Part shown: positions 1 through 64,000 of the stretch, one piece after another
Layout of the letters: each line of letters starts with the position of its first letter
How positions within the stretch are numbered: position 1 is the first letter of the stretch
NCBI GenBank assembly: GCA_030041455.1
Contig: JASHNV010000058.1
Span: 1-64,000, forward strand
Origin: Spirochaetia bacterium
GTDB taxonomy: Bacteria; Spirochaetota; Spirochaetia; DAHUYW01
Length of the DNA stretch: 64,000 nucleotides
Direction: 5' to 3'
The notes under the pieces: generated by a model
Told to the model about the DNA's origin: nothing
Databases searched by the model: none
What the model saw: the letters and a program-made list of their open reading frames with translations, nothing else
Program-made: the position numbers and the translations under genes

Positions 1-379
1 GACACCAACATCTACATCATCAATAACCGTCTGCAATCGGTCGTGGAACGTATTCAGTCGCTTCCGATCGAGACGATCGGTATCTCCACACGGTGAAAGT
101 GGCCGAACTGGAGTTTGGCGCTGCAAAGAGTCTTCGGCCTGAGCAAAGCAGAAATGCACTCGTTGGGTTCCTCACCCTTTTCGGATCGTGGAATTTGGCC
201 AGATGGCCGCACATGAGTATGGGCGACTCAGAGCGGCGCTTGAACGAGAGAGCCAATTGATCGGACCCATGGATTTGCTCATAGCCGCTCATGCATTGGC
301 CGAGGGTGCGGCACTCGTCACAAACAACGAAAAAGAATTCCGACACGTGCCGCGATTGACGCTAGAGAATTGGGTTTAG
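1..379 (+). pseudogene. VapC-like PIN-domain toxin, frameshifted remnant (5' end outside window)
   Basis: Three consecutive frames read DTNIYIINNRLQSVVERIQSLPIETIGIS / VKVAELEFGAAKSLRPEQSRNALVGFL / FGQMAAHEYGRLRAALERESQLIGPMDLLIAAHALAEGAALVTNNEKEFRHVPRLTLENWV, which together form a VapC/PIN protein with frame breaks near 94 and 180. Confidence 0.8.
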
Positions 380-884
380 CCGCATACGGTTCGTCGCATG
401 ACATTTCGACGGCGTCCCGTGCTGAGTCGTATTCGTCCGGCCTCCTGCATGTGAAACCGCCGGCCCTGGAGGGACCCTTCCGCTACCTTGACCGCCAGAC
501 TTCCGCCGCCGGCGCTCTCAGCCCGTTATCCTCCGACGGCGCCAAGGCCGATGCCCGCCGTTCCGCCGAGGGTATGCCGCGCTCAGTAGACAGCGTCCAC
601 TGCCGCCCGATCATCGCCGGCGCGAGGTCGTCGATTCCTCGGACCTCGTCGCTGAGAGCCTCGCCGGACGTCTACCAAGATCAGCCGATCAGCGCGGGTG
701 CATGACGTTCCGCGCTGATCGGCGACCAAGCGCACTTCACCTGGCGAACGCGAGGCGACGACTCTCGGCAAACGGAGGAAACCAGACCGCGACAAATCTC
801 TACGGCTCCCCGTGAAATCGGGTCCACCTTGAAGACATGGCAGGATGAAGACGTATAGGGGGTACGAAGACGAGCGATGGATCG

Positions 885-1100
885 TTGGAGAACGGGCAGC
901 GATCGACCACGAAGCGGAAGGCGGCGTTGGTGCTTGAGTCTGCCGAAGGGCGAGACCGGCGTGGGGAGGCAGCGCGGCACCATGGGCTGACGATGGCGGA
1001 GATCGAGGAGCGGAAGGACCGACTCCAGCTCGGAGCGGAGAACGCATTGCGCGCTCGTCCGAAGAACGAGGAAGCGCTAATGGATGAGCACATCACGATG
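885..1100 (+). pseudogene. Helix-turn-helix transposase (IS3-type orfA-like) remnant
   Basis: STTKRKAALVLESAEGRDRRGEAARHHGLTMAEIEERKDRLQLGAENALRARPKNEEALMDEHI resembles N-terminal HTH of IS3-type OrfA/helix-turn-helix transposases; no intact ORF. Confidence 0.45.
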
Positions 1101-1118
1101 GCCTCGCGCGAACGCTGC

Positions 1119-1346
1119 TCACGTCGCCTCGATGAGGATGTCCCCTCCCAGGAGCCGTAGACCATCAGCGCCGTCATCATCCGCGGCGAATACGGCCGCT
1201 CCCCCGATGATCCTTCCGCCGAAGTTTCGCCTCGATCGCCCTAGGTCAACCTCCTCCACCACCTCGAGGACACAGTACACCAGGTGGTCCTTCGGCAACC
1301 ATTCCTTCGGTGACGGGGAAGCAGGCATGGATAGCTCGGAGCCCAT
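1119..1346 (-). pseudogene. IS1182/IS5-like (DUF772) transposase N-terminal remnant
   Basis: SPKEWLPKDHLVYCVLEVVEEVDL followed in another frame by MMTALMVYGSWEGTSSSRR, matching the N-terminal pattern of IS1182-like transposases; truncated and frameshifted. Confidence 0.6.
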
Positions 1347-1437
1347 CGTCGGTAGCTCTTCTCTGCCACGACCCAGCAGATCGGATTCTCTTCTCTTTCT
1401 CCATCCCTCCCGAAGAAAATCTACTTCCTACGATCTC

Positions 1438-4400
1438 CTAGAAGGAGAGCTTGCCTTCGATCCCGAAGGTGAGGCCGAACAGGTAGCTCGTCTCGTCGAC
1501 CGCGATCTCGTTCGTCTGGATCCCGAATCCGAGCGTCGCGGCGATCTTCCCGTATTTCGTGAAGACGAGCGCGCTCTCGTGGGTCGCCGTGAGCTGAAAG
1601 GAGTTGACGATCACGTCCGGCTCGCTTGCGATCGTGAGCGACTCGGTGTGCTCGAGGTACATTCCCTTCTGAATCTGCGCCGGAAAGCCCGGAACGAGAA
1701 AGGTCGGGGAGACCGAGCTGTGCCAGACGAACGAGGAGACGAGGTTATCGGAGAAGCCCACGATGGTTCCCCAGGCGTAGGTGAGCCGGTTATCGAAGGA
1801 AAGCTGCGCCTTTTGGTCGCCGTAGAACGTGAGCGTGTTCTCGACGAAGGCGCTGCCCTGGTCGCCGATCTCCGAGCTCTGGATGCTGTCCTTGACGTCG
1901 ACGGTTTCCGAGAGCTCCTCGGTGTTGTAGAAGGGAAACAGGTGGTAGACGCCCTGCCGTCCGAACAGGTTGAGCGCGTCGGTGCGGACGTCCACCTCCC
2001 AGGACAGGGTGTCGTTCACGGTATCGGCCTGCCGCTCGAGCGCGCGCTCAAGCGACACCATGAGGTAGGAAGGCACGAAGAGGTCGCTGAGATGCGAGCC
2101 GGGCGTCCGGTTGGCCTGGAGCGAAAGCTCCGGCGTGTAGGAGGCGGCGAGAAGCCCGTTCGTCTCGTTCGTGAAATTCACGTTCGTCGCGTTGTCGAAG
2201 AGCTCGACGAGGGGAATGGCAGTCGCGGCGACCGGCATCGTGGCGAGCCCCGCGCCGTACGAGGACAGGTCGTCGGTGAGAGCGACGTCGTCCGGGGTGT
2301 AGAGCGTCGTTCCGACGGCGCGCGAGTAGACGGGAGCGAGCTGGAAGGCGAGCGGACCGCCGCTTCCGATCGTGATGGGAAGCGAGAGCGACGTCGTGCC
2401 CGTGTTCGCCTGATAGCGAGCGTCGGAGACGGAGCTGTCGTAGCTCGCCTGCTGCTTGATCTCGGCCCCGATGCCTTTGCCCTGCCAGAGAAGGTCGACG
2501 GTCGCGTTGCCGATCCTCTCCTCGAGAGGATCCGAGTAGAGCCCGAGCAGCTGGAAGCTGTCCGCCCAGTTCGCGAAGTAGTCGGCCGAGTAGGGGTTGA
2601 AGGTCGCGACGGTGTTCTGGAGCTCGGTCGTCACGTTGAGCGAGACGGGCGCGTGGAGCTGCGAGTTCAGCGTTCCGTTCCATACCTGGCTGAGGCCGCC
2701 CGCGAGCGTGGAGGAGGTGTCGGTAAAATTGATGCTCGCCACCGATGGGAGCACGAGCGCCGCCGTGGTCCCGTGGGCGAAGCTGATGCCCGAGGTCGGC
2801 AGAGCCACGGAGGCCGGGCTCGAAACGGGGGTCGTGGTCTCGGCGCCGCCCGCGACGCTCGCGAGAGCCCCCGCCTGCGGGGCGTTGCCCGCGCCGCTTT
2901 CCGCGACGCTCTGCGTATAGGTGTCGCCGAAGGTGACGAGCCCGAGGGGCACCCTCACCGAGTGTCCCCCGGAGATGGTGGTGTAGTCGGAGGTCCAGTC
3001 GTAGCCGAAAGAGCCCGAAAAGTTCACGAAGGCAAGGTCGGCGCCGACCTGGGTCGACGTCGAAGCGGTCGGCACGTCCTGAGAGCTCGTGAAGCCGCTC
3101 GCGAAGCCTGCGCCGCTCGCCGCCGCCTGCTCGTGAATCGTGAGGTTCGAGACGAGGGGGACGCCTCGCGCCGAGAAGAGCACGCCGGGTCGCGAGTAGT
3201 CGACCTTCAGATCAGCGCCGAAGGCCGCCTGGATGACGGAGTTCTCGAAGTGAACTTCGTCGATGTAGAACGTTCCCGCGCCCGCGCCCGAGACCGTCAT
3301 CGTCATCGTCGCGAGCTGGGAGGCGCCCGAGTCGACGGTGACGGTCGCTCCTCCGATCGCGGCGCCGTCCTCGAGCAGCTGATTTCCGAGGAGGTCGATG
3401 CTGTACTTGTGCCAGACTCCCGGCGAGCCGGGGGTGAACGTCAGGTGGATTCCGAGCTTCACGGAGTCGACGAGGTTGATGGCGAGCGCCTCGGAGACGC
3501 CCGCCGGCTGCAGGAGATAGAAACAGAGGTCTTTGTAGTTCCCAGGGGTCACCGGGGGGGGATACCCGGTGAGCGTGACGGCGTCCTGGCTGGTCGTATT
3601 GTTCCAGTTGACTTCCAGGACCTTGTTGATTTGGCCGTCCGGGTGAAAAATGGTGTTCACCTCGGGATAGCGGTCGGTGAGCTGGGCGCCGGGAGGCTGC
3701 GGGTCGCCGACCTCCTCGGCCGATCCGGTCGCCTCCGCGGTCGTCGCGACGTGGAAGGGCGAGCCCGCGAAGGTGATGTTCGTGATGAGGAGCTTTCCCG
3801 AGGCGCTTGAGCCCGCGGAGGCGACGATGATGATGCGAACGAAGCTTGCGGCGGTCAGGAGCGCGCGATCGGAGGCAGTCAGGGGTATGTCGACGGTCTG
3901 CCAGCCCGAGCCCGCGGCCGGGACGCTCAGGGGCTTCGTCACGACGAGGCTCGCGTTTTCCTGGTCGAGGATGCCGTTTCCGTTCATGTCCTCCGAATAG
4001 ACGCTCACCGGCGTGATGCCCGCCGCCGACGTCGGCGTGGTGGTGCTCGTGAAGTTCCCGGTGCCCCCCGACCCCGCGCCCACGCCCGTGAAGGTCGCGA
4101 TTCCGGTGGACGCGCTCGCGGTCGTTGTCGCGGGGGTGTCGAGCTGCCCCTGCCCTGCGCCGCCGCCGACGTAGAGAACCATGGTTCCCTGGTGAAAAGG
4201 GAACTCCATGCTGTTCGTCGACGAGCTCGACTCGAGGATGCCGCTTCCCTCGAGGTCTTCGCTGATCGCTCCGATCTGGATGTAGGCGGTCACCGTCCCG
4301 GAGGTCGCCATGCTGCTCAGCGAGAAGGTGAGGTCGGTCACGTCGGTGAGATCCTGCGGCGCGCTCGGAATCGGGATCTGAGCGCCTACCCAGTTCTGAG

Positions 4401-6510
4401 TCGACGTGAGCGCGTAGTCCATGACCATGACCATGCCGTAGTTCGAGTCCCACACCGGGTAGGGACCGATCCGGGAGCCGTTCGTATACGGGTAGATCTG
4501 GTTCGAGGGGATCGCCCAGTCGATCGATTCGAGCGCCGTGCTCGTGCTTCCGTAGGAGTTGTAGTCCTTGTAGAAGAGCTCGCCGCGCGTCGCTTGCGAG
4601 AAGCTTCCCACCGGATTCCCGAGGGCGGCGTCCTCGCTCAAGGGGGGCGCGCTTGAGGGCAGCTCGTTTTGGTCCGTGATGGACAGCGTCGACCCGCTAT
4701 CTTCCATCCCGAACAGGCGGAACTCGCCCGTCGTGTCGGGACTGGAGAGCGAGAATCCCGTTCGGATTTGCGCCTTGAGATTGGTCGTGGTGTAGTTCAG
4801 CCCCACGCCGATGATCGCCGACCCGGTGGCGGTTCCCTGCACGTCGGTGTAGGCCTGCGTGAAGGCCGCCCACTGAAGCCCCGCGCCGACGTCGAGCCCG
4901 ACGGTCGGCAGCAGGTCGAAGTTCGCGCCGAGCCCGAGCAGGAGATCTCCTCCCTGTCCCTGCGCATCCGTGGTGCGGTAGTTGATGACGATGAGATCGG
5001 TGGCGGCGATATCGACGGTGAACGTGAGGAGGCCGGAGGTATAGTCGACCGAGAACCGGTCCTCTTCCACGCCGTTTCGAAGGACGGAGACCGAGCCCGG
5101 GAGGACGTCGGTGTCGAGCTGGTAGCCGCTCACCGACGAAAGAACCTGAACCAGGATCTCCTGGTCGAGATCGGCGGGCTCGCGGCCCACCCCCGCGCTG
5201 TAGATATCGGGAAAGGTCGCCGCGAACGGGAACCTCGCCGCGATCGACCGGGGGTTCGGCGCCGCCGAGCCGGTGTCCCCCGGAGGCCCGAGGACGGTGA
5301 CCGTGCCGGCGCTCGGGTTCGCCTGCGCGGGGATCGCCACGCCGTTCTCGCTTCCCTTCGGGACGAGGAGCACGTAGATCCTCGGCGAGGTGCCGGAGTA
5401 GCCTTGCGGAAGCGAGTAGGTGTCGCAAGCCTCGAAGGGCGAGAAGACTCCGGGTTGGCTGATGAGGAGCCCCGGGAGCCCGCTCACCGTCACTTGCAGG
5501 CTCGACAGGGCGGTCGTCGTCGTCTGGCCGGGAACGCGGTAGGCGGTGTTCCAGTTGAAGTTCACCGGCGTCCCGTTGGGATCGATCGCGCCGGAGGCGT
5601 CGGTGGGGGGGAGGAACCCCGCGCCGAGGCCGGGCGACCCCACCGGCGAGCCGTTGACCGTGTAGTAGACCACCGCTCGGCCGGGCAGGGTCTTGGTGAA
5701 GAAGACGTACCCCTGCGACGAGGAGATGACCACGTCCGAGGTGGTCGCCGGCCGGTACCAATGGCCGTCGCTCCCCTTGATGGTGCCGGAGCCGTCTTCC
5801 ATGAACACCTGGACGCCGGTCACGTTGGCGTCCGGCAGATAGAAGAACCTCCCGTCGAGGTAGGCGCCGGGATTGGTCTGCTGCTCGGTGAGCTCGGAGT
5901 TCCCGATGAATGTCTTCGTCTGGAAGTTCTCCGGCTCGTAGCGGAGCATGGCCTCGTAGGTCGCCGTGTCGGTCCCGAACCGGGCCGAGATGCCGATCGA
6001 GTTTCGGGGCGCGTCCGGGAACTTCACGAAACCGTACTGTCCCATGTTGGTGTCGGTATTGCCCACGCGCACCGATTGAAGAAACTCTCCTGGCTTGCCG
6101 TTGTAGCCGAGCTCGAAGGTATTGAGGTCGAGGGGCAGGGTCGGGCCCGGGGTCTGGAGCGTCGAGTCGAGGAACGAGGCCTTCAGGAAGTAACGATCGA
6201 GCAGCTGGAGCGACACCGTGAGATCCGGCTGCTGCGTGAAGGCGAACCCCTGCGTCATCGTCGGAAAGGCCGCCGAGGAAAGGGGGCCGATCGGCTCGCC
6301 GGGAGTCGAGTCAAAAGTCCAGCCGAGCGACTCGGTCATTTGCGACTGCCAGGTTCCGGAGAGGAGGAGCTGGACGTCCGGGCTGCCGAGCTGGGTCGCG
6401 AAGACGCTCGGCAGGGCTTCGGTCCCCGGAAGCGGCAGCTCTTGCGCGAGGACGAGAAGGCAAGACGCATGGGCGAGCACCAGGGGAAGTGCGACTTTCC
6501 TCATCCTCAC
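1438..6510 (-). CDS. Very large exported, predicted outer-membrane protein (1690 aa; possibly SprA-like)
   Basis: Signal peptide MRMRKVALPLVLAHASCLLVLAQ; long beta-rich Ser/Thr/Gly-rich sequence ending in aromatic LTFGIEGKLSF; internal VDYTSGLLTF motif. Overlapping + ORFs look like antisense artefacts. Confidence 0.75.
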   Translation of the reverse strand: MRMRKVALPLVLAHASCLLVLAQELPLPGTEALPSVFATQLGSPDVQLLLSGTWQSQMTESLGWTFDSTPGEPIGPLSSAAFPTMTQGFAFTQQPDLTVSLQLLDRYFLKASFLDSTLQTPGPTLPLDLNTFELGYNGKPGEFLQSVRVGNTDTNMGQYGFVKFPDAPRNSIGISARFGTDTATYEAMLRYEPENFQTKTFIGNSELTEQQTNPGAYLDGRFFYLPDANVTGVQVFMEDGSGTIKGSDGHWYRPATTSDVVISSSQGYVFFTKTLPGRAVVYYTVNGSPVGSPGLGAGFLPPTDASGAIDPNGTPVNFNWNTAYRVPGQTTTTALSSLQVTVSGLPGLLISQPGVFSPFEACDTYSLPQGYSGTSPRIYVLLVPKGSENGVAIPAQANPSAGTVTVLGPPGDTGSAAPNPRSIAARFPFAATFPDIYSAGVGREPADLDQEILVQVLSSVSGYQLDTDVLPGSVSVLRNGVEEDRFSVDYTSGLLTFTVDIAATDLIVINYRTTDAQGQGGDLLLGLGANFDLLPTVGLDVGAGLQWAAFTQAYTDVQGTATGSAIIGVGLNYTTTNLKAQIRTGFSLSSPDTTGEFRLFGMEDSGSTLSITDQNELPSSAPPLSEDAALGNPVGSFSQATRGELFYKDYNSYGSTSTALESIDWAIPSNQIYPYTNGSRIGPYPVWDSNYGMVMVMDYALTSTQNWVGAQIPIPSAPQDLTDVTDLTFSLSSMATSGTVTAYIQIGAISEDLEGSGILESSSSTNSMEFPFHQGTMVLYVGGGAGQGQLDTPATTTASASTGIATFTGVGAGSGGTGNFTSTTTPTSAAGITPVSVYSEDMNGNGILDQENASLVVTKPLSVPAAGSGWQTVDIPLTASDRALLTAASFVRIIIVASAGSSASGKLLITNITFAGSPFHVATTAEATGSAEEVGDPQPPGAQLTDRYPEVNTIFHPDGQINKVLEVNWNNTTSQDAVTLTGYPPPVTPGNYKDLCFYLLQPAGVSEALAINLVDSVKLGIHLTFTPGSPGVWHKYSIDLLGNQLLEDGAAIGGATVTVDSGASQLATMTMTVSGAGAGTFYIDEVHFENSVIQAAFGADLKVDYSRPGVLFSARGVPLVSNLTIHEQAAASGAGFASGFTSSQDVPTASTSTQVGADLAFVNFSGSFGYDWTSDYTTISGGHSVRVPLGLVTFGDTYTQSVAESGAGNAPQAGALASVAGGAETTTPVSSPASVALPTSGISFAHGTTAALVLPSVASINFTDTSSTLAGGLSQVWNGTLNSQLHAPVSLNVTTELQNTVATFNPYSADYFANWADSFQLLGLYSDPLEERIGNATVDLLWQGKGIGAEIKQQASYDSSVSDARYQANTGTTSLSLPITIGSGGPLAFQLAPVYSRAVGTTLYTPDDVALTDDLSSYGAGLATMPVAATAIPLVELFDNATNVNFTNETNGLLAASYTPELSLQANRTPGSHLSDLFVPSYLMVSLERALERQADTVNDTLSWEVDVRTDALNLFGRQGVYHLFPFYNTEELSETVDVKDSIQSSEIGDQGSAFVENTLTFYGDQKAQLSFDNRLTYAWGTIVGFSDNLVSSFVWHSSVSPTFLVPGFPAQIQKGMYLEHTESLTIASEPDVIVNSFQLTATHESALVFTKYGKIAATLGFGIQTNEIAVDETSYLFGLTFGIEGKLSF

Positions 6511-6609
6511 GATTGGGATATTATTGGAGAAATCCAGTCAGTTGTAAACATTGCCGCTCGCGTGGCGAGATCCGAGCGAGAAAGAGAAGGAAGCGCGGTG
6601 GTCGTCTCA

Positions 6610-6885
6610 ATGGTTCAGTTCATCATCGAGTTGCCGGGGATCGGCTCGATCAAGGACAAGCGGCGGGTGGTGAAATCGCTGAAGGACAAGCTCTACCGGC
6701 GCTACAAGCTCGCGGTGTCGGAGGTCGACTTGCAGGATTCCCTCTCGTTCTCGCAAATCGGCGCGGCGTACGTCTCAAACTCGCGCAGCTTCGGCGAGTC
6801 GGTGCTCCAAAAGGCGATGACGCTCGTCGAGAACGAGGTGCCGGGCCGGCTTCACGACATTCAAATTCATTCGGAGCAGTACTGA
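6610..6885 (+). CDS. DUF503 (YlxP-like) family protein
   Basis: MVQFIIELPGIGSIKDKRRVVKSLKDKLYRRYKLAVSEVDLQDSLSFSQIGAAYVSNSRSFGESVLQKAMTLVE is a typical DUF503 sequence. Confidence 0.85.
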   Translation: MVQFIIELPGIGSIKDKRRVVKSLKDKLYRRYKLAVSEVDLQDSLSFSQIGAAYVSNSRSFGESVLQKAMTLVENEVPGRLHDIQIHSEQY

Positions 6886-6903
6886 GGCCAAGGAGCCTCG
6901 AGG

Positions 6904-7629
6904 CTATCCGGTGAGCTCCTCCGACGAGCCGCGGGGGAAGAGCACGAGATTGTCGGTCTTGAAGGCGCGGTGATAGTGGAGCGAGCCCGAGTAGGTCCGC
7001 TCGGAGGTGAGCTCGATCTTGAAGAAGTGGTGGAGCGTCTCGTACTCCTGGGTCGCGATCGAGAGCTCGAAGTCGAAGGTCATCGTTTCTTCAGGCCTCG
7101 TCGCCTGCGCGGGGGAAGGCCAGAAGTAGAAGCTTCCCGCCGTGTGGTCGGAGACCGGGTACGGGTTTTGCCAGTTCCGGTCGATCATCGGCGCGAGTTT
7201 CCCCTCGCGAAGCAGCGCCACCGAGACCCCGCTCACCGGCTCGAAGGTCGCGCCGTTCAGCACTCTTCCCTCGATCACGGGAAAGCTCCAGAGAGGCCCG
7301 TCAGGGAGCGCCGCTTCCGACGCCGCGATCTGTCCGTCGTGCGCGAACTGCGGGCGCATGGTCGCGGAGACCGTCTGGATGCCCCGGTTCACGAGCGCCA
7401 CGAGGTCGGCTGTCGTCTGAAGCTGGTCGCGGTAGTCGGCGAGAAGGTGAGCGAGCCCCCGACCCGAAACGGTGTACTGCGGCGTGAGCCGATTCAGGAC
7501 GTAGCACATGACGTCGAGGCGGCACTGGTGGCACGTGCAGAAGCCCTGCCGTCCGTTCAGCTCCTCCTCGTCGAAGAGATCGTCGACGGTCTTCAAGACG
7601 AGATCCTCGAGAAGGTTATGCACCTTCAC
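6904..7629 (-). CDS. ComFB-domain (late competence development) protein
   Basis: N-terminus MKVHNLLEDLVLKTVDDLFDEEELNGRQGFCTCHQCRLDVMCYVLNRLTPQYTVSGRG with ComFB Cys motifs. Confidence 0.8.
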   Translation of the reverse strand: MKVHNLLEDLVLKTVDDLFDEEELNGRQGFCTCHQCRLDVMCYVLNRLTPQYTVSGRGLAHLLADYRDQLQTTADLVALVNRGIQTVSATMRPQFAHDGQIAASEAALPDGPLWSFPVIEGRVLNGATFEPVSGVSVALLREGKLAPMIDRNWQNPYPVSDHTAGSFYFWPSPAQATRPEETMTFDFELSIATQEYETLHHFFKIELTSERTYSGSLHYHRAFKTDNLVLFPRGSSEELTG

Positions 7630-7645
7630 GCGCGTCCGTCCTCGC

Positions 7646-8077
7646 TCATTCTTTCTCGATCTCGATGAGCTCTTTGAGAGCTTCGATGGACTCCTGGAAG
7701 TCCTTCAGCGTCTCGCGAAGGCTGTAATAGTTCAACCCCGCGAAATAGACCTTCGAGAATATCGAGAAGCTGATGTCGCCGTTCTCCTCTTTCTGGATAT
7801 TGAGGTAGCATCCGTACTCGTAGCAGACCTTCAGCATTTCCTCGAGCTTCTGCTGGACGATCGCGGCGAGCTTGGGAGAGAAGGTGAAGGTGTAGGCGAT
7901 TTCCAGGAACTTATTGTCGCTGTCGATGTAGAATCCGCCCTGGAAGGAATCGCCTTGCTCGAAGCTCGCGGTGTACGTTTCCTCCTGTCGCTCTCCTTCG
8001 AATAGGTCGTAGCCTAACTCCTTGAAAAGAACCCGAACACGGCGTATTCGCTCTTTCATGAGCTTAGAGTACTTCAT
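7646..8077 (-). CDS. Hypothetical protein (SMC/bacterial sensory-like small protein)
   Basis: ORF 7646..8128; likely start at MKYSKLMKERIRRVRVLFKELGYDLFEGE. Confidence 0.55.
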   Translation of the reverse strand: MKYSKLMKERIRRVRVLFKELGYDLFEGERQEETYTASFEQGDSFQGGFYIDSDNKFLEIAYTFTFSPKLAAIVQQKLEEMLKVCYEYGCYLNIQKEENGDISFSIFSKVYFAGLNYYSLRETLKDFQESIEALKELIEIEKE

Positions 8078-8152
8078 TCCCTCTCCCCATCCTCCAGGTA
8101 ATGTAGTGCAGAATGCCGATTGATTCAAGCAAGGTCGATCCGCGCGGCGCTT

Positions 8153-9424
8153 TCAGCGCGTACGGATGAGCTCGTCGGGGTTGCGAACTCTCGGGGCGAC
8201 GTCGGCCGGAAGCATGAGCCGGACCTTTCGGAGGGTCCGGCCGAAGCCCTCGACGACCGGATCGCGGAATACCGAGTCGCTGTCGGAGAAGCGCTCCTCG
8301 CCCGCCGAGGCGACGATCGGCACGAGGACCTCGAAGGAGATCGGCTCGGGAATGTCGATGATGACGCTTTCCGGCGGGACTCGGACGCCGAGCTCCCGCG
8401 AGAGCCTGAGAGCGATGAGGCGCTCCCGCTCGGCTCGCGTGTCGAGATCGAGGAGGCCGCCGTGGACCCCGTCCCCGGGAGCGAATGTTTCCTCCGAGGC
8501 GGTCTTGAGCAGATTCCGCTCGCTCACCCTTCGGATCAGCTCTCCCCCCGGTCCCTTGAGCGCGGAGAATCGGGCGAAGAACTCCACGTCGTCGAGGCCG
8601 TAGAGGGACTCGGGCTTCACGAGGCCCTCGCGAAGATCGAGGTAGACCGCCTTCTTGATCATCGCGGTGGCGACGCGGACGGTCTTGTGCCAATAGACCG
8701 TGCGGTACATGAGGTACTTGGAGAAGAGCACGTTTTCCACTGCCGTGGCGCCCTGGGCGTCCACGGCGATGCCCCAGGTCCGGTGAGGGCGCATGCGGCT
8801 GATGACGAAGTCGGTGTCCTGGACTCCGTAGGGGACGCCACAGAAATAGGCGTCGCGGTTGAGATAGTCGAGCTTGTCGGGATCGAGCACGCCGGAGAGG
8901 ATCCCGCGGAAAAAGGAGACCTCCGCGCCGGCGAGCGGAAGCTGCGTATCGACGATCCCCGCGACGAGCCCGGGATCGACGCCGAGCGCGCTTCGAATGG
9001 TCTCCGAGAGGGGGGAGTCCACGATCTGCTCGGCCGCGAGCCGCTCGTGCTCCTTCAGCGGAAGCTCCTTCAGCGAGTGGGCGAAGGGAAAGTGGCCGAG
9101 ATCGTGCAGCAGCGCCGCGCAAAGAAAGGCCTTCACGCCCTCCACGGACAGATCGACGGAGGGATCGGACCGCAGGAGCGCGATCATGACCCTCCGCGCG
9201 AGGTGGAAGACCCCGAGGCTGTGGCTGAGCCGGGTGTGCGTCGCCCCCGGGTAGACCTGATAGGCCGGACCGAGCTGCTTGATGCCGCCGAGCTTCTGGA
9301 AGGCGCGCTCCCGCACGATTCGCATGAGCTCGGGGGAAAGGTCGATGTTGTGCCACAGCGGATCCCGAATGGGCTCGGTGTAGGCGTTGTGGAGATGATC
9401 GAGGGCCTCCGCGATCGCGCTCAT
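8153..9424 (-). CDS. HD-domain phosphohydrolase
   Basis: GATHTRLSHSLGVFHLARR ... AALLHDLGHFPFAHSLK ... LSGVLDPDKLDYLNRDAYFCGVPYG typical of dGTPase-like HD proteins. Confidence 0.88.
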   Translation of the reverse strand: MSAIAEALDHLHNAYTEPIRDPLWHNIDLSPELMRIVRERAFQKLGGIKQLGPAYQVYPGATHTRLSHSLGVFHLARRVMIALLRSDPSVDLSVEGVKAFLCAALLHDLGHFPFAHSLKELPLKEHERLAAEQIVDSPLSETIRSALGVDPGLVAGIVDTQLPLAGAEVSFFRGILSGVLDPDKLDYLNRDAYFCGVPYGVQDTDFVISRMRPHRTWGIAVDAQGATAVENVLFSKYLMYRTVYWHKTVRVATAMIKKAVYLDLREGLVKPESLYGLDDVEFFARFSALKGPGGELIRRVSERNLLKTASEETFAPGDGVHGGLLDLDTRAERERLIALRLSRELGVRVPPESVIIDIPEPISFEVLVPIVASAGEERFSDSDSVFRDPVVEGFGRTLRKVRLMLPADVAPRVRNPDELIRTR

Positions 9425-9487
9425 CGTGCGCCCCGGAGGAGCGCTTGCCGGTCTTCCATCTGACCGTTATAGGACCTCGGGAAGCCC

Positions 9488-10258
9488 GTGTCCATATCCT
9501 TCCTGCCGAGCGAGCCGCTTCTTTACAGGCAAGGGGTTCATTTGGTAAAACTGTCCATAGTGCGGAGTCATGTGCGTTCGCGGCTTGCCTTCATCATCCT
9601 CCTCGTCGCGGCGGCAGCCGGAGGGTGCTCGCGGCACCCGGCGCCGTCCGGCCAGGCCGGGGCTCCGACGGCCGGTCCGCGGCCGACGCCGCAGACGTTA
9701 GGCGCGCTCCGCCCCTTGACGCTCGGGCCCGTGGCGCGTCAGGGGGGAGCGCTCCCTCAGGCGAGCCTCTTCGTTGCGGCCGCGTCCCTCGCCGGAGACG
9801 CCGCCCTGCTCGCGCTGAGCGCGCCGGCGCCGGTCCTCCCCACCGATTTCGTCATCGGGCCGCTCGAGCCGGAAGGCCGGCCCCAGGCGGAGTCGAGCAG
9901 GGTGGCTGCGGTCATTTCCGCGTTTTTTGCCGCTCTCGCGAAGGGCAAGGTGGAGGTGGGCGTGATAAGCCAGGACCAGCGCGAAATTCTCCTCCACGTG
10001 CTCGACGGTCCGATCGCCGACAAGGACATTCCGCGCAGCGTGCGAATCGGCGCCATTACGATCGACGGCGGCGAGGCGCACGCGAGGATCCGCATGATGT
10101 CCGGCGTCGGAAGGACCGACGGCGCGGTCTATCTCGATCTGGTCAAAAAGAGCTGGCAGATCTCCGATATCCAGGCCGACTTCGGCGCGCTTTCGCGCGA
10201 GTACAAACGGACGTCTCTCTACGAGCCGTCGACCTGGCAATGGATGCTGAACGACTAA
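9488..10258 (+). CDS. Putative lipoprotein
   Basis: Signal sequence with lipobox AFIILLVAAAAGGCSRHP; true start may be downstream, e.g. TTG at 9542. Confidence 0.65.
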   Translation: MSISFLPSEPLLYRQGVHLVKLSIVRSHVRSRLAFIILLVAAAAGGCSRHPAPSGQAGAPTAGPRPTPQTLGALRPLTLGPVARQGGALPQASLFVAAASLAGDAALLALSAPAPVLPTDFVIGPLEPEGRPQAESSRVAAVISAFFAALAKGKVEVGVISQDQREILLHVLDGPIADKDIPRSVRIGAITIDGGEAHARIRMMSGVGRTDGAVYLDLVKKSWQISDIQADFGALSREYKRTSLYEPSTWQWMLND

Positions 10259-10270
10259 GGAGCGCCGAGC

Positions 10271-11509
10271 ATGGGGACGGGTGTAAGCAGGATTGAGCAG
10301 GAGTTCGTTCTGTCGACTGTCCACGACAAGACGATGCCGGTCAAGGTCCACGCCAATCGCCAGGAGTCCGAGGGCCGAATCGTCTCGCTCAGCGACTCCG
10401 AGATGGTCATCGAGCTCGCCGCGCCGCTCAAGCTGCTCCATGACGAGCGGCTGCGGGTGTTCTTCTCCTATTTTGGCCACGTCATGACGTTCACCACGCG
10501 CGCGCGAAACGTCGAGGACCGCCAGGTCACGGTCGCCTATCCGAAAGGCCTGTACAAGAACCTGCAGCGCAAGTACGAGCGGGTGCTCCCGCCGGTCGGG
10601 ACGAAGGCCTACTTCACGCTGTCGAGCACGAAAGTCGAGCTCAACTTTCCGAAGTCCGAGGAGTACGATCCCGTCGACAAGCCGCAGTTCTCCGACAAGT
10701 TTCGGCCCGAAAGCATCGCGGAGCTTGTCAGGTCCTTCCGCGAGTCGGTCTCGGCGCGCTGCACCGAGAACAGCGTCATGATGTTCCGCGACCGCCAGCC
10801 CTCAGGCTATGAGGAGGAGATCATCGCGAAGACGGCCAAGATGCTGCTCATCACGGGCGCCGAGGGCGGGCTGCCTCTTGGGGACAGCGAGCGCGGCGAG
10901 CGATTCATCACCCGGGAGATGATTGCGAAGGCCGGAAGCGAGATCGGCGCGCCGCAAATCTTTCGCGAGAACTTTGCTGCGCTTCTTCAGCGGAAGCGGA
11001 AGCAGGGCGTCGTCTCCGAGCTCTATTGCCCGATACTCTTTCACGAGTACGTCATCGGCTACGTGTATCTCCTCAGCAAGACCAAGGACTTCGATCAAGA
11101 TCTCGTCGACCACGTACTGCAGTTCTCCCAGGTCCTCGCCTACTCGCTGAAGATCAACAATTATTTCAAGGGGGCCGATGTCGACTCCGAGCGCTATGAG
11201 ACGCAGATCCTCAACCTGAGCGCTTCCGGCATGCTTTTCGCCCACAACTCGGCGAAGCTGAAGGACGGCTTGATGATCTACACGGACGTTCCGGTGGTCC
11301 TCGTCGTGAAGGAAAGGAAAATGGTCATCGGCTCGAGAATCATGAGAAAGTACGAGGACGCGCTCACCTGTTATTTCGGCGTGCAGTTTCTCGAGATTCA
11401 GCCCGAGGACTTTCGCTATCTTTTCGAGCTCGTGTACGGGCGTCCCTTCACGAAGGAGGACGGCGAGCTTTGGGAAGGCGGGACGGCGCCCCCGCCGCTT
11501 GAGCTCTAG
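10271..11509 (+). CDS. DUF1577/PilZ-like domain protein
   Basis: VHANRQESEGRIVSLSDSEMVIEL ... ILNLSASGMLFAHNSAKLKDGLMIYTDVPVVLVVKERKMVIGSRIMRKYEDALTCYFGVQFLEIQPEDFRYLFELVYGRPF resembles PilZ-type sequence with spirochaete DUF1577 context. Confidence 0.7.
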   Translation: MGTGVSRIEQEFVLSTVHDKTMPVKVHANRQESEGRIVSLSDSEMVIELAAPLKLLHDERLRVFFSYFGHVMTFTTRARNVEDRQVTVAYPKGLYKNLQRKYERVLPPVGTKAYFTLSSTKVELNFPKSEEYDPVDKPQFSDKFRPESIAELVRSFRESVSARCTENSVMMFRDRQPSGYEEEIIAKTAKMLLITGAEGGLPLGDSERGERFITREMIAKAGSEIGAPQIFRENFAALLQRKRKQGVVSELYCPILFHEYVIGYVYLLSKTKDFDQDLVDHVLQFSQVLAYSLKINNYFKGADVDSERYETQILNLSASGMLFAHNSAKLKDGLMIYTDVPVVLVVKERKMVIGSRIMRKYEDALTCYFGVQFLEIQPEDFRYLFELVYGRPFTKEDGELWEGGTAPPPLEL

Positions 11510-11511
11510 GT

Positions 11512-14430
11512 ATGGTGTACCTGCTTGTCGAGATAAGCGGTCACCGGCAGCTCGCGAAGCTTCGAGGCGGCGTGGTCGCAGGCCTCGTCGAGAGCATTAC
11601 GGGTCTCGTTCGGTACAGCGGCGGGAACGCCGTGGTGGCGGACAAGGGGATGCTGCTGCTCTCCGTCGATCCGGAGGGGAAGACCGCCGAGGCGCAGGCC
11701 GAGCTCGTGTATCGGGTCTACGAGATCCTCCTGCAGCGACGGCGCGAGCTTCAGGGCTTCACCGTGTACGCCGAGGAGTTCGACGACCTCAATCCGGGAC
11801 TGGCGCTCGCGCGCTTGGCGCAGAGCTCGCTCGTCTCCGATCGGACCGATATCCTGCGGATCGGCGACCGCCTCAGATCTCGCTTGGAAGGGCTGCTGAT
11901 CGTGCGGCCGGCCGGAGAGTTCGCCGACGTCCTCGGCCGATCCGAGCGGATGGGGCACTCCTACCGGCTCGTGCACGACTTCCTCGTGCGCGAGCCGGTG
12001 GTCGAGCTTCTGCTTTCCATCCTCACGCCCCTCGTCAACCGCGAGCGGCCTCCCGGGTGGGTTCACGTCTACGGCCTCCCGCTCTGCGGCAAGAGCCAGA
12101 ACGTGAGCGCGGCGCTTCGCAGGCTCGCGGCGGCGGAGGGCAATCCGCCCTGGCTCACGCTCTTCTCCGCCTCCGACGGGCTTCCCTCCGCGGCGCCGTT
12201 TATCGAGAGTCTCCGCCCCGATTTCATGGACCGAGTGCCCGAGTACCTGAAGCCGGCCGAACGGGCGGCCTGGGAGCAGCGAAAGAGCGTCCTCGAGCTC
12301 GAGACGTGCGCGGACCACTTCGAGGAGGACTTCTTCGCCGCCTATTGCCACTACCTGCTCGCCTACATCCGATTCATGGACCGCAAAGGCCTTCCGCCCA
12401 TCGTCGTGTGCGAGCAGTTTCACGCCTTCGGCAGGGGCTCTCACGAGCTCCTCGCGCGCGTAATCGAGAAGTTCCGCGACTTCTCTCCGATCATTCCGAT
12501 CTGCGTCTCCGACTCCCCCGTCGTGCCCGAAGCGCTCGCGGCCGTCCCGCGAAGCGCCGTCGAGATCGCGCCCCTCGGTCTGGAGGAGCTTCGCGAAGCG
12601 CTCGGCGCGCTGCCCGAAGGCGCGGAGGTCGACGCCGAGGACCTGCTTCTCCGTACCGAAGGCAGGCCCCTGTACGCGAGCCACTACGTCTCGTTGTCCG
12701 TCAAAGCGGATCAGAGGGGGGAGCGCATATCGCTCGATCTGCTCCGGCAGATCGAGGAGACCTGCCGCAAGTCGCTCTACGTGCTCTATCTCACCGAGGG
12801 GATTCTCGGCATCGAGGAGGCCCGGCGATTTCTCGGGCGCGAGGGGCTCGTGCCGGAGGTGGTCGAGAGCGCGCTTGGCCGGCTCGTGTCCCTCGGCTTC
12901 GTACGGAAGAGCACCGGTCAGGTCGTCCTTCCGAGCGTCGCCGCGCTCCTTGAGGGAGAGTTCCGTCCCGACGGGCTGCAGGCGAAAGCGGCCGAGTACT
13001 TTTACGGCCAGTGGAAGCAGGGCGCGCTTCGCGGGAGCGAGCGGCTCGTGAGGTTCGTGGCGCTGTGGGGCCGATTCGAGCAGGCGGCCGACCTCTTCTT
13101 CCAGTACGCCACCGAGCTCCTCGATCGGAGCGAGGTCGACCAGGTGCTCGATTACCTGCAGCGCGAGGACGTCTTTCCCACGATGCTCGATCCGGCGCAG
13201 GCGCGAAAGCGCGACTTCTTTCTCGACATCTTGGCGCTTCGCGCCTCCGTTCTCCTCAAGGAGAAGGATCAATCGGAGCTTCGCGTCACGAAGGCGAAAG
13301 AGGAACGCCCGGAGGGCGATTGGGAGCTGAGCCTCTACGAGCTTTCCTGCGCTCAGCACCTGTACGCCGCGCGCGAGATTCGCGCGGCGCTCGACTCGGC
13401 GAAGCGGGCCCTGATCGCCTCCCAGCGGGTCGAGGCACCTCGTCTGGAGTATCGCGCGAACATCGAGATCGGCCTCGCCATGCTCGCGAACACGCGCCTG
13501 GAGGAGGCCGAGGACTACTTTACGATCGCGCGGGAGTCATCGGGGGGAGAGGAGCGCTCCTACGATTCGCTGCGGAGTCTCGGCTTCGAGGCCGTGACCC
13601 ATTTCGACTTCGGCAACTACTCCAAAGCGATTCGAACCGCCGACGCGGCGAGCGAGGTCGCCGTCGCGATCTGCCGGCGGGAGTGGCAGCGCTTTCTGAT
13701 TTTCCTGCGCGGCAGGTGCCACTTCGCCCTGGGGCTGTACGACGAGGCAGCCGGCGCCTTTCAAACGGGCACCTCGCTCTGCCGGGTCTATCCGCACGCC
13801 GCGGCGAGCAGGGTTTTCGAAGCGTGGACCGCGCGAGCGGCCTACTATGCCGGCACACGCCAGGCGTTGAAGACGCTCGAGGAGATGGATCCCAGCGGGG
13901 AAGTGCTCTTCTTCACCGGCGAGATCCGGGCGGGCAACGGAGAGTGGGCGGAGGCGGCGGCTCTTTTCGACCGTGCTCTTCGCGCTCTCGACGACGAGCG
14001 AGAGGCGTACCTGCCGAGCGAGATCGTTTCGTGGCGAAGCGGTTTTGCGGGAATCGAGGACCGCGCCTTTCGAGGCGCCGACGGACACGGGGTTCTCCAT
14101 CACATGGCGCGCGCGATGAAAGCCTACGTCGTTGCGCACCTCGAGGACTCCTCGGAGGGCGTCGCCGAGCTCACGCGGATCACGCGCGAGGACAAGCTCT
14201 CCGACCAAGACCCGAACGAGTCCTTCTACTATTTCCTCCACAGTCAGATACTGCCGGAGGGACAGGGCGACCTGCTCGTGGACCGCCTGACCGTGCTCAA
14301 CAAGGCGCTCAAGCACGCCCAGGAGCGGGCGACGCGGATCGACGAGGTCAAGATGCGCCGCGCCTTTCTTCAATCCAACCGGTGGAACGTCCGGCTTTTC
14401 GCCGACGCGAGAAAGCACAAGCTCGTCTAG
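11512..14430 (+). CDS. Large STAND-like P-loop/TPR protein (972 aa)
   Basis: P-loop-like GLPLCGKSQ; C-terminal half helical repeat (EEAEDYFTIARESSG..., LGLYDEAAGAFQTGTSL); start 2 bp after the PilZ gene stop. Confidence 0.6.
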   Translation: MVYLLVEISGHRQLAKLRGGVVAGLVESITGLVRYSGGNAVVADKGMLLLSVDPEGKTAEAQAELVYRVYEILLQRRRELQGFTVYAEEFDDLNPGLALARLAQSSLVSDRTDILRIGDRLRSRLEGLLIVRPAGEFADVLGRSERMGHSYRLVHDFLVREPVVELLLSILTPLVNRERPPGWVHVYGLPLCGKSQNVSAALRRLAAAEGNPPWLTLFSASDGLPSAAPFIESLRPDFMDRVPEYLKPAERAAWEQRKSVLELETCADHFEEDFFAAYCHYLLAYIRFMDRKGLPPIVVCEQFHAFGRGSHELLARVIEKFRDFSPIIPICVSDSPVVPEALAAVPRSAVEIAPLGLEELREALGALPEGAEVDAEDLLLRTEGRPLYASHYVSLSVKADQRGERISLDLLRQIEETCRKSLYVLYLTEGILGIEEARRFLGREGLVPEVVESALGRLVSLGFVRKSTGQVVLPSVAALLEGEFRPDGLQAKAAEYFYGQWKQGALRGSERLVRFVALWGRFEQAADLFFQYATELLDRSEVDQVLDYLQREDVFPTMLDPAQARKRDFFLDILALRASVLLKEKDQSELRVTKAKEERPEGDWELSLYELSCAQHLYAAREIRAALDSAKRALIASQRVEAPRLEYRANIEIGLAMLANTRLEEAEDYFTIARESSGGEERSYDSLRSLGFEAVTHFDFGNYSKAIRTADAASEVAVAICRREWQRFLIFLRGRCHFALGLYDEAAGAFQTGTSLCRVYPHAAASRVFEAWTARAAYYAGTRQALKTLEEMDPSGEVLFFTGEIRAGNGEWAEAAALFDRALRALDDEREAYLPSEIVSWRSGFAGIEDRAFRGADGHGVLHHMARAMKAYVVAHLEDSSEGVAELTRITREDKLSDQDPNESFYYFLHSQILPEGQGDLLVDRLTVLNKALKHAQERATRIDEVKMRRAFLQSNRWNVRLFADARKHKLV

Positions 14431-14434
14431 GCCA

Positions 14435-14898
14435 CTAGCGCGCTCCGGACGGATCGTAGTCGGGGCGAGCTCGGGAAAGTTCAGCTCGGGGGGCAGGCGG
14501 GCAGGGCGGCCGGAGGAGTTGACCGTCACCCAGGTGACCTCGGCCTCGCAGACAAGCTCTCCGGCTCGGAGCACCCTCTGGCGAAAGACCCCGCCGGTCA
14601 CCCGCCGCTGCGTCGGCGTCGTCTCGATGAGCAGCTCGTCGTCGAGGCTCGACGGAAGTCTGTAGTCGATCGCGATCCGGGAGATGACGACGCCGTAGCC
14701 CTTCTCGCGCATGCCTCGGTAATCGAACCCGATGCCCTTGAGAAACTCCATCCGTGCGTATTCGAGGTAATTGAGGTAGACGGCGTTGTTCACGTGGTTG
14801 TAGCCGTCGCATTCGTAGCCGCGTACGACGTGAGTGCAGGTGAGTGTCACGCTCGCCTCCGGTCCGGCAGTGTAGCTCGCCCAAGGATGGTTCGGCAA
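14435..14898 (-). CDS. Acyl-CoA thioesterase (YbgC/4HBT-like), probable C-terminal frameshift
   Basis: DGYNHVNNAVYLNYLEYARMEFLKGIGFDYRGMREKGYGVVISRIAIDYRLPSSLDDELLIET is a hotdog-fold thioesterase. The ORF frame runs on to 13537 antisense to the upstream gene; an alternative frame stops at 14435. Confidence 0.75.
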
Positions 14899-14961
14899 GG
14901 AGACTCGAGCGCCTCCGAGGGGCAGGCTCCCTCGAGGGCCGTCGCGACGGGCTCAAGCGTG

Positions 14962-14991
14962 TTGACAGAACGAGGAAGCACTTGCTATAGT
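14962..14991 (+). promoter_or_regulatory. Sigma70-type promoter for tRNA
   Basis: TTGACA, 18-nt spacer, TATAGT, 16 nt upstream of the tRNA 5' end. Confidence 0.7.
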
Positions 14992-15007
14992 GCCGGGTCA
15001 CGTACAG

Positions 15008-15080
15008 GGCGGCGTAGCTCAGTTGGCAGAGCAAACGGCTCATATCCGTTGGGTCAGGGGTTCAACTCCCTTCGCCGCTA
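15008..15080 (+). tRNA. tRNA with CAU anticodon (tRNA-Met, or tRNA-Ile2 if the C is lysidine-modified)
   Basis: GGCGGCGTAGCTCAGTTGGCAGAGCAAACGGCTCATATCCGTTGGGTCAGGGGTTCAACTCCCTTCGCCGCTA folds as a cloverleaf with anticodon loop CTCATAT and T-loop GGTTCAACTCC; 3' CCA not encoded. Confidence 0.93.
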
Positions 15081-15344
15081 ATCGGGTCCATTCGGGCTTC
15101 TTCACCCCCAAGCTCGTGCATCGTTCTCGTTGGATCGGCCCCGGGGCGGCGCGCTCGCACCTCGGGCGTCCGGCTTTCTTCGCGGCCAAGGGCGAGATTG
15201 CCGGAATCAACGGGTGCTCCGACGACGAGGAGGCGAGTCCCCTCTTCCGGTTCGCGAAGTCGGCCGGTCTTTCCTAACGAGGCGGGAGGACCCTTCGGCC
15301 CCTATTTGAAAAAGAGTGCGAGATCCGGGTAGGATCTGCTCGAC

Positions 15345-15884
15345 ATGAGAAGCTTCGTATGTTCGGTTATCCTCGCGGCCGGGCTTGCCTCCACCGCGAT
15401 CGAGGCAAGCCCCGCGCCGACGCTCCCGCTGAACCTTGCTCCCGCCGACGGACCCGCGTCCGCGGGCAAGCTCTATCACTTCTTCGCCGGCTTCTCCGTG
15501 GGCCTGTTCGCCGCAGCGGGGGTCGACGGCGCCTATTCGGCTCAAACGGTGGCCCAGTACCCGTACCTTCTTCCGCTCGTCGCTCTCACCGCCTCGGAAG
15601 CCGCGGGTATGTCCAAGGAGATTCTCGACTCCACCGGCTTCGGGGACCCTCGCTTCGGCGACGTCCTTATCACCATGTCCGGCGGGCTCGCCGCCGCGGC
15701 GGCCGCGTTCGGGATGGAGTCGACGATGCCGGAAAGCCAGGCGGGCAGGCAGGCGAGCATCGAGTTCTTCGTCGCGGCGGCGACGATTCTCGCGACACCG
15801 GTCATCGTGGGAATGGACCAGGAGATCCGGAGCTATCTCGACCGCCGGAAGGCGGCATCAAAAGAGCGGCGGGAGCACCACTGA
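15345..15884 (+). CDS. Exported/membrane hypothetical protein (YfiM/DUF2279-like)
   Basis: Signal peptide; KLYHFFAGFSVGLFAAAGVDGAYSAQ ... ASEAAGMSKEILDSTGFGDPRFGDVLITMSGG resembles YfiM-type proteins. Confidence 0.55.
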   Translation: MRSFVCSVILAAGLASTAIEASPAPTLPLNLAPADGPASAGKLYHFFAGFSVGLFAAAGVDGAYSAQTVAQYPYLLPLVALTASEAAGMSKEILDSTGFGDPRFGDVLITMSGGLAAAAAAFGMESTMPESQAGRQASIEFFVAAATILATPVIVGMDQEIRSYLDRRKAASKERREHH

Positions 15885-16003
15885 GCCGTTTCCATCGATG
15901 TGGGGAATGGCGGCGGTTCATGCTCGGTAGAGCGGGCCGGAGGTAAGACGACGATCGGGAGACGTTCCGCCGACCGAGGCGTAGGAAACGAGGAGCATCT
16001 TGA

Positions 16004-16573
16004 GTGGCAGGATCATGTGTCGTGCTTACCGGGGCATCGGGCGGAGGAAAGACCACCATCGCTCTCGCCGTCAAGACAATGCGTCCTGACTTCACGGTCT
16101 TGCACTTTGACGCCATTGGGGTTCCGTCAGCGGAAGTCATGGCGACCTTCGGAACAGGTCGCCAGCCAGGCGGGGAGTGGCAACGCGCGATGACCCTGCA
16201 ATGGCTCGAGCGGATTACGCGCTATCTCAAAGCCGGAGACAATGTGCTGTTCGAGGGGCAAATGCGAATTGCATTCATTCTCGAGGGGCTCGCACGCTAC
16301 GAGGTTTCGAACGCACGGATGATCGTCGTGGACTGCGACGATCAAACCCGCACTCGCCGCCTCACGAAAGATCGTCGACAGCCGGAGTTGGCGAACGACG
16401 GCATGATGGGATGGAGCAAGTATCTGCGCCAAGAGGCAATCGAGGCCGGGTGCGATATTCTTGATACCGGCGCTCTTCCATTGGCGGAGAGCGTTCGGCG
16501 AATCGTCGGCTACCTCGGCGGAACAGACCGTGAGCCGACGTTCGGAAGCAATTCCAGAAAAATAGCTGATTGA
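16004..16573 (+). CDS. P-loop kinase-like AAA protein
   Basis: CVVLTGASGGGKTTIALAV Walker A; LKAGDNVLFEGQMRIAFI; MIVVDCDDQTRTRRLTKDRRQPEL. Confidence 0.7.
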   Translation: MAGSCVVLTGASGGGKTTIALAVKTMRPDFTVLHFDAIGVPSAEVMATFGTGRQPGGEWQRAMTLQWLERITRYLKAGDNVLFEGQMRIAFILEGLARYEVSNARMIVVDCDDQTRTRRLTKDRRQPELANDGMMGWSKYLRQEAIEAGCDILDTGALPLAESVRRIVGYLGGTDREPTFGSNSRKIAD

Positions 16574-16700
16574 GATAGAGCTTGAAGAGAACGACCCGGT
16601 CCACGGAGGGCTTTCCTTCCCGCCAGTACATCGGCGTCATGTCCGTTTGGATTTCTGCCCCCACATGAGCGCTCGCGGTTTTTTGACGTTCAGCTTTTCC
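16558..16700 (-). pseudogene. IS5/IS1182-like (DUF772) transposase N-terminal remnant
   Basis: GAEIQTDMTPMYWREGKPSVDRVVLFKLYLNQLFF matches the GRPSIDPVVLFKLLL motif; only ~35 codons remain. Confidence 0.6.
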
Positions 16701-16837
16701 GCGCTTCGACGCATTGCGGTTGGATAGGTCGGCTTCCTTACAACCCATCCTCCTCATTGTCCGGCAGCCGGGCTCCGCCGGTACGCGAAAAGGCCGTGAT
16801 ATACTGGAGGGCGTTCAGTCCAAAAAAGGAGATCATC

Positions 16838-17227
16838 ATGTCGGTCGAAGAAAACAAGAAGCTTTACCTCCGTTACCAGGCCGCTCTTCGCGCTCCCGAT
16901 ACCCTCGGTGAAGTCCTCGCCTCCGACTTTGTCACCCATGATCTGCCACCGGGCATGACGCTCGCGCAATTTCGGCGCGGAATCAACGTCGCCTTTCCGG
17001 ACCAAACGTGGGAGGTTCTGGATATGGTTGCCGAGGGCGACCGGGTCGCGGGCCGTGTCCGCCAGACTCAGACTCACCTCGGCGTCCTGCAAGGGATTCC
17101 GCCCACCGGGAAGAATTTTGCATTCGAGCTCCTCGAGATCATCCGAGTAGACAACGGCAAGATCGCGGAGCGCTGGGTTCAGTTCGACCGAGAAGGCTTG
17201 ATGCAGCAGCTGAAGCGCCCGCAGTGA
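16838..17227 (+). CDS. SnoaL-like ester cyclase family protein
   Basis: MSVEENKKLYLRYQAALRAPDTLGEVLASDFVTHDLPPGMTLAQFRRGINVAFPDQTWEVLDMVAEGDRVAGRVRQTQTHLGVLQGIPPTGKNF. Confidence 0.8.
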   Translation: MSVEENKKLYLRYQAALRAPDTLGEVLASDFVTHDLPPGMTLAQFRRGINVAFPDQTWEVLDMVAEGDRVAGRVRQTQTHLGVLQGIPPTGKNFAFELLEIIRVDNGKIAERWVQFDREGLMQQLKRPQ

Positions 17228-17539
17228 GGAAAGGCGGCGGTGTTGGCCTCGCGGGCATCCCGACCTTTTGCGAGAACGATCGGCCGACGTCCACGCTATC
17301 GATTCCCGCACGGAGCTTCAGGGCGCGGAAACCGATTCATCGTGCTTCCAAGCCCCATGCGTCTGTCGCCTTGGTGACCGATGCCTCGGCGGAATGTCAT
17401 TTTGCGTCGATCACGATGATCCGCTCGTTCAGCGAAGGTCCGACGCGGTCCCTGGAACGACGCCGCGAGGGAGCGTCGTCTCAAAGAGGTCCCGTCGCGG
17501 CGACGTCGAGCCCGTCGAAGCCCTGCCGCGAATGAAAGT

Positions 17540-17572
17540 GCCCCCGGGGAAAAGAATGGGAACCCCGGGGGC
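17540..17572. repeat. Perfect 10-bp inverted repeat (hairpin)
   Basis: GCCCCCGGGG-13 nt-CCCCGGGGGC in intergenic DNA. Confidence 0.75.
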
Positions 17573-17644
17573 GGCAAAAGAAGCAGGAAACGCCGATTGC
17601 CAGCGACGGATTCGTCCCCTGCTGCAATAATTTGACGGGCAGCG

Positions 17645-17705
17645 GGCGGATTAGTTCCCGCAACCATGCTCACGGTCCTCCATGGGTGGCCGCCGGCCGC
17701 TCGCC
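17645..17705 (+). repeat. Dispersed ~60-bp repeat, copy A
   Basis: GGCGGATTAGTTCCCGCAACCATGCTCACGGTCCTCCATGGGTGGCCGCCGGCCGCTCGCC; near-identical to 29349..29407. Confidence 0.8.
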
Positions 17706-18205
17706 CCTTTGCGTTCGATCACCGTCCGGGTCACAATGGCGCGAGCCGTCCGGCCGGAACGTCAGGTTGCGGACCGGGCGGCGGCACGAATACCCAAGCG
17801 GGAGTTGGTTCGATGGCAGAAACGGCGGTATCGCTCGCGGCGAGCGAGCAGTACTTCTACTCGGACGACAAGGGGTGGTTCATCTTCGTCTACGTCACCA
17901 ATGGCAAGGTAACGTCGATCAACCATTGAGCCGCCGGGCCTGGCCACCCTACGCCGTCCCGTTTCGGATCGGGCAGGCTCCCGATTGAGCGGCTCTCGGC
18001 GATCCCCGACTTGCTCGGCGATGTCACGGACGCCGTCCAAAAGGTTCCGACCACCATGAAGATCGACACCGCCAGTGTGTGCCCGATCGACATCACTGAC
18101 TGCTTTTGCCTGCGCCTTCCGCACGGCCTCGATCGGGCCCCGGAGGGAGCGCTCGGCGCCTCTGCGCGGCTTTCGAAGAGAGGTCCCCTCGCGGGGGCCG
18201 TCTCT

Positions 18206-19168
18206 CTATCCTCGGCGAAATCGTTGCCGGTCGAGGAGCTTCCGAACGGTCGCGGCGATTCCCGGACCGGTAATGCCGTAGTACGAGAAGAGCTCTGCGC
18301 TGCTTCCCGCGGGGACGAACTCGTCGGGGAACCCGATGATGCGCATTGGAACCGCATGTTTCTGCGCAAGCACTTCGGCGACCGCCGAGCCGAGGCCTCC
18401 GTAGACGCTGTGCTCTTCGATGGTCACGACCGCGCCCGTTTCGCGCGCCGCTGTGACGACCGAATCTTCGTCGAGCGGTTTCAACGTCGGCATGTCGAGT
18501 AGCCTCGCGCGAATGCCCGCCGCCGCCAGCTCGCCGACGGCTTGTAGCGCGGGGTAGACGGCTTCCCCGCTCGCGATAAGAGTGCAGTCGCCGCCGCCGC
18601 ACAGCTCGTACGCCTTTCCAAAGGTGAAGGCCGTGAGGTCGTCGGGATAGACCTCGGGCACCGGCCCCCGGCCGATCCTAACATACACCGGACCGACGTG
18701 CTTCGTAAGGAAGCGCGTGACGGCCCGCGTTTGCGCGACGTCGCAGGGCACGATGATCGAAATGTTCGGAATCGCCCGCATGAAAGCGATGTCGTGGAGC
18801 GAGTGGTGCGTGCTCCCGAGCGCTCCGTAGCTGACGCCGCCACTCACGCCGACAATCTTTACGTTGGTGTTGGCGTAGGCGACGTCGTTCTTCACCTGCT
18901 CGATCGCCCTCGCCGAGTAGAACGAAGCCGGACCGCACGCAAAGGGCCGCTTGCCGGATCTCGCGAGCCCCGCCGAAACGCCGACGGTGTTCTGTTCGGC
19001 TATGCCCATCTCCACGAACTGCGCGGGGACCGCCCGCTCGTAGTCCCCGAGCGTTACGGAGCCTTTGGCGTCGGAGGTCACCGCGATGATGGAGGAGTCG
19101 GAAAGCGCCGCCTCGAGCAAAATCTCGGTGAACGCGTGCCTGCAGCTTTTCCCGCCCGCATCGGACAT
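18206..19168 (-). CDS. Transketolase C-terminal (pyrimidine-binding) subunit
   Basis: FVEMGIAEQNTVGVSAGLARSGKRPFACGPASFYSARAIEQVKNDVAYANTNVKIVGVSGGVSYGALGSTHHSLHDIAFMRAIPN. Confidence 0.92.
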   Translation of the reverse strand: MSDAGGKSCRHAFTEILLEAALSDSSIIAVTSDAKGSVTLGDYERAVPAQFVEMGIAEQNTVGVSAGLARSGKRPFACGPASFYSARAIEQVKNDVAYANTNVKIVGVSGGVSYGALGSTHHSLHDIAFMRAIPNISIIVPCDVAQTRAVTRFLTKHVGPVYVRIGRGPVPEVYPDDLTAFTFGKAYELCGGGDCTLIASGEAVYPALQAVGELAAAGIRARLLDMPTLKPLDEDSVVTAARETGAVVTIEEHSVYGGLGSAVAEVLAQKHAVPMRIIGFPDEFVPAGSSAELFSYYGITGPGIAATVRKLLDRQRFRRG

Positions 19169-19169
19169 C

Positions 19170-20003
19170 TTAGTCGCGATCCTTCAGGGCCTTGTCGAGC
19201 TCACGCTCCGCCAGGTCGAGCTCGTCGGCCGTCGGCGCGCGGTGGTGCCAGTCGGGTTTGTTTTCCATGAACGAAACGCCTTTGCCCTTGACGGTATGTG
19301 CGATAACGAGGTGCGGCCTGCTCGAGTCCTTCGGCAGCCGGTCGAAGAGGCTCACGAGCGCGACCATGTCGTTGCCGTCTACTTCGACGACCTTCCAGCC
19401 AAATGCCGACCATCGATCCTTCAGGGACGCCACGCGCATGACCGCGTCGACCTTGCCGCTGATCTGGAGATTGTTGTTGTCGATTATTCCGACCAAATTG
19501 CCGAGCGCGTGGTGCGACGCCGCCATGGCACCCTCCCAAATGCTCCCCTCCGCCTGCTCGCCGTCGCCCATCAGGACGTAAACGCGGTAAGCCGCGCCGT
19601 CGAGCTTGCCGGCGATCGCCATCCCGACGCCGACCGACAGACCGTGGCCGAGCGCACCGGTCGGGATCTCGACTCCCGGCGCCTTCATCGTCGGATGGCC
19701 ATACAGCCTCGTGTTGAACGTGCCGTAGCCGTCGAGCTCCGGCGGCGGGAAATAACCGGCCTCGGCCAGCACACAGTAGAACCCCTCCACGCTGTGCCCC
19801 TTGCTGAGCACGAATCGATCGCGGAGGCTCCACTGCGGATCCTTCGGATCGTACCTCATCGCGTGAAAGTAAAGGGCGACGAGAATGTCCAGCGACGACA
19901 GCGAACCGCCAGTGTGCCCGCCTCCGGCCTGAAAAATCATCCGAAGCGTCCTCTGCCGCAGCCGAATCGAGAGTCGAACTAGCTCTGGAACGGAGTTACT
20001 CAC
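19170..20003 (-). CDS. Transketolase N-terminal (thiamine-diphosphate-binding) subunit
   Basis: AGGGHTGGSLSSLDILVALYFHAMRYDP ... GDGEQAEGSIWEGAMAASHHALGNLVGIIDNNNLQISG; probable GTG start at 20003. Confidence 0.92.
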   Translation of the reverse strand: MSNSVPELVRLSIRLRQRTLRMIFQAGGGHTGGSLSSLDILVALYFHAMRYDPKDPQWSLRDRFVLSKGHSVEGFYCVLAEAGYFPPPELDGYGTFNTRLYGHPTMKAPGVEIPTGALGHGLSVGVGMAIAGKLDGAAYRVYVLMGDGEQAEGSIWEGAMAASHHALGNLVGIIDNNNLQISGKVDAVMRVASLKDRWSAFGWKVVEVDGNDMVALVSLFDRLPKDSSRPHLVIAHTVKGKGVSFMENKPDWHHRAPTADELDLAERELDKALKDRD

Positions 20004-20053
20004 GGTATCCTCGAGGCCGGATGCGCTTTCGCCGCGCATCCGGCGATGAAACG

Positions 20054-21034
20054 TCAGGATCCTGAAAGAACGAAGTTGTTCAGATCGGCGGCGTTGTCCT
20101 TCGTAATGAGGGTGCAGTTCACCGTCTGCTTCTCCGGCTTGCCAGTAGAGCCGGATTTCAGGTATTGGTCGGCCTCGTCTACCGCGTTTATCGAGAGCTG
20201 GACGATCGGCTGGAGCACCGTGGCCTTCATCTGGCCCTTCAAGATCGACGCTGCGGCATCGGGGCTGCCGTCGAGGCCGACGACAATCACGTCGGGCCGA
20301 TTTGCCGCGAGAAGGGCGGCCTCCGCTCCGACGGCCATCGTGTCGTTTCCGCATATCACCCCGTTGATCTCCGGATGTGCCTGAAGAATCGTCTGCATGA
20401 CGCTAAACGCCTGGTTCTGGTCCCAATTGGCGGTCTGCTGGGCGACCATCTTCATGTCCGGGAACTTGTCGAGGATGCTGTGGTACCCCTCGGAGCGCAC
20501 GTGCGCGTTGGTGTCGGAGTCTTTCCCGGTCAACTCGACGTAGTTGCCCTTTTGTCCCATAAGCTGGGCGAAATAGGTCGCGCCGAGCGTCGCGCCCTGA
20601 AAGTTGTTGGACACGATCTGCGCTTTCGCGATTCCCTTCGCGTTGATCTCGCGGTCAACGCAGAACGTCGGAATTCCGGCATTGGCGGCCTTCTGAATGG
20701 CGGCGATCGATGCGTCGGCTCCCGCGTTGTCCAATATGATCGCCGCAGCGTGCCGCGCGATCGCCGTGTCAAAGAGCTGGTTCTGTGTGTCGACGCTGTC
20801 GTTGTGACTTGCCGTCATGGTGTCGTAGCCGAGCCTTTCGGCTTCCGCCTTGGCGGTGTTCATCATTGTCACGAAGAACGGATTGTCGAGCGACGCGGTA
20901 AAGATGGCGATGAGCTTCTTACCGGAAGTGCTCGAACTCGTTTCCTTTGCGCCGTTTGCGAAAACGCTCGTCGAAGCCGCGAACAAGGCGACCGCCGCGA
21001 GCAGAAGCGCAGCTGCAAGCTTTCCTTTTCTCAT
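20054..21034 (-). CDS. Sugar ABC transporter substrate-binding protein (RbsB-like)
   Basis: Signal peptide; KLIAIFTASLDNPFFVTMMNTAKAEAERLGYD ... FCVDREINAKG ... ICGNDTMAVGAEAALLAANRPDVIVVGLDGSPDAAASILKGQMKATVLQ. Confidence 0.92.
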   Translation of the reverse strand: MRKGKLAAALLLAAVALFAASTSVFANGAKETSSSTSGKKLIAIFTASLDNPFFVTMMNTAKAEAERLGYDTMTASHNDSVDTQNQLFDTAIARHAAAIILDNAGADASIAAIQKAANAGIPTFCVDREINAKGIAKAQIVSNNFQGATLGATYFAQLMGQKGNYVELTGKDSDTNAHVRSEGYHSILDKFPDMKMVAQQTANWDQNQAFSVMQTILQAHPEINGVICGNDTMAVGAEAALLAANRPDVIVVGLDGSPDAAASILKGQMKATVLQPIVQLSINAVDEADQYLKSGSTGKPEKQTVNCTLITKDNAADLNNFVLSGS

Positions 21035-21126
21035 GGTCTCTATCCTCCTCTGGCGAAATTGTGCTGCCTGACCTCGAGCTGCTGTGCGGCCCGGAGGTCG
21101 TTACCGAAAGAATGCGTGAATCGCTA

Positions 21127-22185
21127 TCACCCCCTTTTCTCCTCTTGGATTGCCGCCACCCTCGAGATGTTCTCCTGGAGCTGGTCGATCGCGACGGCTA
21201 CGATAATCACGACGCCTTTGATCACCATCTGCCAGAAGTCCGAGACGCCTACCATGACGAGGCCATCGGCGAGGATACCGATGACGAACGATCCGATGAT
21301 CGTCCCGCCGATCGTCCCCCGGCCGCCCATAAGCGAGGTCCCTCCCAGGACTGCCGCCGCGATTGCATTGAGCTCGTAGGTTTCCCCCGAAGCGGGATTC
21401 GCCGCGATGAGTTGGGAGGTGACGATGAGCCCGCTGAGCGCCGCGAGCGCCCCGGAGATCATGTACACACGAAAGCGGATCCGGCGCACCCTCACGCCGG
21501 AGAGATCCGCCGCCCGTTCGTTGCCGCCTACGGCGTAGACATGACGGCCGAAGGGAGTCCGGTTCGCCACGAAGGCCGCAAGCAGCGCTACCGCCACGAG
21601 TAGCCAGATCGAAACCGGAACGCCGAGGATGTTGCCCTCGCCGAGAAACGGAAATCCGGTGTTGCCGAGGCTCGGTCGTCCGTTGAGGAAGGGAAACGTC
21701 GACCCGTTGTTGCTGAGAAGCGCGAAGCCGCGCGCGACGTAGAGCATTCCGAGGGTCGCGATGAAAGGCGCGACGTTCAGCCGCGTGACGATTACGCCGT
21801 TGACCGCCCCAATCACCGCACCGGCAGCTATCGCGATCACCACGATGAACCACGTGTGGAAGTAAATGACCACGCCGAAGATCGGAAGCGGCATTCCGAC
21901 GTCGATGAGCGCTCCGACGATCATGCCGCACAGCCCGAGGATTGAGCCCACCGAAAGGTCAATCCCTCCCGAAACGATGACGAAGGTCATGCCGATCGCG
22001 AGGAACGCGTTGATCGCGACGTGGCGGGTCATGAGGAGAATGTTCTGTACGGTAAGGAAGGTGTCGGAGAGAAGCGTGAATATGACGATGATGACAAGCA
22101 GGGCTATAACCGTCCTGAAGCGTAGCACGAGCAGCTTAAGGCTTTGGCGCGTCTTCCCGAGCACGCGCTTTTTGGTGTGCTCCAT
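21127..22185 (-). CDS. Sugar ABC transporter permease (RbsC-like)
   Basis: AINAFLAIGMTFVIVSGGIDLSVGSILGLCGM ... GLIVTSQLIAANPASGETYELNAIAAAVLGGTSLMGGRGTIGGTIIGS. Confidence 0.95.
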   Translation of the reverse strand: MEHTKKRVLGKTRQSLKLLVLRFRTVIALLVIIVIFTLLSDTFLTVQNILLMTRHVAINAFLAIGMTFVIVSGGIDLSVGSILGLCGMIVGALIDVGMPLPIFGVVIYFHTWFIVVIAIAAGAVIGAVNGVIVTRLNVAPFIATLGMLYVARGFALLSNNGSTFPFLNGRPSLGNTGFPFLGEGNILGVPVSIWLLVAVALLAAFVANRTPFGRHVYAVGGNERAADLSGVRVRRIRFRVYMISGALAALSGLIVTSQLIAANPASGETYELNAIAAAVLGGTSLMGGRGTIGGTIIGSFVIGILADGLVMVGVSDFWQMVIKGVVIIVAVAIDQLQENISRVAAIQEEKRG

Positions 22186-22197
22186 GATCTGCGCTCC

Positions 22198-23739
22198 TCA
22201 GCCCTCGCCGCTCGAACGAGGTGCGACGCGGTCCCGCGCAGCGGCGGCGACCAGATCCGCTTCCGTATAGGCGCCGCGGCCGAACTCTCCGGTTACCGCA
22301 CCGCCGGCCATGACAATCACCCGGTCGGAGAGGGCGACGATCTCCTTGAGCTCTGAGGAAGCGAACAAGATCCCGATGCCGGTCCGGGCGAGGCCGTTCA
22401 TGATTGCGAAGATCTCGGACTTCGCGTTGACGTCGATGCCGCGGGTCGGCTCGTCCATCAGGAGTACCTTCGGTTTGGTCAACAGCGCCTTCGCGACGAC
22501 GACCTTCTGCTGATTGCCTCCGCTGAGCGCGGTGATCAGCTGGTCGGACGAGGACACGCGGATCGAAAGCTGTCGTATCATGTCGAGGATCTCACTCTTG
22601 CCCGCGTTGCGCGGAAGAATGCCCATGCGCGCGTAGCCGCCGACGCTCGCGAGAATAACGTTGCCGCCGACCGTCAGAGTCTTTACGATTCCGGCGGCCT
22701 GTCGGTCCTCGGGAACGAGAATCAGCCCCCTCGCGATTCGCTCGCCGACGGAAGCGGATTTCGGCAGCGGCGATCCATCAACGACGACATCTCCGCTCGC
22801 GTCCGGGTGAAGTCCGATCACGCATTCCAGGAGCTCGGTTCTGCCCGCACCCATGAGCCCGTACAGGCCGACGATTTCACCGGAGCGCACGAAGAACGAA
22901 GCGCCCTTCACGTGGTGGCCGCCCTCAACGCGCGCGTAGCTCAGACCGAGCACCTCAAGGAGCACCCGCTTCGCCGCGCCGCCCTCTCGCGGCGGCGGCG
23001 CCGAAAGCGACTTCCCCACCATCTTCTCGATGATCCAGTTGACGTCGATGTCGCCGACCGTCGCCTCGGCGCGCATCTTGCCGTCGCGGAGCACCGATAT
23101 GAAGTCTCCGATCTGGAGCACCTCCTCAAGACGGTGCGAAATGTAGACGATCGTGACTCCCTGGGCCTTGAGCTCTCGGACCACCCGAAAGAGGATCGAA
23201 ACCTCGTCAGCCGTCAGCGCGGAGGTCGGCTCGTCCATGATGAGGATCTTCACGTTCTGTGCGAGCGCCTTCGCGATGGCGACGATCTGCTGCGAGCTTA
23301 CGCCGAGGTCGGCGACTTTCTTTTCAGGATCGATGGAATGCTCGAGGCGAGCGAGGAGGCGCTTGGACGCTTCCCTCTGCTTCTTGAAGTTGATGACTCC
23401 ACGCGGGGCGATCTCTCGCGTGAGAAAAATGTTGTCGGAGACCGAAAGGTTTCGGCAAAGATCGAGCTCCTGGTAAATGATCCCGACGCCGTACGACTGC
23501 GCTTCCAGGGGGCTGTGGAACCGCACCGGGTGCCCCTCCATGACCAGCTTCCCCGCGGTGGGCTGCTCGGCGCCCGCGATAATTTTCATGAGCGTCGATT
23601 TCCCCGCGCCGTTCTCTCCGACGAGGACGTTGACTTTCCCTCGGTAGGCGTTGAAATCGACCCCATCGAGGGCCACGGTTCCCGGGAAGACCTTGGTCAC
23701 GCTCACCGCCCGCAAGAGGATCTCCTCGCTCGCGCTCAT
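22198..23739 (-). CDS. Sugar ABC transporter ATP-binding protein, two ABC domains (RbsA-like)
   Basis: VLVGENGAGKSTLMKIIAGAEQPTAG ... LSGGNQQKVVVAKALLTKPKVLLMDEPTRGIDVNAKSEIF. Confidence 0.95.
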   Translation of the reverse strand: MSASEEILLRAVSVTKVFPGTVALDGVDFNAYRGKVNVLVGENGAGKSTLMKIIAGAEQPTAGKLVMEGHPVRFHSPLEAQSYGVGIIYQELDLCRNLSVSDNIFLTREIAPRGVINFKKQREASKRLLARLEHSIDPEKKVADLGVSSQQIVAIAKALAQNVKILIMDEPTSALTADEVSILFRVVRELKAQGVTIVYISHRLEEVLQIGDFISVLRDGKMRAEATVGDIDVNWIIEKMVGKSLSAPPPREGGAAKRVLLEVLGLSYARVEGGHHVKGASFFVRSGEIVGLYGLMGAGRTELLECVIGLHPDASGDVVVDGSPLPKSASVGERIARGLILVPEDRQAAGIVKTLTVGGNVILASVGGYARMGILPRNAGKSEILDMIRQLSIRVSSSDQLITALSGGNQQKVVVAKALLTKPKVLLMDEPTRGIDVNAKSEIFAIMNGLARTGIGILFASSELKEIVALSDRVIVMAGGAVTGEFGRGAYTEADLVAAAARDRVAPRSSGEG

Positions 23740-24473
23740 GACGCAGCCTGAACGACGATGACCGGCGTTATAAGGAGGTCCTTCGCATTTGTGCCGTCGT
23801 AGGTGAACGCCCCCTTGATCGAAACCCGCTTACCGAGGAGCCCTTTCAAATCGAGCTTGGAGAGGACATCGCGCGTAACCCTGGTGTTGAGCTCATCGGA
23901 GACGTCGCCGTACTGCATCTGGTTCGTGAACTGCTCGAAAGTGATGAACCTGACGGCGTCCCGAAGCGCGGTCCCGAGAATGATCGGCCCAATCTGTACC
24001 TTCACCGGCAGGACGCCGCCTCCGAAGGGAGCATCCACGGTGAAAGTTCCGGTGAGGGAGGCGGTGTCTTCCGTCGCGACGGTTCCCGTGAACCGGACGA
24101 GGAAGTTGTAGGCTCCTCCGACGTCGTTGCCGTACCTCTTCGCCGCCGCCGCAGGGCTCGATCGAAGCGCCAAGACGAGGGTAGCCAAGTCGACCGCATC
24201 CCGGTCGACGGTCGGGACCACCTTCGAACTCCATATTCCGTTCACGAATGCGACCTTGTCGAAGGCGACTCCGCCTTCCATGACCGCGGCGAGCGTCGGA
24301 GCCGAATTGATCGGCATGACCGTCGCGACAAACCCGGCGAGCCAGAGGATCACGACGAGCGCGAGCAGCGCGACGGGAACGACGATCCACCGCACCGCGC
24401 TCGGAGCGTCGGTTGGTCTCATGCTGTCCACCCCTGAGAGGGGATCATAGACCAGGAATTCCATAATTGTCAA
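23736..24473 (-). CDS. DUF2291-family protein
   Basis: N-terminal TM helix then VAFDKVAFVNGIWSSKVVPTVDRDAVDLATLVLALRSSPAAAAKRYGNDVGGAYNFLVRFTGTV; DUF2291 is typically linked to sugar ABC importers. Start may be internal. Confidence 0.75.
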   Translation of the reverse strand: MTIMEFLVYDPLSGVDSMRPTDAPSAVRWIVVPVALLALVVILWLAGFVATVMPINSAPTLAAVMEGGVAFDKVAFVNGIWSSKVVPTVDRDAVDLATLVLALRSSPAAAAKRYGNDVGGAYNFLVRFTGTVATEDTASLTGTFTVDAPFGGGVLPVKVQIGPIILGTALRDAVRFITFEQFTNQMQYGDVSDELNTRVTRDVLSKLDLKGLLGKRVSIKGAFTYDGTNAKDLLITPVIVVQAAS

Positions 24474-24543
24474 TAAAAATCGAAATTAAAAGTAAATAAA
24501 TGTGCATTTTGATCGGAATTAAATCTTCTAATATTTACGATTT

Positions 24544-24553
24544 ATTTGCAAAT
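24544..24553. promoter_or_regulatory. Candidate operator: perfect palindrome ATTTGCAAAT
   Basis: Perfect 10-bp palindrome 4 bp upstream of the -35 of the DeoR-gene promoter in an AT-rich divergent intergenic region. Confidence 0.4.
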
Positions 24554-24557
24554 CCTT

Positions 24558-24586
24558 TTGACAGCACGAAATTGGTATGGTACGAT
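24558..24586 (+). promoter_or_regulatory. Sigma70-type promoter for the deoR-isomerase-kinase unit
   Basis: TTGACA-17 nt-TACGAT, 16 nt upstream of the ATG at 24603. Confidence 0.6.
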
Positions 24587-24602
24587 GGCGTGGAGAGGTG
24601 TC

Positions 24603-25367
24603 ATGCTTGCTGAACAGCGAAGACGAAGAATTCTCGAGCTTATCCAGGAGGAAGGAAGCGCCAGCGTCAAAGCTTTGAGCGAGATTTTCGGCGTGTCGGA
24701 GCCCACGATTCGCCAGGATCTTCAGAAGCTCGAGGCGGAGTCCTTCGTGGTAAAGAGCCACGGCGGCGCGGTCCTGAAGTCGATTCCGCAGCAGGTCGGG
24801 TCGCTGTCGCTGCAGCACACCGAGAACTTGGACAAGAAGGCGGCAATCGGCCGGATGGCCGCCGAGCAGATTGCCGACGGCGACGCCATCATTCTCGATT
24901 CGGGGTCGACGGTCACGGCGGTCGCCAAGAACCTCGTCGGCAAGCGGGGCCTTCGCGTCATCACGAACGCGCTCAACATCGCGCTCACCGTCGGCGCAAA
25001 CCCGACGTTCGAGGTGATGGTCACAGGTGGAGAGTTCAAGCCGCCCACCCTTTCCCTTACCGGCGAGAAGGCGGCCGCCTTCTTCTTGCAGATCCACGTC
25101 GACAAGCTTTTTCTTGCGACCGGTGGGGTTTCGGAGGAGTATGAGCTCACCTACCCCGGCTTGAGCGACATACCGGTCAAGAAAGCGATGATTCGTTCGG
25201 CGGGCGAGGTCTACCTGGTGGCCGACTCGACGAAAATCGGAGTCCACAGCTTCGCCTCGCTCGGCAGCATCGAGCAGGTTCACTACTTCATCACCGATTC
25301 GGGCTTGAAACCCGAGCATCAAGAACGCTTCGAGCGCATGGGGATCAAGGTCCTCATCGCCCACTGA
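24603..25367 (+). CDS. DeoR/GlpR-family transcriptional regulator
   Basis: MLAEQRRRRILELIQEEGSASVKALSEIFGVSEPTIRQDLQKLEAESFVVKSHGGAV; C-terminal sugar-phosphate sensor LDSGSTVTAVAKNL. Confidence 0.94.
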   Translation: MLAEQRRRRILELIQEEGSASVKALSEIFGVSEPTIRQDLQKLEAESFVVKSHGGAVLKSIPQQVGSLSLQHTENLDKKAAIGRMAAEQIADGDAIILDSGSTVTAVAKNLVGKRGLRVITNALNIALTVGANPTFEVMVTGGEFKPPTLSLTGEKAAAFFLQIHVDKLFLATGGVSEEYELTYPGLSDIPVKKAMIRSAGEVYLVADSTKIGVHSFASLGSIEQVHYFITDSGLKPEHQERFERMGIKVLIAH

Positions 25368-25383
25368 CCCAGGGAGGACGGTC

Positions 25384-26799
25384 GTGCAGGGGAAAACCAC
25401 CTTCGGTGTCATCGTCGGGACGCGCGGTTTCTTCAATCCCGAGCTCGCGCGGGAGGGACGACGGCAGATCGTCGAGCGGCTCGCTGGCCTCGGCTTCGAG
25501 GTCGTCGTGCTGCCAGCTGACGCTACGCCGAGCGGTGCGGTCGAGTCCGCGGAGGACGCGCACAAATGCGCCCGGCTGTTCCGGGAAAACGCGGAGTCGA
25601 TCGACGGGATCATCGTGAGTCTCCCGAACTTCGGCGACGAGATCGGCATCGTCACGTCCCTGAAGGAATCGCGCCTGGAGGTTCCAATCCTCGTGCAGGC
25701 CTGCGACGACGAAGTGGACAAGGTCGATCTCAAGCACCGCAGGGACGCCTTCTGCGGAAAGCTCTCCGTGTGCAACAACCTACACACCTACGGAATACTG
25801 TTCACCAACACATCCCTGCACACCTACCCGATCGAAAGCGCGAGCTTCGACCAAGACGTCGACTTCTTCTCCCGAGTATGCCGGGTGGTGAACGGCCTGC
25901 GGGGGGCCCGCATCGGCGCGATCGGCGCCCGTCCGGCACCCTTCCAGACGATGCGCGTGAGCGAGCGCCTGCTCCAAGCCTCGGGAATTACCGTCGTTCC
26001 CGTCGATCTTTCCGAGATCATTTTTGCCGCCCAACGGCTCGACGACGACGCGGCTGTTGTCACCTCCGCCGTAGAAGAGATCCGAGCCTACGGAAAGATA
26101 CCCGCGCGGATCCCGGTGGAAAGCATCGTCAAGAACGCGAAGCTCTCGGCGGTCATCCGCAACTGGGTGCGGAAAAACGAGCTCGACGCGTTCTCGGTCC
26201 AGTGCTGGAGCTCGGTTCAGCTCAACTACGGTTGCGCGACGTGCACCGTCATGAGCATGCTGGGAGAGGAGCTCATCCCCGGGGCCTGCGAGGTCGACAT
26301 CGCGGGAGCGATCTCCATGTACGCCTTGTCGCTCGCCGCCGGGGTTCCCTCTGCGCTCCTCGACTGGAACAACAACTACGGCGAAGACCGCGACATGTGC
26401 GTCTGCACCCACTGCGGTAACTACCCCAAGGGATTCGTGGGCGGAGAGATAGAGATATCCGAGCTCGACGTCCTCGGAGAGACTCTCGGGCGCGAGAAGA
26501 GCTTTGGAGCGGTCAAGGGCAAAGTACGCTCGGGCGACATGACCTACTTCCGCATGTCCACCGACGACCTGAACGGCAGGATCCGCTCTTACGCCGGCGA
26601 GGGGCAGTTCACCGACGATCCCTTCCCCATGGCCGGCGGGATTGCGGTCTGCAGAGTCCCGCGGCTGCAGGCGCTCATGGACCACCTGTGCACCAGCGGC
26701 TTCGAACACCATACGGCGATGGTGAGGGGACTCCACGCCCGCGCGGTTCACGAGGCGGTCAGCCGCTACCTGCGCTGGGAATGCTACCTCCATCGCTGA
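25384..26799 (+). CDS. L-fucose/L-arabinose isomerase-family protein
   Basis: GVIVGTRGFFNPELAREGRRQIVERLAGLGFEVVVLP ... EVPILVQACDD ... GACEVDIAGAISMYALSLAAGVPSALLDWNNNYGEDRDMCVCTHCGNYPKGF. Confidence 0.85.
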   Translation: MQGKTTFGVIVGTRGFFNPELAREGRRQIVERLAGLGFEVVVLPADATPSGAVESAEDAHKCARLFRENAESIDGIIVSLPNFGDEIGIVTSLKESRLEVPILVQACDDEVDKVDLKHRRDAFCGKLSVCNNLHTYGILFTNTSLHTYPIESASFDQDVDFFSRVCRVVNGLRGARIGAIGARPAPFQTMRVSERLLQASGITVVPVDLSEIIFAAQRLDDDAAVVTSAVEEIRAYGKIPARIPVESIVKNAKLSAVIRNWVRKNELDAFSVQCWSSVQLNYGCATCTVMSMLGEELIPGACEVDIAGAISMYALSLAAGVPSALLDWNNNYGEDRDMCVCTHCGNYPKGFVGGEIEISELDVLGETLGREKSFGAVKGKVRSGDMTYFRMSTDDLNGRIRSYAGEGQFTDDPFPMAGGIAVCRVPRLQALMDHLCTSGFEHHTAMVRGLHARAVHEAVSRYLRWECYLHR

Positions 26800-26815
26800 G
26801 CGGGGCGGCCGATCG

Positions 26816-28342
26816 ATGACCCCGTCCGGCGGAAACGACTTGATCCTCGCGATCGATCAAAGCACGTCGGCCACGAAGGCCGTCGTCTTCGGCCGGACCG
26901 AGGGAATCGTAGTTCAGGCGAGCTTCGAGCACGCTCAACGCTATCCGAAACCCGGCTGGGTCGAGCACGATCCCGAAGAGCTCTATGCGAACGCCATCCG
27001 CGCGGTCGGCCGAGTCTACGGTTTGCTCGGAGCGGCGAAGTCGAGGGTTGCAGCACTATCGATCACGAATCAGCGCGAAACGATTGTCGTGTGGGACCGA
27101 GCCACCGGGAGGCCGGTCTACAACGCCGTCGTCTGGCAATGCCGGCGCGGGGCGGAACTCTGCGCGCGGCTGAAGACGGAGGGGATGGAGGAGGAAACCA
27201 AAGCCGCTACGGGCCTTCCGATTGATCCCTACTACTCCGCGAGCAAGATCCGCTGGGTGCTGGACAACGTCGCCGGGGCTCGGTCGAGCGCCGAGCGCGG
27301 GGAGCTGGCCTTCGGGACGATCGATAGCTGGCTCGTCTGGCGCCTGACGCGCGGGCGCGTCCACGTCACCGATCCCACCAACGCGTCGCGGACAATGCTC
27401 ATGAATCTCGCGGCGCTTTCGTGGGACGAGCGGATGTTCGGCCTCTTCGGCATTCCTATCGGGATGGCTCCCCGCATTGAGCGATCGGATCGCGTGGTCG
27501 GCGCCACGGACGCGGAGGGGACCTTCGACCGACAGCTTCCCATCGCGGGGCTGCTCGGCGACTCTCACGCCGCGTTCTTCGCCCAGCGCTGCTTCGAGCC
27601 CGGGCTCGCCAAGGCCACCTACGGTACCGGCACCTCCGTCATGATGGACGTCGGGGCCAGACCCGTTCCGGCGAGGTTGTCGGTGGTCGCCTCGGTCGGC
27701 TGGGCCATCGAGCGTCGGGTCGACTTCGTGCTCGAGGGCAACATCCATTCCACCGGAGACACCATAAGGTGGCTTCGCGACGGACTCGGTGTGATCGGCA
27801 GCGCGGCCGAGTCGGAGGGCCTTGCGCGGACGCTGGCGACGAACGAGGGCGTCTACCTCGTCCCGGCCTTCTCGGGGCTCGGCGCTCCTTACTGGGACGG
27901 CGAGGCGCGGGCGGCAATCGTGGGAATGTCACGCGGCACGACCCGCGCCCATCTCGCCCGAGCGGCTCTCGAGGCGATCGCTTACCAGGTACGCGATCTC
28001 GTGGAAGCGATGGAGGAGAACGCGAGGACTCGCCTTACCGAGCTCCGCGCGGACGGCGGCGCGACGAGGAACGCGCTCCTCATGCAATTCCAGGCGGACC
28101 TGCTCGACGTGCCGGTGCGGAGCTCGGCGATCGCCGAAGCGTCGGCATTCGGCTCGGCGATGATGGCCGGTCTCGCGGTTGGAGCGTGGAGTCGCCTTTC
28201 CGAGCTTCCGAAGCTGGAGGAGGGCTCTCGCCTGTACGAAAGCACGATGGACGAAGGTACTCGAGCGAGCCTAATCGATGGCTGGCACGCCGCCGTTGCT
28301 CGGACGCTCTCCAACCCCCGGCGCTCGGCGGGCTCCGGTTGA
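26816..28342 (+). CDS. FGGY-family carbohydrate kinase (glycerol-kinase-like)
   Basis: ILAIDQSTSATKAVVF ... ALSITNQRETIVVWDRATGRPVYNAVVWQCRR ... ATYGTGTSVMMDVG ... LRADGGATRNALLMQFQADLLDVPV. Confidence 0.9.
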   Translation: MTPSGGNDLILAIDQSTSATKAVVFGRTEGIVVQASFEHAQRYPKPGWVEHDPEELYANAIRAVGRVYGLLGAAKSRVAALSITNQRETIVVWDRATGRPVYNAVVWQCRRGAELCARLKTEGMEEETKAATGLPIDPYYSASKIRWVLDNVAGARSSAERGELAFGTIDSWLVWRLTRGRVHVTDPTNASRTMLMNLAALSWDERMFGLFGIPIGMAPRIERSDRVVGATDAEGTFDRQLPIAGLLGDSHAAFFAQRCFEPGLAKATYGTGTSVMMDVGARPVPARLSVVASVGWAIERRVDFVLEGNIHSTGDTIRWLRDGLGVIGSAAESEGLARTLATNEGVYLVPAFSGLGAPYWDGEARAAIVGMSRGTTRAHLARAALEAIAYQVRDLVEAMEENARTRLTELRADGGATRNALLMQFQADLLDVPVRSSAIAEASAFGSAMMAGLAVGAWSRLSELPKLEEGSRLYESTMDEGTRASLIDGWHAAVARTLSNPRRSAGSG

Positions 28343-28389
28343 GGCGCTTCCGGCCGGCAGGAGATCCTCTCCGCCAGGCGCACGGACGG

Positions 28390-29240
28390 CGGGAGGCTCA
28401 AGGGCCCCGCCGGCTTGAAGGCGCCGGACCGGCGGTGACGGGGCGCGGAAGAACGCGGCGTCGCAGGCGGATGGCAGGAGCTCTGATGCGCTCGCGGCCG
28501 ACGGGACTGTCTACATCTCATCGGGCTAGAGCTGCAACGTCTGCACGGAGCGGAACCCGAGGCTCGCGACGATTCTGCGCTACAACGCCGATGGGAGCGT
28601 CGGAGGGATCTGCGCCTCCGGCCTTCGCAACGCGAGCGGCCTCGCGTTCGACGCCGAGGGAAGGCTGTGGGCAGTCGTCAATCAGCGGGACAACCTCGTC
28701 CCCGACCACACCGACCTTCCGCCCGACGAGCTCGATCTCATCCAGGCCGGGGACAACTACGGATGGCCCTCCTGCTACCCGTTGGGAAACCGGAGACTGC
28801 CCAACCCCGAGTTCCCTCTCGTCTCGTGCATCGGTTTCCCGCCGCCGACCCCCAACTTCCAGGCGCACTCGGCGCCGTCGCAGGCGGTGTTCTACACTGC
28901 GTTGAGCTTCCCGGACCGCTACCGGGGCGCTCTCTTCGTCTCGTTCCACGGCTCGTGGAACCGGGTTCTGCCGACCGGCTACAAAGTGGTGGCGGTGATC
29001 TTCTCGAACGGCGTCTCCGCGGTCACCGAGGATTTCGTCACAGGGTGGCTGACCGACGACTACCGCGTGCTGGAACGCCCCGTCGGGGTCGCGGTCGCTG
29101 CCGACGGCTCCCCGTACGTGAGCGACGACCACGTGTACCTCTTCTATGTCACCTACGGGAGGGGTGACGGAGCCGGACGGAGAGCGCCGGTCGGCTTGCG
29201 GGCCGGAGCGCGCTCGCGAAGACGGCGTTTTTCTTCGTGA
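28390..29240 (+). pseudogene. PQQ-dependent sugar dehydrogenase (SGDH)-like, decayed
   Basis: ALAADGTVYISSG*SCNVCTERNPRLATILRYNADGSVGGICASGLRNASGLAFDAEGRLWAVVNQRDNLVPDHTDLPPDELDLIQAGDNYGWPSCYP...; in-frame TAG inside the conserved motif and disrupted N-terminus. Confidence 0.8.
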
Positions 29241-29348
29241 AGGCGATCGACCGCAAGGGAAAGTGGCAGCGTTCCGCGCATCTGCGCCTCACTACTCTCG
29301 CGCCTTCACCCTCCTGCGCCACGCGGCGGCGGTCCCTCGCGCCCAGCT

Positions 29349-29407
29349 GGCGGATTAGTTCCCGCGACCGTGCTCACGGTCCTCGTGGGTGCCGCCGACC
29401 GCTCGCC
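29349..29407 (+). repeat. Dispersed ~60-bp repeat, copy B
   Basis: GGCGGATTAGTTCCCGCGACCGTGCTCACGGTCCTCGTGGGTGCCGCCGACCGCTCGCC; GACCGTG-CT-CACGGTC hairpin; matches 17645..17705. Confidence 0.8.
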
Positions 29408-29468
29408 ATTGACGCGGCGTCGCCGCGCCCTGTATGCTTCGAAGCGACGATCCCGCATTGGAGGGGGC

Positions 29469-30242
29469 ATGATTTTTTTTCTCGTCAAGAAGGCCTTTTT
29501 CGACATGTGGGACAACATGATCGCGGTCTTTCTCCTGAACCTCGGCTTCGTTCTTGTCGCGGCGGGTGCCCTCTACGTTCCCTACTTTCTGAGCTTTGAT
29601 CCGGCGCTCGCGATTCCGGGCGGCGCGATCGGGATCCTCCTCCTGAACGTCTACCTTGCGGCGGCGTCGTTCGTCGCGCACGAGATCACGAACTACGCGA
29701 CGCCCTCGTTCAAGGACCTCCAAGCCTATCTGAAATCGGCCTGGAAGGCCGGCCTCACGCTCGGCGTCATCACCTGCGTCCAGATCGGCATCCTCGCGGT
29801 CGCGATGCCCTTTTACCTCCAGCTCGGGGGTCTTCTCGGCATGACCGCGGTCGCCGTGATCTTCTGGATCAGCGTGATCTGGTGGCTAGCGAGCCAATAT
29901 TACTTCCCGATCCGTACCCGTCTGGATTCGGGCATCAGGAAGATCCTCAGGAAGAGCTTCATCGTCTTCTTCGACAACGCCGGCTTTACGATCGCCGTCG
30001 GAATGGGGACCGTCGTCATCCTCGCGCTCTCCGTATTCACCGCGTTCCTGCTCCCGGGCGCGGCGACCGTGCTCATTTGGCACCAGTCGGCGCTGAAGCT
30101 CAGGCTCTTGAAGTACGATTACCTCGAAAAGAATCCCGGTGCGAATCGAAAGGACCTTCCCTGGGACGCGCTGCTCGTCGAGGAAAGCGAGAGAGTAGGT
30201 CACCGCTCCCTGCGGGGGATGATCTTCCCGTGGAAGGACTGA
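29469..30242 (+). CDS. Multi-pass membrane protein (DUF624-like)
   Basis: FFLVKKAFFDMWDNMIAVFLLNLGFVLVAAGALYVPYFLS ... several hydrophobic segments. Confidence 0.65.
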   Translation: MIFFLVKKAFFDMWDNMIAVFLLNLGFVLVAAGALYVPYFLSFDPALAIPGGAIGILLLNVYLAAASFVAHEITNYATPSFKDLQAYLKSAWKAGLTLGVITCVQIGILAVAMPFYLQLGGLLGMTAVAVIFWISVIWWLASQYYFPIRTRLDSGIRKILRKSFIVFFDNAGFTIAVGMGTVVILALSVFTAFLLPGAATVLIWHQSALKLRLLKYDYLEKNPGANRKDLPWDALLVEESERVGHRSLRGMIFPWKD

Positions 30243-30303
30243 CCTCGAAGGGGCGCGCGGCGGGGGTTGAGCCCGGCATGGGAAACGGGTATCCTCGCAT
30301 CCC

Positions 30304-31278
30304 ATGCACGTCGCGAAGCGCCTCGACCGGCCAGAGCAGGACGCAATCGTCGTCCGGCATCTCTTCAAGCACTACGGTGCCCTCGAAGCCGTCCATGATT
30401 TGAACTTTACCGCGCTCTCGGGCCGGTGCACCGCCTTCCTCGGTCCGAACGGCGCGGGCAAGACCACCACCATCAAGACGCTGTACGGGAAGGCGCGGGC
30501 CGACGCTCGGCCCGACACCGAGATCCGGGTCCTCGGCTTTCGGCTGCCGGCCGAAGAGCTCGAAGTAAAATCGCTGATCGGCCTCGTTCCGCAGGACAAC
30601 AGCCTCGACGAGGAGCTGAACGTCGAGCAAAACCTCGTTATCTACTCCAAGCTCTACGGGATGCCTATGACGGCCGCGAAGCCCCGCATCGCGGAGCTCC
30701 TCGACTTCATGGAGCTCTCCGAGAAGGCGCGGAGCCGGGTCAAGGAATTGTCGGGGGGAATGCAGCGCAGGCTCGTCGTCGCGCGGGCGCTCCTCAACAG
30801 CCCGCGCCTCCTCATCCTCGACGAGCCTACCACGGGGCTCGACCCGCAGGTTCGTCACCTGATTTGGGACAGGCTGCGGGCCCTCATGCGCGACGGCGTG
30901 ACGATTCTGCTCTCGACCCACTACATGGACGAGGCCTATCAGATCGCGAACGAGATTATCATCATGGACAAGGGCAGGCTCGTGCTTCAGGGAGAACCGC
31001 GCGGTCTCCTTGCCGGTCACATCGAGAGCTTCGTGCTCGAAGTGAGCGAGCCGGGTTTGCTTGAGTCGCTGCCGCAAGCGCGGCGCGCCGCGGAGGAGGG
31101 TACGGCCTCCGGGCGGCTGCGCCGAGACCGCACCGCCGAGCGCGTTCTTTTCTACTCGTCGGACCTCGCTTCGATCGAGGCGGTCGCGGGAGGGCTTCCG
31201 ACCGGAAGCCACTTCGCGCGCCAGACGAATCTGGAAGACCTCTTCCTGAAAACGACCGGAAGGAGCCTCAATGAGTAG
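30304..31278 (+). CDS. ABC transporter ATP-binding protein (NodI/DrrA-like)
   Basis: FLGPNGAGKTTTIKTLYG ... ELSGGMQRRLVVARALLNSPRLLILDEPTTGLDPQ. Confidence 0.92.
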   Translation: MHVAKRLDRPEQDAIVVRHLFKHYGALEAVHDLNFTALSGRCTAFLGPNGAGKTTTIKTLYGKARADARPDTEIRVLGFRLPAEELEVKSLIGLVPQDNSLDEELNVEQNLVIYSKLYGMPMTAAKPRIAELLDFMELSEKARSRVKELSGGMQRRLVVARALLNSPRLLILDEPTTGLDPQVRHLIWDRLRALMRDGVTILLSTHYMDEAYQIANEIIIMDKGRLVLQGEPRGLLAGHIESFVLEVSEPGLLESLPQARRAAEEGTASGRLRRDRTAERVLFYSSDLASIEAVAGGLPTGSHFARQTNLEDLFLKTTGRSLNE

Positions 31279-32083
31279 CTCGATCGAAACGCGACTGATC
31301 TCGCGCGAGCGGGCCGGAGCGGCGCCGAAGCGGGCCGCGCGGATCGGCGCGGTCTGGTACCGGCACATGAGGGTCTATACGAAGAACATCTTCTCGAACT
31401 CGGTTCCCCCGTTCGTCGAGCCGCTTGTTTTCCTTCTCGGCGTGGGGCTCGGGCTGGGCGCCTTCATCACCCGCATGCAGGGAATGCCCTATGTCCGTTT
31501 CCTCGCGACGGGGCTCCTCATGACCACGGCGATGTTCACGAGCGCCTTCGAGATGACCTTCGGCACCTACATTCGCCTCGTATTCGACAAAATTTACGAC
31601 GGTATGCTCGGCGCGCCCCTGACCGTGGGCGACCTCATGCTCGGCGAGATTCTCTGGTGCGGGACCAAGGGCGCTCTCTTTACGGCGAGCGTCATGATCG
31701 TGACGACCGCCTTCGGCGCGCTGTCGTTCGGCTTGGTATGGCTCGCCCCGCTCGTCGGGTTCGCTACCGGCGCCATGTTCGCGGTCCTCGCGCTTCTCGT
31801 GACCACCGTCGTGGACAACATCAACAACTTCAACTTCTTCTTCTCGGGACTGATCTCGCCGATGTTCTTCTTCTCGGGGGTGGTTTTCCCGCTCGGCAAC
31901 CTGCCGGGATGGCTGAGGGTCGTGGCGGAGTTCCTGCCCCTCACGCATCCGGTGCGGCTGGTCCGGGGCATCGACCAGGGCTTGAGTCCGGTGAACGCCT
32001 GGGACGGGGCGTACATCGTCGTCTTCGTTGCCGGGATAGGCGCGCTCGCCGTCGCGAGGATCCGAAAGCGTCTGATCGACTGA
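31271..32083 (+). CDS. ABC-2 type permease (NodJ-like)
   Basis: VYTKNIFSNSVPPFVEPLVFLLGVGLGLGAFI ... GLISPMFFFSGVVFPLGNLPGWLRVVAEFLPLTHPVRLVR. Confidence 0.92.
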   Translation: MSSSIETRLISRERAGAAPKRAARIGAVWYRHMRVYTKNIFSNSVPPFVEPLVFLLGVGLGLGAFITRMQGMPYVRFLATGLLMTTAMFTSAFEMTFGTYIRLVFDKIYDGMLGAPLTVGDLMLGEILWCGTKGALFTASVMIVTTAFGALSFGLVWLAPLVGFATGAMFAVLALLVTTVVDNINNFNFFFSGLISPMFFFSGVVFPLGNLPGWLRVVAEFLPLTHPVRLVRGIDQGLSPVNAWDGAYIVVFVAGIGALAVARIRKRLID

Positions 32084-32132
32084 CCCGGACGGGTGTCTCG
32101 GAGGCTGACGGTAGGCGCGGGAGCGAGGAGAG

Positions 32133-32158
32133 GCGCCGGCCGCGCGGGCGGCCGGCGC
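32133..32158. terminator. Perfect 11-bp stem hairpin between convergent genes
   Basis: GCGCCGGCCGC-GCGG-GCGGCCGGCGC; lacks a strong T tract. Confidence 0.5.
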
Positions 32159-32164
32159 GCAGTG

Positions 32165-33556
32165 CTATTTCAGCAGCCCCGCGGCGGACTGGAACATGGC
32201 GTTCACCTGAGCGCGCGAGATGAGGAGATCGGCGACGCCGTCCCGGAAGGCCGCGAAGAAGTCGCGATTGTACGGCACGAAGTATTCCTGATACTCTCCC
32301 TTACCTTTCGAAAGGCGGAAGGTGACGGTAGTCACGGGGTTGAAAGGAATGAGCGGATTCGGATTCGGCGCGTCGGCGAGGAGGCCGATGACCGACTGGT
32401 AGAACCCCTTGAACTTGCCCTCCTCGATCGTCTTGCCGTCGAGGTAGTAGGTCGTCTGGGTCTGCGCGTTGCCGCTTGCGTCTTTCGCGCCGCCCCGGGT
32501 CCGAACGATCTTCGCCTCGTACTGCGTACCCGGCTCGGAGATCGTGAACCCGTCGACGTCCTCGATGTTCGGTATGAGAAGGAACTTGTCCTCCAGGCCG
32601 AACGCGCTCGCGCCTTGAATGCCGCTCACGTCGGTCTTGTCGATCGTAAAGACCGAGGGCTCCCCCGCAAGCTTTGCGTACTCGGTACCGTCGGGCAGCG
32701 TGTTGCCGAGATCGAGATCGATCTCGTGGGACTTCTTGTCCCTGAGCTCGAACTCGAGAACCGGCGGCTGAAGTCCGTACTTCGCGAGATTTCTCGGACT
32801 ATCGTCAACGAACTTTTGGATCTGGAAGTAGTTAGGATACTGCTCGAAGAGCTTCTCAAAGTTCTCGCTGTCGACGGGTCGGGGAACGGGGTAGGGCTTC
32901 ACGAGCTTCATGGTCGCGAAGGAAACGAACGACATATCATCGCCTTTCACAAGCGGCTCGATCTCGATGTTCCGTCCTCCGCCGACGATTCTCACGTACG
33001 TGAGGCTCTTCGTGTCGACCTGGGGGAGAACCTTGTTCCGGAGTTCGTCGATCGAGGAGAGGAGCGGATCGACGCTGTAGCCGAGGACGGTATAGACGGC
33101 TTTGTCGCCCTCCTTCATCACGTAGTACGCCGACCCCTCGACGGTCTTGTTGCCGATGAGGATGCGGACTTTCGTTCCATCGGAGAGCGAGACTTCCGCC
33201 GTAGCCTGAGGCGGGTCGAGGCCGTATTGGGAGAGGTCGGTCGGGTCGGCGTCGACAAGCCGCTCGGCGTCAAGCTTCGAGAGATTGCCGGCGATATTTC
33301 TCAGCGTAACGCTGTCCCAGTCGAACGGCTGCGGATAGTCGACGGTCCAGCCCGCGCCTTGCTTCGAGAGTCGAATCGTGGTGCCGCCGTGCCTGAGGGT
33401 GACCAGGGTGATCTTGTTTTCGTCGACCTTCGACACCACGATCGTCGGTCCGGACGTCGTCGGCGCCTTCTTCGGAAGCGCCTTCACGACGTAGAAGCCG
33501 ACCACGAGCACGACCAGGACGGCGCCGAATACGATGAGCGAAGTCGAGCGCTTCAC
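32165..33556 (-). CDS. DUF4340-domain protein
   Basis: TVDYPQPFDWDSVTLRNIAGNLSKLDAERLVDADPTDLSQYGLDPPQATAEVSLSDGTKVRILIGNKTVEGSAYYVMKEGDKAVYTV; GTG start overlaps the stop of the gldG-like gene. Confidence 0.85.
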   Translation of the reverse strand: MKRSTSLIVFGAVLVVLVVGFYVVKALPKKAPTTSGPTIVVSKVDENKITLVTLRHGGTTIRLSKQGAGWTVDYPQPFDWDSVTLRNIAGNLSKLDAERLVDADPTDLSQYGLDPPQATAEVSLSDGTKVRILIGNKTVEGSAYYVMKEGDKAVYTVLGYSVDPLLSSIDELRNKVLPQVDTKSLTYVRIVGGGRNIEIEPLVKGDDMSFVSFATMKLVKPYPVPRPVDSENFEKLFEQYPNYFQIQKFVDDSPRNLAKYGLQPPVLEFELRDKKSHEIDLDLGNTLPDGTEYAKLAGEPSVFTIDKTDVSGIQGASAFGLEDKFLLIPNIEDVDGFTISEPGTQYEAKIVRTRGGAKDASGNAQTQTTYYLDGKTIEEGKFKGFYQSVIGLLADAPNPNPLIPFNPVTTVTFRLSKGKGEYQEYFVPYNRDFFAAFRDGVADLLISRAQVNAMFQSAAGLLK

Positions 33557-34998
33557 AGATGCCTCCTGCGAAGCCAGGTCACGAGACCTACGGCGAGAAT
33601 GACGCCCGGAATGAGAATGACGACGATCGCCATGAACACGTAAATGAGGAGCGCCGACATTTGGAGGGGAAGCTGGTAGAGGCTCTTCGACTCGATGTTG
33701 ATCGAGTTCGGCTGGCTCGTGACCCACTGGACCGCCCCGAGAAAGAACTCGACGTTTCCCTTGATCGTGCCGTAGGGAAAGATGGATCCGAGGAACTGAC
33801 CGCTTCCGCCGACCACGAGCCTGAAGCCTCCGTTGGGCTTGTCGCTCGTCGGTCCCTCCTCGATCGAGTCCGCGAGATTCGCCGGGCCCGGGATATCGCT
33901 TGCGATCCTGGTCGGGACGCCGTTGGAAAGGTCGACCCGCACGAAGGAGTTGCTCGAGCTCGTGAGGAGCGGCTTGATCTCAAGATCGCGCCTTCTCACT
34001 TCGAGCGTCTTCACCGCCATGGATTGCGGCACGATCATGGTGAGATTGCTGCCGGTCACCCCTTTGAGGATGTCGCTCGTGCCGAGAGCCGGGATGATCA
34101 TGAGGGGGTTGCCCACGAAATGGCTCTTGTCGCTCTCGACGACGAGGCCGTATTGAAGCGCCACGCCGAAGCTGGACAGGAGGTCGTTGAAGCCGGAAAG
34201 CGGCTTGTTGGTAAGGTCGAAAAAGAAGAGAGCTCGCCCGTCGTGATTCTCGATGTAGTCGAGGAGCTTCGACTCTTCGTCCTTGGAAAGGTCGAACTTC
34301 GGCGAAAGCACCACGACCGCCGAGGCATCCGAGGGCACCGACGGGTCGGTGAGCAGGTTGAGCGTCTTGATCGCATAGTTGCTTTGCTGAAGCGTCTCGG
34401 CAAGCTGAAGCGTCTCGAGCGTGTCCTCGCCGTCCCCGGTGAGCTCGTAGAGGACCGGAGTCTTCCCGGAGCTCACGTAGGCGAGCGCGCCGGTGATCTT
34501 CTGCTCGGCGGTGAAGCCCATGACCTGAGGCTGGCCCTGCTCGGAGTAGCTGATGTCGTAGAGGTCGTAGGGGTTGAGCACCCGGGTGTAATCGCCCGAC
34601 GTGATGATGAGGCTGCCCTCCGGAATGCCCTTGTTGTTCGCGTTGTATTTCGACACGAGCCCGGGGTTCTTGTCCGGATCGACGTAGACGACGTGAATCT
34701 TGCCGGTAAGTCGCTGGTATTTGGTGAGGACATCGACGACGTCCTGATTCTCTTGACCGGTGCGGTACAGCGCGTAGATCGTGACGTCGCGGGTGAGGCC
34801 CTTCGCGAGGGTCTTCGTCTGGGCCGAAAGGGAGTAGAGCTTGTTGTGGGTCATGTCCGCTTCGGCGGGAATTTGCTGCACGATGAGATTGACGATGACG
34901 AGTCCCACGAGAACCGCCAACGTCACGACGGCCGCATAGCCGCCATAACGTACCTTCTTGCTTTTGAAGATCTCGAGAATGGTATTCATGGTGACCAT
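33553..34998 (-). CDS. GldG-like ABC-type auxiliary protein
   Basis: DMTHNKLYSLSAQTKTLAKGLTRDVTIYALYRTGQENQDVVDVLTKYQRLTGKIHVVYVDPDKNP typical of GldG/DUF7088 proteins. Confidence 0.85.
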   Translation of the reverse strand: MVTMNTILEIFKSKKVRYGGYAAVVTLAVLVGLVIVNLIVQQIPAEADMTHNKLYSLSAQTKTLAKGLTRDVTIYALYRTGQENQDVVDVLTKYQRLTGKIHVVYVDPDKNPGLVSKYNANNKGIPEGSLIITSGDYTRVLNPYDLYDISYSEQGQPQVMGFTAEQKITGALAYVSSGKTPVLYELTGDGEDTLETLQLAETLQQSNYAIKTLNLLTDPSVPSDASAVVVLSPKFDLSKDEESKLLDYIENHDGRALFFFDLTNKPLSGFNDLLSSFGVALQYGLVVESDKSHFVGNPLMIIPALGTSDILKGVTGSNLTMIVPQSMAVKTLEVRRRDLEIKPLLTSSSNSFVRVDLSNGVPTRIASDIPGPANLADSIEEGPTSDKPNGGFRLVVGGSGQFLGSIFPYGTIKGNVEFFLGAVQWVTSQPNSINIESKSLYQLPLQMSALLIYVFMAIVVILIPGVILAVGLVTWLRRRHL

Positions 34999-35002
34999 CT
35001 GG

Positions 35003-35866
35003 TTAGCTCCAACGCCGCTTTTCGATCAGGCGTATTGTCATGAACAGGAAGAACGCGCTGAAGGAGAGATAGTAAACGACCGAATCGAGTTTCAGGAGCC
35101 CGCGAGTGAAGTCCTGATAGCGCTTGAGGAGGGAAAACCAGGCGAGGACGTTCCCGATGAACCCGGTGAAGACCGAGTTGTCGAACAGGACGAGAAGCAC
35201 GATGATGATGGCTCCGAGCAGGACTACCGCGCCTCCCAGATAGAGACTCTTGGTCGAAAAGTAGATCCAGACCGCGACGCCGACGGCGATCGCCGCGGCG
35301 AAAACGAGGCCGGAGGTGGAATCGGTCGGGACGCCGTTCTGTATCGCGTCCATGATCCAGAAGATGAGCAGCGCGGCGAACGTCACGATCGCCGAGACGA
35401 CCTGGTTCTCGGTCGTCGCCGAGACGAAGATGCCGACCGCGATGAAGGAGCAGCCGACGAGCAGGAAGCCGATGTAGCCGCCGATCGTGGCCGACGTGTC
35501 GAGATCGCCGAAGATCGCGATGACGACCGCGTAAAGGATCGTGATCGCCATGGTAACCACGAACACGAAAAGGGCGGCAAGGTATTTCCCGAGGACGATC
35601 TCCGTGATCTTTATCGGGCTCGTGAGCAGGAGCTGGTCGGTCCTCATCCGCATTTCCTCGGTGAGGAGGCGCATCGTGAGGACCGGCACCGCGAGGAGGA
35701 ACATGAAGAGGATGCTCCCGAGGAAGCCGGTGAACTGTGAGCTGAGGGAGACGAGGTTTCCGAAGGCAAAAAGGACGCCGCCCACGAGCAGGAAAAGACT
35801 CATGAAGATGTACCCGGAAGGCGTTTGATAGTAGGCCCGAAGCTCACGTTTGAAGATTGCGAGCAT
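35003..35866 (-). CDS. ABC transporter permease (GldF-like)
   Basis: IFKRELRAYYQTPSGYIFMSLFLLVGGVLFAFGN ... LLTEEMRMRTDQLLLTSPIKITEIVLGKYLAAL. Confidence 0.9.
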   Translation of the reverse strand: MLAIFKRELRAYYQTPSGYIFMSLFLLVGGVLFAFGNLVSLSSQFTGFLGSILFMFLLAVPVLTMRLLTEEMRMRTDQLLLTSPIKITEIVLGKYLAALFVFVVTMAITILYAVVIAIFGDLDTSATIGGYIGFLLVGCSFIAVGIFVSATTENQVVSAIVTFAALLIFWIMDAIQNGVPTDSTSGLVFAAAIAVGVAVWIYFSTKSLYLGGAVVLLGAIIIVLLVLFDNSVFTGFIGNVLAWFSLLKRYQDFTRGLLKLDSVVYYLSFSAFFLFMTIRLIEKRRWS

Positions 35867-35869
35867 TTG

Positions 35870-36817
35870 TTAGGATACCTCCTGTTCGGTGGTGGTAAGC
35901 TGGAGGAAAATGTCCTCGAGCGACAGGTCCATGGGCCTCATGATGAGGATGGGATGCCCGGCCTTGCTCATTGCGAGGAAAACCTCCCGGCGAAGATCCT
36001 TCTCCTGCTCGGCCTCGAGCAGCACGTCCACCGCGCTCTCCTCGGTCGATTTCTGAACCTGGACGTCGCGGACGCCGGGAATCGCCTGCAGCGCGGATTT
36101 GACCTCGCGCGCCGGACCGTCGATCCGCAGCGACAGGCGGCTCTTCCCGGAGAGGCGGTGGGAGAGGTTCTTCGGAGTGTCGGTCGCGACGATCTTACCC
36201 CGATTGATGATGAGCACTCGCTCGCAGACGGCGCTCACCTCGGGAAGGATGTGCGAGCTCAGCACGACGGTGTGCTCCTTGCCGAGCGATTTGATGAGGT
36301 TTCGAATCTCGATGATCTCCTTCGGGTCCAAGCCGATCGTAGGCTCATCGAGGATGAGGAGCGGCGGATTGCCGATGAGCGCCTGGGCGAGGCCCACGCG
36401 CTGCTTGAATCCCTTGGAGAGATTCTTGATGAGGCGCTTGCGCACGTCCCCGATCCGCACGACGTCGAGCACCTTCTCGAGGCTCGAGCGGAAATCCGCC
36501 TTCGCAGTGCCCTTAATTTCGCCTACGAAGTTCAAATACTCGATGACCGTCATGTCCGGATAGAGCGGCGGGAGCTCCGGGAGGTAGCCGATCTTTTTCT
36601 TGACCTCTTCCGGGCGCTCGAGCACGTCGAGGCCGTCGACGAAGATCTTCCCGTCGCTCGCCGAAAGGTACCCCGTGATGATGTTCATCGTCGTGGATTT
36701 GCCGGCCCCGTTCGGTCCGAGGAAGCCGAGGATCTCGCCCTTCTCGGTGCTGAAGGTGAGATTGTCAATTGCTACATGCCGGCCGTAGCGCTTGGTCAAA
36801 TTTTCCGCACGTATCAA
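35870..36817 (-). CDS. ABC transporter ATP-binding protein (GldA-like)
   Basis: FLGPNGAGKSTTMNIITGYLSASDG ... LSKGFKQRVGLAQALIGNPPLLILDEPTIGLDPKEI. Confidence 0.92.
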   Translation of the reverse strand: MIRAENLTKRYGRHVAIDNLTFSTEKGEILGFLGPNGAGKSTTMNIITGYLSASDGKIFVDGLDVLERPEEVKKKIGYLPELPPLYPDMTVIEYLNFVGEIKGTAKADFRSSLEKVLDVVRIGDVRKRLIKNLSKGFKQRVGLAQALIGNPPLLILDEPTIGLDPKEIIEIRNLIKSLGKEHTVVLSSHILPEVSAVCERVLIINRGKIVATDTPKNLSHRLSGKSRLSLRIDGPAREVKSALQAIPGVRDVQVQKSTEESAVDVLLEAEQEKDLRREVFLAMSKAGHPILIMRPMDLSLEDIFLQLTTTEQEVS

Positions 36818-36926
36818 TCCTTACGCCTCCTGCATTTGGTGATTTCACCCAGGATACCCGGAGGCGCTCGGAGGTGTCAAGGCAACTCGATCGTGCGTCG
36901 TGGAGCGAGTCCCGGAATCCGCGCGC

Positions 36927-37424
36927 TCAGGCGTCCGGCCGGGGGACAGCGAGAGCTCCAAGGGCAATCGCCTTCGCCGCCGCTTCGTAGACGCGCTTGA
37001 TCGGGACCTTCGCCTCGCGGGCGAGGCGTCTGCAGTCCTCATACTCCGGCGAGAGCTGGACGGACTCGCCCCGGAAGAAGCCCTCCTTCACGGAGACGCT
37101 TCCCCACTCGGTCTGAACGGCGAAGAAGCGTCGCTCGAGGCGATGCATCGTGACCGGGTAATAGCGCACGCCGAGCGTCGTCGTCTCCCGGAAGACGACT
37201 TCTTTCACCCTATCGAGGAGACCGGCTTCGCAGAGAACCTGAAGCAACGCGCCGGGCCGGTTCTTCTTCATGTAGACCGGCGTGTAGAACGCGTCGTTCA
37301 CGCCGATCTCGAAGAGACGCTCGAGGACATAGCCGAGCAGCGTCGCGGGAGCGTCGTCAAGGTTGACCTCGACCTTCAGCATCCGCTTGTCGACATGCTC
37401 GCCCAGGTCGGAGGCGGGAGCCAT
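36927..37424 (-). CDS. larC: LarC C-terminal part (nickel insertion protein)
   Basis: LKVEVNLDDAPATLLGYVLERLFEIGVNDAFYTPVYMKKNRPGALLQVLC; ATG directly follows the TAG of the N-terminal part in the same frame. Confidence 0.88.
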   Translation of the reverse strand: MAPASDLGEHVDKRMLKVEVNLDDAPATLLGYVLERLFEIGVNDAFYTPVYMKKNRPGALLQVLCEAGLLDRVKEVVFRETTTLGVRYYPVTMHRLERRFFAVQTEWGSVSVKEGFFRGESVQLSPEYEDCRRLAREAKVPIKRVYEAAAKAIALGALAVPRPDA

Positions 37425-38258
37425 CTACTTCGCGCCCGCGGCCGGGGTACCGAGAACCGCGCGCAGAACGTTCGGGTGGGTCGCGTAGTCCCGGTTTCCG
37501 GCGCCGTAGCCGACGGCTTCGACGGTCATGGAGGGAAGCGGGCCGCGCTCGGAGGCGAACGTGGCGAGGAAGGCGGCTCCGGTCGGCGTGGTGATCTCGC
37601 CCTCCACGGCGCTCGCCCGAATCGGGTAGCTCCTGAGAAGCTCGAGCGTCGCGGGCGCCGGAACCGGATAGAGTCCGTGCATCGTTCGGACCATGCCCGT
37701 CCCTAGGGGCACCGGCGATGCGACGACCCGCTCGATTCGCAGGGCGCCGAGGAGGATCGACGCGCAGACGATGTCGACGATCGAGTCGATCGCGCCGATC
37801 TCGTGGAAATGAACCTGCTCGAGCGGGATTCCGTGGATCTTTGCCTCGGCTTTCCCGAGGGAGGTGAAGACGGCGACCGCCCGCTCGCAGGCGGCATCCT
37901 CCAACCGCGCCGAACGGATGAGCTCGACGATCTCGCCGTACCCGCGAGGCTCGTGATCATGGGGGTGATCATGGGGGTGATGGCGCTCCTCGTGACGGTC
38001 GCGGGACTCCGCTCCTTGAGGCAACTGTCCAGCGGCGGGTCGAACGTCGAACTTCAGCGCGGACACGCCGGTCTTCACCACCCGATCCCAGCCGAGGGAA
38101 TACTCCGAGGAGAGTCCGAGCTTCGCAAGCTCGCGCTCGAGGGCGGCGACATCCGCCCCGAGATCCGCGAGCGCCGCGACGGTCATGTCGCCGCTGATGC
38201 CCGCAAAGCAGTCGAGGTACAGTATTCGCTCACTCATCCGCCACTCCGCTTCGCTCAA
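37425..38258 (-). CDS. larC: LarC N-terminal part (nickel insertion protein)
   Basis: ILYLDCFAGISGDMTVAALADLGAD ... VHFHEIGAIDSIVDIVCASILLGAL ... ITTPTGAAFLATFA; His-rich HEERHHPHDHPHDHEPRG. Confidence 0.9.
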   Translation of the reverse strand: MSEAEWRMSERILYLDCFAGISGDMTVAALADLGADVAALERELAKLGLSSEYSLGWDRVVKTGVSALKFDVRPAAGQLPQGAESRDRHEERHHPHDHPHDHEPRGYGEIVELIRSARLEDAACERAVAVFTSLGKAEAKIHGIPLEQVHFHEIGAIDSIVDIVCASILLGALRIERVVASPVPLGTGMVRTMHGLYPVPAPATLELLRSYPIRASAVEGEITTPTGAAFLATFASERGPLPSMTVEAVGYGAGNRDYATHPNVLRAVLGTPAAGAK

Positions 38259-39006
38259 GGGCGAGCCTGCATATCGAGGCGGCGATATAGCCGCCTCCGA
38301 AGCCGTTGTCGATGTTCACGACGCTGACCCCCGGCGCGCAGGCGTTCAGCATCGTGAGGAGCCCGGCGAGCCCGCCGAAGCTCGCGCCGTAGCCCACGCT
38401 CGTCGGAACCGCGATGACGGGACGGGAGACAAGGCCCGCGACCACTCCGGGAAGCGCGCCCTCCATTCCGGCGACCACCACGGACGCGACGGCGCCCGCC
38501 ACCGTCGGAAGCGACTGGAACAGGCGATGGATTCCCGCGACCCCGACGTCGCGGACTCGAATTGCCCGGTAGCCGAGCGCCTCGACGGTGGCGGCGGCCT
38601 CCTCGGCGACCGGCTGATCGAGGGTGCCCGCGCTCACGATCGCGACGTACTCCTCGCGCCCCCGCGGGGATTCGCCGGATCGAGCCCACGACAGAAGCCT
38701 TCCCGCCTCATGGTAGACGGCGTCGGGAGCGGCCCGCCTGACGTGCGCGGCGGCCTCGGGGGAGACGCGGGTAGCGAGCACCCGGCGGGAGCGCTCCATG
38801 AGGCCCGTGAAAAGCGCAAGGAGCTGCTCGGCCGTCTTGCCCTGGCCGTAGACGACCTCGGCGACTCCGGTCCGGCGCTCGCGGTCGAGGTCGATCTTCG
38901 CGAACTCGAGCTCCTTGACCGGCTGAAGGAGCTTGAGCGCCGCGTCGACGGAAAGCTTCCCGTCGCGCACCTCCGCGAGGATTCGATCGAGCTCGACCAT
39001 CCCCAC
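38230..39006 (-). CDS. larB: LarB, nickel-pincer cofactor biosynthesis protein
   Basis: IVSAGTLDQPVAEEAAATVEALGYRAIRVRDVGVAGIHRLFQSLPTVAGAVASVVVAGMEGALPGVVAGLVSRPVIAVPTSVGYGASFGGLAGLLTMLNACAPGVSVVNIDNGFGGGYIA. Confidence 0.94.
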   Translation of the reverse strand: MGMVELDRILAEVRDGKLSVDAALKLLQPVKELEFAKIDLDRERRTGVAEVVYGQGKTAEQLLALFTGLMERSRRVLATRVSPEAAAHVRRAAPDAVYHEAGRLLSWARSGESPRGREEYVAIVSAGTLDQPVAEEAAATVEALGYRAIRVRDVGVAGIHRLFQSLPTVAGAVASVVVAGMEGALPGVVAGLVSRPVIAVPTSVGYGASFGGLAGLLTMLNACAPGVSVVNIDNGFGGGYIAASICRLALERSGVADE

Positions 39007-39014
39007 GTCCTCCG

Positions 39015-39890
39015 CTATTCCAGCGTCCGGTTCATGCTGCCGCTCGCGTAGCCTTCGAGATCGAGCGTCACGAATCGGTAGCCGAGGGAACGGAGCCTGG
39101 CCGACAGGCTCTCCCGGTTCTCGATGATCTTGGCGAAGTCCTCGGGAGCGACCTCCACCCGCGCGATGTCGTTATGCGTCCGCACGCGGACTTGGCTGAT
39201 GCCCAACGCGAGGACAAACGCCTCCGCCTGCTCGATCATGGAAAGTTTCTCCTTTGTGAGATGCTCGCCGAAAGCAACCCGCGACGACAGACAGGCGAGC
39301 GACGGCTTGTCCCAGTTCGGAAGCCCGAGCTCGCGGGCGAGCCTCCGCACCTCGGTCTTCCCGAGAAGCGCCTCCTGGAGGGGACCTCGCGCCCCCTTCT
39401 CGACGGCGGCGCGGATGCCGGGCCGGAAGTCGCCGAGGTCGTCGGTGATCAGTCCGTAGACCACGTGGCCGAGGCCGTGCTCGGCTTGGATCGGCTGAAG
39501 GTGCTCGAAGAGATTACGCCGGCAGAAATAGCAGCGCCCGCGGCCGTTCTCGGCGTACCCGGGGATCGACAGCTCCGAGGTCTCGATGACCCGGTGGCGG
39601 GCGCCGAGCGCGCGCGCAAGCTCGATCGCCGCCTCGCGCTCGCGGGAGGGATAGGTCTCCGAATCGGCGGTCACGGCGAGCACTCGCTCCCGGCCGAGCT
39701 CGTCGAGCGCCACCTTGAGGAGGAGCGTGCTGTCCACGCCTCCCGAGAACGCGACGAGAGCGCTCCGAAGCTCCCTCGTGATGGTTCTCAAACGCTCGTA
39801 CTTCTCTCGAAGAGGAGGCGACGTCTCGGACGGATCGGGCCGCCTCGCACCTATTGCTCGCACCGAACAATCTCCTTCCCGTGGCTCCAA
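39015..39890 (-). CDS. larE: LarE, ATP-dependent sacrificial sulfur transferase
   Basis: ALVAFSGGVDSTLLLKVALDELGRERVLAVTADSETYPSRE ... NGRGRCYFCRRNLFEHL ... KPSLACLSSRVAFGEHLT. Confidence 0.94.
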   Translation of the reverse strand: MEPREGDCSVRAIGARRPDPSETSPPLREKYERLRTITRELRSALVAFSGGVDSTLLLKVALDELGRERVLAVTADSETYPSREREAAIELARALGARHRVIETSELSIPGYAENGRGRCYFCRRNLFEHLQPIQAEHGLGHVVYGLITDDLGDFRPGIRAAVEKGARGPLQEALLGKTEVRRLARELGLPNWDKPSLACLSSRVAFGEHLTKEKLSMIEQAEAFVLALGISQVRVRTHNDIARVEVAPEDFAKIIENRESLSARLRSLGYRFVTLDLEGYASGSMNRTLE

Positions 39891-39914
39891 AGTAATCCAT
39901 TCGCCGTGGAGCGT

Positions 39915-40712
39915 CTACCGCACGCACGTAGGACGCATGAACTCCTCCCGCAGGGTCTCGTGGTCTCGATCTGGCCTTGAAGCTTTCTCGTTGCCGTCCG
40001 GATGCCCGCCTTCTTCACGCGGCGGATCGTCGCGCGCAGGCGCCCGTGAAAACGATGTCGCGAACGGCGCTCCGTTCATGAGTGTCTCCGCATCGGCGCG
40101 ATGGCAGGCGAGCCTACGCCGTCGGCAACGGCGTCCGTCCTTGGCGCTCGTTTGTTCCAGGGAATCGAGAAGCGACCGGGCCTCCTCCGAAAGCCCGGTC
40201 TCGATTCGATCGTGCGGCTCGGTGACCAACGTCGCGACCGGGATCGCGCGGCGGATATACCGTCCGGCGAGGCTGAGGAGATAGCGCCGCGTCGCACGCT
40301 CGGCGAGCGAGCTGATCGAGTCGATCTCTCCTTGAGAGGACTTCGGCTTCTTCGGGAACGATCACGAGCCGGCGCGCCGGCGCCCCGAGGTTCATCGGGT
40401 AGCGCTGGACGCTTCCGCGACAGAACGTGCATTTCTCGCGCAACCGCGAGGCCGGGGGTCGTGATGTCCACCCGTTCTGCTCTGCGCGGAAAAGCTTCCC
40501 GGCGAGGGCGGAGGCCTCCTCCGGAGACAACGCGACGGGGAGCCGCTCGCCTGAAGACGGTTCACCGCTTCGTAGACGTTCGGCCGCGGAATCCTCGACA
40601 CCCTCGCGAGATCGTATCCGTTCGATGTCGTCCTTGCGCGCAACGCCCCTATGCCTGCGCCTCGTACCGAGAAAAGCCGAGCTTGATGAGCTCGTGAATC
40701 GTGTGGCGCATG
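39915..40712 (-). pseudogene. TrmB/sugar-specific HTH-family transcriptional regulator, frameshifted
   Basis: MRHTIHELIKLGFSRYEAQA* then in other frames NGYDLARVSRIPRPNVYEAVNRLQASG, then LPVALSPEEASALAGKLFRAEQNGW...VIVPEEAEVLSRRDRLDQLARRACDAAL..., then LSEEARSLLDSLEQ. Confidence 0.65.
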
Positions 40713-40851
40713 TCCCTCCTCCGATCGCGGCAGGTAGTACGCCCACGAGCGGGAGATCGCGAAATCGAGCCTCGGTCACGGGTAGTGCTCGATCCGGGCT
40801 GGGGCAACCCTTCTTCACTTCCGGCGACGGTGATAGAATGCGGTACTTATC

Positions 40852-42060
40852 GTGATTGTCTGGAAGCGAAACCTGTACGCGATCTGGGCGGCCGAGCTTC
40901 TCGCCATAGCGGGGTTCAGCACGTCGATGCCCATCATTCCCTTCTACCTGCAGTCGATGGGCGTGCGCTCGCCCCACCGACTGAACGTGTGGGTCGGGCT
41001 CATCCAGTCGACGGCCTCGATCGCGCTCGGTCTGGTGGCGCCCGTTTGGGGGAGAGTGGCGGATTCCTACGGGAGGCGGCCGATGCTGCTCCGCGCGATG
41101 TTCGGCGGCGCGCTGATCATCGCGCTCATGGGATTCGTGACCAAGCCCTGGCAGCTCCTCGTCCTGCGGATCGTTCAGGGCCTTCTCACGGGCACCGTGA
41201 GCGCCGCGACGGTCCTCGTCGCCTCGACGGTACCCGAAAAGGAGCTCGGCTCCAGCATGGGGCTTCTCCAGAGCGCGGTGTTCGTCGGCGCGTCCCTCGG
41301 GCCGCTGATCGGCGGATTCATCTCCGACTTCGCCGGCAACCGTTTCAATTTCTTCGTCACCTCGCTCATGCTCGTCTCCGCCGGTCTCCTCGTGTTGGGC
41401 TTCGTGCGGGAGGACTTCGTTCCGCGAAAAGCGCCGGGAAGCCCGTTGAAGAATCTCATTCCGAACTTCGCGATCGTGATCGAATCGCGGACGCTCCTCA
41501 CGCTCGTATTCGTCGGGTTCGCCGTCCAGGTCGCCAACTCGATCGTCAATCCGATCCTCCCGCTGTTCATCCAGAAAATCAACTCGGCTCAGGCCTTCGT
41601 CGCCACGACCTCGGGCTTGATCATCGGGCTCGGAGCATTGAGCTCAGCGGTGGCTTCCGTCGTGATCGGGCGGGTGAGCGGGCGGATGGGCTACCAGCGA
41701 GCGGTGGTCATCTGCATCGGGGGCGCATGCCTTCTCTACATTCCGCAGGCCTTCGTGACCACGGCGACCCAGCTTCTCGTCCTGAGAATGCTCGAGGAGT
41801 TTTTTCTCGGAGGGACGATGCCGTCGGTGAACGCTCTCATCGCGCGCAACACCGAGAGGGAGGCCCAAGGATCGGTCTACGGGATCAACACGAGCGTGAG
41901 CTCGGCGGGCGGCGCGCTCGGTCCGGCCCTCGGCGCCTCGGCCGCGATTCTGTTCGGATACTCGGGCCCCTTCCTCGGAACCGCAGGCATGCTCCTCGTC
42001 ACGTCGGTCGCGATCATGACGGTGCTGCGCCGGAGGGGCTCGGGAGCGTCCTCGCGTTGA
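40852..42060 (+). CDS. MFS transporter
   Basis: GFSTSMPIIPFYLQSMGVRSPHRLNVWVGLIQSTASIALGLVAPVWGRVADSYGRRPMLLRAM. Confidence 0.92.
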   Translation: MIVWKRNLYAIWAAELLAIAGFSTSMPIIPFYLQSMGVRSPHRLNVWVGLIQSTASIALGLVAPVWGRVADSYGRRPMLLRAMFGGALIIALMGFVTKPWQLLVLRIVQGLLTGTVSAATVLVASTVPEKELGSSMGLLQSAVFVGASLGPLIGGFISDFAGNRFNFFVTSLMLVSAGLLVLGFVREDFVPRKAPGSPLKNLIPNFAIVIESRTLLTLVFVGFAVQVANSIVNPILPLFIQKINSAQAFVATTSGLIIGLGALSSAVASVVIGRVSGRMGYQRAVVICIGGACLLYIPQAFVTTATQLLVLRMLEEFFLGGTMPSVNALIARNTEREAQGSVYGINTSVSSAGGALGPALGASAAILFGYSGPFLGTAGMLLVTSVAIMTVLRRRGSGASSR

Positions 42061-42109
42061 GCTCCCGGCGGAGCGGAGCTCGCGAGCGTTCCTTGACGCC
42101 GATTCCCAT

Positions 42110-42640
42110 CCGGTAGCCTCCGTGAGGGGCGGGGTTCGGCGACGGGCGCCCTCCGGATTCCGCGGCGAAGGCGCCGAATCCGGGCTCCCTGTCGATCGCG
42201 CCCGCTTTCAGCGTCTCCTGAAACGCTCCTTGGCTCATCGCGAGCGCGACGAAGCGCCCCGCGTCGCGCGTCTCGACGCCGTGGAAGACGACCTCCTTCG
42301 AGAAGCGGAACGAGACCCGAGGCGCCCGGACGCCCGCGGGCCGTCTCCGGGTCCCGGGCGAAGAGCTCATGAGAGAGCCGCTCGGGCTCCGCCCCGATCG
42401 AAGCGGGCCGGTCGCAGTCGTAGGTTGCGAAGACGCCCGCGGGAGGAGGGCGCGGCGGAACTCCCGACGGGAGGCTTCAGGCTCCACCCGGTGAAAGGGC
42501 TGCGAGCAGGTGAGGATGTCCGCCACGAGTCGGCGAGGGAAATGCGCGTCAGTCGCCCGAGGCGGGATCGCACGTCGGATCGACGTCGCGGAAGCGCCTG
42601 AATCACGGCGACTCGCGCGGCAAGCACGCCGGCTTGAACA
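42110..42640 (-). pseudogene. Class I SAM methyltransferase remnant, multiply frameshifted
   Basis: LGRLTRIS / LVADILTCSQPFHRVEPEASRREFRRALLP / GVFATYDCDRPASIGAEPERLSHELF / RDAGRFVALAMSQGAFQETLKAG in different frames; SQ-FHW-like motif EASRREFRR.L.P. Confidence 0.5.
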
Positions 42641-42680
42641 GCGAGTCCGTTGTCGGTAGGATGACAACCACGGACGGGAC

Positions 42681-43559
42681 ATGCCGGAACAAGCCGCCGA
42701 GAGACGCCGCGAGACAGCAATTCTCCTCCTTTCGTGCCGGGACACCCGCGGGATCGTGGCGGAGATCTCGCACTTCATCTTCGCGTATGACGGGAACATC
42801 CTCCACTCCGACCAGCACTTCGACGGGGAGACGCGAACCTTCTTCATGCGCATCGAGTGGGATCTCGAGCTCTTCTCGATTCCGAAGGAGAAAATCGCGG
42901 CCGCCTTCGAGCCCATTGCGGTCAAGTTCGCGATGAGCTGGCGCCTCGAGCTCTCTTCCAAGCGGGCGCGCATCGCGATTTTCGTCTCGGGATTCGATCA
43001 CTGCCTCTACGAGCTTCTGATCCGCAACCGCTCGGGGGAGCTCAACGCCGAGATTCCCCTCATCATCGGCAACCACGAGACCGCCGAGCCGATTGCCCGC
43101 TATTTCGACGTGCCGTTTCATCTCTTCAAGGTGACGGAGGACGGAAAGCGCGAGGCCGAGGCGCGCCAGCTCGCGCTCCTGCGAGAAAACCGGATCGATC
43201 TCGTCGTCCTTGCCCGCTACATGCAGATCCTCGGGGAGGGCTTCGTGTCCGAGTTTCGCGACCGCATCATCAACATCCACCACTCGTTTCTTCCCGCTTT
43301 CGTCGGCGCCCGGCCCTATCACCAGGCGCACTCGCGGGGAGTGAAGATCATCGGGGCGACGAGCCACTACGTCACCGCGGAGCTCGATCAGGGGCCGATC
43401 ATCGAGCAGGACGTCGCGCGCATAACGCACCGCGACTCCGTCGGCGACCTCATCCTCAAGGGGAAAAATCTCGAAAAGCTCGTCCTGTCGCGCGCGGTCA
43501 AGCTCCACCTCGATCACAAGATTCTCGTGTTCGGCAACAAGACCGTGGTGTTTGACTGA
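42681..43559 (+). CDS. purU: Formyltetrahydrofolate deformylase
   Basis: LLSCRDTRGIVAEISHFIFAYDGNILHSDQHFD ... MQILGEGFVSEFRDRIINIHHSFLPAFVGARPYHQAHSRGVKIIGATSHYVTAELDQGPIIEQDV. Confidence 0.95.
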   Translation: MPEQAAERRRETAILLLSCRDTRGIVAEISHFIFAYDGNILHSDQHFDGETRTFFMRIEWDLELFSIPKEKIAAAFEPIAVKFAMSWRLELSSKRARIAIFVSGFDHCLYELLIRNRSGELNAEIPLIIGNHETAEPIARYFDVPFHLFKVTEDGKREAEARQLALLRENRIDLVVLARYMQILGEGFVSEFRDRIINIHHSFLPAFVGARPYHQAHSRGVKIIGATSHYVTAELDQGPIIEQDVARITHRDSVGDLILKGKNLEKLVLSRAVKLHLDHKILVFGNKTVVFD

Positions 43560-43581
43560 CGCGGCGGGAAGGAGGACGGCC

Positions 43582-44112
43582 GTGATCGAGGTCGAGGTCA
43601 AGGCGTGGGTCGAGGACCCCGCGGCGCTTGAGCGGGTCCTTTCGGCGCGCTTTCCCTTCGTCGGGACCTTCCGGAAGGAGGACGTGTATTTTCGCCTTCC
43701 CGGCGCGTCGAGCGAGTTCCGACTGCGGCGAGCGGAGGGCGAGTCGGTGGTGACCGCGAAGGAGAAATCGATCGACTCGGGGGTCGAAGTGAACGTGGAA
43801 ACCGAGTTTACGGTCTCCGACGCCGAGGCGTTCGAGCGCTTCGCCCGCGCGATCGGCGCCGAGCCCTTCGTCCGCAAGACGAAGGTGGGGCGAGCCTACG
43901 GCGCGGAGGCGGTCCGCATCGAGCTTTCCGAGGTCGCGCGCCTCGGAACCTTCATCGAGATCGAGAAGCTCATCGACGAGGGGCGCGCCGCGGAGGCCTC
44001 CGCGGCGCGGAGCGAGCTCCTCGACCTCCTCGCGAGCCTCGGCGTCGGTCTCGAGAAGGTCGAGCGCCGCTACTACATCGACATGCTCATGGAGCGGGAT
44101 CGGCGCGGCTGA
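43582..44112 (+). CDS. CYTH-domain protein (class IV adenylate cyclase-like)
   Basis: VIEVEVKAWVEDPAALERVLSARFPFVGTFRKEDVYFRLPGASSEFRLRRAEGESVVTAKEKSIDSGVEVNVETEF; GTG start with GGAGG upstream. Confidence 0.85.
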   Translation: MIEVEVKAWVEDPAALERVLSARFPFVGTFRKEDVYFRLPGASSEFRLRRAEGESVVTAKEKSIDSGVEVNVETEFTVSDAEAFERFARAIGAEPFVRKTKVGRAYGAEAVRIELSEVARLGTFIEIEKLIDEGRAAEASAARSELLDLLASLGVGLEKVERRYYIDMLMERDRRG

Positions 44113-44120
44113 AGGCTTCG

Positions 44121-45104
44121 CTACACCGCCAGGTGCATGTCGCGGCCGACGACGGAGAGGGCCTCCTCGCGGTGGGCACGGGCGGCCTCCATGAACCGGT
44201 AGAAGTGGCTCGAGAAGAAGCCCGCCTTCGCGGGGACCGGCTTCCGCCGCGCGAGCTTCGATTTGTACAACACCTCGTCCTTCAGCCACAGAAACTTGTC
44301 GTAACCGCCCTGCGCCGCCTCCTCGTCGGGAATCTCGTCGGTGACGATCGCCTCGGCGATCCACTCGGCGCGGTCGAACGGGGCCATCTCCTCGGCGATC
44401 GTGAGATCGAGGATTCGCTCCTCCTGGCCCGCCGGACCGAGGAGCGACGCGAGGCGGTCGAGAACCGCCTCCGCGTCGTCGAACGGCCTCCGATTAAAGG
44501 CGCACAGATACTTGTAGATCTTCCGCGCCGCCGCGAGGTCGCGGGTCCGGTTGACGACCCGCTGGCGAGCGGGAACGAGGCGAGGATCGGTCCAGATCTC
44601 CGACAGGCGGTCCGGCGCGCGAAGCGCCTGCGCGTGGCCGATCGGCGGTATCACCGAGGCCGTGTCGACGACGTTCCACTCCTCCCGCACGCCGGAGAAG
44701 TTCTGATGCGCCCAGGAATCGGCGTAGGTGTGGAGCGCGACGCCGAGGCGATAGGGATCCCGCGAGCGCAGCGCCGCGATCAGGAGCCGCTTGACGCCCG
44801 GAGAGCCGGGCGTGCAGTTGAGCCGATTCGATCGGCCGTCGAGGCGCTCCGCGTCGGGATAGTCGGGATCGCCGGGAAAGAAATGGAACGGGATGTACAC
44901 GTTCCGCGGAGTTTCGACGTTCCAGAAGCCGAAGTTCTGCGTCGAGATGGTGGTGTACGTGGAGCTGGCGGCGTCGACCGCGTAGGCGACCACGTTGTAG
45001 TCCACGAACTGGGAGGCGTAGGAGATGACGCGCGCCTCCTCGGCCGGAAAACCGGCGCGCCTGCAGAGGTAGTTGAGAATGTAGTAATGGAACTCGATGT
45101 TCAC
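44121..45104 (-). CDS. DUF6765-like family protein
   Basis: MNIEFHYYILNYLCRRAGFPAEEARVISYASQFVDYNVVAYAVDAASSTYTTISTQNFGFWNVETPRNVYIPFHFFPGD ... LHTYADSWAHQNFSG. Confidence 0.7.
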   Translation of the reverse strand: MNIEFHYYILNYLCRRAGFPAEEARVISYASQFVDYNVVAYAVDAASSTYTTISTQNFGFWNVETPRNVYIPFHFFPGDPDYPDAERLDGRSNRLNCTPGSPGVKRLLIAALRSRDPYRLGVALHTYADSWAHQNFSGVREEWNVVDTASVIPPIGHAQALRAPDRLSEIWTDPRLVPARQRVVNRTRDLAAARKIYKYLCAFNRRPFDDAEAVLDRLASLLGPAGQEERILDLTIAEEMAPFDRAEWIAEAIVTDEIPDEEAAQGGYDKFLWLKDEVLYKSKLARRKPVPAKAGFFSSHFYRFMEAARAHREEALSVVGRDMHLAV

Positions 45105-45132
45105 GCCCGGGATCCGCGGCGGAGCGCTCCGC

Positions 45133-45981
45133 TCAGCCGAAGATGTAGCTCGTCCATTGCTTCCCGAGCCCCGCGAAGCCGCACTCCGCGACCTTCTTCT
45201 CGTTCGCTTCCCAATTGTCGCCGTAGTGAACGAGGTACATCTTGCGCTTGATTTCCGCCGGATAGGAATTGAGCTCGTCGATGCCGGCGTGAACCCCGCC
45301 GTTGAAGAACTGGCAGTCGTGAAAAATTATCTCCGGCTTGAACAGCTTGTCGAAGGTATAGACGAGATCTTCGTCGAAACGGGTGTCGCTCGTGAACATC
45401 ACCCGGTCGTCGATCATGAGGCCGCAGCTCCAGAAGGAGCTTTGCCACGTGGCGGGATTGTCGGGTATGTGCTTGGTTCGATAGAACTTGATGTTGATCG
45501 ACCCGATGGTCGCCTCGTGCGTCTCGCGCGGCAAGGTCTCAAGCCACACCGGGCGGACGATCTCCCACATGTCGTCGAAGGTCAGCACCTGGCCCGAACG
45601 CTCCTCGTTGAAGGCCGAGCCTCCCCGGAGGGACATCTCCCACAGGAGCGTCTGGTAGGTCGGGTTGATGATGATGCTCGGCTTTTCCCGCCGGACGTAC
45701 CGGTTGAGGAGCATGACCTCCTCGAGACCTCCGATATGGTCGGCGTGGGAGTGCGTGATGAGGAAGGTCCGCAGGTCCGTGACCTGCAGACCGATCTCGT
45801 GGATGGCCTGGGGAGCCTTGGAGCCGAAATCGACCATCACGTGATCTTTTCCCTTGATGACTAGGAGGTTCGTCTGGTAGTTGCGCTTCGTGAAGGCGCT
45901 CCCCACCCCGAGGAAGAAGAGCGTGAGCTTTCCGTCGTTCACGAGGGAAAGTGGAAGCTTCTTAAGCTTGCGAATCTCCAT
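45133..45981 (-). CDS. MBL-fold metallo-hydrolase (RNase Z-like)
   Basis: LGVGSAFTKRNYQTNLLVIKGKDHVMVDFGSKAPQAI ... FLITHSHADHIGGLEEV ... SDTRFDEDL. Confidence 0.9.
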   Translation of the reverse strand: MEIRKLKKLPLSLVNDGKLTLFFLGVGSAFTKRNYQTNLLVIKGKDHVMVDFGSKAPQAIHEIGLQVTDLRTFLITHSHADHIGGLEEVMLLNRYVRREKPSIIINPTYQTLLWEMSLRGGSAFNEERSGQVLTFDDMWEIVRPVWLETLPRETHEATIGSINIKFYRTKHIPDNPATWQSSFWSCGLMIDDRVMFTSDTRFDEDLVYTFDKLFKPEIIFHDCQFFNGGVHAGIDELNSYPAEIKRKMYLVHYGDNWEANEKKVAECGFAGLGKQWTSYIFG

Positions 45982-46047
45982 GGATGGCTCCTGCCTACGC
46001 TAAAGTATAGTTCATTCTCGACCCGTTTTCGAGCCGCCGCAACGACC

Positions 46048-46075
46048 CCGGACCTGAGCCCGGGCTCAGGTCCGG
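46048..46075 (-). terminator. Perfect 28-bp palindrome overlapping a stop codon
   Basis: CCGGACCTGAGCCCGGGCTCAGGTCCGG; contains the TGA of the 46066..46788 gene. Confidence 0.55.
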
Positions 46076-46788
46076 TCTTCCTCCTGCAGAGCCTGGAGAA
46101 CGGCGTCCTCGTCGCGGGCGGCGAGAATTTTCGCGTTGAGCTTGCGCTCCCCGAGAAGCATGTTGAGCTTCGCCATGACCCGCAGGTGGACGACGTCGCT
46201 GTCGGTGGAGAGGAGGAAGAAGAGCGTGGTCTTCTCGCCGTCGAGCGCGTCGAAGTCGGTTCCCTGGCGGCATACCCCGACCACCAAGACCGGCTGGGAC
46301 GTCCGCGACTCTTTCTGGCGGCGGATGTGGGGGAAAGCAACCCCCCGGCCGAGCGCCGTCGAGATCATGTGCTCCCGCTCCATGAGCTTCGCGAGGAACT
46401 CCTCGCCGTCGGGCACCACGGCCGCCTCCACTAGGGGACGGACGAGCTGGCGGAGAACCTCCTCCTTCGTCCCCGGGGTCACGCTCAACAGGATATGGCG
46501 CTTCTCCGTCAGCCGGGAGAGCGGTACCGGCTCGCGGGTGGCCTCGATCAGCTTGACGAGCTCGCTTTTCGGCGGGCTTTTCATGCGCGCCGCGAGCCAT
46601 TCGTCGATCATGGCGCGCCGAAAGCGCCATTGGCTCGCCACCTTGATGGATGGGATTTCGTCGTTGTGGACCATCCGAAGGACCGTTTTTTCCGCTACCT
46701 TCAGGTAATGCGCCACCTCGGCAAGCGTGAGGAGCTCACGTGACGTATCATTTTCCATGATGTTCCTCCAACAGCTCGAAAAGTCCAT
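46066..46788 (-). CDS. Excisionase-type HTH fused to PTS EIIA (Fru/Ntr) domain
   Basis: LLTLAEVAHYLKVAEKTVLRMVHNDEIPSIKVASQWRFRRAMIDEWLAARM plus EIIA segment MEREHMISTALGRGVAFPHIR. Start may be MENDTSRELL. Confidence 0.9.
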   Translation of the reverse strand: MDFSSCWRNIMENDTSRELLTLAEVAHYLKVAEKTVLRMVHNDEIPSIKVASQWRFRRAMIDEWLAARMKSPPKSELVKLIEATREPVPLSRLTEKRHILLSVTPGTKEEVLRQLVRPLVEAAVVPDGEEFLAKLMEREHMISTALGRGVAFPHIRRQKESRTSQPVLVVGVCRQGTDFDALDGEKTTLFFLLSTDSDVVHLRVMAKLNMLLGERKLNAKILAARDEDAVLQALQEEDRT

Positions 46789-46869
46789 TATAGTCCGTTG
46801 AAGGCCGCGGTCAAGCGTCGCGCGCTGCTCCGGCGACCCGCCGCGGAGCCGGTCCCACTCGGACCCAGG

Positions 46870-47904
46870 CTACTGGCAGAAGAAGCGGAACGTTGTCCGT
46901 TGGTGGTAGCGCTCGCCGGGTCGCAGAATCGTGCTCGGAAACTTGGGCTGATTGACGGCGTCCGGAAAGTCCTCGGTCTCCAGGCAGAAGGCGGAGTGCT
47001 TCGCGAAGCGCTTTCCGCCCCGCCCCTGGATGCCCGTGAGCATGTTCCCCGTGTAGAATTGAATGCCGGGCTGCGTCGTGCGGACCTCAAGGCCGCGTCC
47101 CGAGCCGGGCTCGTAGACGCGAGCCGCCTTCTGCAGGCCGGTTCCGCGCTTTCGGATCGCGAAGCAGTGGTCGTAGCCGCCCGACGACTCGATCTCGCCG
47201 CCGATCGCGGTCTCGGAGCGGAGGTCGAACTTCGTCCCCTCCACCTTGGCGAGCTCTCCGGTGGGAATCAGGTCGGCGTCGACCGGAAGGTACTGCTCGG
47301 CGTAGATGGTGACGCGGTGACCGCGAATATCGCCGGAGCCGGCTCCGCGCAGGTTCCAGTAGGCGTGATTGGTCAAATTGACCGGCGTCGGCTTGTCGGT
47401 GGTCGCCTCGTAGTCGATCTCGAGGACGTCCTGCTCGTCGAGGGTATAGGTGACCCGCGCGTCCAGGGTCCCGGGATAGCCCTCCTCGCCGTCCGGGCTC
47501 ACGTAGGCGAGGCGCACGCCGGCTCGGTCGGGCCGGCTGAAGGGGGAGGCGTCCCACAGCGCGCGGTCGAAGCCCCGCTTGCCGCCGTGAAGGTGGCTCG
47601 GCCCTTCGTTGCAAAACAGCGCGTATTCCTTCCCGTCGAGGACGAATGTCCCTTTTCCGATCCGGTTTGCGTACCGGCCGATCGTCGCGCCGAAGTAGGG
47701 GTGGGCGCCGAGGTAGCCTTCCAGAGCGTCGAAGCCGAGCGTGATCTCCTCGCTTCGATCGTGGGCGTTGGGGGTCTTCACCGACGAGAGCGTCGCTCCG
47801 TAGGTGATGATCTGGATGGTGATTCCGTTGCCGTTCTGAATGGTGTACTGATCCACGCTTCGGCCCTCCGGAATCTTGCCGAACACGCGATGGGAAAGCT
47901 GCAT
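46870..47904 (-). CDS. Aldose 1-epimerase (GalM-like)
   Basis: ITYGATLSSVKTPNAHDRSEEITLGFDALEGYLGAHPYFGATIGRYANRIGKGTFVLDGKEY ... NLTNHAYWNLRGAG. Confidence 0.94.
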   Translation of the reverse strand: MQLSHRVFGKIPEGRSVDQYTIQNGNGITIQIITYGATLSSVKTPNAHDRSEEITLGFDALEGYLGAHPYFGATIGRYANRIGKGTFVLDGKEYALFCNEGPSHLHGGKRGFDRALWDASPFSRPDRAGVRLAYVSPDGEEGYPGTLDARVTYTLDEQDVLEIDYEATTDKPTPVNLTNHAYWNLRGAGSGDIRGHRVTIYAEQYLPVDADLIPTGELAKVEGTKFDLRSETAIGGEIESSGGYDHCFAIRKRGTGLQKAARVYEPGSGRGLEVRTTQPGIQFYTGNMLTGIQGRGGKRFAKHSAFCLETEDFPDAVNQPKFPSTILRPGERYHQRTTFRFFCQ

Positions 47905-47931
47905 GTGACACCTCAGTCGAACATTCTATCG

Positions 47932-49683
47932 CTATTCGCGCTCTCCGAGAAGGGTCTTCAGCTCCCGAATCTCATCGATGAGCTTCGCGCGCTCGAGATT
48001 CTGAAACCGTTTCGGCACCATCTCCCGGCTCGTGCATTCGAGGACGGCGACGAGGTTTTGAAGCTCGATCTCGTGCGGATAGGCCGGGGGAACGAAATCC
48101 GCGAAGGTCTCCTCGAGATCGTCGCGGCTGATCGTGACGTGATTGTTCATCGCCGCGTTGAACTTCGCTCGGATGAGGATCGACTCGAGGTCCGCGCCCG
48201 AGCAGTCGAAGCGGAACTTCTTCAGGAGATCCGATACGGCGACGCTTTCCACGCGAAGCCGGAGCTTCTTGACGAGGGTCTGGAAGAGATCCTCGCGATC
48301 GTCGGCGGTCTCGGGGTAGAACAGGGCGAGGTGCTCCTCGGCGCGCCCCTGCCGTTTGAGGTCGATCGGAAGCAGGTCGGGACGGCAGGTGATGAGGAAC
48401 CAGATGATCTTGCCGCGATACTCGGTGTTTCCCATGAAGGAGGTGATCTGCGCGAAGACCCGGTTGCTCGTGCCGGAGTCCCCGTCCTGGTCGCGATCGC
48501 CGAGAAAGGCGTCGGCCTCGTCGATCATCACCCCCACCGGCGCCATCGCCTTGAGGATGCTCAGCGCCTTTTCGAGGTTCGCCTCGGTCACTCCCTGCCA
48601 CTTCGAGCGGAAGTTCCGGAACTTCACGATCGGGATGCCGATCTCTCCGGCGAAGGCGGTCACCATGAAGGACTTGCCGGTCCCGATCGGGCCCGCGATG
48701 AGGTAGCCCATGGGAAGAACGTCGAGTCGGCCCTGCTTGATCGCCCGAGCCGCGCTCTTGAAGCGCTTCTTCACGAAGGAGTGGCCGGAGATCATCGCCA
48801 GGTCGTGCTCCGATTCGATGAACTCGAGCAGCCCTATCGCCTCGTTCTCGATGATCTCCTTCTTTTTCTCGCGGAGGTATTCGAGGCTGATCTGCCGGCC
48901 CTCCTGGAACGACTCGGCGGCGAGCTGATTGAGGTTCATGAGATTCAGCCCGCTCGTAATCTTGGCCATCCGCGACGGGTTGAGCCTCGGCTCGAGAAGG
49001 AGCGAGCCCTCGCGCTCGAGAAACAGGAGGAAGCTTTCCCGCACCTCCTCGTCGGGGATCGGGATGTTGACCTTCACCGTGCTCGGCGAGCGCACGAGCC
49101 GGGGATTGATGTCGGCGAGGTTCTCCGTGAGGAGGATGACCGACACGTCGCCCTGGGTGAAGATCGGATCGTGCGACCACCGGTTTAAGGTCACGAGGTT
49201 GTAGCGGTCCTCCTCCGACAGCCGCGAGACCTCCGTATTCGAGACGATCGTCTCGGCGTAGTCGATGATCAAGACGATGCGCTTCTTCTTCGGCATGTTC
49301 ATGAGGAAGTATTTCTCTAGGAGGTTGAACGCTTTCAGCGGGTCGGACGACAGGAGATCCTCCTGCGGCTCGCCGGGATAGGCCTTCGTCATCATGGCGA
49401 GATATTCCCGCTGCATCTCCTGCGTGCAGAAGTTGATCCCGGAGGAACGGTCGTAGTAGGCGATGATGTCCCGATTTCCGAAGAGCACCTCCGAGATGAA
49501 CTCCTGGATCCGCACGAAGACGAACTCGCCTTCGAGCATCTTGTTCGGGAGAAAGTCCCGAATGTTCCCGTGGATGATGTAGAGATTTGCGGTCTTCGAG
49601 CAGTATTTGTAGGAAAGGTCCTGCGCCCACGAGGGCAGAACCTTGATGAACGGCAAATTTTTGAGAATCAGCTGTTCAGCCAT
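47932..49683 (-). CDS. AAA+ ATPase with second degenerate N-terminal ATPase-like domain
   Basis: Walker A GPIGTGKSF, Walker B VGVMIDEADAFLGDRD; N-terminal half has Walker-B-like IVLIIDYAETIV but no clear P-loop. Confidence 0.8.
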   Translation of the reverse strand: MAEQLILKNLPFIKVLPSWAQDLSYKYCSKTANLYIIHGNIRDFLPNKMLEGEFVFVRIQEFISEVLFGNRDIIAYYDRSSGINFCTQEMQREYLAMMTKAYPGEPQEDLLSSDPLKAFNLLEKYFLMNMPKKKRIVLIIDYAETIVSNTEVSRLSEEDRYNLVTLNRWSHDPIFTQGDVSVILLTENLADINPRLVRSPSTVKVNIPIPDEEVRESFLLFLEREGSLLLEPRLNPSRMAKITSGLNLMNLNQLAAESFQEGRQISLEYLREKKKEIIENEAIGLLEFIESEHDLAMISGHSFVKKRFKSAARAIKQGRLDVLPMGYLIAGPIGTGKSFMVTAFAGEIGIPIVKFRNFRSKWQGVTEANLEKALSILKAMAPVGVMIDEADAFLGDRDQDGDSGTSNRVFAQITSFMGNTEYRGKIIWFLITCRPDLLPIDLKRQGRAEEHLALFYPETADDREDLFQTLVKKLRLRVESVAVSDLLKKFRFDCSGADLESILIRAKFNAAMNNHVTISRDDLEETFADFVPPAYPHEIELQNLVAVLECTSREMVPKRFQNLERAKLIDEIRELKTLLGERE

Positions 49684-49830
49684 TTCCTCCCCTCCCCTAG
49701 GAAAGACGCCAAACGAACGCGTTCAAGTATAGACGCTCGACGGACGGCCGTCAACAAAACCTTCTCGCGGCTGATTGGCGAAGCGGGACGCGAGTGGATG
49801 TCGGACCGCCCTTTCTGGTAGGATGCCGGA

Positions 49831-50277
49831 GTGGATATCATCGTGTATACCGACGGAGGCTGCTCGGGGAATCCCGGACCGGGGGGCTGGGCGTACGTTC
49901 TCGTGGCGGGGGAGGCGAGGAGCGAGCGCTCGGGCGCGGAGCCTTCCACCACGAACAACCGCATGGAGCTCACCGCCGTCATCATGGCGCTCGAGGACCT
50001 CGGCGAACGTCCGGAGGGGGAGGCCGCCCACGTCGAGCTCCACACCGACTCCCGCTACGTCCAGCTCGGCATCACGGAGTGGATCGCGAAGTGGGTCCGC
50101 AACGACTGGAAGACCGCCTCGGGCGAGCCGGTGAAAAACCGCGAGCTCTGGCAGCGCCTCGCCGCGTGCGCCGCGAGGCTCGACGTGAGCTGGCGCTGGG
50201 TCAAGGGCCACGACGGAATCGAGCTCAACGAGCGCTGCGACGCGCTCGTGCGCGGCGCGATCGCCCGCTTGGGGTAG
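49831..50277 (+). CDS. rnhA: Ribonuclease HI
   Basis: [20 protein letters not shown] ... [14 protein letters not shown] ... LHTDSRYV ... [18 protein letters not shown]. Confidence 0.96.
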
Positions 50278-50395
50278 GCCGCGCCCCGACGCGGGCGAGC
50301 GGGCGTGGCGAGGCGTCCGAACCCCGCGATTCCGGAAGGCCGCCGCCTTGGCAAACCCCCGCCTCCATGGTATCTTCCTCAAGCGGGGGGGAACG

Positions 50396-51634
50396 ATGAA
50401 GCTCTACAGCCGCGGACAGGTCGCGGTCATTGCCGCTCTCAGCGCCGTGGGAGCCCTCGTCGCGGGAGGGGCCGTCGTCGTGAGCGTCGATGTCATCGCC
50501 CGCGCTTCGGCGGGAGCGCGGAGCCCGGTCCTCGGCGCCGAACAGCTGTCCCCCGATCTCAAGCTTCAGACGAGCGCGCCCGCGGGGACCCCGTTCGCGG
50601 TCGAGTCCGGGGTCCGGTATGACGACGAAGAGTCGCAGAACATCGCGATCTACCAGAGAGTCAACGCCGCCGTGGTGAATATCTCCACCGAGAACATGGC
50701 GCTCAACTGGTTCCTCGAGCCGGTACCCGAAGGCGGCGGCATCGGCTCGGGCTCGATCATCGACAAGCGGGGATACGTCCTCACCAACTACCACGTCGTT
50801 GCGAAGGCGTACAAGGTGACGGTCACGCTTGCCGACGGGCAGCAGTTCGCCGGGAAGGTGATCGGTTCCGACCCCGAGAGCGACCTTGCCGTCGTCAAGT
50901 TCGACCCCGGGAGCCGTTCCCTCGTGACGGTGCCGCTCGGCACGGCGAAGAACCTGAAGGTCGGCCAGAGGGTTCTCGCGATCGGCAACCCCTTCGGCCT
51001 GAGCCGGACCCTCACGACCGGCATCGTCTCGGGTCTCGGGCGGCCCATTCAGACCGACAACGGCCTCGTGCTGCGCAACATGATCCAGACCGACGCTTCC
51101 ATCAATCCCGGGAACTCAGGGGGTCCGCTCCTCGATTCCCAAGGCCTCATGATCGGCATCAACACCATGATCTATACGCCGTCGGGCGGCTCGGTCGGCA
51201 TCGGGTTCGCGACGCCGGTCGACACCGCGCGGCGAGTGCTTCCCGATCTCATCAAGTTCGGGCTCGTGCGCCGCGGCTGGATCGACCTCATTCCCGTTCA
51301 GCTCGACGGCAACGTCGTGCGCTTCGGGAGGCTCCCCGTGGCGAGAGGTCTCCTGGTCTCGCGGGTCATTCCCGGCGGCAACGCCGAAGCGGCGGGTATC
51401 AGGGGCGGGGATCCCGAGAATCCGGTCCGCTACGGGCAGTCGATCATCTACTTCGGCGGCGACATCATCGTCGCGGTAAACGGGCTCCCGGTCGCGTCCA
51501 TCGGGGACTATTTCACCGCGCTTGAGAGGACCCGTCCCGGCGAGACGGTCCCGGTCGACGTTCTTCGGGACGGACGGCGGCTTTCGCTCTCGGTGACCCT
51601 CGACCACCGACCTACCGGGCTCACGTGGGAATGA
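50396..51634 (+). CDS. HtrA/DegP-like trypsin-type serine protease with PDZ
   Basis: GSGSIIDKRGYVLTNYHVV ... DPESDLAVVKF ... QTDASINPGNSGGPLLDSQG; C-terminal PDZ. Confidence 0.94.
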   Translation: MKLYSRGQVAVIAALSAVGALVAGGAVVVSVDVIARASAGARSPVLGAEQLSPDLKLQTSAPAGTPFAVESGVRYDDEESQNIAIYQRVNAAVVNISTENMALNWFLEPVPEGGGIGSGSIIDKRGYVLTNYHVVAKAYKVTVTLADGQQFAGKVIGSDPESDLAVVKFDPGSRSLVTVPLGTAKNLKVGQRVLAIGNPFGLSRTLTTGIVSGLGRPIQTDNGLVLRNMIQTDASINPGNSGGPLLDSQGLMIGINTMIYTPSGGSVGIGFATPVDTARRVLPDLIKFGLVRRGWIDLIPVQLDGNVVRFGRLPVARGLLVSRVIPGGNAEAAGIRGGDPENPVRYGQSIIYFGGDIIVAVNGLPVASIGDYFTALERTRPGETVPVDVLRDGRRLSLSVTLDHRPTGLTWE

Positions 51635-51651
51635 GCCGCGCTTGAGCCGAC

Positions 51652-53640
<1,989 letters not shown>

Positions 53641-53696
53641 GGGGCGCGGAGTCCCGCGAGCGGGTCAGATCGGCTTGCTCCGGCCGCGAGAGGCAC

Positions 53697-54167
53697 ATGA
53701 CAAACGAGCACGGACATGGCGGGGCGCTCGGCGCTCCGCCCGGATCGAGGAGGGACGTGAGACACGGCACGTCTCGGACGGGTGGCCTGAGGCGCGGAGC
53801 GCTCTTCGCGCTCGCGCTCGCCGCGGGGTCGCTCGCGCTCGCCTCGTGCGGCAAGCGCGAGGCCGAGCAGATCAAGCTTCCGGCGACCCCGATCCTGAGC
53901 GCGGAGGAGCAGTGGGGCGTCGTGAACTACGACCACCTCCGCATCCGGGACCACGGCTCCCTCGACGGCAAGGCGCTCCTCACGATTCGCAAAGGGGACG
54001 AGGTCGAGGTCCTCAACCGGGCGCCCGACCTCGTCGCGATCGACGACGTGCAGGGCTACTGGTACTACGTCAATTATCGGGGGCTCCGCGGCTGGGTGTT
54101 CGGCGCCTACCTGGACCTCTACGACTCGAAGCAGAAGGCGGACGACGCGGCGAAGGGGACCGACTGA
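53697..54167 (+). CDS. SH3-domain lipoprotein
   Basis: Lipobox LALASCG; NYDHLRIRDHGSLDGKALLTIRKGDEVEVLNRAPD...GYWYYVNYRGLRGWVFGAYLDLY. Confidence 0.8.
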   Translation: MTNEHGHGGALGAPPGSRRDVRHGTSRTGGLRRGALFALALAAGSLALASCGKREAEQIKLPATPILSAEEQWGVVNYDHLRIRDHGSLDGKALLTIRKGDEVEVLNRAPDLVAIDDVQGYWYYVNYRGLRGWVFGAYLDLYDSKQKADDAAKGTD

Positions 54168-55625
54168 ATGCTCGCCGGGCAGGGTCTTCTCTCCTTGCTT
54201 GCCCCGCCCGTCATCGGAGCCGCGCTCGGGTACTCCGCGAGCGCGCTCGCGCTCCGTCTCGCGCTGAGGCGAGGGCGCTCGGCGCCCGGGAAGCCGAGCG
54301 CCCTCGCCTCAGGACTCGGCGACCTCGTCGCCACCGAGCTCCTCACGACCGAGACGCTCGCCGCCGAGATCCGCTCGGAAGGCTTTCGCGAGCGAACCGT
54401 CTCCGCGGTCGAGGCGATCACCTCCGAGCTGCTGTCCCTTCGCGCCTCCGAGCTTTTCTCCCCCGAGGAGGAGATCCCCGCGGATGCCCCGGGCGCGCGC
54501 TCCGCCGCCCGCGAGCTCCTTTCCTCCGGGAGCGCCTCCTCGGCGCTCGGCGCCCTCGTTCGCGCGTGGGCGGGCGCGGTCTCGCGCATGCCGGTCGAGG
54601 AGCTCGTGCGAAGCGAGGGCGCGAGACGGCTCATCGAGGCGGCGGCGGCCGGCCTCGCTCAGGGGGCCTCCGGGAAGGAGCTTGAGCGCGCGGTGGGCCT
54701 CCTCCTCGACGCGCTCCTCGCCTCGGAGGAGGCCCGAGCCGACCTCTTCTCGGAGCCCGGAATCGAGGAGGCCGCGCGGACCCTCGATGCGATCTATCCG
54801 TCCGTCGTGGACTTCCTCATGGGATGGCTTCGCTCGAGCTCGACCCAGGCGGATCTCGTCGTTCGCGGCAGGCTCCTCGTGCGCGACATTCTCGACCGCC
54901 TGACCGCCCTCCAGCGGATCATCGTCTCGGCGGCGCAGTACGACCGGACCATCGACTCGAACATGCGCGGCATCGTACAGGAGGCCCTTGACCAAATCGA
55001 GGAGGGAGCGCGAGACTCACAGACGCAGGCCCGGCTCGTGGAGGCCGCCCGGCGGGAGCTGCGCTCCCTGCGCTCGAAGAGGGTGGGCGGGGAGGCGGAG
55101 GAGGGTCTGAAGCGCCTGGCCGCTCAGGCGGTATCCGGGGGCATCGCGGCGCTCCGCGGCCCCGAGGCTCGCGGCCGCCTGATCGAGAGTCTGACCGATC
55201 TCGTCGGGGGCGCGGCGGGAGAGACGGTCGGGGGGCTCGTCGAGCGGCTTTTCGGGCTGCAGGCGGGCGGGTTTCCCCGATTCGCCTCGGACCTAGTCTC
55301 CGGGGGCGCGGTGCCCGGCCTGCTCTCGCGCATGCCCGACGTCGCGATCGGGGCGCTTCTCGGGATCGAGGGAGAGCGCAAGCGGCGGATCGACCGCGCG
55401 ATCGCGGCGGCTCTCATCGGCGCGGCCGGCGCGATGGCGCCGGACCTTTTCGCGTCGGTCGACGTGCGCGCGACGGTCGTCTCGAAGATCGACGGGCTGA
55501 AGCCCGGCGAGCTCGAGGGCTTCATGCTCGGCGCCCTGAAGGGGTGGCTTGACGCCGCGGCGCTGTTCGGCGGAGCGCTCGGCTTTGTGATCGGAGCGGT
55601 CGCCGATCTCATCCATTTCCTGTGA
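54168..55625 (+). CDS. DUF445-like membrane protein
   Basis: N-terminal PPVIGAALGYSASALALRLALR, C-terminal hydrophobic FGGALGFVIGAVADLIHFL; long helical middle. Confidence 0.6.
   Translation: MLAGQGLLSLLAPPVIGAALGYSASALALRLALRRGRSAPGKPSALASGLGDLVATELLTTETLAAEIRSEGFRERTVSAVEAITSELLSLRASELFSPEEEIPADAPGARSAARELLSSGSASSALGALVRAWAGAVSRMPVEELVRSEGARRLIEAAAAGLAQGASGKELERAVGLLLDALLASEEARADLFSEPGIEEAARTLDAIYPSVVDFLMGWLRSSSTQADLVVRGRLLVRDILDRLTALQRIIVSAAQYDRTIDSNMRGIVQEALDQIEEGARDSQTQARLVEAARRELRSLRSKRVGGEAEEGLKRLAAQAVSGGIAALRGPEARGRLIESLTDLVGGAAGETVGGLVERLFGLQAGGFPRFASDLVSGGAVPGLLSRMPDVAIGALLGIEGERKRRIDRAIAAALIGAAGAMAPDLFASVDVRATVVSKIDGLKPGELEGFMLGALKGWLDAAALFGGALGFVIGAVADLIHFL
54262..54310. repeat. 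Perfect 20-bp inverted repeat with 9-nt loop, inside CDS
   Basis: CTGAGGCGAGGGCGCTCGGC-GCCCGGGAA-GCCGAGCGCCCTCGCCTCAG. Confidence 0.95.
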
Positions 55626-55649
55626 TCGCTTTCCGGGAGGGGAACGAGC

Positions 55650-56672
55650 ATGGAGAGCGTACGGATCCTGGCGGTCGCCCGGAGCCTATCCCGCCTGAAG
55701 CGACTTCGCTCGAGCGCGGCCGAGGAGGGCTTCGAGCTCCTCACGGCGCGCTCGGGGAGCGAAGCGCTCGCCATCGTGGAGACCGGGCAGATCGACCTGC
55801 TCCTCCTTGAGGACGCGCTTCCCGGCGCCCTCACGGTCGTCGCCGCGCATCGCGCGAAGCGCGGGAGCGAGCCGCATCAGATCGTCGCGCTCACGCCGGG
55901 GCTCGCCCGAGGCGGCTTTCGCGGGAACATCCCGTACGACGACTTCTTCGCCGCGTTCGCCTCGACGGGGGAGCGAAAGGCGAGGATCCGATCGGCGGTC
56001 GATCGCCTGCGCCGCCAGCGCGAGCTCGCGCGCGAGCGGGACCATTTTCGCGCCGCGATCCACGACGAGCGCGAGCAGTCCGCTCGACTCCTCGACCGGC
56101 ACCTGCATCTCGTGAAGGCCTTCCGCGCCATGGAGGGCATCAACGAGGAGCTTGAGCGGAGCAACAAGCGCCTTGAGAAGATCGCCCGCTACGACATGCT
56201 CTCGGGACTGCTGAACCGGTCGAGCCTCTTCGCCGCGATGGACATCGAGATCGAGCGCGCGGTGAGAAACGGCGCCCCGCTCGGCGGATTCATGACCGAT
56301 ATCGACCATTTCAAGAGCATCAACGACAACTTCGGCCATCCGTACGGCGACGAGGTCATCCGCCAGATCGGCAATCGGTTGAAGCTCGCGATGAGGACCT
56401 ACGACTCCGCCGGCAGGTACGGAGGCGAGGAGTTCTTCATCATTCTGCCGAACACCACGATCGACCAGGCGCGCATGATCGCCGAGCGCTTTCGCGAGAG
56501 TCTCGACCGCGCTCCGGTGGTCCTCGGCGACGACACGGTGAAGGTGACCGCGTCGCTCGGCGTCGCCGAATACCGGGTAGGGGCGAATCGGGAGGAGTGG
56601 GTACGCTCCGCCGACCGCGCGATGTACAGCGCGAAGCAGGAGGGACGGAACCGGACCGTCGTCGAGGCCTAG
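55650..56672 (+). CDS. Diguanylate cyclase (degenerate receiver-like domain + GGDEF)
   Basis: C-terminal GRYGGEEFFIILP with upstream RTYD (RxxD I-site); N-terminal receiver-like fold. Confidence 0.92.
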   Translation: MESVRILAVARSLSRLKRLRSSAAEEGFELLTARSGSEALAIVETGQIDLLLLEDALPGALTVVAAHRAKRGSEPHQIVALTPGLARGGFRGNIPYDDFFAAFASTGERKARIRSAVDRLRRQRELARERDHFRAAIHDEREQSARLLDRHLHLVKAFRAMEGINEELERSNKRLEKIARYDMLSGLLNRSSLFAAMDIEIERAVRNGAPLGGFMTDIDHFKSINDNFGHPYGDEVIRQIGNRLKLAMRTYDSAGRYGGEEFFIILPNTTIDQARMIAERFRESLDRAPVVLGDDTVKVTASLGVAEYRVGANREEWVRSADRAMYSAKQEGRNRTVVEA

Positions 56673-58123
56673 GCTTTGAGCGCGCGGCCCGCAGGCCGCG
56701 GCGGCTTCTCCGCGGGCAGTTGCGGATTCGGGAGCCTCATCGTGAAGGTGCTTCCGGAGCCCACCTCGCTCGTCACGAAAACCTCGCCCCGGTGGGAGAG
56801 GGTTATGTGCTTGACGATCGCGAGGCCGAGCCCCGTTCCCCCGAGATCGCGGCTTCGCGCCTTCTCCACGCGGTAGAAGCGCTCGAAGACCCGGGGCAGG
56901 TCCTTCTGCGGAATGCCGATGCCGTGGTCCGCGACGACGATCTCGACCGTCTCGGTCTCCCCGCCGGCCGAACAGCTTTCCGCCGAGACCCTCACGGTCG
57001 TGTTTTCGCCGCTGTACTTCACCGCGTTGTCGACGAGGTTGACGACGGCCTGCTCGATGAGGACCGGGTTCCCGACGAGCGTCAGGGACTCGTCGCAATC
57101 GACCTCGACGCGAACGGCGCGCTTCTCCGCCTTGTCCGAGCAGACTCCGACCGCGTCCATGAGGGTCTCGCGCACGTTGAAGCGGCTGAACTCGAGCGGC
57201 TCGCCGTCGGTCTGCTCGAGGCGCGAGAGACTGAGGAGGTCCTCGATGATGGCGTGAAGCCGCTCGGACTGCTTCGCGAGGATCCCGAGAAAGCGGCGGG
57301 CGGTCGGCGGATCGTCGATCGCGCCGTCGCGGAGCGTCTCGATGAAGCCCTTGATCGAGGTGACGGGGGTCATGAGCTCGTGGGAGACGTTGGCGACGAA
57401 GTCCCGCCTGATGCTCTCGAGGCTTCTCAGCTTCGTGACGTCGTTGAGCACGAGCACGACCCTGTCGACGTTGCTCTCGTCCGAGTCGCTCAAGTCGCGG
57501 CGGAGCACGGTTCCGTGCACCTGGAGGAAGCGCCTCTCCTTTCCCGCGAGCGTGATGCTCGCTTCCCGGGGCTGCCGGCTCGACAGGGTCTCCTGCGCGA
57601 AGTTGAAGAGGTCGGTGTTGCGGATCACCTCGAGGAGCGGCCGCCGCTTGGCCTCGGCCGGCGCCATCTCGGTGAGGCGCGACGCCGCGGGATTCACCTC
57701 GATGATCTCCATGTCGGTGTCGAGGACGATGACCGCCTCGACCATGCCGGAGAGGATCGCCTTCTGCTCGTTGCGCTGTCTCTCGAGGACCTCGAGGCGT
57801 TTCTTCAAGCTGTCCGCCATGAGCTCGAGCGCCCGAAAGAGCTCGCCGAACGCGTAGGCCTCTCCGATCGGCGGGGTGAAGTCGAGGTTCCCCGCGGCGA
57901 GCTTCTCCGCCATCTCGCGGAGCGTCTCGACCGGCCTCTGCTCGCGGAGCAGCAGCCGGTAGACGAGCGCGCCTGAGCCCGCGACGACCAGAGCCCAGAG
58001 CGCGGCGAAGAGGAGGCCGGAGGGGTGGGCTCCCCGGAGGAACAGGATCGCGAGGAGCCCGGTCAGCACCGCGTCGGAGGCGACGACCAGCAAGAGCGGA
58101 AGGAAGGCCCGGCGCAGGCGCAT
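56669..58123 (-). CDS. Sensor histidine kinase (PhoR-like)
   Basis: DFVANVSHELMTPVTSIKGFIETLRDGA ... NLVDNAVKYSGENTTVRVS ... GIGIPQKDLPRVFERFYRVEKARSRDLGGTGLGLAIVKHI. Confidence 0.93.
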   Translation of the reverse strand: MRLRRAFLPLLLVVASDAVLTGLLAILFLRGAHPSGLLFAALWALVVAGSGALVYRLLLREQRPVETLREMAEKLAAGNLDFTPPIGEAYAFGELFRALELMADSLKKRLEVLERQRNEQKAILSGMVEAVIVLDTDMEIIEVNPAASRLTEMAPAEAKRRPLLEVIRNTDLFNFAQETLSSRQPREASITLAGKERRFLQVHGTVLRRDLSDSDESNVDRVVLVLNDVTKLRSLESIRRDFVANVSHELMTPVTSIKGFIETLRDGAIDDPPTARRFLGILAKQSERLHAIIEDLLSLSRLEQTDGEPLEFSRFNVRETLMDAVGVCSDKAEKRAVRVEVDCDESLTLVGNPVLIEQAVVNLVDNAVKYSGENTTVRVSAESCSAGGETETVEIVVADHGIGIPQKDLPRVFERFYRVEKARSRDLGGTGLGLAIVKHITLSHRGEVFVTSEVGSGSTFTMRLPNPQLPAEKPPRPAGRALKA

Positions 58124-58136
58124 CGGTGTGCTCAGG

Positions 58137-58832
58137 CTACTCCTCCTGCATTCGGTATCCGATTCCCCGCACCGTCTCGATGTACCGTCCCTCTTTTCCG
58201 AGCTTCTTGCGGATCCCGAGAATCTGGACGTCCACCGAGCGCTCCGTCACGGGGTAGTCGGCTCCCTTCACCGCCGCGATGATCTGGTTGCGCGAGAAGA
58301 CCCACCCGGGGTTCCGCGACAGGTACTCGAGGATGCCGAACTCCGAGACCGAGAGCGCGACCGGCTTCCCCGAGCAGGTGACCTCGTGGCGGGTGACGTC
58401 GATCTCGATCGCGTGGATGCGGATCCTCGATCGCTCCCCCGAGGACTCGGCGCGCTGCCTGCCCCGGCGGAGGACCGCCCGCACGCGCGCGATGAGGACC
58501 TTCGGGCTGAAGGGCTTCGCGATGTAGTCGTCGGCGCCGGTCTCAAGGCCCGCGATGATGTCGCTGTCCTCGGTTTTCGCCGTCACCATGAGAATCGGAG
58601 TCTCCCTCGTGCGGGCGTCCTGCTTGAGGCGGCGGCAGACGTCGAGCCCGTCGACGCCGGGAAGCATGAGGTCGAGCACGATCAAGTCGGGGCCCTTGGC
58701 GGCCGCCTCCCGCAGCGCCTCCTCGCCGGTCAGGGCTACGAGCGTCCGGTAGCCCTCCTTCTTGAGGTTGAAGTCGATGAGCTCGAGAATATCGCGCTCG
58801 TCGTCAACTATGAGAATCGTTTCCTTCGGCAT
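58137..58832 (-). CDS. Response regulator (PhoB-like, OmpR family)
   Basis: ILIVDDERDILELIDFNLKKEGYRTL ... DLIVLDLMLPGVDGLDVCR; wHTH ... TERSVDVQILGIRKKLGKEGRYIETVRGIGYRMQ. Confidence 0.94.
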   Translation of the reverse strand: MPKETILIVDDERDILELIDFNLKKEGYRTLVALTGEEALREAAAKGPDLIVLDLMLPGVDGLDVCRRLKQDARTRETPILMVTAKTEDSDIIAGLETGADDYIAKPFSPKVLIARVRAVLRRGRQRAESSGERSRIRIHAIEIDVTRHEVTCSGKPVALSVSEFGILEYLSRNPGWVFSRNQIIAAVKGADYPVTERSVDVQILGIRKKLGKEGRYIETVRGIGYRMQEE

Positions 58833-59517
58833 CGCTTTCTTCGCTGTAGTATCCGATTCGGTTCAGCTCGACGTGGCGACCCGTGTTGCTGTAGACGATC
58901 CACTCGCTGATGTTCGTGACGTGGTCGCCGAGCCGCTCGAGAAAGCGGCTGATGAACAGAAAGCTCGTCGACTGCTTCACGTAGCGGGAGTCGGCCTTCA
59001 GGTAGCCCCATATCTCGGTCATCACGTCGTGGTGGAGCTTGTCGAGGGAGGCGTCCATCTTCGCGGTCTCGATCGCGAGATCGGCGTCGCTGTTGATGAA
59101 GGCGGTAAGCACGTCGTGGATCATCTTGATCACGATCTCGCTCATCTTGGGGATGTCGATGAGCGGCTTCATGTAGACTTCCTCGGAGAGCCTGATTGCC
59201 GCTTTCGCGATGTGCACGGCGTGATCGCCCATGCGCTCGAGCTGCGTGACGATCTTCAGCGCGGTGATGATATGGCGCAGGTCGCTCGCCACCGGCTGCT
59301 CGGTGGCGATGAGGATCGTGCAGCGGTCCTCGATGTCGATCTCCTTCTGGTTGATCGCCTCGTCGTCGTCGACGATTTTCTTCGCGAGCTCGATATCCTG
59401 GTCGATGAGGCAGGAGATGGACTTGCCGATCGCCTCCTCGACGAGCGTGCCCATCTTGAGTATCTCCTGATTCAACGCCTTGAGACTCTCGCTGAAGTGT
59501 ATGCGCGGTACGGCCAC
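58804..59517 (-). CDS. phoU: Phosphate signalling complex protein PhoU
   Basis: FSESLKALNQEILKMGTLVEEAIGKSISCLIDQDIELAKKIVDDDEAINQKEIDIEDRCTILIATEQPVASDLRHIITALKIVTQLERMGDHAVHIAK. Confidence 0.96.
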   Translation of the reverse strand: MAVPRIHFSESLKALNQEILKMGTLVEEAIGKSISCLIDQDIELAKKIVDDDEAINQKEIDIEDRCTILIATEQPVASDLRHIITALKIVTQLERMGDHAVHIAKAAIRLSEEVYMKPLIDIPKMSEIVIKMIHDVLTAFINSDADLAIETAKMDASLDKLHHDVMTEIWGYLKADSRYVKQSTSFLFISRFLERLGDHVTNISEWIVYSNTGRHVELNRIGYYSEESDAEGNDSHS

Positions 59518-59538
59518 TTTTCCCCCCCGTTACGGCTC

Positions 59539-60291
59539 TCAGCCGAACTTCCCGGAGATATACGCTTCGGTTCGCGGATTGGTCGGCTTAAAGAATATCT
59601 GCTGCGTCGAGCCGGTCTCCTCGACCACGCCGTCGAGGAAGAACGCGGTGTGGTCGGAGATGCGTCCGGCCTGCTGCATGTTGTGGGTGACGATGACGAT
59701 GGTGTAGCGGTTTTTCATCTCGTAGATGAGGTCCTCGATGCGCGCGGTGGAGATCGGGTCGAGCGCGGAGGTCGGCTCGTCCATCAGCACGACGTCCGGC
59801 TCGACCGCGAGGACCCTAGCGATGCACAGCCGCTGCTGCTGCCCGCCTGAGATGCCGAGCGCCGGCTTGTTCAAGCGATCCTTGATCTCGTCCCAAAGCG
59901 CGGCCGCCCGAAGGCTCCTTTCGACGATCTCGTCGATTTCGCGCCGTCTCTTCACGCCGTGGATTCGCGGGCCGTAGGCGACGTTGTCGTAGACGGTCAT
60001 CGGAAACGGGTTCGGCTTCTGGAAAACCATCCCCACCCGCCTTCGCAGCTCGATCTCGTCGTAGCCGTTGTAGACGTTCTTTCCGTCGTAGAGGATGGTC
60101 CCCGTCGTGACGACCCCCTCGATGATGTCGTTCATGCGGTTGAGGGCGCGCAGGAACGTGGATTTCCCGCACCCGGAGGGGCCGATCAGCGCGGTCACCC
60201 GCTTCGACTCGATGTTGAGCGATATCGATTTGAGCGCGTGCATCGCGCCGTAGAAGACGTTCAAGTCCTGCACTTGAAGCTTATAGTCCAT
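59539..60291 (-). CDS. pstB: Phosphate ABC transporter ATP-binding protein PstB
   Basis: [24 protein letters not shown] ... [26 protein letters not shown] ... [38 protein letters not shown]. Confidence 0.97.
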
Positions 60292-60415
60292 CGCAACTCC
60301 CGGAATCCCGCAGCAAGCCGTCATTGTAACTGCCCCGAAGGTAGTTGGTAAAGTGTGACGCGGTTGTGAGCGGCAGATGAGTTTTCCGTTAAACGGCTCC
60401 AGGGAGCGATCCCGG

Positions 60416-61225
60416 TCAGGCGCCCGAATACCGCGCCATTCTGCGGAACCAGCCGTAGAGCGCCTCGATGCGGTAGTCGAACGAGTCGCGGATCATCCCC
60501 TCCATGCCGAGATACGTCAGGACCTTGACCACGACGCAGCCGTAGAACAGGAGCGAGCCGCGATAGGGCATCACGACGAGCTGCAGCTGCATGTCTCCGG
60601 GCCGCACCACCGGAACGAGGAGGAGCTTCAGGAGCGTCTCGCTCGTCATCGACATCGCGATCGTCCGCTCGGACGCCCGATAGCGGACCTCGGCGACGAA
60701 GGGCCCGAACGTCGAGTCGTCCTGGCGGATGTAGATCGTGCTGTCGGCGGGGGGATCGGCGACGAGCGGATCGGCGACCCGTCTGAGATCGTTCTCGCCC
60801 GCGACGACGTAGGAGTCGCGGAAGAGCACCCGCTTCCGGCCGAAGAGCGTCGAGTAGTAGCGGACGCCCTTGAGCGTGCTGATCGAGCGGAGCACGTTGT
60901 ACCACGCGGTCAGCCGCGCGCGGTCGTTCCCGGGCGGTAGCGGCGCGATGAAGACCGTCTCCACGCCGATCGTGTAGGGAAGCGAGGTCATCGAGGCGAG
61001 AATGGCGCCGCTCAGGGGCGATTGCGGGAGGAGCCGGGGGGACTCGACGCTCGTGAAGAAGCGCGTGACGCTTCCCTCGCGCAGGAGCGTCGCGGAATCC
61101 GCATCGGACATGGCCGGAATGATCTGCTCGAGGTCGGAGGCGCTGAGCGCGCCTGCGGCGGGGATCCCGGCGGCGAGGAGGAGCGCGAAGATTGAACAAA
61201 GCCGATGCGTCGTGGTATGGTTCAT
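60416..61225 (-). CDS. Exported hypothetical protein
   Basis: Signal peptide [26 protein letters not shown]; 269 aa, no family assigned with confidence. Confidence 0.6.
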
Positions 61226-61262
61226 CCTACTAAAGATAGCACCTTTCCGTTCAAGAGGCACA

Positions 61263-62372
61263 ATGCGCAAGGTCGTGCTGTTTACCGGCGGGGGTTCGGG
61301 CGGCCACGTTTTTCCCGGCGTGGCGGTGATCGAGAAGCTTCGCAGATCGGATCCGTCGCTCGACATTCGCTGGATCGGCTCGCGCTCTCCGCTTGAACAG
61401 GACATCGTTCGCAGGTTCGCGATCCCCTTCTTGTCGATCCCGTCCGGGAAGCTCAGGCGGTACCTCTCGCCGCGGAACGTCGTCGACCTGTTCAAGATCG
61501 CCGCCGGCGTGGTGAAATCGCTCTCGATCCTCTCGCGGGTCAAGCCGCGGCTCCTGTTCTCGAAGGGCGGCTTCGTGAGCGTGCCTCCGGTCCTCGCCGC
61601 CCGGCTGCTCGGAGTGCCGGTCGTGAGCCACGAGTCCGACTTCGACCCGGGCCTCGCGACGCGCATCAACTCGCGCTTCTCCGCGGCGATCTGCGTCGCC
61701 TACGAGGAGACGAGGAGCTCCTTCCCCGAGGCGCTCCGGTCGCGGGTCGTGGTCACCGGCAATCCGGTCCGCTCCGAGATCTTCGCGGGAGACCGCGCTC
61801 ACGGCCGCGCGCTTCTCGGCGTGCCCGACCGGATGCCGGTGGTCTTGGTTCTCGGCGGCAGCCAGGGCTCGCAGGAGGTGAACGGCCTCGCCGAGGAGGC
61901 CGCCGAGCTCCTGCGGGGGAGCGTCTTCGTGGCCCACCAGACCGGGCGCGCGGATTTCAGGCAGTCGCATCGGGAAAACTACGTGACGGCGGACTTCTTC
62001 GCCGACTCCTATCCCGACGTGCTCGCCGCCGCCGACGTCGTCGTCTGCAGGTCCGGCGCGGGCACGCTCTGGGAGCTCTCGGCGCTCGGCAAGCCGTCGG
62101 TCCTCATCCCGCTCGGCAGAGCCTCGTCGCGAGGCGACCAGCTCAGGAACGCCGATCACTACCGGCGGATCGGCGCGGCGGTCGTGCTCGAACCCGGGCG
62201 CGCCGGGGCGAAGGCGCTCGTCGAGGCGATCGCCTCCATGCTCGCCGATCCCGAGAGGCTTCGGTCGATGGGGCAGGCGGCCGCCTCGGTGATGCGCTCG
62301 GACGCCTCCGAGACGATCGCCGATCTCATCAGGGCGCGCATTGGAGCGGTCCATGCCGATAACTCCGCTTGA
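61263..62372 (+). CDS. murG: UDP-GlcNAc:lipid I N-acetylglucosaminyltransferase
   Basis: VVLFTGGGSGGHVFPGVAVIEKL ... FSKGGFVSVPPVLAARLLGVPVVSHESDFDPGLATRINSRF ... CRSGAGTLWELSALGKPSVLIPL. Confidence 0.94.
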   Translation: MRKVVLFTGGGSGGHVFPGVAVIEKLRRSDPSLDIRWIGSRSPLEQDIVRRFAIPFLSIPSGKLRRYLSPRNVVDLFKIAAGVVKSLSILSRVKPRLLFSKGGFVSVPPVLAARLLGVPVVSHESDFDPGLATRINSRFSAAICVAYEETRSSFPEALRSRVVVTGNPVRSEIFAGDRAHGRALLGVPDRMPVVLVLGGSQGSQEVNGLAEEAAELLRGSVFVAHQTGRADFRQSHRENYVTADFFADSYPDVLAAADVVVCRSGAGTLWELSALGKPSVLIPLGRASSRGDQLRNADHYRRIGAAVVLEPGRAGAKALVEAIASMLADPERLRSMGQAAASVMRSDASETIADLIRARIGAVHADNSA

Positions 62373-62844
62373 CCTGTTCTTCATCGCGCTCGTGGGCGTC
62401 GCGACGCTGCGCTGCACGGTCCGCGGCTTCGTCGCCGAGATCATGTCGGTCGCGGCGGTGGCGGTGGGAATCGGAGCGGGGCTGCTTCTCTCAGGCTCCG
62501 TCTCCGGGCTCATCGCGCGGCGCTTCGGCGACTCGCCGTGGAACGGAGTCATCGCGTTTCTCGCGCTCTTCCTCGCGGGATACCTCGTCGTGAAGCTCCT
62601 CGCAGGCGCGATCAACCGCGCGATCGAGGCGGTCTCCCTCGGCAGCCTCGACCGGGCGCTCGGCTTCTTTCTCGGTCTCGCCGAGGGGCTTCTCGCGGCG
62701 GCCGTCGTGGTATTCGTGCTCGAGATCCAGCCCTTTTTCAACGTCTCAGACGCGCTGAAAGCGAGCCGGTTCGCGACCGAGATGACTAGGCTCCTTCCTG
62801 CGGTGCCGTTCCTCCACGAACGGCCGGCCGACCCCCGTGTTTGA
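62353..62844 (+). CDS. CvpA-family membrane protein
   Basis: PLDLFFIALVGVATLRCTVRGFVAEIMSVAAVAVGIGAGLLLSG ... GSLDRALGFFLGLAEGLLAA. Confidence 0.85.
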   Translation: MPITPLDLFFIALVGVATLRCTVRGFVAEIMSVAAVAVGIGAGLLLSGSVSGLIARRFGDSPWNGVIAFLALFLAGYLVVKLLAGAINRAIEAVSLGSLDRALGFFLGLAEGLLAAAVVVFVLEIQPFFNVSDALKASRFATEMTRLLPAVPFLHERPADPRV

Positions 62845-64000
62845 GAACATCATCGGCCAGGACCGGCTCGTCGAGCGGCTGCGCGGCGAGATCGCGGAAG
62901 GCGCGCTCCCGCGCGCGCTCCTTTTCCACGGCGAGGCGTACCGCGGCAAGATGAGCGCGGCGCTCGAGCTCGCGAGGGCGCTCACGTGCCTCGAGCGCGA
63001 CGCGCTCTGGAGCTGCCGGTGCAGGTCGTGCGAGATGCAGCGCCTCCTCGTCCACCCCTATACCCTGCTCCTCGGCTCCCGCTACTTTTCCGAGGAGATC
63101 GCGGCCGCCGCCGACGCGCTTTCGAGGACCCGCCGGGAGCCCGCGCAGTTCCTCTACGCGCGCTCGGTGCGAAAGCTCCTCCGCCGCTTCGACCCCGTGC
63201 TCTGGGAGCGGAACGAGGGCGAGCTCAAGGGGGTGCGGGGCGCGATCGAGGAGGCCGAAGACCTCCTCGCGGGGCTTCTGCCCGGGCGCCTCCTGCCGGG
63301 GGAGGGCGAGCTAAAGACGACGCTCGGCAGGTGCGCCGAGCTCTGCGAGAAGATCGCCCGCGCGGTCTCAAGCGGCATCTCGATCGACCAGATTCGGCGA
63401 GCCACGTTCTGGGCGCGCTCGACGAGCGGGGGATCGAACAAGGTGATCATCCTCGAGGCGGTCGACCGAACGCTCGAAGGCGCGCGCAACGCGCTCCTGA
63501 AGGCGATCGAGGAGCCGCCCGAGGGCGCCTTCTTCGTGCTCGTCACCACGCGAAAGAGCGCGATCGCCCCGACGATCCTCTCGCGCCTGCGGGCCTACCA
63601 TTTCCCCGCCCGGGGCGAAGCCGAGGAGCGCGGGGTCCTCGAAAAGATCTTTCGCGAGCCTGAGGGCTTCCGCGGAAGCCTCAAGGAGTACTTCCAGTCC
63701 CGCGGCGGTCCGAAGGCCGGCTCTCTCCGCGCCGCGGCGGCGAGCTTCCTCGGCTCCGTCCTCCGGACGGAGCCGGGATCGAGGCCCGACGAGGAGCTCC
63801 TCGCGGCGCTTTCGGGGCAGACGGAGCTCAGGGGCTTCCTCGAAGAGCTCACCCTGGAGCTCCGCGGAGCGCTCGGCGGCGGGGCGGGAGCTCCCCCGGC
63901 CGGTCTCGGGAGAATCGAGCGCTGGGCGCGGCTCGTGAGGCAGGCGGCCGCCCAGGGCGAGTCCTACAATCAGAGCCCGAGTCTCCTCGTCGAGAGCCTG
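62837..64000 (+). CDS. DNA polymerase III delta' subunit-like (HolB), truncated by window end
   Basis: GTG start overlapping cvpA end: VFENIIGQDRLVERLRGEIAEGALPRALLFHGEAYRGKMSAALELARALTC ... VIILEAVDRTLEGARNALLKAIEEPPEGAFFVLVTTRKSAIAPTILSRLRAYHF. Not in the supplied ORF track; read directly. Confidence 0.88.
   Translation, partial: MFENIIGQDRLVERLRGEIAEGALPRALLFHGEAYRGKMSAALELARALTCLERDALWSCRCRSCEMQRLLVHPYTLLLGSRYFSEEIAAAADALSRTRREPAQFLYARSVRKLLRRFDPVLWERNEGELKGVRGAIEEAEDLLAGLLPGRLLPGEGELKTTLGRCAELCEKIARAVSSGISIDQIRRATFWARSTSGGSNKVIILEAVDRTLEGARNALLKAIEEPPEGAFFVLVTTRKSAIAPTILSRLRAYHFPARGEAEERGVLEKIFREPEGFRGSLKEYFQSRGGPKAGSLRAAAASFLGSVLRTEPGSRPDEELLAALSGQTELRGFLEELTLELRGALGGGAGAPPAGLGRIERWARLVRQAAAQGESYNQSPSLLVESL

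Follow-up and report, generated by a model that had tools for sequence, protein, structure and literature searches.

Locus and host gene

The window, by which we mean the whole 64,000-nucleotide stretch analyzed here, belongs to a high-GC MAG (a draft of 199 contigs) and carries a perfect inverted repeat within the coding sequence of a DUF445-like membrane protein (Table 1). In a repeat search of the window, all 20 pairs of the two 20-nt arms are complementary (100%) across a 9-nt spacer, which confirms an earlier note on this DNA that had described a perfect inverted repeat, 20 bp long and closed by a 9-nt loop, inside coding sequence. The repeat is present at the place claimed, with the correction that the coordinates given there, 54262 to 54310, were shifted by 2 nt (actual 54264 to 54312). 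Its position within the DUF445-like gene, put at ~95 nt past the start, is likewise borne out, as the left arm sets in 96 nt past the A of the ATG. The repeat spans codons 33 to 49 of the ORF, with the in-frame product LRRGRSAPGKPSALASG, and the right arm includes L46, which is invariant in a seven-sequence alignment.

Table 1. Coordinates of the inverted repeat and neighboring genes in the window
Feature	Position	Strand	Remarks
uvrB	51652..53640	+	upstream of lipoprotein gene
Lipoprotein, SH3_3 domain	53757..54167	+	start 53757 is the gene caller's choice
Host ORF, DUF445-like membrane protein, 485 aa	54168..55625	+	PF04286, E 1.2e-5, 25.8 bits
Left arm, CTGAGGCGAGGGCGCTCGGC	54264..54283	+	encodes LRRGRS(A)
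Spacer, 9 nt, GCCCGGGAA	54284..54292	+	
Right arm, GCCGAGCGCCCTCGCCTCAG	54293..54312	+	encodes (K)PSALAS(G)

The host protein scores below the curated cut-off of PF04286 (25.8 versus 33.8 bits) and is thus divergent; its homology to longer family-like proteins is supported, and we therefore name it DUF445-like. The stop codon of the upstream lipoprotein gene directly adjoins the ATG of the DUF445-like ORF, an arrangement also observed in a congener (genome G001), which shares the gene order uvrB - lipoprotein - DUF445-like with the window.

Repeat length relative to chance

No other perfect inverted repeat matches the length of the hairpin, whether in the window (runner-up, 14 bp), in a 0.80-Mb genome sample with noncoding DNA counted (runner-up, 17 bp), or in the coding DNA among 1.48 Mb of the source genome (runner-up, 18 bp). 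GC-rich coding DNA dominated by Ala, Leu, Arg, Gly, and Ser and built from few favored codons could become self-complementary by luck, and the composition of the gene (72% GC), with many CTCG/CGAG/GCGC words and weaker partial repeats near the hairpin, lends itself to such a coincidence. However, the longest arm in 1,000 synonymous-codon shuffles of the host ORF was 14 bp, all 20 pairs were never recovered in 300,000 random synonymous re-encodings of the 17 residues encoded there, and an arm of 20 was never attained in genome-scale shuffles. At the level of these shuffles, compositional coincidence is refuted, and we regard it as extremely improbable; the assertion that the repeat is unlikely to arise by chance holds on the same counts (shuffle maximum of 14 bp; 0/300,000).

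Homologues at the hairpin site

DUF445-like homologues were found in 23 of the 60 genomes searched, the source genome included, with the nearest (40 to 41% identity) in the congener, the only one found. No homologue nearer than the congener was present among 395 genomes of the class, and of two contig scans for closer orthologues, the first confirmed no relative and the second gave three loci, including that of the known congener. The alignment of the protein with its family holds on either flank of the hairpin, which itself occupies the poorly conserved loop that follows the first membrane helix. With respect to the family loop LFRP...PFTPGIIPKQR..LA..IG, the left arm aligns to the LFRP part and the right arm lies over the R..LA part, and here the window protein is ~14 residues shorter than distant family members and ~8 residues shorter than the congener.

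No comparable stem was observed at the hairpin site in 15 homologues, all distant, including that of the congener with the same gene order. The same loop of the congener holds a quasipalindrome of 9/10 pairs (one mismatch), a structure that arises there in 13.5% of shuffles. The DUF445-like protein at congener locus L093:14366-16087 additionally carries a GAASEA/GAAGEA-type tandem repeat insert of ~60 residues that is absent from the window protein.

A perfect palindrome within coding sequence is also what a mobile or dispersed palindromic element (of the Rickettsia palindromic element or REP/MITE type) would leave after in-frame insertion, and the earlier note had proposed such an element, to be looked for as further copies of the 49-bp sequence and by its presence in orthologues. 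The search places the hairpin at a single site in the genome, with the match on both strands due only to its own symmetry; the other long coding repeats of the source genome share no motif. Furthermore, the protein is shorter rather than longer than its homologues at the site, and the hairpin is therefore not an insertion. Little credence is left for a mobile origin.

Census of coding inverted repeats

Perfect inverted repeats were counted across 1.48 Mb of the source genome (1,100 genes called, 1.10 Mb coding) against synonymous-codon shuffles, and a codon-permutation null agrees with this null. Coding repeats exceed the shuffled expectation by a margin that grows with arm length, with 124 versus 42 at arms of at least 11, 30 versus 3.6 at arms of at least 13, and 5 versus 0.15 at arms of at least 16. 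For arms of at least 12, the excess peaks at spacers of 6 to 9 nt (21 observed versus 1.5 expected, 14-fold), is 6-fold at 10 to 15 nt (10 versus 1.7), and drops to 1.2- to 1.5-fold beyond 25 nt (5 versus 3.8, or 1.3-fold, at 25 to 40 nt). That long spacers show almost no excess serves as a control, internal to the data, on the shuffling. The 9-nt spacer of the window hairpin falls inside the peak, and the hairpin is the extreme member of the census set, with the longest arms.

The coding repeats are dispersed, occurring in 58 of 113 sampled stretches, and the excess is distributed along genes (25 versus 5.2 beyond nt 600) rather than limited to their 5' ends. Several of the longest repeats lie near ORF starts, and a class of 5'-end regulatory hairpins was considered on this account; it was dropped when better start calling and more sequence showed the excess along whole genes.

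An artefact of sequencing, library preparation, or assembly, namely, a fold-back chimera fixed in the metagenome assembly, would also give a perfect repeat, and the source is a draft assembly in which the excess looks genome specific. Random fold-backs should mostly disrupt reading frames, though, whereas here the frame is kept, the protein can be aligned with its family to the left and right of the repeat, and long uninterrupted ORFs likewise contain many of the other long repeats. We consider an artefact improbable.

Further perfect coding inverted repeats with 14- to 16-bp arms and 6- to 8-nt spacers were observed at L081:10187-10226 and L067:2581-2614 and in the genes L127 4532-5288, L126 708-2391, and L151 4139-5585. 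Their sequences are unrelated; one, for example, sits right at the beginning of a GDPD-like gene and another within a PstC-like gene (both gene names being sequence-based judgments). In addition, the L142 gene 2735-4940 contains a perfect palindrome with 18-bp arms and no spacer (nt 419 to 454 of the gene) inside a 735-residue ORF.

DNA-level versus RNA-level complementarity

A G.U pair is tolerated in mRNA stems, and selection on mRNA hairpins should therefore enrich stems with one G.U pair above those with one A.C mismatch. In the genome-wide coding census, 11-pair stems were enriched 4.5-fold when perfect, 1.54-fold with one G.U, 1.58-fold with one A.C, and 1.41-fold with other mismatches; the corresponding values for 12-pair stems were 7.7-, 1.71-, 1.82-, and 1.38-fold. 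Stems with one G.U are thus no more enriched than those with one A.C, indicating that complementarity is favored at the DNA level, a comparison that describes the genome-wide set and is not specific to the window hairpin. This genome-wide pattern points to a DNA process, quasipalindrome template switching, rather than to selection for RNA structure.

The same comparison bears on a functional mRNA hairpin, which might slow ribosomes after translation of the first membrane helix or tune DUF445 relative to the upstream lipoprotein within an operon (polarity or attenuation). The predicted fold of the first 180 nt of the ORF is very stable and forms the full stem (-109.6 kcal/mol versus -85.5 +/- 4.7 for shuffled sequences, z = -5.1), the stem lies early in the ORF just past the first hydrophobic segment, and the direct contact of its start codon with the stop codon of the upstream gene is suggestive of translational coupling. 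Against such a function stand the 0/15 homologues with a comparable stem, the missing T-tract, and the enrichment of G.U stems, which genome-wide does not surpass that of A.C-mismatch stems. The stem conservation that would mark a conserved cis-regulatory RNA was not found among these homologues, whose distance makes this weak evidence. Among known RNA families (Rfam), only microRNA-precursor models matched, at 19 to 29 bits versus gathering scores of 70 to 168, as expected for any perfect hairpin. A regulatory role for the hairpin is possible but unsupported, and we judge the functional reading unlikely; the suggestion of an attenuator or processing site in the earlier note finds no backing in the homologues or in the coding stems genome-wide. 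A terminator for the upstream lipoprotein gene, suggested in the same place, fares no better. The hairpin resembles a Rho-independent terminator in being a GC-rich stem-loop downstream of a gene stop, but it lacks a T-tract, a search for terminator-like sites gave zero, and the stem sits 96 nt inside the abutting next ORF.

Template switching as the probable origin

Taken together with the beyond-chance length of this short-spacer repeat, the genome excess that declines with spacer length and the exact complementarity without G.U preference over A.C (genome-wide) are the features expected of template switching. The hairpin is probably a replication scar of a quasipalindrome template switch, tolerated in a variable loop, and no dedicated element. 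In this scenario, the weakly constrained loop following the first membrane helix would have contained an imperfect inverted repeat at which the nascent strand stalled; on folding back (or after a strand switch), it would have copied from its own complementary arm, so that a single copying event would have made both arms exact reverse complements. The scar may have survived because the product kept the reading frame and encoded an acceptable polar loop. Copying perhaps ran from right to left, since it is the right arm that carries the conserved LA residues; codon usage gives no sign of which arm is the copy. We infer both the switching event itself and the lack of a function for the hairpin, and evidence gathered across the genome does not establish how any one repeat arose.

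This reading is in line with work in E. coli, where template switching makes a quasipalindrome a more perfect repeat (PMC7202029), and in yeast coding genes, where it homogenizes the arms (PMC8604942); perfect hairpins can also arise in one template-switch event (PMC8794818). The window hairpin shares with such quasipalindrome mutations (the Ripley model, the E. coli lacZ QP reporters, and the yeast genes) a perfect, closely spaced coding inverted repeat with a short spacer, perfection at the DNA level, and an excess falling with spacer length. It differs in that the parental imperfect repeat is here a deduced one and in its arm of 20 bp, which is long by the standard of other coding repeats in the source genome. 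Work cited in PMC4060949 likewise attributes to template switching an excess of short repeats within coding sequence, and the excess described here is of the same kind with the same proposed cause; as given in that citation, the excess is small and concerns 6- to 9-bp repeats, whereas the source genome shows a 14-fold excess for arms of at least 12 bp at 6- to 9-nt spacers. Coding palindromes of Nematomorpha mitochondria are also perfect inverted repeats within genes with both arms coding, but these reach 284 bp, are mitochondrial, and encode conserved regions in both arms (PMC6649704), while the window hairpin has 20 bp, is bacterial, and lies in a poorly conserved loop.

Comparison with other genomes

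Coding sequence from the congener (185 kb, of 0.24 Mb), Sinorhizobium pSymB (620 kb), and E. coli (206 kb) was sampled for comparison. The peak at 6- to 9-nt spacers is absent from all three samples, in which counts are small. For arms of at least 10 and spacers of 0 to 15 nt, summed observed/expected ratios are ~2.8 in the source genome, 1.4 in the congener, and 1.5 in pSymB, the last an imperfect control because its class tends to suppress palindromes (many alphaproteobacteria tend to avoid them; PMC4060949).

SbcCD and ExoVII content was considered as the cause of the difference and rejected. SbcD and SbcC models did not pass their cut-offs in the source genome or the congener; both genomes have XseA. 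The congener, which shows no clear excess, thus has the same content as the affected genome (SbcCD weak or absent, XseA present), and this content therefore does not explain the difference. At L153:12764-16335 of the source genome, a metallophosphoesterase lies beside a Rad50/YhaN-like ATPase, a putative divergent Mre11/Rad50-like pair named from sequence only.

The congener has perfect 18-bp inverted repeats of its own, at L102:15368-15436 and L107:1953-2016, with 28- to 33-nt spacers. The L107 repeat, which contains AAAACGGCGTTTT, a sequence that recurs as the arm of L095:14459-14517, may represent a small dispersed element.

A raised rate of template switching in the lineage of the source genome is possible. 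The fuller picture, of unusually high short-range template switching (or poor hairpin removal) by which hairpins build up in genes throughout the genome and alter protein loops by several residues at once, we put forward tentatively and with more doubt than conviction; a link to the lack of canonical SbcCD may exist.

Alone, the hairpin is a curiosity. Within the genome-wide set, it presents template switching as something that changes coding sequence in an uncultured lineage, and these data also supply a simple G.U-versus-A.C test by which a DNA-level origin can be told apart from selection acting on RNA structure. Should the rate prove to be raised, the lineage would offer a naturally occurring mutator for a process that until now has mostly been examined with engineered reporters.
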